Positions 1 through 64,000 of a stretch of DNA of 64,000 nt are shown here, one piece after another (within the stretch, counting starts at the first letter, position 1; each line of letters starts with the position of its first letter). The stretch is from contig CM077827.1 of NCBI GenBank assembly GCA_039720395.1, positions 11,818,099 through 11,882,098 of the forward strand, given 5' to 3'. This DNA is from Liquidambar formosana. Lineage: Eukaryota > Streptophyta > Magnoliopsida > Saxifragales > Altingiaceae. A program made the translations under genes and the position numbers. The notes beneath the pieces were generated by a model that was not told the DNA's origin, did not search any database, and saw only the letters and a list, made by a program, of their open reading frames with translations.

Positions 1-833
1 GTAAAAAGGTCTCCCAGAATGCCATTGATTTCAATCTCCTTAACTTCATTATTGGCAAAATGAGATAGATATATAGTTATTTTGATAGCCAACGTCACAT
101 GCAAAGAACGTATAAGCATCTATTATGATTGGAAGTTTTGTTTGCAAGAATGACTTAATTTCCCAAATTTACTACCTCCATATATTGTTGAATATTTTTC
201 AAATTTAGGTAAACAAGCAATTGAATTGTTTCTTAATTTATTTATTTGGATTGACTCAAATTCTTCCAAATTACCCAATAACTTTTCCCAATTGTTTCGT
301 TTTAGTTATTTTTTAAATAATAAGATTTTAGTTAAATTTTCAAAAATTATATATATTAAAGTGAATCTAAGAAAAAGGATGAGCTAAATAATTTTCTAAA
401 TTTTACTTTAATTAATATCTGCATTGATAAGAGGTTAAAATTATGCAGTGCATTTTGCATGCAATATGGGGATACTCAAACAATTATTATATTGATTGCG
501 CACAAAAAGAAGTTTAATTTATAATGGATTCAATGCATTTAAACCCATATTCAAGATGTGATTCAGTGATGGATTTTTGTTCCATTGAAAAGCAAGGCTT
601 ACGCAGGTTGAATCAAAGTCAATTCCAATTTTTGCTTTTTCTAATGGATTCAGTGGATTTAAACTCATACTCAATCATCTTATAAATAGTAGCAAATACT
701 CGTTTGGGAATAAACTTAATTTTGAGGTGTATATTTGTATACTAATCAACCAAATTTGTCATTCAAAAAGATATCGATCTTCATAAGTTGGCAAGATAGT
801 AAATAGGGATAACATGCACCTCCAAAATGTCTC
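1..833. other. Upstream intergenic region of the polygalacturonase
   Basis: AT-rich sequence with no coding region that I can support. Two related phrases, 'ATGGATTCAATG/AGTGGATTTAAAC', recur around 522-545 and 640-665, which suggests a small local duplication. No transposon ends were recognised. It probably holds the promoter of the gene starting at 929. Confidence 0.6.
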
Positions 834-843
834 TATATATATA
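834..843 (+). promoter_or_regulatory. TATA box of the polygalacturonase gene
   Basis: A TATATATATA run lies about 95 bp upstream of the proposed start codon at 929, followed by a purine-rich stretch suitable for a transcription start around 865-875. Spacing and position fit a plant core promoter; the start site itself is inferred. Confidence 0.55.
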
Positions 844-928
844 CAAGATTGAAGGGAGAGTATGAAATGCAAAAAAATTGTGTTCTCTGTTGATCTGTTT
901 AATTGTTTCATGCATTGAATGGTGAGCA

Positions 929-3900
929 ATGTCTGGTTTCACCATAAAGAATTGCGACCTTCTTTTGCTTGTGCAACTTTCGATATCCAACTGTGACTGT
1001 ATCTACCACTATACATATACATACTAAATACTGTTTTCTTGTGCAGGATACGCTCGCCATTTTCTTAGCCTTTTGTGTTGCTTCATCTGGTTTAGGCAAT
1101 GCTTTAGTTGATAGAGCAAAAACTAATTTTAACGTGGTAAATTTTGGTGCCATTGGAGATGGCAGGAGTGATGATACCGATGTAAGTGTTTCAATTCTTT
1201 CCATCTGTATACGTGCATGTGTGTGCGCGCATGATGTTCTTTATCTTCGTTTCATTTTTCGTCTCGTTCTTGTCTTTCTTATTTACTTGTGCATGTTGTC
1301 TATATATGTACGTGTGAAAGGCTTTTATAAGAGCATGGCAAGCTGTATGCGGATGTACTGGAGGTGGAGGCACTCCAACCCTCATCGTGCCGCAGGGAAA
1401 GACATTCTTATTGCAATCTGTTCGCTTCCAGGGTCCTTGCGAGTCCACTAGTGTCCACGTACAGGTAAATTCATATACACATAGATTAGAGATATATACA
1501 TATATGCATTGACGACAAAGAGAGAGAGAGTTGCAACAATAAGATGGGTTTTCCCTTCCAGAATTTTTTGTAAAAACCTTCTCACGGTGATCATCATGAC
1601 TTCATTAATGTTTGGTTGGCCTAGTTTGAAGAGCATAAATATTTTACCGACTAAATGTAGGTTTATTTATTGGGATATAGTCATTCACTCATCTTATAAC
1701 CCGTCTACTAACAGTGCGTGTGGGAGGCCTTATCGATATATCCACTAGGAGTAGCATTTATGGTGATGCGGACCATGAATAGTTCTACCAGGCCATCATG
1801 TCTAATGATTTTTTCCCCCAAATTTATTTACTTTTTTAAAATCATTAAATTTGCTTTTCACTCAAGGGTAGACTATTGGATGTCAGAGTCATTTAATTTA
1901 TTTCCCTAATTAAGTAGTATTTATGATAAAACAGTCAAAGGGTATACATGGACATTTGACCCTAATATTGAAACTGATAAGGTTTGTGGCATAATTGGAC
2001 ATCCGAGAGCCGTGCATGATGGATATGTAGAATACCATTCATAATTGCTTGATTACAATCAACTTATTAGTAAGATTATATAGAGAACAAGAATAACTAA
2101 TATGAAAGCAAATAATAATTGAATAAAACAATAAAGGAAATAAATTAAATTCTACTTTGACTTTTTTCCATGATTTCTTTTCAATCTTTTTCCTTGATAT
2201 GCTCTCTCTTGATTCTTTTCCTTATACTCTTGATCTCATCCATAATTTCTTGTCTTAATTTATTTCCTCAATAGGACACACCTGTGTGCAAGAATGACAT
2301 GCATGGCTATGCGCCGTGCGATCACTTGCCGGATGTTTAAAACACCAATTCAACCTCATTGTATAAGAAATACACAAAAATGCTTTGAACATGCTATATC
2401 TAAATTTGATCCGTCAATTATCAGATTATTAAGATATATTAATTAGATTTGACTTGTGTTTACCTCCACTGAACTGGAATTGCATCTTCTTGTTTTTATT
2501 GAGGGCAGGTATTAGGGAGTCTTCTAGCACCCAACACATTGGATGCATGGAGAAACTATAAGGGGGATAGTTGGCTATCCTTTTCAAAAGTTGGCAATCT
2601 CATCATCGATGGAAATGGACTAATCAATGGACGGGGTTCATTTTGGTGGCGCAACGAAGCTAACCACATAAATGTGACTAATTAATCATATGCATTTTCT
2701 AATATTAGCATGGCCACTCTTTCTTTCAAATTCTCATAAATTAATCTTCCATTTTCAGGTGGACCAGACGTTTGGTGACCGTCCAACGGTAAGACAATCT
2801 GACAATGTACTTCTATATGGAAAAACTTCTTAATAACGGTTGGTGTGCACCCACCCTTTGCGTGGTACACTGGCGGCCTGAATTGGGGTATGGGTAGAGT
2901 TTAGCATCCAAGGGTTAGATTCCCTCCAAAACACACACACACACAAAAAAAAAAAAATATATATATATTTTTTATTTTATTTTTTAGTGTTAATTGGCTA
3001 TAAAGGAAAAAAAAAATTTAAGATTTAGCAAACATGGTTGGCATATTGTGAAAACCATTTATGCCATTAACAATGTGATTTCATTATTTATTTATTGTTT
3101 GTCTTTGAATTCACTTTTGTGATCACTTACTGTTTTGTGAACTATATGGGAAAAATACTTTGAGTTGTGGTATATTGTCAGAAACCCTAAATAAAATGTT
3201 AAAAGTTTTGATCACTGTATATTTGAGATGCACATATTACTATTTTACTAAACTTGGAAGGAAAGGATATTTAGAAAATTTTACATAATTACATATATGC
3301 TGCAGGCTCTGAGATTCCACCGGTGTAATAATCTTCAACTGAGTGGTCTGAATCATTTAGACAGCCCAAAAAACCATATTTCAATAAATGGCTGCAATGG
3401 TGCAACCATCTCTAATCTTCATATAATGGCACCTGAAAACAGCCCTAACACTGATGGGATTGACATCTCTAGCTCAAGTCATGTTAATATCCAAGATTGT
3501 ATCATCAAAACCGGTAATAAGAATTTCTATTCTTGCCTACATTATTATTATTATTATTATTGTTATTGTTATTAATTTTTTATTAGTAGTATGTAATCTG
3601 ATTAATTTTCATGTATTAAAACAACAATTAGGTGATGATTGTATTGCTCTGAATAACGGCACCTCCTTTATCAATATTACTCGTGTTGCATGTGGCCCCG
3701 GTCATGGCATAAGGTTTGTCATTAGCCCCTTCTCGTCCAAACTTAGTACGTAATTTGGTCACCCATAAGGAATAGCACGAAATTGAAATACTTCAGAGTT
3801 TAGTAATCATCTAATCTAATTTTTTATTATAGATTTGATTAATGGGGAAAAAACAGGGAAATGCTTTATTTCATGGAAATTTTCCTTATTAAGGAGAAAT

Positions 3901-4151
3901 CTAAGTGGAAGTAGATTTGAAATGAAGAAGAAAATCAGAGCATTATTCATGAAATTTGTGAATCATGTGACCATCATTTTGATTTTCCTTTTTCAAGAAA
4001 ATGACTACAATTATTTCCTAATTTTCTTATCAAACATAGATTTTTAGCACAAATTTGTACTAGAAAGAAAAGGATCTGAAAAAAAGAAAAAACTGGAATT
4101 GACTAAGATGCATTCATGCAATCATCCAATATTACTTTTCTAACTGAATGA

Positions 4152-4192
<41 letters not shown>

Positions 4193-4995
4193 AGCAAGAA
4201 ATTTGATGTTATATTTATATTTTAAAATCAAGTAAAAAAATGTGAATCTCTCTCTCTCTATTTGTAGTGTGGGAAGCCTAGGAAAAAATGGGGCTTTCGA
4301 CAAAGTAGAAGAGGTGCATGTACTAAATTGTAGCTTCACTGGAACTCAGAATGGCGCAAGGATCAAAACATGGCAGGTAAAGATTGAGGCTATTTGGGAA
4401 AAAAGAAAAAAAGAAAAGAAAAAAGGAAAAAAAAAAGAAGCTTTTAATCAGGACATGCATTTAACTAGGATATATAATTTAAATTTTTGTGATCTTTGTT
4501 TTATAGGGTGGTTCAGGCTTTGCAAGGAAGATCACCTTTGAGCAAATCACACTTTCGGCTTCAGAAAACCCTATCATCATAGATCAATATTACTGCAATG
4601 GTGGACATAATTGCCCACCTGCCAGAAAAGTAAATACTCAATTAATCTTCCATTTTAATTAACAAGGGTTTCCCTAATTACCTTTCAGGGGAGCATATAT
4701 AACTTCAATCTTCCATATCTACTGAATGTTTATTGTTTTAAATTTTGAACGGCAGCCTGGGGTACAGATTAGTGACGTGACATTTAGTGACGTGAGAGGA
4801 ACTTCTGCCAGCAAGCAAGCGATTTCGTTAAATTGCGACAAGAAAGCAGGGTGCACTAACATTATACTGAACCAAATTAACATAACCTCATCGATTCCTG
4901 GAGAGCAACTTGTTGCCGCTTGCATTAATGCCAATGGATCAGCTTTCGCGGCTACACCTAGCGTGCCTTGCTTATCAAAATTGTTTACCAACTAA
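929..4995 (+). CDS. Polygalacturonase (GH28), ten exons
   Basis: Pectin-degrading glycoside hydrolase family 28 enzyme that hydrolyses alpha-1,4-galacturonan in the cell wall. Exons: 929-970, 1047-1181, 1321-1464, 2509-2673, 2759-2788, 3306-3513, 3632-3713, 4268-4376, 4507-4629, 4756-4995. All introns are GT..AG, and the joined frame is open for 425 residues, a usual length for plant members. An N-terminal hydrophobic stretch before ALVDRAK suggests a signal peptide. The beta-helix region carries all four GH28 motifs: NTDGIDI (220-226), GDDC (242-245), GHG (265-267) and RIK (300-302), so catalytic Asp222, Asp243, Asp244 and His266 are present. The first exon is the weak point: the frame is closed upstream of 945, so the start must come from a short spliced exon, and ATG 929 joined to 1047 is my best choice. 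Everything from exon 2 on is secure. It is the only intact gene in the window. Confidence 0.9.
2929..2968. repeat. Compound microsatellite (CA)n-(A)n-(TA)n
   Basis: About seven CA units, then a 13-bp A run and several TA units, inside the fifth polygalacturonase intron (2789-3305). Length variation here would not affect coding. Confidence 0.9.
3541..3573. repeat. (ATT)n microsatellite
   Basis: About seven ATT units grading into GTT-interrupted units, in the polygalacturonase intron 3514-3631. Confidence 0.9.
4158..4188. repeat. (TA)n microsatellite
   Basis: About fifteen TA units in the polygalacturonase intron 3714-4267. Confidence 0.9.
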
Positions 4996-5822
4996 TGCCA
5001 TTGTCTTCCATTTTTTATTCTTCTCATCGATTTTTACACATTTTCATATCTGTATGATTTTTTCTCCCCACAGCTCTTCGTCATCATCGATTTTCATCCT
5101 TGATCATCACCGTTGTTATTGTTGTATATGTACGAGTTTCATAGAGGTACTGGTCATATATGGCAGCGGCTGTTGTTTGTATATGTTTTTCCAATCTTTA
5201 TAATAAGAAAGATTAATTAGCTTCATATTCTTATTAACTTTTATCGACCGGCGGTTTGGTTGGCTGGAAGATTAATTGAACTTGGGTCATAATTGGAGCT
5301 TTTTTTATTTTTATTTCTTTTGCTTTTCATTTAAAGAAAGTCCGAAATAATTCAGAGGCTAATCTTCAAAATGAAGAAAAAAGGGCGGGAAAACAACTTA
5401 ATTGGTGGCCAAACAGGCACCCCACTGGTCGGTTGGCCACTGTGGAGTGGCCATTTGACTTCTCTTGGTGGCCAAGTTGGTCACTGGTACTTCACTTCTT
5501 CCATTTTTGTTGTGTCTTCACCTCCTGATAAACATATGAATTTTGGACGTAATTTCTTCGTTTTAAGTCAGAATCGATTCGTTCCTTTTGAAATAAGTTT
5601 ATAACTCAATTTCCCACTCATTAAGACTCCAATGAGCCAAAATCGGTCAATTAGCCATGATCCAAGTCGTAATGGCTCAACGGGGTCCAAAAGTTCAATT
5701 AAATATAAAATGAAAAATTGTTTTCCAATTAAGCCATACTTTTAGCAAAAAAATTTGGAAATGATTTTGAACATTTAGAAATATTAATCAAGGCTCAATA
5801 TACCAATGTGGCAGATAATTAA
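4996..5822. other. 3' flank of the polygalacturonase; no gene seen
   Basis: T-rich 3' UTR-like sequence follows the stop codon. An AATAAG at about 5201 is a candidate poly(A) signal. Farther on there is a short 'TGGCCA'-rich stretch (5400-5490) with local repeats and no supportable coding region. Confidence 0.5.
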
Positions 5823-7472
5823 TGTGAGGACCCACCTTTAAAAGAAAAAAAAAGTTCAAAGGGGTTAGAAGAACCCATTACGGGGGAGAAAAAAACCAAA
5901 GAGAAAGAAAAAGAGAAGGGGAGAAAGAGAGAAAGGGAAAGGGAGAAGTTGAGAGAGGCGCAGGCCCAACGATGGTTCGCCAGAGCACAGGAGCCCGATT
6001 TGACATTAGTGAGTGCAGATCTTGCTCTTCTTGGTCCGATCTTCGTACCTATGGTGACAGATTTACATTTCCTTCCCTCCATCCTAGAGGTAGGGGCATT
6101 TTTTCACTTTAAACTATGGATGCATGGGGGTTTGAGTTAAATCATGTAAATATACATGTATTTGGTATATTTTGCATAAATATCGTGCATTTAGATATAT
6201 TTATGGGTTTTGATAAACTTTGGAAAACGATTTGATTTATATACCCTTTTGTCAAATTCATGTTATTTTCAAAACTTTTTTATGTTTGAGGGTTCAAATG
6301 GGTTGGTTTTGAAACCTATTGGACTATTTTTGTATAGTCAAAATATTGGGGGGTCACTTTTATATAAATGTTTTTGAAACCATTATTTTGAAAAATGGTT
6401 GGGAATGATTTATATGATTTATGGGAGTTATTTCATATGATTTACATGCACAAACCTGTTATACGGTTTTTTGGAAATTTATATTTAATTTTCTAGTTTA
6501 TGTAGGAATTATGAAATTGATAAATGAAAAGAAAAATGGTGATGATAAGGGCTACTGGAGTCAAGATTACTACGGTCCAAAGGAAAGGGATGTTGTGCCG
6601 TGTCTTCCTATTCTTTAGTCCTAGGCAATTTGGTGTAGACCCGAATAGAGGTTACTGCAGTCTCAAGTAGGGATGTTGTAGTGTGTTTCCTCTTGAGGTT
6701 ACTGTGGTCCTAGGTAGGGATGTCTTGCTATGTTTCTTCTTATTCTGCACATGAGGGCTCCAAACAACCTGGGAGGATTATTGGCTTGAAAGGCCGTGAT
6801 ATGGTACCAAAAAAATGATGATTTTTCATTGGTATTATGTTGGTTTCGATTAATAATTGGAGTTATTTCTTACCTTTCTACAAAAATAATAAAAAGGGGT
6901 ATTGGTAATGAGGTATGTTAGTATTAAATCAAGTGATTTAATTTCCGCAGTTTATCTACTATACTTGTACAGTTTTATTTTTTTGACCAGTTATATATAT
7001 TGCAAACTAACAATGGTTTTGTAGGGGTTCTTTCGAAAGTATACATATATGTATAGTTTTTTTTAAAACCATAGGGTTATTTTGGGAAAATGTTTTCCTA
7101 TTGAGCTTATAGCTCACACCCCCCTAGTTTTCTTACATGTCCTATTTTAAAAAAAAAGAGCTTGACCTAGGGTTTGGGAGCAAGTTAGCATGCATTCATT
7201 CCATTTAGAAAATGGGAGGATTATTGGCATGAAAGGCCGTGATATGGTACCCGAAAATGATGATTTTTCATTGGTATTATGTTGGTTTCAATTATAAATA
7301 ATTGGGGTTATTTCTTACCTTTTTATAAAAATAATAAAGAGGGGTATTGGTAGCACAGTATGTTAATATTAAATCAAGTGATTTAATTTCTGCAGTTTAT
7401 CTACTATACTTATACAGTTTTATTTTCCTGACAAGTTATATTGCAAACTAACAATGGTTTTGCAAGGGTTCT
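5823..7472 (+). mobile_element. LTR-like remnant, possibly a Ty3 chromovirus LTR
   Basis: Starts with TGTGAGGACCCACC, a beginning common in plant Ty3 LTRs, and continues with purine-rich leader-like sequence and several 'GGGATGT' phrases. No coding part is present. The right end is lost where the copia element starts at 7473. I saw no second LTR or target duplication, so the call rests on sequence style only. Confidence 0.4.
6771..7472 (+). repeat. 443-bp tandem duplication, second copy interrupted
   Basis: The stretch beginning GGGAGGATTATTGGC at 6771 recurs at 7214 with high similarity over about 260 bp. Copy two runs to 7472, where the copia LTR begins, so the copia inserted after the duplication. 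The copies differ by small indels and substitutions. Confidence 0.85.
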
Positions 7473-8738
7473 TGTTGGCCTAAATGGCTTAATCCCTATT
7501 GATTTTAATAATAACAATACATTAAAGATGTTTAAGGACTAATGAGAATCTAAGTGACATCAAGACAGGTATCAAAGTCACGAATCAAGTGTAAATGACT
7601 CAAATGCATCATTCACAGCAAAGGAAAAGTCTACAAAAGACAATCCAACAATCCAAGATTGACCAAGTGATGAATCGAGTTAGAAGTGAGAGATTGTTAG
7701 GATTAAAATGTAAGATTGAATCTCAATCATGCTCACTTAGGATTCAAGGGCTTAAATCTAAGTAAAATCACTTTTTAGTGCTCAAAAATAATCAATCACA
7801 CTGCCTAAGTCAAGGGATTCTAATACCAAAGACTTAGTATTTTAGCAGTTTGAAACAGGGTATTTTCAAACGGCTGAAAGCAGTGTTTCAATAGGCTAAA
7901 GATTAGACAAAGGAAAATATCAACTCTCTAGTAGAGCCGGCTGAAAATCCATTTGAGCCAACTGAAAGTAGAGTTCAGACAGCTTAGAGTTTGATTCAAG
8001 ATTCCCAAAAAATGACCATCTCTGAAATTTTCAACAGCATTCTTCAGACGGTTGAAATATATTTTAGTCAGCTGAAAGATTCGGACTGACACATAACGGC
8101 TAGTTTTCAAACAAACTTTTGAAGCATTAAATGCCCACCAAACCTCCATTCTCGACATTAATTGCTACAGAACGGTCATATTGGACTCCTTGGCTATTTA
8201 TACATGCACTGAACTCATTTATGATTTATTGATTGAGAAAAGAACAAATTCATTGATTGTTATTCACTTTAAAACCCTAGAAATTTAAGTGAGCATTCAT
8301 TGAGATATCAATCCTAGTTGAGTGAGCTTTTAAATTTGTGTTTATTTATTCTTGAGGAGAGCTTCTTGTACACAAACAATCACCAAATCATCTTGTATTA
8401 AAGGGTTGTGGAAACCCTAGCTTTAAAGTTCTTGAATTGGGCTTTGTGCAAGTGTTTAGGAAAAACATTTGTGACTGTGTAAAGGTTTTGTCTTTAGCTT
8501 GGAAGAAGATTGAGTTAGCTGATTTGAATCTTCAAGTGAGCTTTTGAGGCAAGGATGTAGGTGGGGAGCCAAACCTCGTTAGAATCATTTGCATTCTCTC
8601 TCTCTATATCTCCTCATTATCGCATACTTGTGATATTCTTTGTTCTTGCAATAATCTGATTTTAATTGTGTAATTAGAATTTAATTTGGCCATAAGCCCT
8701 ATTCTCCCTCCCTCTAGGGTTTTATACTTGGGACTATA
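7473..8738 (+). mobile_element. 5' LTR of a copia element
   Basis: Begins TGTTGGCC and ends at GGACTATA (a mutated ACTACA), three bases before a primer-binding site. It is the same family as the solo LTR at 55280-56679: both share the GAAGCATT(A/T)AATGC block, the GAGCATTCATT(G) block and the TATACTTGGGACTA end. A TATTTATA lies at 8195-8202. The LTR holds short repeated GGCTGAAA-like units (about 7865-8080). The matching 3' LTR is not in the window. Confidence 0.85.
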
Positions 8739-8740
8739 AT

Positions 8741-8753
8741 TGGTATCAGAGCC
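8741..8753 (+). promoter_or_regulatory. Copia primer-binding site (initiator tRNA-Met)
   Basis: TGGTATCAGAGCC directly after the 5' LTR is the standard copia PBS, complementary to the 3' end of initiator tRNA-Met. Confidence 0.9.
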
Positions 8754-8799
8754 TAACCTCTTGTATTTAACATATTTGTCTTACAAGAAATGGTATAAC

Positions 8800-10640
8800 C
8801 AACTAAAGTGGCAGCAGATTTACTGAAGGACAATTGGCAAATAGAGCACCTCTTTTTAATAGAGATGCTTTTCTATATAATTTTTAGAAAATTAGAATGC
8901 AAATTTTTTTATTCAATCCACTAGTTATGAGTTATGGAATATAACCACCAATGGACCTTTAGTTCTTTCCAAAAATGTGGATAGTGTGGCAATTCCTAAA
9001 GAACCTAAGGAATATACTAGTGCTGACCATAAATCCTTAGAGATATATTCCAAGGCCATAAGCTTGCTATATTGCGCCTTGACTAATGATGAGTTTAACA
9101 AAATCTCTAGGTCCAAAAGTGCCAAAGAGATTTGGGATACCTTGGAAGTTAGCTATAAAGGAATCACCCAAGTTAAAGAGGCTAAGATGAACATGCTTGT
9201 ATGTGAATATGAAATGTTCAAAATGAAAAAGGATGAATCTATTAGAGATATGTTTGCTAGATTTAATGCTATTATTAATCCTTTGAATTCTCTTGGAAAA
9301 ATCTAGACTAACTCCGAATTAGTGAGAAAAATTCTTAGGAATTTTCCTAAGCAATGGGATGTCCTCACCACTACTCTACTTTAATCAAAGGAGCTATCAA
9401 CAATGACTTTAAGTGATCTTGATAGTAACCTAGTCACACAAGAACTCGCATTCAAGGCTCATGAAATTAATGAAGGCAAGACTTCCAAGAACATTGCTCT
9501 CAAAGCTTCAAATAATGAGGAAGAGCATCAAAGTGAAGAATGTGAGAATGATGATGATGAGGACATGGCATTCATTTCCCACAAACTCAAGAAGTTCTTT
9601 GCTAGAAGAAACAATCAAGGGAGAAGAGGCAACAAGGGTGATTTTTCTAAGAGAGCTCCAAATAGAAGAGAATCATCAAATAGAGAACCTCAAGTGTGCT
9701 TTGAATGCAAGAAACCCAGGCACATCAAATTGTATTGTCCTCAACTCAACAACAATAACAATAATACCAACAACAACAACAATAGGGATAATAGGAGGTT
9801 CAAGAAGAAAACCTTCACCGTCACTTAGGATGATGAAGCAAATAGTGATGGACATGAAGAGGATAAATCTTGTGATCAAGAAGTAGCAAACTTTTGTCTC
9901 ATGGAAAAAAAGGATGAGGTAATAGATCCTAACTCAAATGATATTGATGAACTCCTACTTATGATGAATTGCAAGATGCTCTTGAACATACTTTTGTTGA
10001 ACTAAAGAAAATTGTTCACAAAAACATTGATTTGAAAAAGACCATTATTTCTCTTAGGGAAGAAACAAATGTTTTGATAATTAAGAACATTAGTTTGAAA
10101 AAAAAAGTAGAGCAAGTTTGTATTGAGCCACATTCTTCTATCTCACAATCTATTCTTGAAAGTGAAAATTTTTCATTGAAAGAGAAGATTGAAGACTTGA
10201 CAAATACTTTAGGTAAGTTCACCTATGGAAGGGATAACTTGGATAAGATATTGACAAGTCAAAGATAGTGCTTTGACAAGGCCAGAATTCGTTATCAAGA
10301 ACATGTTAAACAAAAATTCTACATAAATTTCTTCCCTAAGCCTTATGTCTTTAGCACACTTAAAGTCTCATGTACTTAGTGTAATAAAGATGGACATAAT
10401 TTCTGTACTTGTAACATGAGAAGGAAACCTAAGGTTATCCCAAGAAGGTGTGGGTAGTCAAGGGAACTTCATCTCCTATGGCTAACACCTATAGACCCAA
10501 GAAAGCATGGGTGCCAAAGAAAGTTGCTTGAGGTTGTTGTGTAGGTATGCTTGAAGTCTTCAAGCAATGAGAAATAGTTTCTTGATAGTGGATGCTCAAG
10601 GCACATGACGGGTGATAGATCAAAGTTCATCTCTATGAAA
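8800..10640 (+). pseudogene. Copia gag and start of pol, degenerate
   Basis: The reading frame gives a copia-type Gag (UBN2-like): around 8914-9300 it contains YELW, ATTNGP-like, SAKEIWDTLE and VKEAKMNMLV, and at 9700-9741 a CCHC knuckle of the form CX2CX4HX4C (CFECKKPRH..). A coiled-coil-like segment follows (9970-10268). At about 10577-10640 comes the conserved DSGCSRHMTGD segment near the protease/integrase boundary. The frame is broken: a stop at about 8886, a frameshift near 8905, stops at 9304, 9382 and 9826, a frameshift near 9960 and further stops after 10266. The rest of pol is missing because giant LTR copy E begins here. Not functional. Confidence 0.85.
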
Positions 10641-10845
10641 CCTAGAAAGTGGCCCACATAATTGAAAAAAAATAGTTTGAAAAAGAAAAAGGAGTTGTCA
10701 CCTTATTTTTTTAAAGGAAACAAGGAAAACCCTAAAAACCAATTTGGTTTTAAGAAAACAATTGAATGACTCCATGTTTAAAAAGGAAAGGCAAAAACTA
10801 GTCTTTTTGGAAACTAAAGACACTAGGGATTCAGAGGCTAAGTAA

Positions 10846-10889
10846 TGACATGGGAAGGTTCTAGGCAAAGCCTATAGGCACCCATGTCA
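10846..10889 (-). other. Hairpin 3, family 1 copy E
   Basis: TGACATGGG / CCCATGTCA stem with a CCTATAGG loop; the same compensated version as copy H. Confidence 0.8.
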
Positions 10890-12425
10890 TCCTAATCGGT
10901 CTCTTAGTTTATTTGGGCTAAATTAAAGTCTTATCATACAAAAATCAGTATATATCACCACAAGACAACATGCATATCATTCATTCATCCATCCTTATAA
11001 TCAAATAAAATAAAGAAAATAAAGAAAAGAAAGAAAAACTAAGATACTTGGATCCTAGGGTAGACTTGGACCTCAAAACGAGCGCTTACGTACCATGCAT
11101 AGAAATACATGGATCAAAGTCCATGTAGTTCAAAAAGAATAGGGCATAAACCTATGATAAAAACCCTAAGTTTCCTTATTTGAAAAGATAGAAAATTTGA
11201 TAAATAAATTGAGTTTAGAAAATAGGCAACTTCTACAAGATGGAAACTTTGAGAAAAAGATACTTTACTTTAAGAAGGAAACCTCTAGTAATGACCATGT
11301 GTTCATATTAAGAAATAACCCTAGGAGGGAGAAGAGGAAGATTAGGGATATAGTGTTAGGGCACTTTCATACCCTACTTACCTTGTGCAATTTACTCCAA
11401 GTAATAGCAAATTTAAGCAATAGCGACCTTATTTGCAATAAGGCAATTATCATACCTATTTGCACACTTACACGTGCTCAAAACAAAGCAAAAAAGAAGA
11501 AAATAGAAATCTGGACAGAATTGAATTAAGGCCTAAATCATCCACTAATCATGTAAATAACACAAATAATGAATAAACAAAAACCCTTATGTAACCCTAA
11601 TACCATGACATGCATTAAAAACCCTAGAAAATCAACTATATTGTAGACACCCCATTTTCACCTCCATGAGTTCATGATATCATTTGGTTAGGTTTAGAAG
11701 CACCTAGGAGTCCCTAAGTGTCACACCCCATTTTTGCCACCTTAGCTAGGGTTTGTCATTTCATGTGTCTTTTTGTTTCCTTTTTAGGTCTAGTCTTTTG
11801 CATTGAGTTTCTAGAGTCCTGAGGATGATGTGTATGAATTTTGGTTCGATTTGGAGTTGATCTTGAGGGTTAATAAGAACTTTTGTGATTTGAGGGGCAT
11901 AATCATCTTTTAAGTCACAAAATTTCCATTTGACCTTGAAATGATCTCCAAATTGCCAATTGGAGTTCATATGGATGCATTTGAGGTATTTGTGGGTTCA
12001 ATTTGATGAATTGATGGTTCAGGATTAGAATGGCTCAATATAGCTCAGGTTGGTTAAGAGACCTATTTCAGGTTAGCTCGAATTGGCTCATGATTTTCAC
12101 TCTATGACTATTCATTTGACTTTAATTAGTCTTAATTTCATCTCCAAATGTGTTTAGGGAGGTTGAATTTCGAACTGGAAAGCATTCGGTGCAACCCTAT
12201 GTGCATACCTAAGCTAAGCAACGGTGAGGCATAGCGGTTAACTGCCTTTGTAGGACCTAACCATGCAGCCATGGCTAGGGTTTTTTGCCCTCAAGTGACT
12301 CAAATTACATTCCCCTTCGAAACACGATCGTTTTGGCTTTCGTTTCATCAAAATCGGAGTTGATTTGAGCCCTGAAACACATTTGGAAGTCGAAAGAGTA
12401 AAAAATGGGCATAAAATGACATGGC

Positions 12426-12505
12426 CTCGGGTGACCACCCAGGCCTGGGCTGGCTAGCCCCTGGGCCCAAGTGGCTAGCCGCCCAGCCCTAGGTGGTCAC
12501 CCGAG
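12426..12505. other. 80-bp GC-rich palindrome in U3, family 1 copy A
   Basis: Outer arms CTCGGGTGACCACC and GGTGGTCACCCGAG are exact reverse complements. The interior repeats GGCTAGCC twice. It ends 176 bp upstream of the TATA box. Confidence 0.9.
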
Positions 12506-12680
12506 CCACTTTCCTTTTTTGAGTGCTAAAGCAGATCCCTTCCTATTTCCTCGGATTTGTCCGCCTCCAGCCGCCATTTAACCCTATTTGACCTACTTGA
12601 GCCCTAAGGGAGCCTCTAAGAGCTCTTGGATCAATACCTAGGGTTTTAATCCCAACCATTGAGGGTTTCCCCTCAAACCC

Positions 12681-12688
12681 TATAAATA
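12681..12688 (+). promoter_or_regulatory. LTR TATA box, family 1 copy A
   Basis: TATAAATA followed by ACCCCC and a CTTCAGCATTAGG initiator-like block that is conserved in the other family 1 copies. Confidence 0.75.
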
Positions 12689-12949
12689 CCCCCTTATACT
12701 TCAGCATTAGGAGAGGCACTTTGGAGGCATTTTTGAGACTTAAAGGCTATGACAGCCATCCTTAGGGTAGTTTAACCTAAATTCTGAGTGAGAGTGAGAG
12801 AGAGAGCTTAGAAGATGGCTGGAGCTTTGCTTGGAGGCTTGAAGGAGAGCTTTTCAACTTGTCCACAAAAGGAGAAGAGGAGTTCTACAGCAGAAACCAT
12901 AGGTACACCCTCCCTTCTCCTTTTCTCTCTTTTAAAGTTAGGGTTTTGC

Positions 12950-13480
12950 ATAGAATAGCATGATTTCATGTCAAAGCATATGTTTTTATCATGTTTTGCT
13001 ACTTCTATTAGCTAGTATGCATGTTTAGGATGATGTTTATGGGCTGTTTAACATTGCTAGAGTGTTATTCCATGTGATTTACTGCATATTTAGGATTCCA
13101 GGGTTTCCTTAGTGCTGAAATTGGTTTTCTGCATGAAATAACTCTTTTGCATATTAAAGCATATGTTTTTATCATGTTTAGTTACTTTTATTAGTTAGTA
13201 TGCATGATTAGGATGATGTTTATGGGCTGTTTAGCATGCTAGAGTGTTATTCCATGTGATTTACTGCATAGTTGGGATTCTAGGGTTTCTCTTGTGCGGA
13301 AACTGAGTTTATGCTTAGAATAGCATTATTTCATGTGAAAGCCTATGTCTTTATCATGTGTGGATCATTCTATTGGTTAATATGCATGGATTGAATGCTG
13401 TTCATATTCTGTTTTGCATGGTTTAGAGTTATTTCATGGGATTTTATGCACAAGTGTGATTCTAGGGTTTCATTCATCTT
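12950..13480 (+). repeat. ~182-bp tandem repeats in the leader of family 1 copy A
   Basis: The landmark AAAGC(A/C)TATGT.TTTATCATG recurs at about 12975, 13158 and 13340, spacing 182-183 bp. Copy B has four units with similar spacing. Confidence 0.8.
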
Positions 13481-14313
13481 TGTGTTAGGAAAATTGCATA
13501 TAGCATGATAGCTTAGGGTTTTTCTTTGTCTCTTCTTCATAGTTGCTGTATATGTGCCGCATATGAGATAACTATGATGATTTTTTACCTTCATATAGTT
13601 GATTTTAGGGTTTTTTGCATGTCATTGCATATAAGGCTGAATTAGGATTTAGTTAGCTTATGATTCATGTTGTTTACATGATTTATGGTTGATTTTAAGC
13701 CTTATTTCAATTCTGTCCAGATTTTTCAATTGTCCTTAATATGATATTTTGAGCATGTGTTAGCCTATGTTTAAGCATGATAATTGCTTGATTAGAAACT
13801 AGGTTTGTTTGTTGGTATTGTTTGTGTGTTTTGCATGCAAATTGCAGGTGCTTGACAGGTACAAACCCATAGAAAGTGGGATATGACAGGTGCAACTACC
13901 CCACCAATGTGGGGTGGTTATTTTGGCTATTGCGAGATAAAATCTTGCGAATAAATTAATTACCCTATGCAATAGGGTGGTAATTTTGACAGGTTGCTTT
14001 TGCTTAAAGGTAAGTTAGGTATGAGGGTGCCCCAATTCACCCTTCTTTCTTTTCCTTGAAACTTTCCCTTTCTCCCTCCTAGGGTTGTTTCCTAATAGGG
14101 GAACATAGTAAGTCTCTAAAGTTTCCATTCATGCAGAAATTCCTTTTCAAAACAAAAGTTTCTATCTTTACTTGAAATTCCGTTTTTTCTAAAGATCTTT
14201 TGAGAATCATTTATCTTTGGAAACTCTTTTATCTGTGAAAGGAAACTTAGGGTTTACTATAGGCCTCTATTAGGTTATAACCCTATTCCCTATCGAATTA
14301 CGTGAACTTTGAT

Positions 14314-14333
14314 CCATGTATTTCCATACATGG
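14314..14333 (+). other. Hairpin 1 of the LTR structural module (copy A)
   Basis: CCATGTAT / ATACATGG with a TTCC loop; outer CTACGT/ACGTAG-like arms are partly preserved here. Family 2 has the different but still paired CCTTACAT / ATGTAAGG at the same place. Confidence 0.75.
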
Positions 14334-14367
14334 TACGTAGGCGCTCTTCATGAGGTTCAAGTCCGCC

Positions 14368-14389
14368 TTAGGATACTAAGTATCCTAGG
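14368..14389 (+). other. Hairpin 2 of the LTR structural module (copy A)
   Basis: Inverted repeat TAGGATACT-A-AGTATCCTA followed by a pyrimidine-rich tract. In copy B it is a perfect 23-nt palindrome (53395-53417). Confidence 0.75.
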
Positions 14390-14548
14390 TTTTCTATTCC
14401 CCTTTTTCTCTTTTCTCTTTTCTTTGATTTATTTGATTATGTGGATGAATGAATGGATGATATGCATGTTGCCTTGTGATGATAATTGCTATCTCTTGAG
14501 TGTTTAAGACTTTGATTTAGCCCAATTAAATTAAGAGACCATTTAGGA

Positions 14549-14592
14549 CGATATGATTGCCTATAGGCTTTGCCTAGAACCTTCCCATATCG
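14549..14592 (+). other. Hairpin 3 (covarying stem, CCTATAGG loop), copy A
   Basis: Stem CGATATG / CATATCG enclosing CCTATAGG and GCCTAGAACC. Equivalent stems in the other copies have different but compensating bases. Confidence 0.8.
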
Positions 14593-15354
14593 TAACTTAG
14601 CCTCCGAATCCACCATCTTTGATTTCCAAAAGATCTTTTGCCTTACCATTTTAAACATGGAGTCACTTGTTTTGGAAAATAAAACATTTTAGGGTTTTCC
14701 TTGTTTCCTTTAAAAAATAAGGTGGCGACTCCCTTTTTCTTTTTCAAACCCCCATGTGGGCCTTACGATTTTCTGGGGTCCACACTAAGCATTAAAGGAC
14801 ACTTTTGCCCTTTTAAGCCTTAGGAGAATAGGTCATCATTGCATGCGTATTTTTGTCTCTTTGTTGAGTCCCATCACTCGCATTTAGTTTCTAGGATCAT
14901 TTTGGATATGTGTGTCAAATTTGGTTCAATTCCAGATAGGTTTGGATAGTTAATTAGAACTTTTGCGACTTGAAGGGCAATTTTGTCTTTTATTTTGTAT
15001 ATTTTCCAATTGACCTCCAAATTTGTTTCAGAGTGTTCCATTGATCTTAGAATGATGAAATGAGTCTAATTGAAGTGCCAATTTAATTTATTGATAGGTT
15101 TTGGATTGGTTCACCACATTACCCTATGGTTAATTGACCTTTTTTTCGGGTAATCGCCTCATGAAAATCCAGCCACCTGATAGTGGTCAAGGATTTTTGG
15201 TTTGAGAATATTCTAGGCTTATTCTACATTCAATCCTTGAAATTTTGGCTTTTGAATCACTCCAATCGGAGTTAAAATGAATAATTTAAGTCTATTTGAA
15301 GTTAGGAGTTCAAACCGGGCTAGGATTTCAAAAACCGAGGAAACTGAGTTTGCT

Positions 15355-15411
15355 CTCGGGTGACCGATTCACCCAACCGGTCCAACCGGTTCACCCAACC
15401 AGTCACCCGAG
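15355..15411. other. U3 palindrome, family 2 copy 2A
   Basis: Arms CTCGGGTGAC and GTCACCCGAG with an ACCGGT-rich interior of repeated TTCACCCAACC units. It ends 197 bp before the TATA box, as in family 1, though the interior sequence is unrelated. Confidence 0.85.
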
Positions 15412-15607
15412 CCCTTCGTCTTGATTTGTCTCCTTTGAGTTTTTGACAGAATGGGACTCTACCACTCCAAATTTCAGCCTTCCAAAGGACTTCTAAGCCT
15501 ATAGGGAGGTGGTTTTGAGTTGTTTAACATCCATGGGATTTAATTACAGCCCTAGATTGAGTTTATGGTGAATTAATCTCAACCATTGATTCATATGGTT
15601 GGTTGGT

Positions 15608-15615
15608 TATAAATA
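15608..15615 (+). promoter_or_regulatory. LTR TATA box, family 2 copy 2A
   Basis: TATAAATA followed by GAGGCTCATTCATCAGCA, conserved in the minus-strand copy at 63113-63120. Confidence 0.75.
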
Positions 15616-17046
15616 GAGGCTCATTCATCAGCATAAAAGACTTTTGCTAGGACTTTTGGACTTTTGACACTTCATATTCATAAGAGAGCTAGGGAGAACG
15701 AATTTGCACACACCCATATCACTTGGAGGAGGCTTTCTACTGCAATTTTGAAGAGGAACTAGAAGACAATCAAGCCAAAGAGAAAGAAGAACATAGCGAA
15801 GACCTTTGCTTTTTTGTAAGTCTCCTTTGCATCCTTTTCCGATTCCTTCTTCTTCTACTCCATTCTCTGCATGGTTATAGTTTAGAATTGAATTAGGAAT
15901 CATATACACTCTATATTTTAGAGTGTATATGATTCAAATAAGATGTGAAAGTATGCTAGTGGAATAGGATTGCGAATTGTTTGCTTTAGGATAGTTTCTC
16001 TCTTAAGGATAGAGGTACGTTTTGCACAGAAAATTAGTTGGTGTGTTTAGGCCGTTTTCTCTTCATGGTTCAATTATATGCATGATTTTAAACATCTTTT
16101 GTATAGGACACTTGCTGTGTAAGCCTCATCTTCATAGATGTATGGATGATTATTATTTTCGAGGATAATTATCGTCCTTTGAGGGTGAGGTTGTGCATAG
16201 GTGCTTTCTGGAGTATGTTTAAGTGCGCTGTGAGTTTCTTTGCATTCTTAGGTATATATTTTACATAGGATATGTGAAGAAACCATTCATGCGGAGTGAT
16301 TTCTACGTAAAATTATCTCCGGATAGTTTTACTTAAGAAAACTCGCCGTAAAGATGATTATTTCACATTCTTACATAAAATACTTACCTAAGGTAACATG
16401 TTAGATTTTATTTTCATGTTTTGAATCATCATATGATATTTTCATTATGGTAATTCATATTTAGCATGTTTTTCATAGTTTTGTGCATGTTAGGGTGTTT
16501 AGAACATATAGGAGCATATTAGGTTTGTGTTTTTCTTTTGATTTTTGTTCTTTGCATGAGTATTAAGTCATTATATGCATGTTTAGTATTCTGTCCAGAT
16601 TTGATTTGGGTCTTCTAATGATGATTTGGGCATGAATATGGTTGATTTGAGCTTAATAATTGCCCTATAGAATACATAGGGTGATTAATTGGTGTTTTCT
16701 CGATGTTTCGGGATAATTTGCATATGGTAAGTGGTTCATGGTAAGTTTTGTTATGAATTGTTCTCTTCTCCCCCTCAGGTTATTGTCTTTACTTTGGATT
16801 AGAAGTCTTAGGTTTCCAACTCTCTTCAAAATTCTATTTTATTTGGAGTTCTATTCGCTTTTGAGTTCAAATCTCTTTAGAAATCTATTTGAGTTAGAAT
16901 TCTATTCTTTCTCAAATACCTACTTTTTCTCAAACTATTTTTGGAAACTCCTAAGTTTTAAAAACTTTCTTAAGTTGGAAACTTAAGGTTTATAGTTCTT
17001 TGTAAAGGGAGAAACCCTTTCTCAATCGAACTACGTGTACTTTGAT

Positions 17047-17068
17047 CCTTACATCTTTGCATGTAAGG
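17047..17068 (+). other. Hairpin 1, family 2 copy 2A
   Basis: CCTTACAT / ATGTAAGG with a six-base loop, between CTACGT (upstream) and ACGTAG (downstream), which can themselves pair. Confidence 0.8.
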
Positions 17069-17504
17069 TACGTAGGCGCTCATTTGATGTTCAAGTCCGC
17101 CCTAGGATACTAAGTATCCTAGGTTTTCTTTTTTCTTTCTTCTTCTTTCTTTTATCCATTTGTCCATCACATATATTGCTACAGGAGTAGGATGAACCCA
17201 TGCTTCATTATTTATCCATCACATATTTATTAGAGGATTAGGATGAACCCATGTTTACTTATTTATCCATCATATATTTGCTAGAGGAGTAAGATGGATC
17301 TGTTTCTTATTCTTTGTCTCTCTTACATGCTTTCCATATCTCTTATTTGTTCATGGATGTTTACATGATTTATGGATGTTTACATGCTTTATAGATGTTC
17401 ATGAATGAATGTGGATAGTTTATGGATGATTCTTTATATATGCATGGTGACAAAATAGGAAGTGATTGAAATAGCTCATATAAATTTAGAGACCCATTTT
17501 GGGG

Positions 17505-17549
17505 CGATGTGGGTGCCTATAGGATGTTTCCTAGAACCTTCCCACATCG
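17505..17549 (+). other. Hairpin 3, family 2 copy 2A
   Basis: CGATGTGGG / CCCACATCG enclosing CCTATAGG. Compared with family 1 copy B the fifth pair is G-C instead of A-T. Confidence 0.85.
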
Positions 17550-18311
17550 TAACTTAGTCTTCGAATCTTCTCTTGTTTTGTAAGACTTGCTTTTCCTTGA
17601 TCGGAGTTATGTGGTTTGTTTTCAAAAGTTTCATTTTAAAACTATTTTCAAGGTTTTCCTTTTTTCCTTAAAAAATGAGGTGGCGACTCCTTGTTTGATT
17701 GTTTTTGTGAACCTTTTAAAAACCAGATTTTTATTAATTTAAATATCTATAGGTCTTTTTAAAAGAAGGGTTCTCCTTCCCCTCCGGATCGAAACCCGTG
17801 GTTCACATATATTAATGCAATAATTGTCATTATGATTTTATATGCAGGACATACATAACAACCATGAAAAGAAACAACTTGAAAAACCTAACCTAGCATG
17901 CTATATGCAACTTACATGAAATAAAGACAATGGAAACCCTAAACTCACTAACATGCATTAAATCCTATAGAATAACTAAAGCATGCTATACTCATCATGA
18001 ACAGCATTTATTTCATGTATATTAACTAACTAAATCTTCCATACCTGATAAAAATGTTAACTTTAGCATGCCATAGGCCTATTCTATAAGAAACCCTAGT
18101 TTAAGCACTAATAGAGGAGGTATTTACCTGAGGAAAAGCTTCCTTTTCTGCTGTAGAAACTCTTTCTTGCTTTTCTGAATGATTTCAATCAAGTTTCTTC
18201 AAGGCTACAATAGGAACTCTAACCCCCTCTAGAACTCTTTCTCTTATTCTCTCTTAGAACTTAAGTTTAATGCATAAAAGTGGCTCCCCCTAGCGCTGAA
18301 ACATAGTAGGG

Positions 18312-18319
18312 TATTTATA
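18312..18319 (-). promoter_or_regulatory. LTR TATA box, family 1 copy E
   Basis: TATAAATA on the minus strand, 189 bp downstream (in LTR orientation) of the palindrome 18508-18586. Confidence 0.65.
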
Positions 18320-18507
18320 GAGTTTAATTGGGATAAATCAATGGCTAGGATTAAAACCCTAAAAATTAATCCAAGGGTTATTAGAGCCTTCCCTTAGTGC
18401 TTAAGAAACTCAAAAGTTACCAAAAATTAGAAGGAAAATCGTTCAAAAGAGTCCAGGTTCATCAAAAAAGGAAAGGAATCTCGCTTTAGCAAAAATAGGG
18501 ATGTGTG

Positions 18508-18586
18508 CTTGGCTAACCACCTAGACCTGGGCGGCTAGCCACTTGGGCCCAGACGACTAGTTGCTTGGGGCTGGGGGTCACCCGAG
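18508..18586. other. U3 palindrome, family 1 copy E
   Basis: Decayed version of the CTCGGGTGACCACC...GGTGGTCACCCGAG palindrome, with GGCTAGCC inside. One outer arm has diverged. Confidence 0.75.
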
Positions 18587-19327
18587 CCCACTTTAGTTTT
18601 TCTCCTATTTTGAACCTCTTTCCTTCTAGAAATGTTTTAGTGGTCAAATTAACTCTGATTTTGATGAAATAAAAGCTAAAACGACCATGTTTCGATGATG
18701 AATACATTTTTAAACATTTTAGGGTGAAAAACACTAACCATGGGTACATGGTTAGGTTTTACAAAAGTGGTTAACTGCTATGCACTACCATTGTAAAGCA
18801 TAGGTATGCACATAGGATCAAACTAAATGCTTTCCAAACAAAAATTGAACATTCCAAAACACTTTTGAGGATAAAATAAAGACTAATTAAAGTCAAATTG
18901 AAAAGAATTGATTAGTAATTGTGAGCCAAATTGAGCCAACCTGGAATGGGTCATTTAACCAACTTGAACCATATTGAGCCATTTTAACCCTAAGCCATTG
19001 ATTCATCAAATTGAACCCAGAAATACCTCATATATATCAATATGAACTCTAATTGACAAATTGGAGATCATTCTAAGGTCAAATGAAAATTTTATGACTT
19101 AAAAGACAATTCTGCTCCTCAAGTTACAAAAGTTCTTATTATCCCTCAAGATCAACTCCAAATTGAACCAAAATTCCAAAAACAAAGCAAAAACCTACAT
19201 GAAATGGTAGGCCCTAGTAAGGTGGTGCAAAAAGGGGTGTGATAGAAGCCGCTCATTGGTGAAACAAGTTACACTTGTGAGCCAATGATAAAGAACAACC
19301 CATTTTTGCCTAATTACTTGGAGAAAT

Positions 19328-21024
19328 TGTTGGGAATCAAACTAGGGAGGAAAACTACAAAGGCAGAATTAAAAATTTTCCTACGATTCCCAATCCCATG
19401 AATCCAATTATGCATAATACAAAATAGAAATCCTAACTACAAAGAGAGTTAGGATACTTACAGTTAAACAAAGTCTTCTCCTTTATGCTCTAAGCTTTGT
19501 CTTCTCCTTTTTGCTCTAAGCTTGAACTCCGGGCAGCAATGAATGAGCAGTCCAAGTGTACTACCTCCAACTGTATCCACACCTAGCTTGAGCTTAAAGT
19601 CCTTTCCTTCTTCTTCCTTGTTGTTGTTAGAGGTGGAGAAGAGAGAGAGAGAGAGCCTCCAAGCAAATTTCAGCCAGCCCTTGGGGATGCAAATTGTCAT
19701 TCAAGTGATGTCATTACATCACATGTGAGGCTTTATACAGCCTACTAATAGGGCCGGCCCTAGTGAGGAATCCTATTCCTCATATGAGTTAAGTTGTAAT
19801 TATACATAATTGCAACTTAACCCCTCTAATTTATATCCCATATAAATTTTCCCATTAAGAACAATTCTTTTATTCACCTATGCCCTTTCTCTCATAGACT
19901 TTCAAGTTCTTTGAGCATGATTAGTGTGTGACCCATTGGGTTTACATCATCAAGTAGTAGGGATAGCACGAGGTGTGCATAATGGAACTCTTTCCATTAG
20001 AGGGTCTAATTGGAACTCCTTCCAATTCCCTAATTGATTATAACTCATTTATATCAATTACGGCTTCTACTAACCATGAATAACACCTAGCATATGGCTC
20101 ATGGTGTAGTCCTTAATGAGGTGAGTAGTCATTTACAAAGAACCCTTCTGTAATAGTTTATAGGTTACAATTACATCCTTCCATAAACACAATGTCTCCA
20201 ATTGAACTAATAGGACATGGAAGTCTGTCAAGTCCCTAGTTCAATTACTTTATACTTATTCATTAATATCAACTCAGTGATGAACTTATGGAAACTCCTT
20301 TCCATATTCATCCTACCATGGGCCCATGGATTTAATGAGTTATATTCAATGAATGCTATATGAGACATTCACTCTCTTTTTCCTGAGAGTGATGGATTCT
20401 TTGTTGATCACTCACATGCCTTTACACACATAGCAGTAGGGCCAATGAACACCCTTACAGACCCCTATAAGGATCTGCACTTAGTGTTATCAAACTTCTA
20501 AAGCTATATGTATAAGGCAACTATGGTGTCTCAGGTCTAAGGATTACTTATACCACTATAACAATGAGAAACTGATTGACAGGCAGGTTAAAACTCTATT
20601 CAGTTTATCTCATATCTTTGGTCACATTCAGTGTACCTATTCTTATAATAGTCACCCACTTGTTGGTTGTAGTGTCTCTACACAAATAGCTTGAGACTAG
20701 CTATCTTCCTATAGAGTCAACCTAACAAGTGCTAGTCCTATGGTTCATTACTGTCCATCATAGTGAACCTTCAACTAGGAATGATTTAGGAGTTTAGTAC
20801 AGAGATATATTTACAGTCTCAAAATTACAACCCTTTGTAATTTCTATTCTCAACTCTAACTCCATGGACATATTATATAAATATAAATGATGCATATAAA
20901 CATAATAGAATAAGTCCTTTTATTAAATCAATAATAAATGTGACATATATAAATGAAATTAAATGATTGTTTCTAATCCCTAAACAATCATCTCTATGAT
21001 TGGCTCTAGGGCATAATCTTAACA
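19328..21024 (-). repeat. 3' LTR of the minus-strand copia
   Basis: Full-length 1697-bp LTR. It is joined at its inner edge to a polypurine tract (AAGTGGGAGAT on the minus strand, 21025-21035) immediately before TGTTAAGATT, the classic copia PPT-LTR junction. Contains a short TC/GA-rich stretch near 19636-19652. Confidence 0.9.
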
Positions 21025-22684
21025 ATCTCCCACTTGCATTATAGCCAATCCACCATGTATCTCGTACCATATCCTATCGGTGGTGATCCAGTACACTTGG
21101 GTCATAGCTTTAGTGAAGCGGTCTTCTAACATTCTCTATTGAATTAAATCTTCTATATGTATGTATCATCTTTTCCAATGATCTCTCTAATCACTTGGAA
21201 TCGCCGCTTAAAGCTTGGACTTTTGATGAGACTGTGGATCCTTGTCTTGAGCAATAGCCCCATAGTTGTCACAAAAACAATAGTAAGGACTTCTCAATGT
21301 TAGGAACCACTTTTAGTTCAGCAATGTACTTACTAATCCAAACTTACAGCAATGCACTCTAATTTATGGCTCTACCAATTAAGGTGAAAATATATATATA
21401 TATACCTCGATGTTAATCTCCTATCATCATCATCATATTAAAAATCCGAGTCTGTTTTACCAACCATTTCTAAGTTTCTTTCTCTATAGAAAAGGCATAC
21501 GTCCTTTTGTTCTTTTCAAGAACTTAAGGATAGCCTTAACTACTTCCCAGTGTTCCTTATCTAGGTTTGCCTAATATCTGCTCGTAATATTTACAGCAAA
21601 ATTGATATCTGGTCTTGTAGTTATAGACAACTTGATTCCATGTCTGACAGGAATTAGACCTTCTTTTGGAATCATGGATTTTGAACCCTTTCAAAATCTT
21701 ATCTATGTACTTCGATTGGAGAGACTTAGCATCCTTTAAGATCTATCTCTATAGACCTCTATTCCCAGAATATAGGATGCTTCTTCCAAATATTTTATGG
21801 AGAAACTCTGTGAAAAACCAATTTTTCACTTTTGACAACATCTCTACATTATTCCTAATAAGTAAAATGTCATCCACTTATAGGACCATAAATATGATTG
21901 CACTCCCACTAACCCTTTGTACAATTATGATACAATAATGGGTTCTATCTCAATAGGGACAAGGGTTGCATTAATGTCGGTTTGTGTCTCATTAGACAAC
22001 TCTTTGAGTTCCATTTTCCTGTTGTTGCCTCTTTCTTGAATAAACTCTTTTTCAAGAAAGATTGCAAACTTACAAACAAAACAACTTTTGTTCATCAGGA
22101 TAATAGACTTAGTATCCTAAACTTTCTTTAGGATAATCCACAAACCTACATTTAGATTATCTTGATTCCAATTTGGTTGCATTATATGTCTGTACATATC
22201 GTTGTGCAACCCCATACCTTAACATTCTTAAGGCTTGGTGCTTCCCTTTATATATCTCATATGGGTTCTAAGGGACAACCTTGGTTTGAACTTTGTTTCA
22301 TAAGTACATGGAAATTTCTAGGGCATATCCTTAAAAGGATATTATTAGGTTGGTATAACTTATCATGGACCGGACCATACCCAATATGGTCATCTTCCTC
22401 CTTTCTGACACTGCATCAAGTTATGGTGTTCTAGGAGGTGTCCATGAAGAATGCCTGTTTGAACAAGATGATCTAAAAATTAACCGGTTAAATATTCGCC
22501 TCCTCGATCTAATCGAAGAGTTCTAATACTTTTACCAGTTTGTTTTTCTACTTCATATCTAAATTCCTTGAACCTTTCAAATGTTTCAGATTTGTACTTC
22601 ATTAAGCATACACACCCAAACCTAGACTGAATCATCGGTAAAGGTTGTAAAGTAAGAGAAAACTCTACATACATCATTATGTAT
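21025..22684 (-). pseudogene. Copia pol remnant (integrase, RT, RNase H pieces)
   Basis: On the minus strand 22680-22480 encodes part of integrase: RFGCVCLMKYKSETFERFKE, then TLRLDRGGEYLTG, which includes the DRGGEY segment. Lower-numbered coordinates carry diverged reverse transcriptase and RNase H segments; about 21930-21680 reads as VEMLSKVKNWF, YSG.RG and QSKYIDKILKGF. Frames are broken repeatedly. The integrase piece begins right at the truncated 5' LTR. Not functional. Confidence 0.8.
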
Positions 22685-23756
22685 TAGTAGGGATAGCACG
22701 AGGTGTGCACAATGGAATTCTTTCCATTAAAGGGTCTAATTGGAACTCCTTCCAATTCCCTAATTGATTATAACTCATTTATATCAATTACGGCTTCTAC
22801 TAACCATGAGTAACACCTAGCATATGGCTTATGCTGTGGTCCTTAATGAGGTGAGTAGTCATTTACAAAGAACCCTTCTATTATAGTTTATAGGTTACAA
22901 TTACATCCTTCCATCAACACAATGTCTCCAATTGAACTAATAGGACATGGAAATCTGTTAAGTCCTTAGTTCAATTACTTTATACTCATTCATTAATATC
23001 AACTTAATGATGAACTTATGGAAACTGCTTTCCATATTCATTCTACCATGGGCCCATGGATTTAATAAGTTATATTCAATGAACACTATATGAGACATTC
23101 ACTCTCTTTTTCCTGAGAGTGATGGGTTCCTTGTTGATCACTCACATGCTTTCACACAAATAGCAGTAGGGCCAATGAACACCCTTACAGACCCCTATAA
23201 GGATCTGCACTTAGTGTTATCAAACTTCTAAAGCTACATGTACAAGGCAACTATGGTGTCTCAGGTCTAAGGATTACTTATACCACTATAATAATAAAAA
23301 CTGATTGACAGGCAAGTTAAAAACTCCATTCAGTTTATCTCATATCTTTGGTCACATTCAGTGTACCTATTCTTATAATAGGCACCCACTTGTTGGTTGT
23401 AGTATCTCCACACAAATAGCTTGAGACTAGCTATCTTCCTATAGAGTTAACCTAACAAGTGCTAGTCCTATGGTTCATTACTGTCCATCATAGTGAACCT
23501 TCAACTAGGAATGATTTAGGAGTTTAGTACAGAGATATATTTACAGTCTCAAAATTACAACCCTTTGTAATTTCATGTTCTCAACTCTAACTCCATGGAC
23601 ATATTATGTAAATACAAATGATGCATACAAACATAATAGAATAAGCCTTTTTATTAAATCAATAATAAATGTGACATATATAAAATGAAATCAAATGATT
23701 ATTCCTAATCCCTAAACAATCATCTCTATGATTGGCTCTAGGGCATAATCCTAACA
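22685..23756 (-). repeat. Truncated 5' LTR of the minus-strand copia
   Basis: Aligns with 19955-21024 at high identity from TAGTAGGGATAGCAC onward. The missing 627 bp is the LTR end next to the PBS. Confidence 0.9.
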
Positions 23757-23784
23757 GAAATCACACAAACACCAATATGGATAT

Positions 23785-24200
23785 GAGGAAATATATTCAA
23801 CTCATAGTGACTTTGAAGAGATAAGGGAAATATATTCAACCTTGTAGGATGATATCTAGGGGAAATATATTCAACCCCATGGCAACCTGAGAGTCAATGA
23901 AATGGGGAAATATATTCAATCCAAGACAAATGACATTGAAGATTAAAATTAGGAAATATATTCAACTCATTGAAATTGATAATTAAGACTTGAAATGGGG
24001 AAATGTATTAAACTCATTGAAATGAGGAAATATATTCAACTCATTGAAATTTGATAATTGAAACGGGGAAATATATTCAACCCATTGAGATTTGCATTAA
24101 CATGGAGTAAGGGAAATATATTCAGCCCTTTTTCACTTGAATTAGCATGGAATAGGAGAAATATATTCAACCCTTTTGCACTTAAAGTCAATTCATGGAA
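23785..24200. repeat. Array of a GAAATATATTCAAC motif with variable spacers
   Basis: About ten copies of (G)GGAAATATATTCAAC(C/T)C separated by unlike spacers of about 15-40 bp, many of which contain 'CATTGAAAT'. Related phrases occur at 48196-48290 and 54600-54665. It lies upstream of the PMD pseudogene. Not CRISPR: the spacing is irregular and the context is nuclear plant DNA. Confidence 0.85.
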
Positions 24201-24323
24201 TTGATTTCAAGATGAAATATGTTTGATTTTGAACTAAAAAAGTGCCCAACATTTCATTTTAAAGAAGGTTTGATCATGCGCCAAGGCGAAACGAAGCGAG
24301 GAAGCAAAGCCAAAACAAGGTGG

Positions 24324-24403
24324 CAAGGGTGACCACCTAGCCTTGGAAGGCTAGCCACCCAGGCCCAGGCGGCTAGCCACCCAAGGCTAGGGGGTCACCT
24401 GAG
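24324..24403. other. GC-rich palindrome upstream of the PMD pseudogene
   Basis: AGGGTGACCACC...GGGGTCACCTGAG with GGCTAGCC repeats inside. This is the same palindrome type as in the U3 of family 1 LTRs, here outside any recognisable LTR and about 25 bp before a TTTTTAAATA promoter-like stretch. Confidence 0.85.
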
Positions 24404-24689
24404 CCAAGTGCTAAAAAATATGGGTTTTTAAATACCTTAAAGCACTATTCATTCCCCTCATTCAATCCACCCAAAAATTGGGAGTTTCTCTCTCTAGAAT
24501 ACATACCCCATTTTCAAAAATAAATCTTACACCCAAAACCATTCAAATCCACACTTCAAGGTTGCTTCAAATACATGAATTAACAATTCCAACACCCAAT
24601 TTGGCATAAAAAACAACCAGTTTTTATCAACTTTGCAAATCAAAACCCATTATACCCATTTTGCTTCAAAACAAGCTTACCCACCAACA

Positions 24690-27600
24690 ATGGATTCCAA
24701 CCAAGATTCCTACACTAGATATCCATTCTTAAGAGCAAATAATAGATACAAAGCACCAATATATGATGTTCCACAAGACAAATTATTGCTTGAACTGGAG
24801 AATCATCTGTCATATATTCATTCCAAGCAAGAGGTAAGCTTACCAAACTTAAGGACTTTCTTTGAAATTTTGATTTTTGTTGGTTGAAATGCATTCCCAT
24901 GAACTCTTTATAATTATTCCTGGCAATGCTTGCAATGCCCATTTGTTTTAGCAAGGATTGGATGTAGAAAAAAAAATTCCATTTCAAAGCTTGGGGAATA
25001 GTACCCACCAAGTGTTTGATAAAACGTCCAAGTGATAGAAATTCATCTAGCCTTTGTAAAACTAATGATTATTGCAAGACAAAATCATAGACATTCAATT
25101 CTAATTGATTTTAGAAGCAAAAACAAATATTTTCATAAACTTAGAAAACAATTTGCATATATTTTTGATAAACCAATTATCACTGCATGCCCATAATTTT
25201 TACACTAACTAGATGAATAATTCTCTTGATTAGCCCAATTTCTAAGACCTACACATAAGGTCTTCTATAAAAGGTCTTATTGGTTGGTGAAATTACATGA
25301 AACTTGCCCAACCTATTGCAAGGAAATGTATTAAGAAAGCGGGTTTTGGCCCATTTCTTGATGCTTTATGGAATGAGCAATGAGATAGGCAATCCCTACT
25401 TACCTTGTCCGAGTTATAGTGGGACACGACCAATACTTTCCACTTTGGTTTTGGGGAAATGACCATGACGCCTAAGAATTTCTCCATCATAACCGGCTTA
25501 GGCACAAAGGGAAGAAGGTTGGCTTATTATGAGAATGCCAACACGGATGGGGATTATGTTTTGTCGATGTCGGGGGTAGAGATTGAAGTGAACCCAAGGA
25601 GTGTTCGACGTACATGGTTTTTCAACACTTTTGCAACTGAAGAGGAAAATGCGGGAGCAAATCCCGACTATTTAGCTAGAGCTTTCTTGCTCTACACACT
25701 CTTTTGTACTCTCTTTGTGGGTGCCAATGATATGGCACAGCTGGGGTACCTTGCTTGCATGGAGGACATGAACAAAATTGGCAAATACAATTGGGGAGGA
25801 GCAACTTTAGCTACTATGTATAGGTCCATGTCCGACATGTCTTGAGGCATCTCTAAGAATTTTAGCGGGCTTTCTCTCATCTGGGAGGTAAATAAAAATA
25901 TTTAAATTCCACTTAAACTGAGCTTGATTTTTACTATTGTCTTGGATTTTGACAGATTTGGTATTATGAATACCTCAAACTGTGTCACCTTGTGCTTGAA
26001 ATTGAGGTCCTAGAGCGGCCTATGCTAAAAAATTATGCTCCCTCCTATATTAATGTGCGGGCCTCCAACAAGCATGATAACACCTATGCAAGGGCATTCT
26101 TGGCAAGCTTAAATGCCAACATGGTAACTCATTTTCTTTCCCTATTTACTATCTTACTCATTCCTTTCTCAAACTCAATAGGTTGAGGGGAATCCTTGGA
26201 GGTTGTGGGAAGTTAGGCTACCTAGGAGGTGTGTGCCATGTCTAGAGTTGACTGGTGATGAGAATGCAAAATGTCATATTTTTCTCCCTTAATATTTGGT
26301 CTTTTATAGTTATTTAGTGCCTAAATGTGCTCATTATTCTTATATTTTGATTTAAGAGGCAAATGGAGGCGTCAAGTGCAAAACGAATCTAATTGGGCGA
26401 TTTTGGACAGTTTCAACATTGCTTCGTAATATGGGCATAACTCTCTCATCCGAGCTCCGATTGAGATGATTCAAGATGCTATGAAACGCCAAGAAACAGC
26501 TCTACAACTTTTATGTTTTGAGTTTTGAGAGATACTGGATGAATCAAGGTCGAAATTGGGCTTGAAGTTGCTGTACCTGCACTGTTGACGTTCTGGAATG
26601 TCCCTTATCCTACAATTCTAATACGCGGATCTGAAGCGGTTCATTTTCAGAAGTTTCCAAATCTGGTGCACGAAATTCCAGCTGAAAACACCACTATCCT
26701 AGTTATATTAGGACTTTATTTATTTTTGATATTTTCCTTGATTAGTCAGATTTGGTTATTGTTATTTTAGGATAATATTAGAATATTTTGAGGAGATCTT
26801 GTAGGCTTGAAATATGGGGAATTAAGGTGTTAAAAAGGGAGAAATCATCAGATTTGGGGACGCCTCTTTTTTTGTTCTCCCCTAACTTCTCCCTTGAGTT
26901 TTCATCATGGCCCTGCGAGGCTAAATTTTTATACTTGGTCGAAGGAAACGGAAGCCTCGAAATCAATAAAACTGTGAGATCTAATTTGTTTTTAATTTGT
27001 TGTTCAATTTATGCTTTGCTTCTTGGATGTTCTTCTATGTCTATTTTCATGATTGTCTCGTTTAATTACTAGGAGGCTTACTAGTTTATTATTCGTTGCA
27101 ATCTACTGCTAGGTTAGATATCAAATCTGTAATTGTTTGATCCCTCTAATTTGTGAAGCTACTAAGATTTAATGATTTGCTACGTCAGAAATTATTAGAT
27201 CTTAGGAAGAACGCTTGGCTAAATTAAATGCGACTACTTATGCTTGTGTTGTTTAGCTTCATCAATCTCTCCAATTCTTAAGGCTACTACTAGATTAAAC
27301 CTTTAGCACTTGTCTTGGGTTATTTAGTAGTTAGGGGTAATTAGATCGCTTGTTTTCTAATTAACTGTGACTAAGGAGAGATAAGAAAATAGTTCCAACG
27401 GTGAATATTCAAAGTGTGAATTGATATATACTTGCATCGATGATCAGTTGTAAAATTCCGAGGGTGGATGTTGACTTAGACCAAGGTTTGTTCTTTTGAT
27501 TGATTTCGATACTTCAATTTGAATTGTTCCTTAGTTGTTTTTCTTAAAATTGTTTTCATTATACACAAACCCCCCTTCCTAGTTCACACAGCATAAAATT

Positions 27601-28160
27601 AGGCTAGATACTCTCCGTGGGAACGATCCTTACTCGCACTGCTACATGTATTTTTAGGAGTATAGGTTTTATTTTTGGTTGCCTGCGACAGCACACCAAC
27701 TGGTAAGAGGGTACTTTTTGAGGGTCCCTCAGGGAGATATTGGTACTTAGGGGAACGTGTCCTCCGACAGGTGAAAGGACACGTGGATGTGGCTATGACT
27801 CTAGTAAACATGAGGCATACAAACTTGCTAAATGGGGATGAGTTGGTTGAAGTTTTGACTGGATCGGATGTCGAGGAGTACACCTTACCCAACATTGACT
27901 ACATGACTTTCTACCAGCAATACCTGATGCAACCTAGGGTCATCGGTCTACCACCTCAAGGGGTGAGTCCCCATTCAATTCTTTTATCACTGATTTCTAC
28001 AAAAACTTCCTTTTCACAGCTTATTTACTGCAGGGTTGACGGCACGTGGGCATAGTTCAACAGTAGGGTTATCTACAGGCATGACTCACGGAATTGAGGA
28101 ATGTGACATGGAAGGAAGTCAATCATAACATCTTCCAACTCCCAATTGGTTTGTGGACAT
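24690..28160 (+). pseudogene. Plant mobile domain (PMD) gene, broken
   Basis: Encoded pieces match the aminotransferase-like plant mobile domain found in MAIN/MAIL-like proteins and in some transposons. Exons: 24690-24833 (start MDSNQDSYT); about 25290-25887, with FHFGFGEMTMTPKNFSIITG, then LARAFLLYTLF and YNWGGATLATMYRSM; 25956-26123; 26182-26255 joined to 27704-27962; and a last piece from about 28034. Splice junctions are mostly clean. Breaks: in-frame TGA 25381, TAG 25417 and TGA 25843, plus frame damage after 28034. A solo LTR sits in exon four and another LTR cuts the gene at 28161. Removing the exon-four LTR and one target copy restores a 333-nt exon in frame, ...LELTG-KRVLFEGP. Acceptor of the second exon not resolved. 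Function unknown. Confidence 0.8.
26256..27698 (+). mobile_element. Solo LTR (1443 bp) inside the PMD exon
   Basis: Starts TGATGAGAATGC, ends GCACACCA, with perfect ACTGG duplications at 26251-26255 and 27699-27703. The end contains CTCTCCGTGGGAACGATCC, typical of a group of plant LTR retrotransposons. No coding region; removal restores the reading frame. Confidence 0.92.
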
Positions 28161-28870
28161 TGTCACACCCCATTTTTGCACCACCTTACTAGGGCTCATC
28201 ATTTCATGCATGTTTTTGTCTTGTTTTTGAGTCTAGTCACTTGCATTAGTTTTTTAGAGTCATAAGGACAATTGATATGAATTTTGGTTCAATTTGGAGT
28301 TGATCTTGAGGGATAATAAGAGCTTTTGTGACTTAAGGGGTATAATCGTCTTTTAAGTCACAAAATTTTCATTTGACCTTGAAATGATCTCCAAATAGTC
28401 AATTGGAGTTCATATGGATGCGTATGAGGTATTTCTAGTTTCAATTTGATGAATCAATGGCTCAGGATTAAAATGACTCGATGTAGTTCAAGTTGGTTAA
28501 TTGACCCTTCCTTGGGTTAGCTTAAATTGACTCACAATTGCCAATCAAATATTTTCAAATTGACTTTAATTAATCATCATTTTACCCCAAAAAGTGTTTT
28601 AGAAAGTTTAATTTTGGTTTGGAAAGCATTTGGTTTGATCCTATGTGCATGCCTATGCTTAGTAAAGGTAGAGCATAGCGGTTAACCACTTTTGTCAAAC
28701 CTAACCATGCCCCCATGGTTAGTGGTTTTCACCCCCAAAATGTTCAAAAATGTATTCCTCATCGAAACACGGTCATTTTGGTTTTTGTTCATCAAAATCG
28801 GAGTTGATTTGACCCTTGAAACACTTCTAGAAGGAGAAGGAGTCCAAAAAAACCAAAAATCTGAAGTGGG

Positions 28871-28951
28871 CTCAGGTAACCACCTAGCCCCGAGCGGCTA
28901 GCTGCCTGGGCCCAGGTGGCTAGCCGCCTAAGCCCTGGTGGCCACCCAAGG
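28871..28951. other. U3 palindrome, family 1 copy H
   Basis: CTCAGGTAACCACC...GGTGGCCACC with CGGCTAGC and GGCTAGCC inside; it ends 198 bp before the TATA box. Confidence 0.8.
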
Positions 28952-29148
28952 CCACTTTCCTATTTTCTCTCTATGTGTTTGTCGAAGCGGACTCTTGCCT
29001 ATTTTGACGTACAAGGACTCTTTTGGACGAGTTTCCTTCTAATTTTTGGTAACTTTTGAGTTACTTAAGCCCCAAGGGGGTCTCTAATAGCCCTTGGATT
29101 AATTTTTAGGGTTTTAATCCCAGCCATTGGTTAATCTTAATTGAAGTC

Positions 29149-29156
29149 TATAAATA
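29149..29156 (+). promoter_or_regulatory. LTR TATA box, family 1 copy H
   Basis: TATAAATA followed by CCCCCTATGCTTCAGCA, aligned with copies A and B. Confidence 0.7.
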
Positions 29157-29880
29157 CCCCCTATGCTTCAGCACAAGGGAGCCACTTTATGCATTAAAAC
29201 CTGAGTGTTTGAGAGAGAATAAGAGAGAGAGACTTGAAGGAGAGTTAGAGGACCTATGGTAGCCTTGAAGAAAGCTTGATTCAAATCATCCACAAGTCAA
29301 GAGGAGAATCTCTATAGCAACAAGGAAGCACTTCTCAAGGTATTCTTCTGTTTTATTCAAGCTTAAACTAGAGTTTCATATAGAATAAACTTATTGCATG
29401 CTAAAGTTAGGATTTTTATCATGTATTGTCACTTTAGTTAGTTAATATGCATGATTTGAATATTGTTCATGTTGATTATAGCATGCTTTAGGGCTATTCT
29501 ATAGGTTTTTAAGCATGAGTGTGAGTTATAGTCTCCCATTGTCCTTTGTTTTAGAATAGTGTTATTGCATGTTAAAGTTAGGATTTTTATCATGTTTTGT
29601 GGCTTTAGTTAGTTAATATGCATGATTTAAGTTCTGTTTAATGTGAGTTTAGCATGTTTACAGGTTGTTTTGTGTGTTTTCAAGCCTGTTTGTGAGTTCA
29701 AGGTTTTTACTGTCCTTATTTTAGGTTAGGTTCATACAGCATGTTAGCATAGGGTTTCTTATTTGTTTTCTTCATGGTTGTTGTATGTGTTTTACACATA
29801 GAATAACTATGATAGTTCTTGCATTCATATAGTTCATTCTAGGGTTTTTATGCATGATATGGTATTAGGATTGCATTAGA

Positions 29881-30017
29881 TTTTCCGCAATGGGCGAAAG
29901 CCTGACGGAGCAATGCCGCGTGGAGGTAGAAGGCCCACGGGTCGTGAACTTCTTTTCCCGGAGAAGAAGTAATGACGGTATCTGGGGAATAAGCATCGGC
30001 TAACTCTGTGCCAGCAG
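29881..30017 (+). pseudogene. Plastid 16S rDNA fragment (NUPT)
   Basis: The 137 bp read as plastid-type 16S rRNA: TTTTCCGCAATGGGCGAAAG, then CTGACGGAGCAATGCCGCG, TGGAGGTAGAAGGCCCACGG, and ending in AACTCTGTGCCAGCAG. It begins and ends abruptly within LTR copy H. Aligned with copy A near 13645-13660, the LTR continues on both sides (..TTAG / CTTAT..ATTCAT), so the insertion was clean with little target loss. It is far too short to make an rRNA. Confidence 0.95.
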
Positions 30018-30734
30018 CTTATATTCATTCGCTGTTTGTACTGTAAGCATATTTAGTGGATGATTTTAGGCTATAATACTATTCTGTCCAGATTTGCATG
30101 TTAGTGTTTTTGCATAGTTTTGAGCACATGTAAAGGTGCAAATAGGTGTGGTAATCGTCCTATGGCAAATAGGGCTACTATTACTTGAAATTGCTAAATG
30201 CTTAGAGCTATTGCGCTCAGGTAAATGGGTGTGAAGGTGCCCTAATTCACCTTTCCTTCCTTACTCCTTTCTCTTCTCCCTCCCTAGGGTTAATTTTAAT
30301 ATGAGTCTATGATCTTAATCAAGGGTTTCCTTAACCAATAAAATTCTGTTTTTTTATCAAAGTTTCTATCTTGTGGAATTTTTTCTAAATTCAAACTTGG
30401 CTTATTCAATTCACTTTCAAATAAGGAAACTTAGGGTTTTTACCATAGGTTTGTATTAAGTTTTAAACCTAATTCTAATCAAACTACGTGGATTTTGATC
30501 CATGTATTTTGTTGCATGGTACGTAGGTGCTCTTCGTAAGGCTCAAGTCCATTCTAGGATCCAAGTATCCTAGGTTTTTGTATTTTATTTTCTTTTTTCT
30601 GTTTTATCTTGCTTATTATGAATGGATGATTGGATGAAATATATGATATGCATGCTGTCTTGAGCTGATATACATTGATTTTGTGTGTTGAAAAGATCTT
30701 AATTTAGCCCAAATAAATCAAGAGACCGAAAGGG

Positions 30735-30778
30735 TGACATGGGTGCCTATAGGTTTTGCCTAGAACCTTCCCATGTCA
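30735..30778 (+). other. Hairpin 3, family 1 copy H
   Basis: TGACATGGG / CCCATGTCA stem with a CCTATAGG loop; two pairs differ from copy B in a compensated way. Confidence 0.85.
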
Positions 30779-31196
30779 TATCTTAGCCTCCGAATCCCTA
30801 GTTTTCTTTGGTTTCCAAAAAGACAGTTTTTTCCTTTCCTTTTTGTCACTACCCCAAAAAGAGGGATGGGATGTTTCCCTTCCTAAGTTTTTGGGACGAC
30901 CCCGAGGCGTTCGTTTTCTGGTGGGTGTGTGTTGAGTTCATTTCAAGGGTGCCTTGACCGTCCTAGGCATGCAAGCATATCTAGAATTATCAAGGCTATG
31001 GAGTCGCCACCAATCAGGGGATTTGAGGATGTAACTGGGCATTTTATGGTTGGTTAGAGAGTGGGGGCATCCGAGATCCCAAAATAAGTCCATTTGAGGT
31101 TTTATCATCAAACGGGTCCGTTTGAGGTCCATTTGGAAATTGATTGACTCCTAGTGGTCTGTGAGACTAAAGATTATGGGTAATGGGGTTTGGTTA

Positions 31197-31228
31197 CGAG
31201 TGGGGAAGGTGTGAGGCACCCCACATCG
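31197..31228 (-). other. Hairpin 3 homologue in family 3
   Basis: On the minus strand CGA-T-GTGGGG / CCCCACTCG followed by GTAAC, as in families 1 and 2. The loop is shortened and has lost CCTATAGG, but the stem is kept with one bulged base. Confidence 0.65.
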
Positions 31229-32699
31229 CCCGATGGAATCCAACGGTTCCTGATTTCAACGATGTTTCTGATTAAAATCCCATTTGGTATTGTTGATTTC
31301 CTATACGAATGATTTGACATAGAATACCCTTTTGAAGAGTGGTGAATTTTTTATTTGAAAAGAGATCCTTAAAGGCATTAGAACAAAGTCTTTTGAAAAG
31401 GGTTGATGTTTGAAAGAGTATGACTTAAGGTGTTTGTAAATGAGATTTGTTTGAAAGGACTACAAATTCGCCTTCCTTCTCTTGGGTATCTTAAGCCAAA
31501 TTGATTAATTCTAAAGCATCCCTATTTTGCAGTGGTAAAAATCAATCCTTTATGAAAGGATGGGAATGGAAAGGATGTGAGTCCATTTTAAAGAATTAAT
31601 ATCAAGTGCGAACCTCATTCGGGATCCAGAGAAAGCTCGAAACTTTTGAAGTCGAGGAATGGGTAAAAAAAAAGGATGCTTTTTGAAAGCTATTGAAATG
31701 AAGAGGATGTTCCCTTTTGAAGGGAAAAGATTGTCTTTTGAAAACAGGGGTTCCTTTTGAAGGAAAAAAATGTATTTGGTTTGAGGTAAGAACATTTTTG
31801 AAGTGTAAAGAAATCTGGTTTAAGTGAAAGTGAATCTTTATAATTCTCAATCCGTACTAGAAAGGGGATCCTACATGGAATGATGGTGTTAGAAAATTGA
31901 TTTGATTAAGGTAAAGCTTTTTTAGAAAGAGGGCACACGCCCTTTTTTTTTTTAATGAAACGAATTTGTTCAAGTCATTTTTGGAATGAACTCGTCAATT
32001 GAAAACAATACGCGTGTCAACAGTTTGCTTGTTGGCAAGAGGTTCTCTTTGAATAAAAAAAATCCTTATTTGATAAAGATGGTAATGTTGTCAAAAGTGA
32101 TTTAAGGATGATGGTCCTATGCAGGTATGAATCTTTTAGCAAGGATTTAACATTTAAAGAATCACTTTCAACTTTGAAAGATTTTATGAAAAGGTACTTG
32201 GAGCTCTTGGAGCTTAAAGATGGTTTTAGGAGGAATTTTATCCAAACTTAGTGCGCACTTGAATTAATTGGATAAAAGGCAACCCATCAAATCTCACAGG
32301 GATTGAGATTTTACCACGTGACATAGGGACACGCAAGAGTTTCTGGATTCAGAGTAAGGTGGTTTATTGGAATCTGACAGGTCAATTGATTAAATCCATT
32401 TGATGGTGATAAGCTATTATGTTATGGATGAGTTTTTAAGCATATGATGCTGTGAACTCACTATCCATAGCATGATAGATTATCTCAAGGCATTAGTTGT
32501 ATCTTATTCACATGGGAATAGAATTGAAATATCAAGAAAAACACATCGAAAATGTCAAAAGATGTATAAGCATAATCGACCTTGGCAAGGCTTGGAATTC
32601 ATGAATGTGATGTTTATTGCTTTGAAAAGCACAAGTATATGTACATAAAATAAAAAGGGTCAAGTGACCACAAAATGAAAAGTGCTCAAGTATTGGGGC

Positions 32700-32900
32700 A
32701 AAAGGTCGCAACGACCACAACCCGGAGGGTAGCGAAAAACCATAGCCTCTAAATAAAGTGGTAAATAAAGTGGTAAATAGTTAGAATTTTTAAGGGCAAG
32801 AGTCGCAACGACCACAACCCGGAGGATTCAACCTCAGCATTAAATAGTTAGAATTTTTAGGTGCAAGAGTCGCAACGACTACAACCCGGAGGATTCAACC
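32700..32900 (-). repeat. Short repeat of a GTCGCAACGAC unit
   Basis: GTCGCAACGACCACAACCC, followed by GGAGG, recurs near 32705, 32802 and 32869 with partly shared flanks. Local degenerate tandem repeat in the transcribed part of the family 3 LTR. Confidence 0.75.
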
Positions 32901-33933
32901 TCGAAAGTAAAAGAAAGAGAGAAAGAAAAAAAAAAAAAAGAAGCCTACTACGCCTCATATCATGAGCGTGTAGGAGCCGTAGCTCAAGGAAACAAGAAGA
33001 GGTTAGTGTAAACAATATGCATGCATGCATGAACCTAACCTTGCCAAATTTGATTTTGTTTAAACATCCTCCTAACCTTTGGACATACTTAAATTTCCAT
33101 TTCACACATCATATATGCAAGCTCACATGCAATGAAAGAAAATGAAAAATGGGTGCTAGCAACCTATTGGAATGGTTTGCAAGCATTGGGTGGTTTAGGG
33201 TTTCCCTGCCTTTAACCCACCATACCAAAGTTGATCCCTTCACGACACGTGTTAGGAGACCTAGGTACATACTTGGGCTAAGGTAGGGAGGGTGAAAATC
33301 ACATATTAAGGCTGTAAGAAATATGGTAAGCTTAATAGGAAATTAAACTAAAAAGCTTAGGAATGAACTTAAAAAGGAAAGAAGCTCACCTAGCGTAGGT
33401 AATTTCACTTTAGCTTTGACCAAGTTAGGCTTGAGTGTTCCTCTCCTAGGCTTGAAAATCTTCTTTGAGATGCTCCTTTGGTGATTCCAAGTGTGCTTGG
33501 AAGGTGGTGGAGTGAAATAGGGAAAGAAAGTGGGGGTAACAGTGGAGTTACCAGTCAGCAGAAGTGAAATTGCCACTCAGCAGACACGAAATTGACAGTC
33601 TTTCTGTAGTAAAACTGCAGCAGAATTTTTGTCTCTTTTATGCTATCCAAATGGAACTTGGATGGTCCAACCTTTGGGTTTTCCTTCAAGAACAGCCCCT
33701 AGACTTGTGGGAAATGGTTTGTGAAGGAATATATGGTAGGCTCTTTGTGATGGATGAGATTCTTTGGATAAAAAATGAGGTGATTTTGTGTATATGTGAG
33801 ATAGGGTGAGGGTTTTTAGGCAAGGATGGAGGATGGATGTATGGGATTTGGGTTGAGTGTTTGTGTGTATGAGAGATAGGATGAAGGGAGTTGGCTTAGA
33901 GATTGGGGCCCCTTCTTTGGATGAAATGTGGGC

Positions 33934-33941
33934 TATTTATA
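33934..33941 (-). promoter_or_regulatory. LTR TATA box, family 3
   Basis: TATAAATA on the minus strand, within CCTATAAATAGCCC; about 1.94 kb from the LTR start. Confidence 0.65.
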
Positions 33942-34167
33942 GGAAAACATGGACTTTTAGGGGTAAAATGGTCATTTGGAGGGGCATTTTGGTCACATGG
34001 GACATAGAAGGCATTTAGGCTTTGTTTGATGAAGGAAATACCTCATTTGATGAGGGTAAAGTGATCCAAAATGGCAAAAGGGTAGGCTGCCTTACCCATG
34101 TTGGCATGGCAGGTGTGGGTAACGCTGGCATGGCTACCGTGGGCTCATGTCCCATCCCCTAGTTAGA

Positions 34168-34208
34168 TTTCGGCTGCAGGGGGGCTGCACGATACTGCAG
34201 AGCCGAAA
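34168..34208. other. Palindrome upstream of the family 3 TATA box
   Basis: TTTCGGCTGCAG and CTGCAGAGCCGAAA pair with a two-base bulge. It lies 227 bp upstream of the minus-strand TATA box, the same position as the unrelated palindromes of families 1 and 2. Confidence 0.6.
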
Positions 34209-34679
34209 ACAAGATCCTCAACGCTGGTTTGGCCAGTGTGGGCACAGTTTTCCCACATTTGTGATGATTTCTCACCATCACACATGGGAACTTGTGTTTC
34301 TAGGGCAGTATGCCCTTCTAGAAGGTGTGAGGACGCTGTGGTGGGCCTATGGTGGTGGTTCGCCCTACTGTGGGGCCGTATGATCGCGTGATCGCGTTCG
34401 ATCGATGATTCGAGTGAAATCCGACTGTTGATCTTGAATGGGGATTGAAACTTTGGGTCCCCAAACTTGGTTTGGAACCAAAGAGTGGAATGTGCACTCT
34501 ATAGGGTGGGATTGAATGGCCTGGATGCGAGCATAATGCTCAAAGGGCTCTGCAATTAGGGTTTTGTTGATCGTGAGCCGAATGAGGCCCGATCTTCGAT
34601 CAAATGGTCCTGTACTGATCTTGAGGGGTTGAATCGAAGATCCAACAGTCGGTTTAACCATTGGATGAGAAATTTTAAG

Positions 34680-35690
34680 GAATTGAACCACCTAAAGTTG
34701 CATTAAGGGTTCGGTTTTGGGCGATTTGGGGATTAGAGGGCTCGTGCCTTCTGATTCCCAATCAAATGGTCCTAGACCATTCTAGGGATGTTGAATTGAA
34801 GATCCTACGGTTGAATTGACCATCGGATCGTAGATTGTTAGGAATTGAACCACCTAGTGTTGAATTAGGGGTTCGATTGGGGGTGAATTGGGGATCGGAG
34901 GGCTCGTGCCTTCTGATTCCCAATCAAATGGTCCTAGACCGCTCTAGGGATATTGAATTGAAGATCCTACGGTTGAATTGGACTTCGGATCAAGGATTGT
35001 TGGAGAATGAACCACCTAGTGCTGAATTAGGGGTTCAATTTGGGGGAAATTGGGGATCGGGGGGCTCGTGCCTTCTGATTCCCAATCAAATGGTCCTAGA
35101 CCACTCTAGGGATATTGAATTGAACATCTTACGGTTGAATTGGCCGTCGGATCAAGGATTGTTGGACATTAAACCACCTAGTGCTGAATTAGGGGTTCGA
35201 TTGGGGGTGAATTGGGGATCGGAGGGCTCGTGCCTTCTGATTTCCAATCAAATGGTCCTAGACCACTCTAAGGATATTGAATTGAAGATTCTATGGTTGT
35301 ATTGGCCGTCGGATTAAGGATTATTGGAGATTAAACCACCTAGTGCAAAATTAGGGGTTCAATTTGGGGGAAATTGGGGATCGGAAGGCTCGTGCCTTCT
35401 GATTCCCAATCAAATGGTCCTAAACTGCTTTAGGGGTGTTGAATTGAAGATCCTACGGTGGAATTGACCGTTGGATCAAGGATTGTTGGAAATTGAACCA
35501 CCTAGTGCTGAATTAGGGGTTCAATTTGGGGGAAATTGGGGATCGGTGGGCTCGTGCCTTCTGATTCCCAATCAAATGGTCCTAGACCACTCTAGGGATG
35601 TTGAATTGGAGATCCTACGGTGGAATTGACCGTTGGATTAAGGATTATTGGAGATTGAACCACCTGGTACTGAATTAGGGGTTCAATTTG
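34680..35690 (-). repeat. 162-bp tandem repeat array in the U3 of family 3
   Basis: The landmark CTCGTGCCTTCTGATT occurs at 34741, 34903, 35065, 35227, 35389 and 35551, exactly 162 bp apart each time. More degenerate units extend back to about 34400. Because 162 is 54 codons, some frames stay open across units; these are not genes. Confidence 0.95.
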
Positions 35691-35882
35691 GGGTTTGCGG
35701 GTATCGTGCCTGTTGCTGGCTCTTGGGCTTCAGATGCCGAAGGTTGAATCGGGGGAAGGCTTTGTCCTAGTAAGGGAGGACAGGGTGAATAAAGTTAGGT
35801 GCAGAGTGTGTCCGACCTAATTGCACTGTTGATGGGTTAATCAATTTTGTCCGGAGGCGGCCCAGCAAAATTTGGCTGTCTA

Positions 35883-38800
35883 CAGTTACCCCTCTTTGTC
35901 AGTTTCTCCTTAGGCGAACCTTGACAAAGACTGTATGACGCGTTTTATTGGGATGACGACGAATGATGTTTGGTGTGGCGTAGCTTGGCGCACCACAAGA
36001 AACCGGGATATGGATTTGGTTTGACTAGGGGCAATTTGGTCATCTTTTTAGTTTAGGGTCTTCGTAGATACTCTCGTAGTTTAAGGTCTTTGTGGACCTT
36101 GGCCATGGATGAGCGGGCTTATACGCAGTTTGGCGCGCCTTGAGGGGTCATGAGAAGTGCTTATAGGAAGTGGGGGGCAAAATAGGCATTTTGGGAGTTT
36201 TATTTAATGGTCACGCTAGCATGGTAGGCGTGACTTCACGCCTGTATGGTAGGCGTGAACTGTCACGATTCAAAGCTAAAGCGTTGCACGGGTTGGGAGG
36301 CTATTGCACCATTTTTCCAACCTTTTCTTGCATTTTCTTGGCTGCCAATCACTGGGAATCATCGTGGGAAGCTTCCAGATAACATTCAGGATCAGTGTTT
36401 GCGATTTAGAAGGATTCTCAGAGAATTTGACTAGAATTTTTGGGGTTTTTCACATCCGACTTCGGTAAGTCGAAGTTTTGACTTTCTTGAGTTTTGTTTT
36501 CGAATTTATCATGATATCTTGGTGTTTCTGTTTAGTTTTAGGCTTGTGAAACCTGTGGAATGCCTGGGGGTAGCTTTGTTTGCGTTTGGTCTGTGGATTG
36601 TTTTGATAGTGGGTTTTTTTCGTGGGTTTGAATGGGTTTTTCACTTGTTTATGTCTCGTTTGCAATATTTGTGTTTGTGGGTGGTTTTTATTATTCCTAG
36701 GACATGTTTAGATGTTTGTTGAGATGTTTTGTGTTAGGTTTAGCCTTGTGGGTGCACTGTGGCCATGGGGTTTTGAAATAGGTGTGGGGTTTGATTTGTT
36801 TTTAGTGTTTTATTATGAGTTTCGTGCTCATGGATTCTTGTTTTTGTTTTTGGAATATGTTTGGATGCATACGATGAAGTTTTAAGTTGAGTTCACCCTT
36901 GTGTGTGCTCTGTAGGTATAGAATTTTTGAAATGGGCGTGGTTTTGATTTGTTTTTGGTGTTTCATTCTGAGTTTTCTGTTCCTGTGTTTTTGTTTTTGT
37001 TTTTGTTCTTTTTGGATCTGTTTGGATGCATAGGACCAGACCCTAGCACTTGGACTGAATGTTTGTTTATCTTTCGTTGGGTTTATGAGTTTAGAATGGG
37101 CTTGGATCAATGTGCTTTCTGGTTTTGTTGCATATTTTATTTTTGTTCTATCAGAATTGTATTGGCCATAGTTGGTTTTTTGTGTTTAGAATTGTTTGGG
37201 CGCACTTGGGCAGGCTTAGGTTGATTAGATCACTGGAGGGCAGTGGGTGTCCTTTGGGTCTTGTAAGTTCGATGGAGGTTTTAATGGGGTGTTGGTGTGT
37301 TTTTCTTCTCTCTCTTTTTTCATCGAGGCTTTGCTGTTACCAAGGCTGTCAATTAGTCTTGGGCCGGGTTTCGGCTGTGCTTAGGCCTATTTAAATATCT
37401 TAGACAGGTTTAGAAAAGGTAAGGGAGGGCTATGTGTGTGCCTAGGGTGCAGATTTTAGGTTTGCTTTTGGTAAGAGGTTACCCTTTGTCGGTTGTTTTG
37501 GTCATTTTCGACCTTTGGATGCCTTTCGATTGCTTTAGGCATTGCTTGAATGTTCTTGGACAGCTTTAAAAATACGGGGGCAACTAGGTATATACCTAGG
37601 GTTGAATTTAAACGAGTTTTGGGTTGGGACTACGATGTCTTGTCCATTCTTGTTGCGTTTCTTTAAAATGTGTTTGTTGTGGACAAAATGGGTTGGTTTA
37701 TGTATGGGGTAATGCGTACAGAGGGCGTCGTGTGTGTGCGCGTTTCGCTCAACTCGCATGAGGGCGAGTGTGGGGTTTGTTTTGGGAAGGGTTAGTGGCT
37801 TATTTGTACTCTACTGGGGACTAGGGTTGTGGTGTTTTTTGGTTGGGCTTTCTTTTGTGTTGGAGTTTAAATCACGCTGAGATGGGTTGTGATGTGGGCT
37901 AGGTAAGCCACTTTACTCGACTAAAGATTGGTTTTAAGGATGGTTTGAGTGAAATGCATTCTTGAGATTGAGTTGCGTTCACTCGTGGGGAGTGAGCGAG
38001 TGTTTCGGGTGCCCGTGGGTTGCTTGAATGCTATTTTTGATTCAGGTTTGAGGGAATAGGCAGTATCTTGAATTCGATATGTATGGCGAGTTTGAGAGTT
38101 GAATTTTAGGAAAGGGAATGGTGCAACGGCCTCCTTTTCAATGACAGTGGGACTTGACTTGGCTCTTACGTGCATCCTTGGGCGTGATACAAGCTTGAGA
38201 CAAGTATTTGGGGTCGAGACTAGCCTAAATGAGTCAATTTGACCATTAGGAAGCTACCGGTAGCTTGAACCAGTCTTGTGAAATAGGCATAAGGTCGTGG
38301 TGAGTTTTATACACCCTTACTTAGCATTGTGGAGCTGTCTAGGATGTTAGGAACTTAGGCACGGCTTGGATTAGCCTTGCGGCCTTAGAATAGAGCTTAG
38401 GATGCTAATGTTGGCTTGTGGTGACCCTTGGGGGTAGAGATAGGGTGTAGGGGATTCACGCAAGTTGAGATGTGTTTGTAAATGGCTTCTGTGAACCACC
38501 CAGAGTTGTAAAAGGCCACTGCGAGCGTGTAACCGCCTTTGTGAGTTGTGTAACAGCGTAGATGATTGCCGTGAACCATTCTAAAGGTATAGAAAAGTCC
38601 ATATGGGCTAGAAGTGGCTCTCATGAGCAGGGGTAGGGGTTACGGAGTGGGCTAGGTTGCTCAGTGGCTCTCGTGAGTCAAGGTAAGAGTTGTGGAACGA
38701 ACTAGGTCACTCGTTGATTCTTTTAAGTTGAGGAACAGAGTTTGGGAGTGAACGGTGTCACTCATCGTCTCTCGAAAGTGGAGAGAAGGGCTTGGGAGCG

Positions 38801-39250
38801 AACTTTGTCACTCATCGACTCTCGGAAGTGGAGAGAAGGGTTGTGGGAGCAAACTTTGTCACTTATCGACTCTCAGAAGTGGAGAGAAGGGTTGTAGGAG
38901 TGAACAGTGTCACTCATCGACTCTCGGAAGTGGAGAAAATGGTTTGGGAGCGAACGGTGTCACTCATCGACTCTCGGAAGTGGAGAGAAGGGTTGCGGTA
39001 GGGTGCAAAAGGGTTTACGCAGATCATTTAGAGATGTGGAAAGCCCGAGTGAGCTTAGGACAGCTCTTGTGAGAAAAGATAGGAGAAAATGGTTCACGTG
39101 AACCACTTAGGAGTGTAGGGAAGTTTAGGTAGGCTTGCAACAACTCTCACGAGTCGAGGTAGGACGCAGATGGTTCGTGTGAACCAAACGGGACGTAAAC
39201 AAGCTATGTAAGCTTAGAATGACTCTCACGAGCCGGGATGTAAACAAGCT
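35883..39250 (-). mobile_element. Presumed internal region of the family 3 element
   Basis: Contiguous with the PPT-like sequence at 35883-35895. It holds no recognisable gag or pol frame. Contents: an inverted repeat TTCACGCC/GGCGTGAA at 36235-36259 beside tandem GGTAGGCGTGA, T- and G-rich sequence at 36.5-37.9 kb, and a 51-bp tandem array at 38708-39000. It could equally be another repeat adjoining the LTR. Confidence 0.4.
38708..39000. repeat. ~51-bp tandem repeat
   Basis: CACTCATCGACTCTCGGAAG and GTGGAGAGAAGGG recur about every 50-51 bp (landmarks at 38761, 38811, 38862, 38913 and 38963), with a degenerate first unit near 38708. Confidence 0.9.
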
Positions 39251-39752
39251 ATGTAAGCTATTTGTGCCAAAAATTTACTTCTTCTTTTTCTTCTTTCATG
39301 TCTATAAATAATTGTTTTGGTGGGCGTGTGTGGATGTTTGTGGTTGGTTTCATTGTGTTTATGAGTATAATGTGCTTATTGATTTGCTTTATTTTGTCTC
39401 TGAAATTTATTTATTTATTTTTTGTTTAAAGATAGAGGAAGGGGGGGGGGGGGGTTGTGGGTTGTTTCATTCTGTTTGTGTTAGTATTGATATTTAACAT
39501 AAGTAATTTATTGATGATTTTGTGATGAGTTAACTGATTAATATTTGTGAATTTATTTATGTAAAATTTCCTTGTGAATAAAAGCCAAGATTACACAATG
39601 AAAACTTACTTTGTAGTACAGTATCATTTTCCATTTCACTTGATACATGTGTATTCACTTGAAGTCAATTCATGCAAAATCAATGAAATTGCTTGTCATC
39701 ACATATTTGCTAATATGTAATTCCAGTTTTCTCTGTTGGACCTTTTTCTATC
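39251..39752. other. Unassigned sequence before the CACTA element
   Basis: AT-rich sequence with a 14-bp G run near 39440. I recognise no gene or transposon end. Confidence 0.5.
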
Positions 39753-39915
39753 CACTACAAAAAAGGGGTGTTAAGGTATGAAATATAGGTACGATTTTTC
39801 ATAACTGTCCCTGTATTTTAGCTCAGATACGGTATTTTAAAAGCGTCCCGGTATTCTTGAGTCAAGCACAGTAAGACTTAAACCGTCCCCGTGTATTCCC
39901 GCTTTTCAATTACAA

Positions 39916-39947
<32 letters not shown>

Positions 39948-40940
39948 AAAAAAGAAGAAGAAGAGGAAGAAAAGTGAAAAGCCATCTCCAATTCTCTATA
40001 ACATTCGAGAAACCCTAGCCTGGTGGTTGGGGTTTGGTGTGATTCATTGTACATCACATGTTATTCGATAATGTTCTCGGGTGTTTCGGTTGGGTTTTAT
40101 TTTTTCATTGGTTTGAGACAATGTTTCAGTTGGAATTATATAAGGGTATTTAAGATTTGCAATGTTTTTTGGGGGTTTTAATTTGGGGATTTTCTGAGGA
40201 TCGAATACATGTAGTTGTACTGGAAGAACATGGGTGGCCGTTTGTGGGATTTATGACGCATGAGTTTTACACCCCTATACGCCGGTAGATCTAACTGCCG
40301 CTACTATTGACAACTACCTTCCTCTCTCTTCCCTTCACCTCTTTCCTCCTCTCTCATCTGTATTTAATTTCAACCAAATTATAATTTTGTTTCATAAGAA
40401 ACCCATTGCAATTTCACTCCCCCACTTTTAGGACACAACCTGTTTGATTCATTACTTCATACAAAGAAATGTATTTTTTCTAACAATTTATAGTTTATCA
40501 GTGTATTGTGAAATTCTACTTTGAGATAGATCTGCATATACACTACTAAGAAACTGTTTGAAGTATTCAATTAATGTTTGAAATGTTGAATATTTGATAT
40601 GTTTAAGCCACATTTCCCTTGGTCAATTGAATTATAGCTTGATGATGATGGCATGAGAAATATTAAGGAGTTACTTAACGTCATTTAGGCATGTGGGTTG
40701 GATGTAATCAAATTGTTATAACAAAAATCCTCGTGTTAAGGTCACCATTAGCTAACATTAAAGTTTGCATTAGTTAATGTCCAATAAACCTGACTTTTAG
40801 CTTGTCCCAAGATGAAATGGAAATCAAACTTACCTTTCCCTAGAGTGTGCGATCCCCGTGCAAATATATATAAACTCCACCAAGCAAAAGTAGCTTCCAC
40901 AGGATGTCTAAATGTGAATTGTATTGTATCTTCTAAAAAA

Positions 40941-41537
40941 TTTGAATCCCCAATATATGTGTAGGTATATTGGTGAGAGAATAAAATCATTAGGGCAAAA
41001 TTGATGGTTAAGTACATAAATTCAATGCTAAGGAACCAATGGCGCAAGGGGTACAAATAAGGATATGATGGTAGAGATCTATGGTCTTCACACTTTGGGT
41101 TGTTAAGATTTTAGCAGATTGGGAGGTTCTAGTAGATTGTCAACCACTTGTACCTTTTATTTTTTATTTATTTTTTATTTTTTATGAAGTAAATGTGTAT
41201 TAAAAACAAAAGGCTTAGATCAACTACTTGTAGCTTGGTTATAGTTGATGTTCTTTGGTAGGTTTATGTCAATCATATAGATTTAAGCAAGGGTGTATAA
41301 GGATATATATGATGGTAGTGATTGAAGTTACAAAGAACTATTTGAGATTTGCTCAGTAGAAATCTGTTTTCTTAAGTGGTTTAGTTTAAAGTTGGGGTTA
41401 TTTGCTTTGATTTCAAGCAATTTGAATCCCCATTATATATGCAAGTATATTGGTGAGAGAATAAAATTAGTAGGGCAGAATTGATGGTTAAGTACATAAA
41501 TACAATACCACGGAACTAGTGGCACAAGTGCTACAAA
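40941..41537. repeat. ~117-bp direct duplication within the CACTA element
   Basis: TTTGAATCCCC(A/C)ATATAT through the CACAAG/CGCAAGG.G.TACAA block occurs at 40941-41057 and again at 41421-41537, 480 bp apart. The first copy is part of a 102-codon minus-strand open frame that resembles nothing I recognise. Confidence 0.8.
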
Positions 41538-42074
41538 AAAAAATTTGGGATTACAGTAGAGATAAAATAGAGAGAGAAAGAGAGAGAGAGAATGTGGAGC
41601 ATTACCCAAGGATACATATTATTGAAATAGGATTGACATTAATAATTGTTGTTTAGACAGATACATATTTTGTGCAGTCATCATTCTTTAGATGATTGGG
41701 GGGAGGGGGAAGAAGAAGAAAAAAATTTGACTATTAGCTACACCCCTGAATTAAAGGATTTAGGGAGATGTATCAAAAGTAGTAACCGTTGAGAGGGAGA
41801 AAGAATGTAGTGGGAGGTTGAGTTTCAGCCTTTTTATGATGCTTTGTTCAGAAGGGAATCTTTACTAGAGAGTTTATGGTTTTTGCTCTTGTAGAGTATT
41901 CTTTTTTAGATGGGTTGTGTAAGGTTGGGAGGGGATTGAAGGATTGCTAGTATTCTTATTTTTGTACTGTCTGTTGTGATATGTATTTCTCTGGGGTGGA
42001 TTCCAAAATCTGATGAATTGTGACATTAATTTGTCACAATAATTTGTTTAGTTATCAAATAGATAAAATGAGTA

Positions 42075-44177
42075 TGTCACGCCCCAAAAATAAACTTACG
42101 TAAGCCTAATGTGGAGGTGACAGTGCAGAAACCTTACCCATACATTCACTAAGTGAAGTCATTCCGACAAATATTACATAACTTAATACAGAGCATTATT
42201 GTTTGATAGTACATAACATACAAGTCCTCAAATTACATTCTTTGAATAAAGCAAAATAAACGCTAATTCTAAATAGCAAGCTCCTTCTCCCATGTTTCCT
42301 CAACTGCTCACAAATTTCCAGATCTTGAAAATTATTTATTAATAAAATGGTGAACAAACCACAGCTCAGTGAGATAATTCATCCATGAACGACCAACATC
42401 AGCCTAATACAATTTATCATGCACAGACATGTATTTTGTAATATTTATGAGTCAATAATTTCTTTCTCGCATATAAAATTTCGCACATACCTGTGCCTAT
42501 GTTGCTTCTTACAACCTGCAAAAAATAATCACAGTATATCATCTACTTATACATGATACATTGTCTACGACCACAGCACACACCTTTCATTATGTGTGTA
42601 TACTACCCCATTGGCCTCTTGCCCTAAAAAATGGAGTAGCATATTAGTGCACTAACTGTCAGGTTTTCTCAACCCGGTCGCCTTATCTCAACATCTCAAC
42701 ATTTCAATCTCAATTACAAATATAAGCAACTTCACATAAACATTTCATATAATAGATTCATATATGCTATTACATGTATTAATTATCATGAAGCTCAATA
42801 TATGGATGGTAATTTCATACACGTATGCAAATTAACCTCAATAGTATTTCAGCATCCATTTCCGTTACAAATTATAAATATGCATGCTTATGCATTATCA
42901 TTCATATTATGTTCTACTACCATTAACAATCTAAGTCAAACTACTCAACATAAATCTTAACGCCAAATATTCAATTTGGGATGATTTGAAATTTTTTTAT
43001 AAACTTAGGGGTTATATTACAAATATAGGTTTCTAGTATTTTTATATGATTTTTAAAAATATTTTTAGCTCCTAATGAGGGCCCCACATGGCTAATTGCA
43101 CTAGAGTACATGTGGCCTCTATTGTATCCTGCCACACCCAATCACATACCCTTCTTCTTCCCCGTGCAAGGTTGAATTCAGCTATTGTTCATGTTTTGTT
43201 TTCAAGAATTTATCAAAACTTTAAAAATTCATAACTAATTCATTTCATAACCATTTTTTATGATTCAAAAGCCCATTTTGCTTAGTTTTTCATGTAGAAT
43301 ATTATAAAAATATCATAAAAATAAAAAGAGTAATGAATTTGTACAGTTTTTCATATTTGTGTTTCAGGTTGTCCAATTTATTTCTCACAACCTACAAAGT
43401 ATTAAAGGCTAAGTTTTATACAGAAGCTTTTCTATGGTATCATAAAATTATAGTAAAAATTTCATAAAGTTTCATTTACTGCGCATGGAGAACCAATCAA
43501 ACAAAGTATGAGGGAAGCCATTAATGCTTCTTTGAAGCTCCAAAAATTATTCAAACACCCACCAATCCTCATGAAAATTTTAAAACCATTCATACATCAT
43601 TCATGGATAAGAAATTTCACCTCAGGTTTGTAGAAGATTGCCTTGAAACTTTCTTTGTTTGAGCTCCCTTCTTTCTTCTTCTTTCTTTCTCTTTATTTAT
43701 CTCTTTTGTTACTCTCTCTTTCTAGCTCATGTAGCATGAAAATGGGCTGAATATCAGCCCTTTTAAACCCCTTCAAGTCAATGAAGTCTTCCCCTCATTA
43801 ATTGATTAAGATTCCTCCTTATCCCTTTATCCCCAAGCAAACACTTCCTTACTTTCCAACCAACAAAATTCATCTTTCTTTGTTTTTTTTTCTCACTCTC
43901 TCTATAGGTCAGCAAGTCTTAGAATCTTGCCACTTATCCCCTCCCCATGTAAGCAATGACCATATCTTAAGGATTAATTACATCATTAATCCTCTTATTA
44001 TAATAAATTGGTAATTTTGCTATATATATCCTAAAGTTTAGGTGATTAAATAATGATAAATATTAATAATTAAATAATGATAATAAGAATAATAAAAATA
44101 ATAATAATCACAATAATAAAGTTAATAGTTATATAAATCAATTGATAATTAGGGTGGCAAATGTTTGGTTTATCACA
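42075..44177 (-). mobile_element. Solo LTR (2103 bp) inside the CACTA element
   Basis: Ends TGTCACGCCCC and TTTATCACA with perfect GAGTA duplications at 42070-42074 and 44178-44182. The minus strand is preferred because TTTAAAAGGG followed by a purine-rich leader (about 43770 down to 43670) looks like its promoter. No coding sequence. Confidence 0.9.
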
Positions 44178-45246
44178 GAGTATATGGGAATGCTAGATAT
44201 GGACATTAAAATCTTAAGCATAGAGACTAACTTGATCAAATAGACCCATGGTTTTGTACTAGAATCTACAACACCTTCAAAAAACTTACGATGTGCATTT
44301 TTTTTCTTCTTTTAGCTAGCAACAAATTTAATATTAATTGTTGGGGCTATCGATCAGCTATATTTTAGGGTATAGTATGGTTGTGGTGTTGATCACCATT
44401 CGTTATTGATATTTCAAATTTTCTACTTATTTTCACCATTCATTATTTTCAGAGGTTTAATTTGAGAGGCTATATTTCTTCCTTAATAGATTTACCTTTT
44501 GCCTTGATTATTTTTTATTTCTAACATTTTCTGGGGATGTTGCTTTGGGAATTATTGCAGGTCTAGGTTCTCAGCAATGGTTTTGAGATCATCAAGTGTG
44601 GGTTCTGCTAATGTCCTTTCCTTGAAAGTGCCCATTGACACGGCAATTAGTACTTTGATTTGTTATTACATGTATGGTTTTTTTGGGTGTAATTCAAATC
44701 TAGGAAAACATATGCATTGTTTTTGTGTTTGTTTTTGGTAATTGCATGAACAAAAAGAAGAATTATAAACTTGTATTGTTTTGGGCCTTTAAGAAGAGGC
44801 TAGGGTATATGGAACATCAAATTCCCTTTCATTTAAAAAAAAATGCAAAATTCTTAGTGATGGAAATTAGCGTCCCTTAGTTGCTACTGCTAGAAATCAG
44901 TCCCTTAGTTTATGGAAACCATCCTTTATTGTATTGGTACGGAACATAAGCGTCCCACAATTAGGGCACAATGATATTCCGTTCCTGAATTTAGGTATCA
45001 AGGCATGGTAATTTTCCATCCCAAAATGCAAGTATGGAAGTATCCATCCCCTAGTTAAGGCATGGTAATTTTCCATCACTTAATTGGCACGGTTTATAAA
45101 ATCCGTCCCCAAGTGTTAAGGCACGCCAATTTAGGTGACGGATTTGTGACGGCCCATTTTACCGTAACGGTGTAACTTAAGGGATGGTTTTTTAACTCTC
45201 GGGGACGGTTTAAAACCGTCCCTTAGCCATCGTTTTTTTTGAAGTG

Positions 45247-47639
45247 GTCTCTATATGTGCATTCTTTTAAATTGTCCTGAATATAATTTGTTTCAAAAGT
45301 GTTCAGCTCTTAACTAATACAGAAGAAAGCTCTTAATTTAAAATTTTAAACAATTTTTGGATGCAATTCTAAACCTTCTGTGTTGTGGATGGTGTAGTTA
45401 TTCTTTCTACATTTTGTTCACCTCTTTGTCTCTAACCTGTTTATCTTATATTTCTCCCTAATGACCCTTATGTTCTTTCTAATGTCAGGTTCAGAGATGA
45501 CATTGATGCTTACTATAAGGATTATGTTTTATTCCAACCTTATGCATGAAAGAATCATATCACTGGAAGGTACTGTTGGAATTTACGGATTAATATATTT
45601 GCAAGTTTGGGGTAGGGAATGAAGCCATTGGTCCATGTAGCGTAGAGATATTGTATCATATTGACATTCTGTAAAGTATTTAGCTATCTGGAAATTCTTT
45701 GGATCATAGATAGTGTGCTGCAATCTCTATATGTGTTCTCCTTCGACTTTTGTGCCCTTACTCTCTTTTTTTTGAATGATTTATGTAATATTACTTCATC
45801 AAAAAAAAAAAGAAAAAATATATATTTATGTAATACCACTACCGTTCTGCCTCTCCAAATATCTAGAAAAGTTATGGTAGCTGATGGGCTTAAATGAAAA
45901 GTTATGTTGTGGTGTTGATTTTGGTAGCTATTAATGGCCATTCCTTTAGGTGGTGTTACTCTAGTATGGATTGTTTGGTATTTTTGAGGCGAGTCTTGGG
46001 CTGTTCATCTAGCTTAGGCCTGTTGGTTTTTATGTAATATTTTCTGATATTTATGTTGCTCAGTTTTGTGTATTTCTGTGGTAGCATTGTGGATTGTCAT
46101 AGCTATGGAATTGGTCTAAATGGTCCAGGCTGAATTGTGGTTTGTTAGCTTGGAGTTTGGGTGATTTTAGCTACTTATGTCATTCATTTCTTGTTGCTCT
46201 GTTTGTATTGTTGCAAGACATGATAAGAACTGCATGTATATTTATGCTATCCTATAGGTTAATTGGATACACAAATTATAATACATGCTGCATATAAAGC
46301 TCAAATAAATAAAACTAAAACGAAAAAGTTCAATTACCTATCAAACCAAAAAAAAAAAAAAAAAGTTTCCTACCCAATTTAGTTTTTTGATTGCATCAAA
46401 TAATGATACATGCTACATTTCTAGTTTAGGCGTTGGCTTTGGGTGTTTAGTTGTGTAGTTCTCTTGTCCACTTTGGGTGTTTTGCTTATTAAACTATAGG
46501 CAATGGATTGATGCCCTTATTACCTTAAGTGAATCACTAATTTGTAATCTATTTGTGTAATTAACCTAAATTGCATGTCTTACATGATTGAAAACATAGT
46601 CTTTTGTAAGAGATGTCATTGAAATGGTTTACAAAATCGATTAATCTTTTGATTGCATCAATTGAACTTTTGAATCTAATTGATGATGTTCATTTTTGTA
46701 GGGTGGCAACCATGCTGGTTCGTAATGGATTCATGGTTGGATTGCACTTTTGTGCTCAACGTGGCAACTTTTTGACATTTTTGTTGACTACGCATTAAAC
46801 ATGTTTAGAAACAGCTTTATAATAGCTACGGTATTGTATAGGTGCTTCTCTTCACTCTCAAGAACTCTATAAGTATTACCCCTATCATTTAAACATACCA
46901 TCCATGCATTCTTATATTGTATACCCTTGATTTTAGTTGATTGAAGGGCTTTTGTGATACCTATTTAATTACTTGTAAATACATAAAGATTCAATGTAGT
47001 TGATCTCAATTAATGGGACAAGGTTGTTTTGCTTAGTAAACTATAGGCAATGGATCGATGCCCCTATTACCTTAAGTGAATTACTACTTTGGAATCCATT
47101 TGTGTAATTGATCTAAATTGCATGTCTTACATGATTGAAATATAGTCTTTAATTTGTAAGAAATGTCATTGATATGGCTTACAAAATCAATTAGTCTTTT
47201 GATTGCATCAATTGAACTTTTGAATCTAATTGATGTTGTTCATTTTTGTAGGTGATAACTATGCTGGGTCATAATGGATTTATGGTTGGATTGCACTTTT
47301 GAAGCTCAACGTGGAAACTATATGCTGATGAACAAAGTAGCAATTTTTTGACATTTTTGTTGACTATAAATTAAACATGTTTGGAAATAGTTTTATATTA
47401 GCTAGCTACAATATTGTGTACATTGTATGCTTTTTTTAATATGAAGTTATATGAAGAAGGTTCTTATATTCTCTATGTTGTATCATTTTTCTTTGGATAT
47501 AATGTTTTTGGGATTTACTAGTTTTTTGAAATATACTGTTTTATATTGGGAAACAGGTATTGCATAATAGCAAAATGGATTAATAATTATAATTTTAGGA
47601 AAAAAATAGTATATTTCTACGATTTTGATAGATTTGTTG
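45247..47639. other. Flank between CACTA ends, with a 547-bp-spaced duplication
   Basis: About 350 bp starting TTTTGCTTA.TAAACTATAGG is present at 46480-46830 and again at 47027-47400. Both contain a GTAATGGATT(C/T)ATGGTTGGATT-like coding-looking stretch (frame NGFMVGLHF). An exon-like piece between CAG and GT occurs at 45489-45570 but contains a stop. This may be captured gene sequence within the CACTA element that ends at 48195. No gene can be named. Confidence 0.5.
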
Positions 47640-48195
47640 TGAAAAAAAGGTAAATTACAACAAATAAAATTAGTGTTGCAATATAGGTTTATTGCAACAA
47701 CACAGTTTCATGCAATAAATTATTGCAACGACAATTATTGTTGCAATGATAATTTGGCATGTTATGTAGGACGTTAATTTCAATGAAAGTGATGTTGCAA
47801 TACATATCTATTGCAACATCACAATTTGATGCAATAACCTATTGCAACGACGCATATTGTTACAAAAATAATTGGGTACGTTAGTTAGGATATTAATTTC
47901 AACAACAGTGTCCTTGCAATAGATATGTATTGCAACGGCTTTAAATTTATTGCAATGATGAGGTCGTGGCATTATATTGGACTTATTGTAACGACTGGTA
48001 TATCGCAACGACAGTGTCATGGCAATATATTGGACTTATTGTAACGATTGTTGCTCCTGCAAGAACTTATTGCCGTAGAGTTTATTGTCACGACTCACAT
48101 CGACCAAGTTGTTGTTGCAATAAATACTCATTGCAACGACTTCGCTGTTATTGCAACAATATGTGCTGTTGCAATAAGCCAATTTTCTTCTAGTG
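47640..48195 (-). mobile_element. Terminal region of a second CACTA element
   Basis: The right edge reads CACTAGAAGAAAATTGG on the minus strand. The preceding 550 bp is packed with subterminal TTGCAACGAC / ATTGCAAC repeats in both orientations (over twenty). The opposite end was not found; the first CACTA element may have inserted into this one. Confidence 0.75.
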
Positions 48196-48495
48196 AATAT
48201 ATTTAATCATTGAGATTGAAAATTGATATTGAAATAGAAAAGCATATTTAAGCCATTATGAATGAATATGCTTAACTATTACTTGAAATGGAGAATGTGA
48301 ACCCACGAGAAACAAGCCCACGGGATTTGGCAATTCAGTGAAGTGAAAAACAACAAAGGAAAGGAGTTGCCGCTTCATTTTTTAAGGAAAAGAAGAAAAC
48401 CATAAAAATGTTTTATTTTCAAAACCACCTGACTCCATTTTAAAAGGAAAGGCAAAGTCTTTAAAACTAGAAAATTGGATTTGGGGGCTAAGTTA

Positions 48496-48540
48496 CGATG
48501 TGGGAAGGTTCTAGGCAAAAGTCCATAGGCACCCACATCA
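48496..48540 (-). other. Hairpin 3, family 1 copy D
   Basis: CGATGTGGG / CCCACATCA; the loop palindrome has decayed to CCTATGG. Eight of nine stem pairs hold. Confidence 0.75.
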
Positions 48541-50338
48541 CTCGAGTTGGTTTCTTAATTTAATTGGGCTAAATTAATGACTTAATCACATGCAAATCAA
48601 TATTAATCAATAGAATACAGCATGCATATCAATCACAAATCCATCCTACTCTTCTAGCAATCATATGTGATGGATAAATTCATCCTATTCCACTAGCAAT
48701 CACAAGCATGAATCCATCCTACTCCACTAGCAATCATATGTGATGGATAAAAGGATAAAGAAAAAAGAAAAACCTAGTATAGTTAGTATCCTAGGGTGGA
48801 CTTGAACATCAATTGAGCGCTTACGTACCATGCATGGAAATACATGGATCAAAGTCCACGTAGTTCAAAAAGAATAGGGTCATATCCTAATAGTGATTTA
48901 TGGTAAACCTTAGGTTTCCTTCCATAGAGATTTTCAAAGATAAATAATTCTCAATAAGATTTCAATGAAAGATATAAACTTCTGAAAAGGGGTGGAAAGA
49001 AACCTATAGAATTCACCATATCCCTCTATTAGAAAATAACCCTAGGAGGGAGAAGAGACAAGAAAGGTTAGGAAAAGTGAATTAGGGCACTTCATACCCT
49101 ACTTACCTTGCGCAATTTTCTCCAAGCAATGGCAAGCTTAAGCAATAACAACCTTATTTGCAATAAGGCAATTATTGCACCTATTTGCACAAATACACGT
49201 GCTCAAAACTATGCAAAAATAGCAAAATACTAATCTTGACAAAATCATATTAAGGCCTAAAATCATCTATTAATCATGCAATTAATCAACAAGAATAATG
49301 AATAACTAAAAACCCTAATACAACCCTACAAGCAATGACCTAACTAACATGCATAAAAACCTATAAAAAACATACGAACTACCATGAGAACATCCAATAA
49401 TATTAATAAACATGATAACAAAGTCTATTCTAACCAAACAGATAATATTTTATGTAAAATATGAAGGCAAGCCTTCCTATGTCGAGCTTTCTTAAGCAAA
49501 ACTATCATAAGATAATTTCACGTAAAAAAGTCATTATAGGGAGGTTCAATCATCATATCTTATGTAAAATATATATCCTAGAACACAACAGAAGTGATTT
49601 CATGCTTAAACACATCACAGAAAACTCTCATGCAAAACCCTACCTAACGAAAATGATAATTATCCTTAGAAAATGATAATATCTCCAAAAACCTTATAAA
49701 ATCCACTATATGGATGCAAACCTAGCATGATTCAACTATATGCAGCATATATAGAATGACTATGATGAGCAATAACTTACAAAACTATCCTAAACATGCT
49801 GTATGAAACTTACATAAAATTAGGGTTAGCAAAACCCTAATTTCACAACTATGCATAATAACACATGAACTAACCCTAGCACATGCTCAAACTATCATGA
49901 ATATCATTCGTACCATGTATATTAACTAATAGAAACATCAATTCATGACAATTTTCACAGCAAGTATACTACATCTAACATATATGATTTTAATAGATAG
50001 AAAGGATAATGCTTTCAAAACCCTAGTAAACTAAAGTTTTTTAAGCATATTGAACCATGGATCACCCTAAAATCATTCATATAACATCACAAAAGCATTG
50101 AATTCCATTAACATATAGAGCTATTACATACATTAGAACTATCATAAAGAAAGAAGGAAAAGAAGAAGGAGGGAAAGTCTAATTTAGAACTTCTCTTGCC
50201 TTCAAAATCCTTATTCTCTTGCTTGCCTAGGGTTAGAGAGCCTCCCTTTGATGTTCTTTAACTCTCCAAACTCGTAGCTCCCTCTCTCTCTAAGTATAAA
50301 GTGCACTTGTAGTCCCCCTATGTGCTGAATATCATGTT

Positions 50339-50347
50339 CTTTATATA
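50339..50347 (-). promoter_or_regulatory. LTR TATA box, family 1 copy D
   Basis: TATATAAAG on the minus strand, 188 bp from the palindrome half at 50535. Confidence 0.6.
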
Positions 50348-51258
50348 GAGGACTGACCTAATAAACCAATAGCTAAGATTAATTCATTAAATAATGATCC
50401 TAAAGCTATTAGAAACTCTCTTGGTGCTTAAACAACTCAAAATTACTTAATCCTAGTAGGAAACAACTTGCAAAGGCGAACGAATCCGTAAAAAAAGGGG
50501 TTAGGAGTCAGAATCTTAAGCGAAGACGGAATACCTTAGGTGACCAACTAGGTGTCACACCCCATTTTTTCCACCTTAGCTAGGGTTTGTCATTTCATGT
50601 GTCTTTTTGTTTCCTTTTTGAGTCTAGTCTTTTGCATTGAGTTTCTAGAGTCTTGAGGATGATGTGTATCAATTTTAGTTCGATTTGGAGTTGATCTTGA
50701 GGGTTAATAAGAACTTTTGTGATTTGAGGGGCATAATTGTCTTTTAGGTCACAAACTTTCCATTTGACCTTGAAATGATCTCCAAGTTGCCAATTGGAGT
50801 TCATATGGATGCATTTGAGGTATTTATGGGTTCAGTTCGATGAATTGATGGTTCGGGATTAAAATGGCTCAACATGGCTTAGGTTGGTTAAGAGACCTAT
50901 TTCGGGTTAGCTCGAATCGGCTCATGATTTCACTCTATGACTATTCATTTGACCTTGATTAGTCTTAATTTCATCCCCAAATGTATTTAGGGAGGTTGAA
51001 TTTCGAATTGGAAAGCATTCGGTGCAACCCTATATGTATACCTAAGCTAAGCGACAATGAGACATAGCGGTTAATTGCCTTTGTAGGACCAAACCATGCA
51101 GCCATGGCTAGGGTTTCTTGCCCTTAAGTGACTCAAGTTACATTCCCCTTTGAAACACTATCGTTTTGGCTTTTATTTCATCAAAATTGGAGTTGATTTG
51201 AGCCTTGAAACATATTTGGAAGTCGAAAGGGTCAAAAAAGGGCATGAGCTGACATGGC

Positions 51259-51316
51259 CTCGGGTGACCACCCAGGCCTGGGCGGCTAGCCGCCCAGCCC
51301 CAGGTGGTCACCCGAG
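51259..51316. other. U3 palindrome, family 1 copy B
   Basis: Outer arms CTCGGGTGACCACC / GGTGGTCACCCGAG perfect; inside is the perfect 20-bp palindrome CTGGGCGGCTAGCCGCCCAG. It ends 188 bp before the TATA box. Copy A has an expanded version with the GGCTAGCC core doubled. Confidence 0.92.
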
Positions 51317-51503
51317 CCACTTTCCTTTTTTGAGTGCTGAAGTGGATCCCTTCCTATTTCCTCGGATTTGTTCGCCTCCAGCCGCCATTTAACCTTATTT
51401 TCAACCCTATTTGACTTACTTGAGCCCCAAGGGAGCCTCTAAGAGCCCTTGGATCAATACCTAGGGTTTTAATCCCAACCATTGAGGGTTTTCCCTCAAA
51501 CCC

Positions 51504-51511
51504 TATAAATA
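51504..51511 (+). promoter_or_regulatory. LTR TATA box, family 1 copy B
   Basis: TATAAATA followed by CCCCCTTATGCTTCAGCATT, aligned with copy A. Confidence 0.75.
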
Positions 51512-51789
51512 CCCCCTTATGCTTCAGCATTAGGGGGGCACTAGAGAGGCACTTGGGAGGCATTTTTGAGACTTGGAGGCTATGACAGCCATCCTTAGGG
51601 TAGTTTAACCTAAATTCTAAGTGAGAAAGTGAAGGAGAGAGCTTGAAGGAAGGCTGGAGTTTTGTGTGGAGGCTTGAAGGAGGACTTTTTAACTTGTTCA
51701 TAAGAGGAGAAGAGGAGTTCTACAGCAGCAACTATAGGTATACCTCTCCCTCTTTCTCTTTTCTTTGAAATTAGGGTTTTCTTGCATGT

Positions 51790-52510
51790 GAATAGCATTA
51801 TTTCATGATTCAAGCTTATGTTTTTATCATGTGTTGATGCTTCTAATGCTTAAAATACATGATTAGAATAATGTTTATAGCTGGATTTGCATGATATAAT
51901 GTTATTTCATGTGATTTTATGAGTAGTTGTGTTTCTAGGGTTTCTAGAGTCTTTTCTAGGGTTTTTTTTTTTTTTTTTTTGCATAGAATAGCATTATTTC
52001 ATGTTCAAGCTTATGTTTTTATCATGTGTTAATGCTTCTAATGCTTAAAATACATGATTAGAATAATGTTTATGACTCGATTTGCATGATATAATGTTAT
52101 TTCATGTGATTTTATGTGTAGTTGTGTTTTTAGGACTTCTAGAGTCTGTTCTAGGGCTTTGCATTGAATAGCTATGATTTCATGTTAAAGCATATGTTTT
52201 TATCATGTCTTGCTATTTCTATTAGCTGGTGTGCATGGTTAGAATGATATTCATGGGCTGTTTAGCATGCTAGAGTGTTATTCTATGTGATTTAATGCAT
52301 AGTTGGGATTCTAGGGTTTCTTTAGTGCTGAAATTGGTTTTCTACATGAAATAACTCTTTTGCATATTGAAGCTTATGTTTTTATCATGTCTTGCTATTT
52401 CTATTAGCTAGTATGCATGATTAGGATGGTGTTCATGGATTGTTTAGCATGCTAGAGTGTTATTCCATGTGATTTTATGCACAAGTGTGATTCTAGGGTT
52501 TCATTCATCT
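51790..52510 (+). repeat. ~182-bp tandem repeats in the leader of copy B
   Basis: The landmark AAGC(T/A)TATGTTTTTATCATG recurs at about 51813, 52008, 52189 and 52371, spacing 195, 181 and 182 bp. Confidence 0.85.
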
Positions 52511-53341
52511 TTGTGTTAGAAAAGTTGCATATAGCATGATAGCTTAGGGTTTTTCTTTGTTTCTTTTTCATAGTTGCTGTATATGTGTTGCATATTAGAG
52601 AACTATGATATTTTTGCATTAGTTGATTTTAGCGTTTTTTGCATGTCATTGCATATAGGGCTGAATTAGGGTTTAGTTAGCTTATGATTCATGTTGTTTA
52701 CATGATTTATGGTTGATTTTAAGCCTTATTTCAATTCTGTCCAGATTTGTCCATTGTTCTTATTGCCATATTTTGAGCATGTGTTTGCCTATGTCTAAGC
52801 ATGATAATTGCTTGATTAGGAACTAGTTTGGTTGGTTGGTATTTTTGGTATGTTTTGCATGGAAATTGCAGGTGCTTGACAGGTACAAACTCATAGAAAG
52901 TAGGATATGACAGGTGCAACTACCCCACCAATGTGGGGTGGTTATTTTGGCTATTGCGAGATGAAATCTTGCAAATAAAGTAATTACCTTATGCAATAGG
53001 GTGGTTATTTTGACAGGTTGCTTTTGCTTAAAGGTAAGTTGGGTATGAAGGTGCCCTAATTCACCTTTCTTTCCTTTCCTTGAAACTTTCCCTTTCTCCC
53101 TCCTAGGGTTATTTCCTAATAGGGGAACATGGTATGCCTCTATAGTTTCCTTTACAAAAAAATTCCTTTTTTTAAATGAAAGTTTCTATCATTATTGAAA
53201 TTCCATATTTACTAAAGAGCTTTTTGAGAATCATGTATCTTTGGAAACTTACCATATTTTTCTTGAAAGGAAACTTAGGGTTTACCATAGGCCTCTATTA
53301 GGTTATAACCCTGTTCCCATTCGAACTACGTGGACTTTGAT

Positions 53342-53417
53342 CCATGTACTTCCATACATGGTATGTAGGCACTCTTCGTGAGGTTCAAGTCCGCCCTAGG
53401 ATACTAAGTATCCTAGG
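53342..53417 (+). other. Hairpins 1 and 2, copy B
   Basis: Hairpin 1: CCATGTA / TACATGG (53342-53361). Hairpin 2: CCTAGGATACT-A-AGTATCCTAGG arms, perfectly complementary (53395-53417), followed by a pyrimidine-rich tract. Confidence 0.85.
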
Positions 53418-53578
53418 TTTTCTTTCCCCTCTTTCTCTTTTTCTGTTTTTCTTTGATTTATTCGCTTATATGGATGAATGAATGGATGATATACATGCTA
53501 TCTTTTGATGATAATTGATGATTTGTATGTGTTTAAGACTTTGATTTAGCCCAATTAAATTAAGAGACCGTTTAGGGC

Positions 53579-53621
53579 GATATGGGTGCCTATAGGCTTT
53601 GCCTAGAACCTTCCCATATCG
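53579..53621 (+). other. Hairpin 3, copy B
   Basis: CGATATGGG / CCCATATCG, nine perfect pairs, enclosing CCTATAGG. Reference state for the covariation comparison. Confidence 0.88.
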
Positions 53622-54670
53622 TAACTTAGCCTCCGAATCCACAATCTTTGGTTTCCAAAAGACTTTTTGCCTTTCCATTTTTAAACATGGAGTCATTCAA
53701 TTATTTTCTTAAAACAAACTGTTTTTAGGGTTTTCCTTGTTTCCTTTAAAAAATAAGGTGGCGACTCCTTTTTCTTTTTCAAACCATTTTCTTTTCAATC
53801 CTTGTGGGCCAATTTTTGGGGTCCACACCAGGCCTAAATGGTTAGCCGTCTGGGCCTTGACGGCTGACCATCCAACCCGGACGGTTACCTGAGGCCTTAT
53901 TCCAGTTCGCTTAGTTTTGACTTCTAATCCTTTTAGGAGTCTTTTAGGGGTCAAATTAAGTCCGATTTTGATGAAATAAAAGCCAAAATGACCATGGTTT
54001 GATGAGGAACACATTTTAAACATTTTAGGACAAAATTACTCCACCATGGGTGCATGGTTAGGTTTTACAAAGGTGGCTAACCATGGTGCACCACCGTCGC
54101 AAAGCTAGGGTTTGCACACAAGGTTGACCCAAATGCTTTTTAAATCAAAATTCAACCTTTTTAAACATGTTTTGGATGTAAATAATGCCCAATTGAAGTT
54201 AAATGAGAGAAAATTGAGTGGGTCATATGAGTCAATTTTTGCGAACCAAGAAAGGGTCTTTTAGCCTACCTGAACCATTATGAGCCGAATTGATCTTAAA
54301 CCGTTAATTCATCAAGTTGAACCTATATATCGACTCTATATATCCATATGAACTTAAGGGAACAACTCGGGACTCATTTCAAAGTCAAATGGAAAATATA
54401 CAACTTAAAAGATGATTATACCCTCAAAGTCGCAAAAGTTCTTATTGACTATTGAAATGAATTCCAAATCATTTCAAAATTCATACTCATGATATTCAAT
54501 GCCATGAAAACTCAATGCAAATGACTAGACTCGAAAAGAACACAAAAAGCTATATGAAATGACAAACCCTAGCTAAGGTAACAAAAATAGGGTGTGACAA
54601 AGAAATATATTCAAGCCATTATGAATGAATATATTTAACCATTGAGATTGAAAATTGATATTGAAATAAA

Positions 54671-55160
54671 GGTACTCCCTAGGAATTTCGAAGAACTCCT
54701 CAATTGAGAAAGGTGATCCACATGAGTTCCATATATTGAACTCTCCACACATAAAGGTACTCCATAGGAATTCCAAAGAACTCCTCAACTGAAAAAGGTG
54801 ATCCATATGAGTTCCATTGAACTCTCCACTCATAAAGGTATTCCATAAAAATTCCGAAGAACTCCTCAACTGAGAAAGTTGATCCACATGAGTTCCATTG
54901 AACTCTCCACTCATAAAGGTACTCCACAGGAATTCCGAAGAGCTCCTCAATTGAGAAAGGTGATCCACATGAGTTCCACTGAAGTCTCCACACATAAAGG
55001 TACTCTACAGGAATTCCAAAGAACTCCGCAATTGAGAAAGATAATCCACACGAGTTCCATTAAACTCCCCACACATAAAGGTACTCTATAGGAATTCCAA
55101 AGAACTCCTCAATTGAGAAAGGTGATCCACATGAGTTCCGTAGAACTCTTCACACACAAT
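54671..55160. repeat. 81-bp minisatellite, about six units
   Basis: GGTACTCC...GAATTCC.AAGAACTCC units start at 54671, 54755, 54837, 54918, 54999 and 55080 (spacing 84, 82, 81, 81, 81). An 81-bp period keeps long frames open on both strands, which explains a 140-codon minus-strand open frame here; I do not regard it as a gene. Confidence 0.95.
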
Positions 55161-55199
55161 CGCATTAATGAAATCTATAGAATTCCAAACACATCAAAA

Positions 55200-57240
55200 T
55201 CAATCATTAATTATATTCAAACACAAATTAAAATTCGTGTCACACAGTTCAAAATCAACAAGATTTCGCTGTATGATTCTGTTGGCCGCAAAGGTTCAAT
55301 TCCTCATTGTTTTGATGATTAACATAACTTAGATGTTTTGATCTGTATCTAATGATAAGTGAAGTTCTTGATGAGACAGGTATTACAATGTACACTTCAC
55401 AAAATGGCTCAAATGGAATCACAAAACATGTTGTACAACTCATGTCACAAGAACAATCTTATGGAACCTTAAAGCTATATCATTCAACTGAGATTTATGA
55501 ATGTTTTAGGATCATTTTGTAAGATTGATCCATCATGTGCTCACTTAGGTTTCCAAGGTCTTTATAAAGTGGTAAAACTATTTCCAAAGACACAAAAGGT
55601 TTTTGGTCATAAACTGTTAAGTTAGTGGACTTCTTTTGTAAAATCCTTGTGAGCTTTTTAACTTTCAGACGTAAACAGTAACTTTCAGACAACCAAATGC
55701 TCTTTTCAGTCGACCAAAACTTTTTAGACGACCAAAGTGCCATCTCAGACGACCAAGAAATTCTAGGCTTGTTCTTCAAGTCTTTCACCCTTCTGGAATT
55801 TTCAATCAACCAAAGTCTCGTTTTCAGACGACCAAAATGACATTTCAATCGACCAAAAGATCTTTTTAGACGACCAAATTGTCTGAGGCATTTCATCTGG
55901 AAAATGTCCTTCTGGAATTTTTAGTCGATCAAAATCTTGTTTTCAGATAACCAAAATGCCATTTCAATCGACCAAAAGGTCTTTTTAGTCGACCAAAACC
56001 TACTTTTAGTCGACCAAGTCTTTCGGGAAAAACATAACGGCTAGTTTTTAAACAGCCATTTGAAGCATTTAATGCTTCCCAACTACTTTTCCCGTCATGT
56101 AATGCTATGGAAAGGTTATATTGGACCCAAGGGCTATAAAAGCAACACTTAAACTCATTTGTGAACAAGGGATTGTGAGAAAACTACACCATTCATTGTC
56201 ATCTTCATCAAAACCTTAGAAATCTCAAGTGAGCATTCATTGTGATCAATTTTTAGTTGAGTGAGCTTGTAAATCAGTGTTTATCTACTCTTGAGGAGAA
56301 TTTATTGTACACAAACAGTCATCAAATCATCTTGTATTAAAGGGTTGTGGAAACCTTAACTTTGAAGCTCTTAAAGAAGGATTTGTGCAAGTGTTTGGGG
56401 AAGAACACTTGTGACTGTGTAAAGGTTTGGTCTTCACCTTGGAAGAAGATTGAGATAGTGGATTTGAATCCTCAAGCGAGCTCTTGAGGCGAGGACGTAG
56501 GCGAGGAGTCGAACCTCATTAAAATCGTTTGCATTCTCTCTTTCTCTATATCTCCTTATTATTGCATATTTGTGATATTATTTATTCTTGCAATAATCTG
56601 ATTTTTATTTGCTAATTAGAATTTTATTTGGCTATAAACCCTATTTACCCCCCTCTGGGGTTGTATACTTGGGACTACAGATTCAAAATCAACTTGCCAT
56701 ATAGTTCAAAATCAAAAGATTATGCTATACGGTTCAAAGAAAAGGAATGCTATCATACAATTCAGAATCAGCAAGATTTTGTCATATGATTCAAAAGCAA
56801 TTTGCCATATAGTTCAAAATCGAAAAGATTATACTATATGGTTCAAAAGGATAAACTTCTTGTCATATGATTCAGAATCAACGAGATTTTGTCATATGAT
56901 TCAAAAGCAATCTACCATATAGTTCGAAATCGAAAAGATTAAGCTATATGGTTCAAAAGGATATGTTTTGTCATATGATTCGGAATCAACAAGATGTCGC
57001 CATATGATTCAAAAGCAATTTGCTATACAGTTCAAAATAAAAAAAGATTATGCTATATGGTTCAAAAGGATATGTTTTGTCATATGATTCGGAATCAACA
57101 AGATTTCGTTGTATGATTCATAAGCAATTTGCCATATAGGTCAAAATCGAAAAGATTATGCTATATAGTTCAATCAATAGACTTAGTCATAGGGTTCAAA
57201 ATCAAGAGATTTTGCCGTACGATCCTAAAGTCAGAACACA
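55200..57240. repeat. ~109-bp minisatellite, interrupted by a solo LTR
   Basis: Units of CATATGATTC..AAAGCAATTTGCCATATA(G)TTC..AAAAGATTATGCTATATGGTTC recur with landmark AAAGCAAT/CT near 56796, 56906, 57014 and 57123 (about 109 bp). The array starts before 55280 and resumes at 56680. Within each unit the phrase ATATGATTC / ATATGGTTC repeats, so shorter ancestral units are likely. Confidence 0.9.
55280..56679 (+). mobile_element. Solo LTR of the copia family (1400 bp)
   Basis: TGTTGGCC...GGGACTACA with perfect GATTC duplications (55275-55279, 56680-56684), inserted in the 109-bp array. Same family as the 5' LTR at 7473. TATAAAAG at 56135-56142. U3 (55660-56015) holds about a dozen CGACCAAA units, as TCAGACGACCAAAA, TCAATCGACCAAAA or TTAGTCGACCAAAA variants. 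Confidence 0.93.
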
Positions 57241-58441
57241 CATGATTCATCATCAAAGTCATCATTTTCAATTCTCACTCTTAAAACATGCATTCTTAAG
57301 TCACTTATGCAAATTCAATGCAGTCATAAAGCCTTTTTTTTTTTTTTTTCAAAAACATTTCTTTTCTTAAGACACTTTTTGATTAATAACAAAGACATCA
57401 CCTTCTTAAAAAAATGATGTATCTTAAGGAGTTTAGATCAAACTCGTGGCTCCTTTTCGAGGTGTGAGGATAGAGTAAAACCCTTTCACTTCTTTTTTTC
57501 TTTCATTTCTTCTTCAAAACCCTAGCTTTTGCCTAGATTGCCATTACGGGTTTTCAACCTAGCGGGTTTCCCTAATTTTTGCCTAGGCCGCCTTTTCGGG
57601 TTTTCAACCTAGTGGGCTTAATTCTTTTTTCTTCTTTCTTTTCTTTTTTAGCTCAAATAAATTCAAATCATGAAGCCCCAGCCCATTCTCTCCATCAATT
57701 CATTCAGGTTTTCTAATCAAATAAACCAGCATCAACGCACATTCTTCAAAAAGTATAATCAGACTCGAGGTTAATAGAATAATATGTCTACTTCTCTTAG
57801 TTGACACATTTACGTTCCTCGATAGAGCAAGATAAATAACATCCATTCTCCCAATCTCACGAAATCTCATGCCTATGGCTAAGGCAAATCATTTTTTAGT
57901 GACTGCTGCTACCCCTTTTCCATCATTAAATCATGATAAGATTCTAAGTCAAAAGGAAAAACAAAACAGAATCTAATGGACCTCATAAATGATTCATGAT
58001 GAATAAGCATTTTCAAGGGACAAGGTACATGACCATTAGAGACACACAGGACTCAAGAGAAACAAAGGATAAAGGTGAAGGAACACAAGAAGGAATTGAG
58101 AAAGTCAAACAAGAACAAATTAAAAGTGAAGAATAATCAAATTAACTCTCTTAGTGGCATATAGTGTTTGAAGCTCACTAATTCAATCAATGAAACTGCT
58201 TCTTCTTAACTTAGTAAAAAAGAATTGCCTTTAATGGTTGGTTATATGAAAATCCCTTTTCTTTTTTCCTTTCTCTCTCCTTTTTTTTTTCCAATGAATT
58301 GGACCACACCCAAAGTAACTTTATGGGCTGCCTACGTATCTCCCCTTTGATTTTCATAAGACATTTATAAAACAAACATTTCTTTTTTGGTGGAGAATCA
58401 AGTCCTCGTAGTTCAAGAAATTCATTCTTATTTTTTCATCA

Positions 58442-58474
<33 letters not shown>

Positions 58475-59269
58475 TCAAAAGCCCTAACTTTTGCCTAGGT
58501 TGCCTTTTTAGGTTTTCAACCTAGCGGGCCTAGGCTCTACACATAACCACATAAGAGCCACCCTCATTTAGTTTGAACTTCTCTCGCAAGTCACGAACAT
58601 AGGTTGTAGTCTTCTTTGATCACAAGACTTTCCTTTGATTGTTATTGATCTTCCTTCTTGATGCTTTTAGATATTATTCTCTTCCCTTTCTTTTTGTGTA
58701 TTTTTTGTTTCTCTTTTTTTTGAAAGAAAGGGAAGTGAACTTCTCTGAAAGCTCGAGTTATGCTAATGGATTTCTTCCCTTGATCTTTGCATTGCTTCTT
58801 GCAAGAGCTTAACAACCTTCTTAAGTTGCTTGGCCTATATCTTCATGTAGTATGGTGGGCGGCTGATCCCTATGTTTACCATTTTGGACATTTCATTGTT
58901 TCCTAGTTAACCAATTACAATTCATTCATTATTCATTATGTTTGCTCCATTAGCTAGAGGAGCATTTGAGCCTTTTGTGTTTATGCCACTTCGATTGTCA
59001 ATTGATTGATAAAAATAGAAATGGAGAGAGAATGAGATTCTTGAAATCAAACAATTTATTAAAGGAATAAAGAAGAACACATTGAAAATCTTGACTTGAC
59101 AATGACTAGGATTCAAAAGACTCAGAACTTCAAAAGACATTTGACTTGGAGATAAAAAACAATCAACTAATTAGAAAGCAAAAGAAAACCTAAACCCTTT
59201 ACTTTAGACAGTCATGATAGAATTGCTGTGAATTAAGAAAACTCATTATCTTTCCCAACAACCTCAAGG
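57241..59269 (-). mobile_element. Non-coding internal region of a minus-strand Tat-like element
   Basis: No frame supported. The phrase TTTTGCCTAG(G)..GCC..TTTCAACCTAG(C/T)GGG recurs near 57530, 57580 and 58490. There are T runs (57332-57349, 58452-58476) and the phrase GGGCTGCCTACGTATCTCCC at 58327. It lies downstream of the gag remnant in the same orientation, so pol appears to be deleted. Confidence 0.45.
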
Positions 59270-60011
59270 CATCAAATACCTTCTTCTTGTGAATTAAACC
59301 TTCTTGTTCTTCATTATGTTGCCAACAGTGCCCCAATGAATATTGAAGGTTTCTTGAGCCTCAAAATCAAGAACTCTCATGCTAGCAAAAGTTTGGGTAT
59401 CCTTTGAATGATATGGCCAAGAATTGGAAATTCTTGCTTGACTTTGGCTACAGTTCTCGGTGGATTAGCATGTGGTTGGTCCAGAGAGATTGGATTTAGG
59501 ATGGCCAAAAATGGGTTCATGGGAAAACTTTGAAGAATATTTGGAACATTAGGTTAGTTTGGGAAAAGTGATTAACCCTCGGTCAATACGATCTTGGATC
59601 TCATGCCTTAACCTTATGCATTGATTAGTGCTATGCCTTTTGCCTTGGTGGAAGTCACAATACTCATTCTCTTTAAAACAACGGGGCAATGGTGGGTAAC
59701 GGTGCTGGGTCAATGGGTTGAAGCAAACCTTTCACCTTCAATTCTTCAAAAATAATGCTCATTGGCGTGTAAAGTTTAGTGAATTGGCAAGGTTCTTTCT
59801 TGGCAGTCTAGGCCTTCAACTCTGCTTCGTTTTGTCTTTTGGACCTGGTAACCCCTGAAAGATGATTTATGGGCCTAGGTTGAACTTGAGGAACAACCTT
59901 AACAATCATCAAGATGTAGTTCAACTTTTGTATGATCTCACTCAGCATTCCCCTAATTTCTTCCCATGTTGCATTGCCAACTTCAGCCATGAAAGTGATA
60001 AGGTGTTCCAC
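59270..60011 (-). pseudogene. Ty3 (Tat-like) gag remnant
   Basis: Read on the minus strand, 60011-59808 is open (MEHLITFMAEVGNATWEEI...), and after a stop at 59808 a related frame continues. It reaches a compact zinc-finger-like motif at 59664-59618, EYCDFHQGKRHSTNQC, then IRLRHEIQDRIDRG. The C-X2-H-X4-H-X4-C pattern with following LRHEIQDLI-type helix is characteristic of Gag in the plant Ty3 Tat/Ogre group. At least three stops and frame changes show it is dead. It lies about 800 bp downstream (minus strand) of the family 2 LTR edge at 60806, the position expected for gag. Confidence 0.7.
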
Positions 60012-60805
60012 TCTAATCCTTAGTCTCTAGAAGCTACCACGGGTTTAATCCAATCCTCCTTCAAGAACAAAATCCCCTTTATAGGCTATAGCCAAAAATA
60101 TTTTAATAAGATGTCTGTGACTGCACTAAATTTGATAAGTGTGGTCTTATAAAGCATTTCCTTAGTTAGACATCTCAACTCCAAGGGTACCTTGAAGTGT
60201 AAGGCAACGTACTAAGGGCATGAAGGTAAGTCACTTAGTCTTAGGTTCTAACCACTAACTATCACAAAACCATTAAGAGTTACTTTCCCCTAAGTGTAGA
60301 TGCACTATAGGCTGGGTCCCAAACATAATATCTCCCTAGTTAGACACCTCATCCCTATAAGTATCCCTTAAGATGGAAGGTGAGGTGACATACTAAGGAC
60401 ATAAAGATGAATAAGCCCCTACTAACTCTTAATCAAACACTTTACTCTAAACAAACCCCTATTAGTTTATTTAAAAGCCCATGATTAAATGGTCCTAGCT
60501 CACATACTTTTAATTAGTCCATCCTTCCTTTAGGGAGCCCATTGAGTGAAGGGTGGAGGTACTTATTAAGGGTATATAGGTGAGACCATATATCAAGTGT
60601 CAATCATTACCCATGGTTGAAATAAACCTAAGTATACAACACAACTTATGAGCATAGTAACACAACACAAGCATGGCATCATATCATTACAATCAAGTAT
60701 GGGTGCATAATGGTGAACCAATAGTGTCCTATAAGGCCCACTACATATACTACAAGAGGATAGGCTAGGATCCTTTACTTGCTTGAACCAATCTTTATAC
60801 CTAAC
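60012..60805 (-). mobile_element. Leader between the family 2 LTR and the gag remnant
   Basis: Non-coding. A block containing TAGTTAGACA(C/T)CTCA and GACATACTAAGG/CGTACTAAGG recurs at about 60165 and 60342, with a weaker third near 60540 (unit about 177 bp). The bases next to the LTR end do not start with TGG, so a standard PBS is not visible. Confidence 0.5.
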
Positions 60806-61070
60806 TGTGAACCACGAGTTTCGATCCGGGAAGAGGAAGGAAGAACCCTTCTTTTAAAAAAGACTTGTAGAGATTTAAATTAATAAAAATCTAGTTTTTA
60901 AAAGGTTCACAAAAACAAACAAACAAGGAGTCGCCACCTCATTTTTTAAGGAAAAAAGGAAAACCTTTGAAAATAGTTTTAAAAGGAAACCTTTAGAAAA
61001 CCAAACACATGACTCCGATCAAGGAAAAGTAGGTCTATCAAAAACAAGAGAGGATTCGGAGACTAAGTTA

Positions 61071-61115
61071 CGATGTGGGAAGGTTCTAGGAAACATCCTA
61101 TAGGCACCTACATCG
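61071..61115 (-). other. Hairpin 3, family 2 copy 2B
   Basis: CGATGTAGG / CCCACATCG on the minus strand, one A-C mismatch, loop CCTATAGG. Confidence 0.78.
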
Positions 61116-63112
61116 CCCCAAAATGGGTCTCTGAATTTATATGGGCTATTTTAATCACTTCCTAATTAGTCACCATGCATATGCAAAGAATCATCCATAA
61201 ATAATCCACATTCATCCATAAACATCCATAAAGCATATAAACATCCATAAAGCATGTAAACATCTATGAACAAGTATGAGAGATATGGAAAGCAAGTAAG
61301 AGAGACAGAGAATGAGCAAACAAGTCCATCCTATCCACTAGCAAATATGTGATGGATAAATGAACAAGCATGGGTCCATCCTACTCCCCTAGTATATATG
61401 TGATGGACAAATGGGTAGAAAGAAAGAAAAAGAAAAAAAAAAAAACCTAGGATGCTTAGTATCCTAGGGCAGACTTGAACATCAAACGAGTGCCTACTGT
61501 ACCTTACATAAAAAGATGTAAGGATCAAAGTCCACGTAGTTTGATTGAGAAGGGGTTACTCCTTTTACAATGAACTATAAACCCTAAGTTTCCATTAAAA
61601 GAAAAGAAGAGTTTTAAAAGAAGAAGGATTTCCAAAAAAGGAATTTGAGAAAAGGTAGAATTTGAAAAGAAGTTTGAGAGAAGTAGAATTCTAAAAGAGA
61701 TAGAACTCTAGATAAAACGGATTTTTAATGAAAGTAGAGTTCTAAAAGAGATAGAACTCTTATTCAAAAAGGATTTTAAGAAAAGTAGAATTCTAAAAGA
61801 GATAGAACTCTAGATAAAACAGAATTTTAATGAAAGTAGAGTTCTAAAAGAGATATAACTCTTATTCAAAAAGGATTTTAGAAAACATGGAAACTTAAGA
61901 ATTACAGTCCAAAGTAAAAAGAATAACCCAAAGGAGGGAGAAGAGAACAAATCAAAACAAACTTACCATGAACCACTTACCATATGCAAATTATCCCGAA
62001 ACATCAAGAAAGCATCAATTAATCACCCTATGTATTCTATAGGGCAATTATTAAGCTCAAACCAACCATATTCATGCTCAAATAATCATTAGGAGACCTA
62101 ATTCAAATCTGGACAAAATACTAAACATGCATGTAATGACCTAAAACTCATGCAAATAACAAAAATCAAAAGAGAAACAAAATTCTAATATGCTCCTATA
62201 TGCTCTTATATGCTCTAAACACCCTAACATGCACAAAACTATCAAAAAACATGCTAAATAGGCACTATCATGATGAAAATATCATATGACAATCCTAAAC
62301 ATGAAAAGAAAATATAACATGATGCCTTAGGTAAGTACTTTATGTAAGAATGTGAAATAATCATCCTTACGGCGAGCTTTCTTAAGTAAAACTATCCGAA
62401 GATAATTTTACATAGAAATCACTCCGCATGAATGGTTTTTTCACATATCCTACGTAAAATATATACCTAAGAATGCAAAGAAACTCATAGCACTACTTAA
62501 ACACACTCCAGAAAGCACCTATGCATAACCCCACCCTTTAAGGACGATAATTATCCTCGAAAAGAATAATCATCCATACACCTATGAAGATGAGGCTTAC
62601 ATAGCAAGTGTCCTATACAAAATATGATTAAAATCATGCATATAATTAAACCATCAAAAGAAAACAGCCTAAACACATCAATTGATTTTTTTATGCAGAA
62701 CGTACCTCTATCCTTAAGAGAGAAACTATCCTAACAGCAAGCAATTCGCAATCCTATTCCACTAGCATGCTTTTACATCATATTTGAATCATATACATTC
62801 TAAAATATAGAGTATATATGATTTCTAAATCAATTCTAAGCCATAACTATGCAGAGAATGGAGTAGAAGAAGAAGGAATCGTAAAAGGATGTAAAGGAGA
62901 CTTACAACAAAGCAAAGGTCTTCACTGCGTTCTTCCTTCTCTTTGGCTTGGTTCCCTTCTAGTTCCTCTTCAAAATTGCAGTAGAAAACCTCCTCCAAGT
63001 GATATGGGTGTGCAAACTCGTGGTCCCTCTCTCTCTTATAAGTATGAAGTGTCAAAAGTCTAGCCAAGAGTTAAAAGTCCCTTATGCTGATGAATGAGCC
63101 TCTATTTATAAC

Positions 63113-63120
63113 TAACCAAC
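63113..63120 (-). promoter_or_regulatory. LTR TATA box, family 2 copy 2B
   Basis: TATAAATA on the minus strand, 186 bp downstream of the palindrome at 63306-63367. Confidence 0.7.
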
Positions 63121-63305
63121 CATATGAACCAATGGTTGAGATTAATTCACCATAAAATCAATCTAGGGCTGTAATTAAATCCCATGAATGTTAAACAACT
63201 CAAAACCACCTCCCAATAGGCTTAGAAGTCCTTTAGAAGGCAGAAATTTGGAGTAAAAGAGTCCTATTCCGTCAAAAATGCAAAGAGAGACAAATCAGGA
63301 TGGGG

Positions 63306-63367
63306 CTCTCAGGGTGACCGGTTGGGTGAACCGGTTGGACTGGTTGGGTGAACTGGTCACCCAAGAG
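63306..63367. other. U3 palindrome, family 2 copy 2B
   Basis: CTCTCAGGGTGAC...GTCACCCAAGAG with an ACCGGTT-rich interior, aligned with 15355-15411 of copy 2A. Confidence 0.78.
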
Positions 63368-64000
63368 TGAACTCAGGTTTCCTCGGTTTTGAGGATTCCT
63401 GACTCGGTTTGGACTCCTAACTTCAAACGGACTTAAATTCTTCATTTTAACTCCGATTTGAGTGATTCAAAAGCCAAAATTTCAAGGATTCAATGTAGAA
63501 TAAGCCTAGAATATTCTTGAACCAAAAATCCCTGACCACAGTCAGATGGCTGGGTTTTCATGAGGTGATTACCCGAAAAAAGGTCAATTAACCATAAGGT
63601 AATGTGGTGAATCAATCCAAAACCTATCAATAAATTAAATTGGCACTTCAATTAGGCTCATTTCATCATTCTAAGGTCAACGGAACACTCCGGAACAAAT
63701 TTGGAAGTCAATTGGAAAATATACGAAGTAAAAGACGAAATTGCCCTTCAAGTCACAAAAGTTCTAATTAGCTATCCAAACCTATCTAGAATTGAATCAA
63801 ATTTGACACACATATCCAAAATGATCCTAGAAACTAAATGCAAGTGATGGGACTCAACAAAGAGACAAAAATATGCATGCAATGATGACCTATTCTCCTA
63901 AGGCTTAAAAGGGCAAAAGTGTCCTTTGATGCTTAGGGACTCCTAAATGCTTCTAAACCTAACCAAATGCTATCATGATCTCATGGAGATGAAAATGGGG

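Follow-up and report, generated by a model that had tools for sequence, protein, structure and literature searches.

The window analysed here, a stretch of 64,000 nucleotides (64 kb) of contig CM077827.1 of Liquidambar formosana, contains a series of long terminal repeats (LTRs) that carry a real and conserved hairpin. The elements carrying this hairpin are Ty3/gypsy retrotransposons of the Ogre lineage, and their LTRs start at the 5′ side with TGTCACACC or TGTAGACACC and end with CACA at the 3′ side. The LTRs, the hairpin regions of the lettered copies and a primer-site-like sequence inside the LTR are listed below. The family labels are our own, were taken from the letters of the hairpin, and left unassigned 9 of the 117 matches in the wider set described further on.

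50553–53827 (+), LTR with copy B, TGTCACACC...GTCCACA, with flanks CTAGG and CCAGG (one mismatch)
11719–14784 (+), solo LTR with copy A, flanked by a 5-bp target site duplication (CTAAG) and lying within the copy D LTR
14540–14616 (+), hairpin region of copy A, family 1; two inner-end pairs of the outer stem lost
17496–17573 (+), hairpin region of copy D, family 2
61047–61124 (−), hairpin region of copy F, family 2; one outer-stem pair lost
48472–48549 (−), hairpin region of copy G, family 3; has CCTATGGA where most observed copies of this family have CCTATGGG
30726–30802 (+), hairpin region of copy H, family 4
10822–10898 (−), hairpin region of copy E, family 4 by its stem
31173–31237 (−), short-loop relative; outer stem and TGCCT/ACCTT kept, neither upper helix nor palindrome present
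53759–53768 (+), TGGCGACTCC within both the LTR and the conserved island 53729–53778; its ten letters are identical to the beginning of the primer binding site that follows other LTRs

The TGGCGACTCC sequence also occurs inside other LTRs of the window, at 14723–14732 (+), 17681–17690 (+) and 60927–60936 (−), about 50–120 nt ahead of the LTR end. Since the solo LTRs with intact duplications (A and D) contain it, this internal copy is LTR sequence. These two solo LTRs are nested at 11642–17807, where that of copy A (CTAAG) lies inside the LTR of copy D (TATAT duplication), and copy F represents the unoccupied counterpart. A TGGCGACTCC-type sequence resembling a primer binding site was also seen 2–4 nt past the LTR end at loci L134, L136, L143 and L146 of the same genome (four of the 24 shown out of 28 loci). 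The primer tRNA of Ogre is presumably tRNA-Arg. The stretch L149, downstream of the L136 LTR, gave matches to RVT_1, RT_RNaseH, RVT_3 (the second RNase H) and rve (integrase), a gag match slightly under the cut-off, and an antisense plant mobile domain (PMD) at L149:8695-9471 (−) with an E value of 1.5e-9. It has two of the features expected of Ogre, namely the RT–RNase H–integrase arrangement with an additional RNase H (aRH), and the extra reading frame with the plant mobile domain, which PMC6317226 reports for 57% of Ogre elements. The elements resemble the Ogre/Tat elements of that paper (Neumann et al. 2019, PMC6317226) in their gag-like, RT, RNase H, second RNase H, integrase and antisense plant mobile domain regions, as well as in their 5-bp target site duplications and LTRs of about 3.1–3.3 kb; the difference is that the words “hairpin” and “palindrom” are absent from its text. 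Elsewhere in the window, a bacterial-type small-subunit rRNA match is located at 29780–30035 (+), best aligned at about 29890–30015, in the LTR region of copy H, and it is perhaps organelle DNA. The window also has tandem arrays, at 34564–35694 and 54666–55189, with repeat periods near 162 and 81 bases.

The hairpin of copy B, which belongs to family 1, is located at 53578–53621 (+) and consists of an outer helix, an internal loop, an upper helix and the terminal loop TTT, as follows.

53578–53586 with 53613–53621 (+), outer helix of nine pairs, CGATATGGG/CCCATATCG, confirmed by a sequence check
53587–53592 and 53606–53612 (+), internal-loop strands TGCCTA and GAACCTT
53593–53597 with 53601–53605 (+), upper helix of five pairs, TAGGC/GCCTA, closed by the loop TTT
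53589–53596 (+), CCTATAGG, made up of the internal-loop strand's final four bases and the first four of the upper helix
53622–53640 (+), conserved tail TAACTTAGCCTCCGAATCC, which closes the conserved island 53540–53640

The nine-pair stem of the original prediction agrees with this structure, apart from its start, which is one base earlier than the predicted 53579. In the folds, the loop above it is not open. The minimum-energy folds of copies B, A, D, H, E and F, which are six of the seven long-loop copies, hold there a five-pair helix TAGGn/nCCTA in the forms TAGGC/GCCTA, TAGGA/TCCTA or TAGGT/GCCTA. This helix is missing from the minimum-energy fold of copy G, the top of which folds in another way, and an alternative register of the inner stem competes in the folds of copy F. 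When the stability of the folds was compared with that of 200 dinucleotide shuffles, none of the shuffles was as good for six of the seven long-loop copies and 2 of 200 folded as well as copy G, while the short-loop copy at 31197 was unremarkable, being equalled or surpassed by 40 of 200. In folds of the leader through to the primer site, both helices paired with a probability near 1 in four of four copies, except for one outer pair lost in L136. In folds of the LTR only (n = 4), the probabilities were near 1 for copies B and D, near 0.5 for the inner pairs of the outer stem of copy F, and 0.80–0.92 for the upper helix of copy H.

The structure had been reported as eight LTR copies in three families. 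The data showed that seven of them are long-loop copies that align as one element, while the eighth, at 31197 (−), is a distant short-loop relative, and that the long-loop copies counted by their hairpin letters make four families. A covariance model (R1) built from the seven long-loop window copies recovered all seven at E values of 3.4e-26 or better, which is a match by construction, and detected the short-loop copy at 31173–31237 (−) with an E value of 1.2e-5, the next match in the window being at E 0.06. A set of 18 short-loop rows, made up of the copy in the window, L218 and 16 of the 40 scored places, represents a fifth family, in which TGCCT (17 of 18 rows), ACCTT (16 of 18) and the outer stem are kept, as judged by eye. 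Most of these rows have a GTGGGG/CCCCAC stem followed by TAACC, and they lack the upper helix. We read the upper helix as an addition onto this simpler short-loop form, and infer the direction of the change.

To describe covariation beyond the window, a wider set of 117 matches, with 95 distinct rows, was collected by combining the window with 95 loci of this genome (718 Mb assembly). All copies come from this one genome and were located by similarity to the window copies, with 40 candidates scored out of 1760–2424 per long-loop query and 40 out of 556 for the short-loop query; L121, L151, L171 and L196, which repeat window copies, and L149, which has no match, were left out. In the seven window copies, outer pairs 1, 4 and 5 change on both sides together, as had been predicted, and upper pair 5 is the fourth pair with a double-sided change. 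In the 95 distinct rows, such changes were observed at outer pairs 1, 4 and 5 and upper pairs 2 and 5, each in 12 to 40 rows, and at a sixth pair in two rows. Pairing was found in 97.9% of the 1315 cells, compared with at most 51.8% in slid registers. Covariation over the 95 distinct rows is clear by score, because the value of 0.307 compares with 0.161 ± 0.007 in shuffles and was reached by none of 500 of them, the best slid register giving 0.139. Double-change cells numbered 120 versus 39 in shuffles. Pairs with any double change number six, which is ordinary in shuffles (reached by 192 of 500), and hence the weight rests on the cells and the score. The rows come from an alignment fitted to the model and are not events; we read about five family-level double changes in them.

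When paired by eye, the hairpin form commonest in each family (19, 17, 6 and 12 copies for the four) has all 14 pairs. The internal loop is near-invariant, with UGCCUA in 113 and GAACCUU in 109 of the 114 copies that have the upper helix. When 12 sequences from the four families were compared, the cross-family identity was about 0.7–0.9 (windows of 20) in the island 53540–53640, mostly 0.65–0.89 with a dip to about 0.5 in the island 53265–53428, and 0.70–0.86 in the island 53729–53778, with 0.86 at 53749–53768 around TGGCGACTCC; in the 3′ part of the LTR outside these three islands it was about 0.1–0.65. In the strand test, G·U/U·G cells outnumbered A·C/C·A cells 51 to 21 in the 117 rows and 43 to 20 in the 50 distinct stems, and the two were equal (11 and 11) when each pair and type was counted once. 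Hence, the wobble counts weakly favor the sense strand.

The hairpin lies upstream of the primer binding site, about 190–260 nt before the LTR end (192–258 nt as measured from the hairpin end in copies A, B and D). These data support the view that a conserved, covarying structure is present in plant retrotransposon LTRs upstream of the primer binding site; the structure itself is predicted and backed by covariation, and its conservation and its place are established. It had further been argued that the stem lies downstream of the TATA box and is, hence, in the transcript. As regards the sequence close upstream, this argument holds for one of the four families, family 2, in which TATAAA is present there in 22 of 22 copies. 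In family 4 AATAAA is found at that place (26 of 27 copies), and in families 1 and 3 (28 copies) neither motif is conserved close upstream. The upstream scan, in which 600 nt or more of sequence before the hairpin was available for only 10 of the 30 family 1 copies, gave no conserved TATA for families 1 and 4, and no TATA or AATAAA landmark common to all families within 1300 nt upstream (20-nt bins, at least 40% of copies). Because the TATA sequence is conserved close upstream in one family only, the argument does not extend to copy B; a transcript that begins anywhere farther upstream in the LTR would nevertheless include the hairpin. In family 3, 26 of 28 copies have the sequence TATATA some 820 nt ahead of the hairpin, and it is a possible core promoter of that family.

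Other structures were noticed in the same part of the LTR. About 210 nt upstream, at 53326–53368 (+) and equivalent places, there is a second covarying hairpin with a CTACGT/ACGTAG outer stem and an inner stem that is either CCATGTA/TGCATGG or CCTTACA/TGTAAGG. For this upstream hairpin, compared in 23 of the 84 listed stretches, 96.7% of cells are paired and the score is 0.239 versus 0.142 in shuffles (reached by 0 of 500), with double changes in two pairs only, a number that 483 of 500 shuffles reach. At L181:832-957 (−) and L189:2248-2335 (−), part of the upstream hairpin region runs straight into the lower one, as if the sequence between had been deleted. An inverted repeat, CCTAGGATAC-TAA-GTATCCTAGG, is located at 53395–53417 (+) and followed by a pyrimidine-rich run; many copies in families 1 and 2 have it at full length, and many in families 3 and 4 have a shortened form. 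A GGAGTC/GACTCC pairing was considered as a closing stem near the LTR end, and it was rejected for its inconsistent pairing among copies.

We give about an even chance to the explanation that the structure is a cis-acting RNA hairpin of Ogre LTRs, the internal loop of which is recognized, probably for packaging or reverse transcription. The nine-pair outer helix would then present the near-invariant internal loop UGCCUA/GAACCUU, which would be capped in the four families by the covarying five-pair helix. The hairpin would act in sense transcripts, as part of the leader that precedes the primer binding site, and the internal loop rather than the palindrome would be the recognized feature, with the CCTATAGG palindrome arising as a by-product of the internal-loop strand adjoining the upper helix. 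The most likely reader of the internal loop would be the Gag/nucleocapsid protein of the element, which could select genomic RNA for packaging, or alternatively it could be the reverse-transcription machinery.

A broader proposal, which we hold tentatively as possible, is that the whole 3′ part of the LTR is a lineage-wide modular RNA domain, made of two covarying hairpins, separated by an inverted repeat that has 10 pairs in copy B, and of a further primer-site copy near the LTR end. The internal loop of the lower hairpin could then be a packaging or initiation signal that tells genomic from spliced or messenger RNA, and the upper helix and the palindrome could have been added later to a short-loop ancestor.

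It is unlikely, in our estimate, that the hairpin is a 3′-end-processing element, which from its position 20–30 nt behind an A-rich motif would place or hide the cleavage/poly(A) site and mark the R/U5 border. The block before the stem is indeed conserved and A-rich, most commonly AATTAAA in family 1, TATAAAT in family 2, AATCAAA in family 3 and AAATAAA in family 4, and is followed by AGAGACC; plant poly(A) signals are loose in sequence, which also counts for this possibility. However, the canonical AATAAA is conserved there in family 4 alone (26 of 27), and 3′-end processing by itself leaves the near-invariant internal loop unexplained.

We regard as quite improbable a joint role of the hairpin, the internal TGGCGACTCC and the primer binding site after the LTR as one domain for the primer or for the initiation of reverse transcription. 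Although TGGCGACTCC lies in a conserved LTR island (0.86 at 53749–53768) and is identical to the beginning of the primer binding site, the GGAGTC sequence able to pair with either site is absent from some copies and has pairing probabilities of 0.00–0.65, and the one fold shown, that of L136, has zero pairs joining the hairpin to either site.

The proposal that an exposed CCTATAGG palindrome starts the dimerization of genomic RNA by kissing loops, as in HIV-1, Ty1 or Ty3, appears distinctly improbable. The palindrome had been described as kept in most copies, which is correct in general (81 of 117 matches); among the eight window copies, copy G (48496, −) has CCTATGGA and the 31197 copy has no palindrome. 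The remaining octamers are CCTATGGG in 29 matches and other forms in 7, three of which lack the upper helix. In the window, CCTATAGG occurs eight times, two of them (15498 and 46251) outside hairpins. Its reading as a self-complementary dimerization loop is not supported, as its second half is the 5′ strand of the covarying upper helix. In the predicted fold four of the eight bases are paired in this helix rather than exposed in an apical loop, and opening the octamer costs 6.9–8.0 kcal/mol per hairpin in families 1, 2 and 4 and 10.2 kcal/mol in family 3, a cost that applies to each of the two partners in a nearest-neighbor model without tertiary or protein effects. The octamer position 6 is G in 30 of the 114 copies with the upper helix. 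In these A-to-G copies the palindromic partner at position 3 is T in 30 of 30, so that none is matched, while in the helix the partner has become C in 20 and is T in the other 10, giving a G·U pair. The fact that this change is compensated in the helix and never in the palindrome speaks against a dimerization loop, as does the lack of the palindrome in the short-loop family. On the other hand, the changed octamer remains self-complementary as RNA through two G·U pairs (duplex energy of −9.8 versus −10.4 kcal/mol), which keeps some probability for the weakened dimerization hypothesis. Predicted extended homodimers are 2–9 kcal/mol better than two monomers, which may hold for many hairpins. In Ty3 leader RNA, according to PMC11381356, a short palindrome in the apical part of a hairpin is needed for dimers in vitro. 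Hence, of the dimerization or packaging signal originally suggested, dimerization by the palindrome is not upheld, and packaging is possible through the near-invariant internal loop; the hairpin fails as a dimerization-loop hairpin on the two features examined, exposure of the palindrome and matching changes that keep it self-complementary, yet may work as a packaging element.

There is very little chance that the hairpin is a functionless ancestral inverted repeat kept only through family relatedness, because, even though all copies are related and from one genome, many have unpaired changes, sequence counts are not event counts and the strand test is weak, the double changes keep every pair in the commonest hairpins of four families while the LTR outside the islands has an identity of about 0.1–0.65, and 97.9% of cells pair versus at most 51.8% in slid registers.

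Ty1 kissing loops reportedly involve a dimerization hairpin that contains a palindrome and lies in the 5′ portion of the genomic RNA. The same likeness holds for the retroviral and Ty3 dimerization hairpins (Ty3 PAL6, PMC11381356), while the Ogre palindrome differs in being half inside a covarying helix, in having changes that follow the helix, and in its putative place in the transcript. For the explanation in which the internal loop is recognized, the nearest worked-out cases are MMTV (PMC8096270), Ty1 and Ty3 (PMC4974528, PMC11381356) and BARE (PMC3735527). The MMTV packaging signal is similar in having a structured leader in which Gag targets an unpaired motif and the primer site, Gag binding being a presumed likeness in the case of Ogre. 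The MMTV motif is a purine loop in a stem–loop that bears its dimerization site, whereas the Ogre hairpin has a mixed internal loop and is located in the LTR, upstream of the primer site. Dimerization and packaging signals have also been proposed for the plant LTR retrotransposon BARE of barley, which differs in belonging to the Copia superfamily and is likened here by description, not by sequence (PMC3735527).

Searches beyond these systems were negative within their scope. With Rfam 15, no family reached the gathering score at the hairpin, and the only match in the window was the small-subunit rRNA piece elsewhere. The specific hairpin pattern had no match in viral contigs, and among the 120 matches listed for the general pattern GGGTGCCT..ACCTTCCC none had CGTAAC in the 40 nt behind it and none had TGGCGACTC. 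As a negative control, R1 was run on 100 of these 120 listed viral loci, and the best E value was 0.22. No published description of this hairpin was found in the literature, which is a weak negative as most subscription journals were outside the search.

LTR retrotransposons make up a large share of many plant genomes, and little seems to be known about how their genomic RNA is selected for packaging. A hairpin with a near-invariant internal loop and covariation over four families provides a small, testable target for this question. It also illustrates that an eye-catching palindrome can be the by-product of a helix, and that covariation can tell it apart from a dimerization loop.
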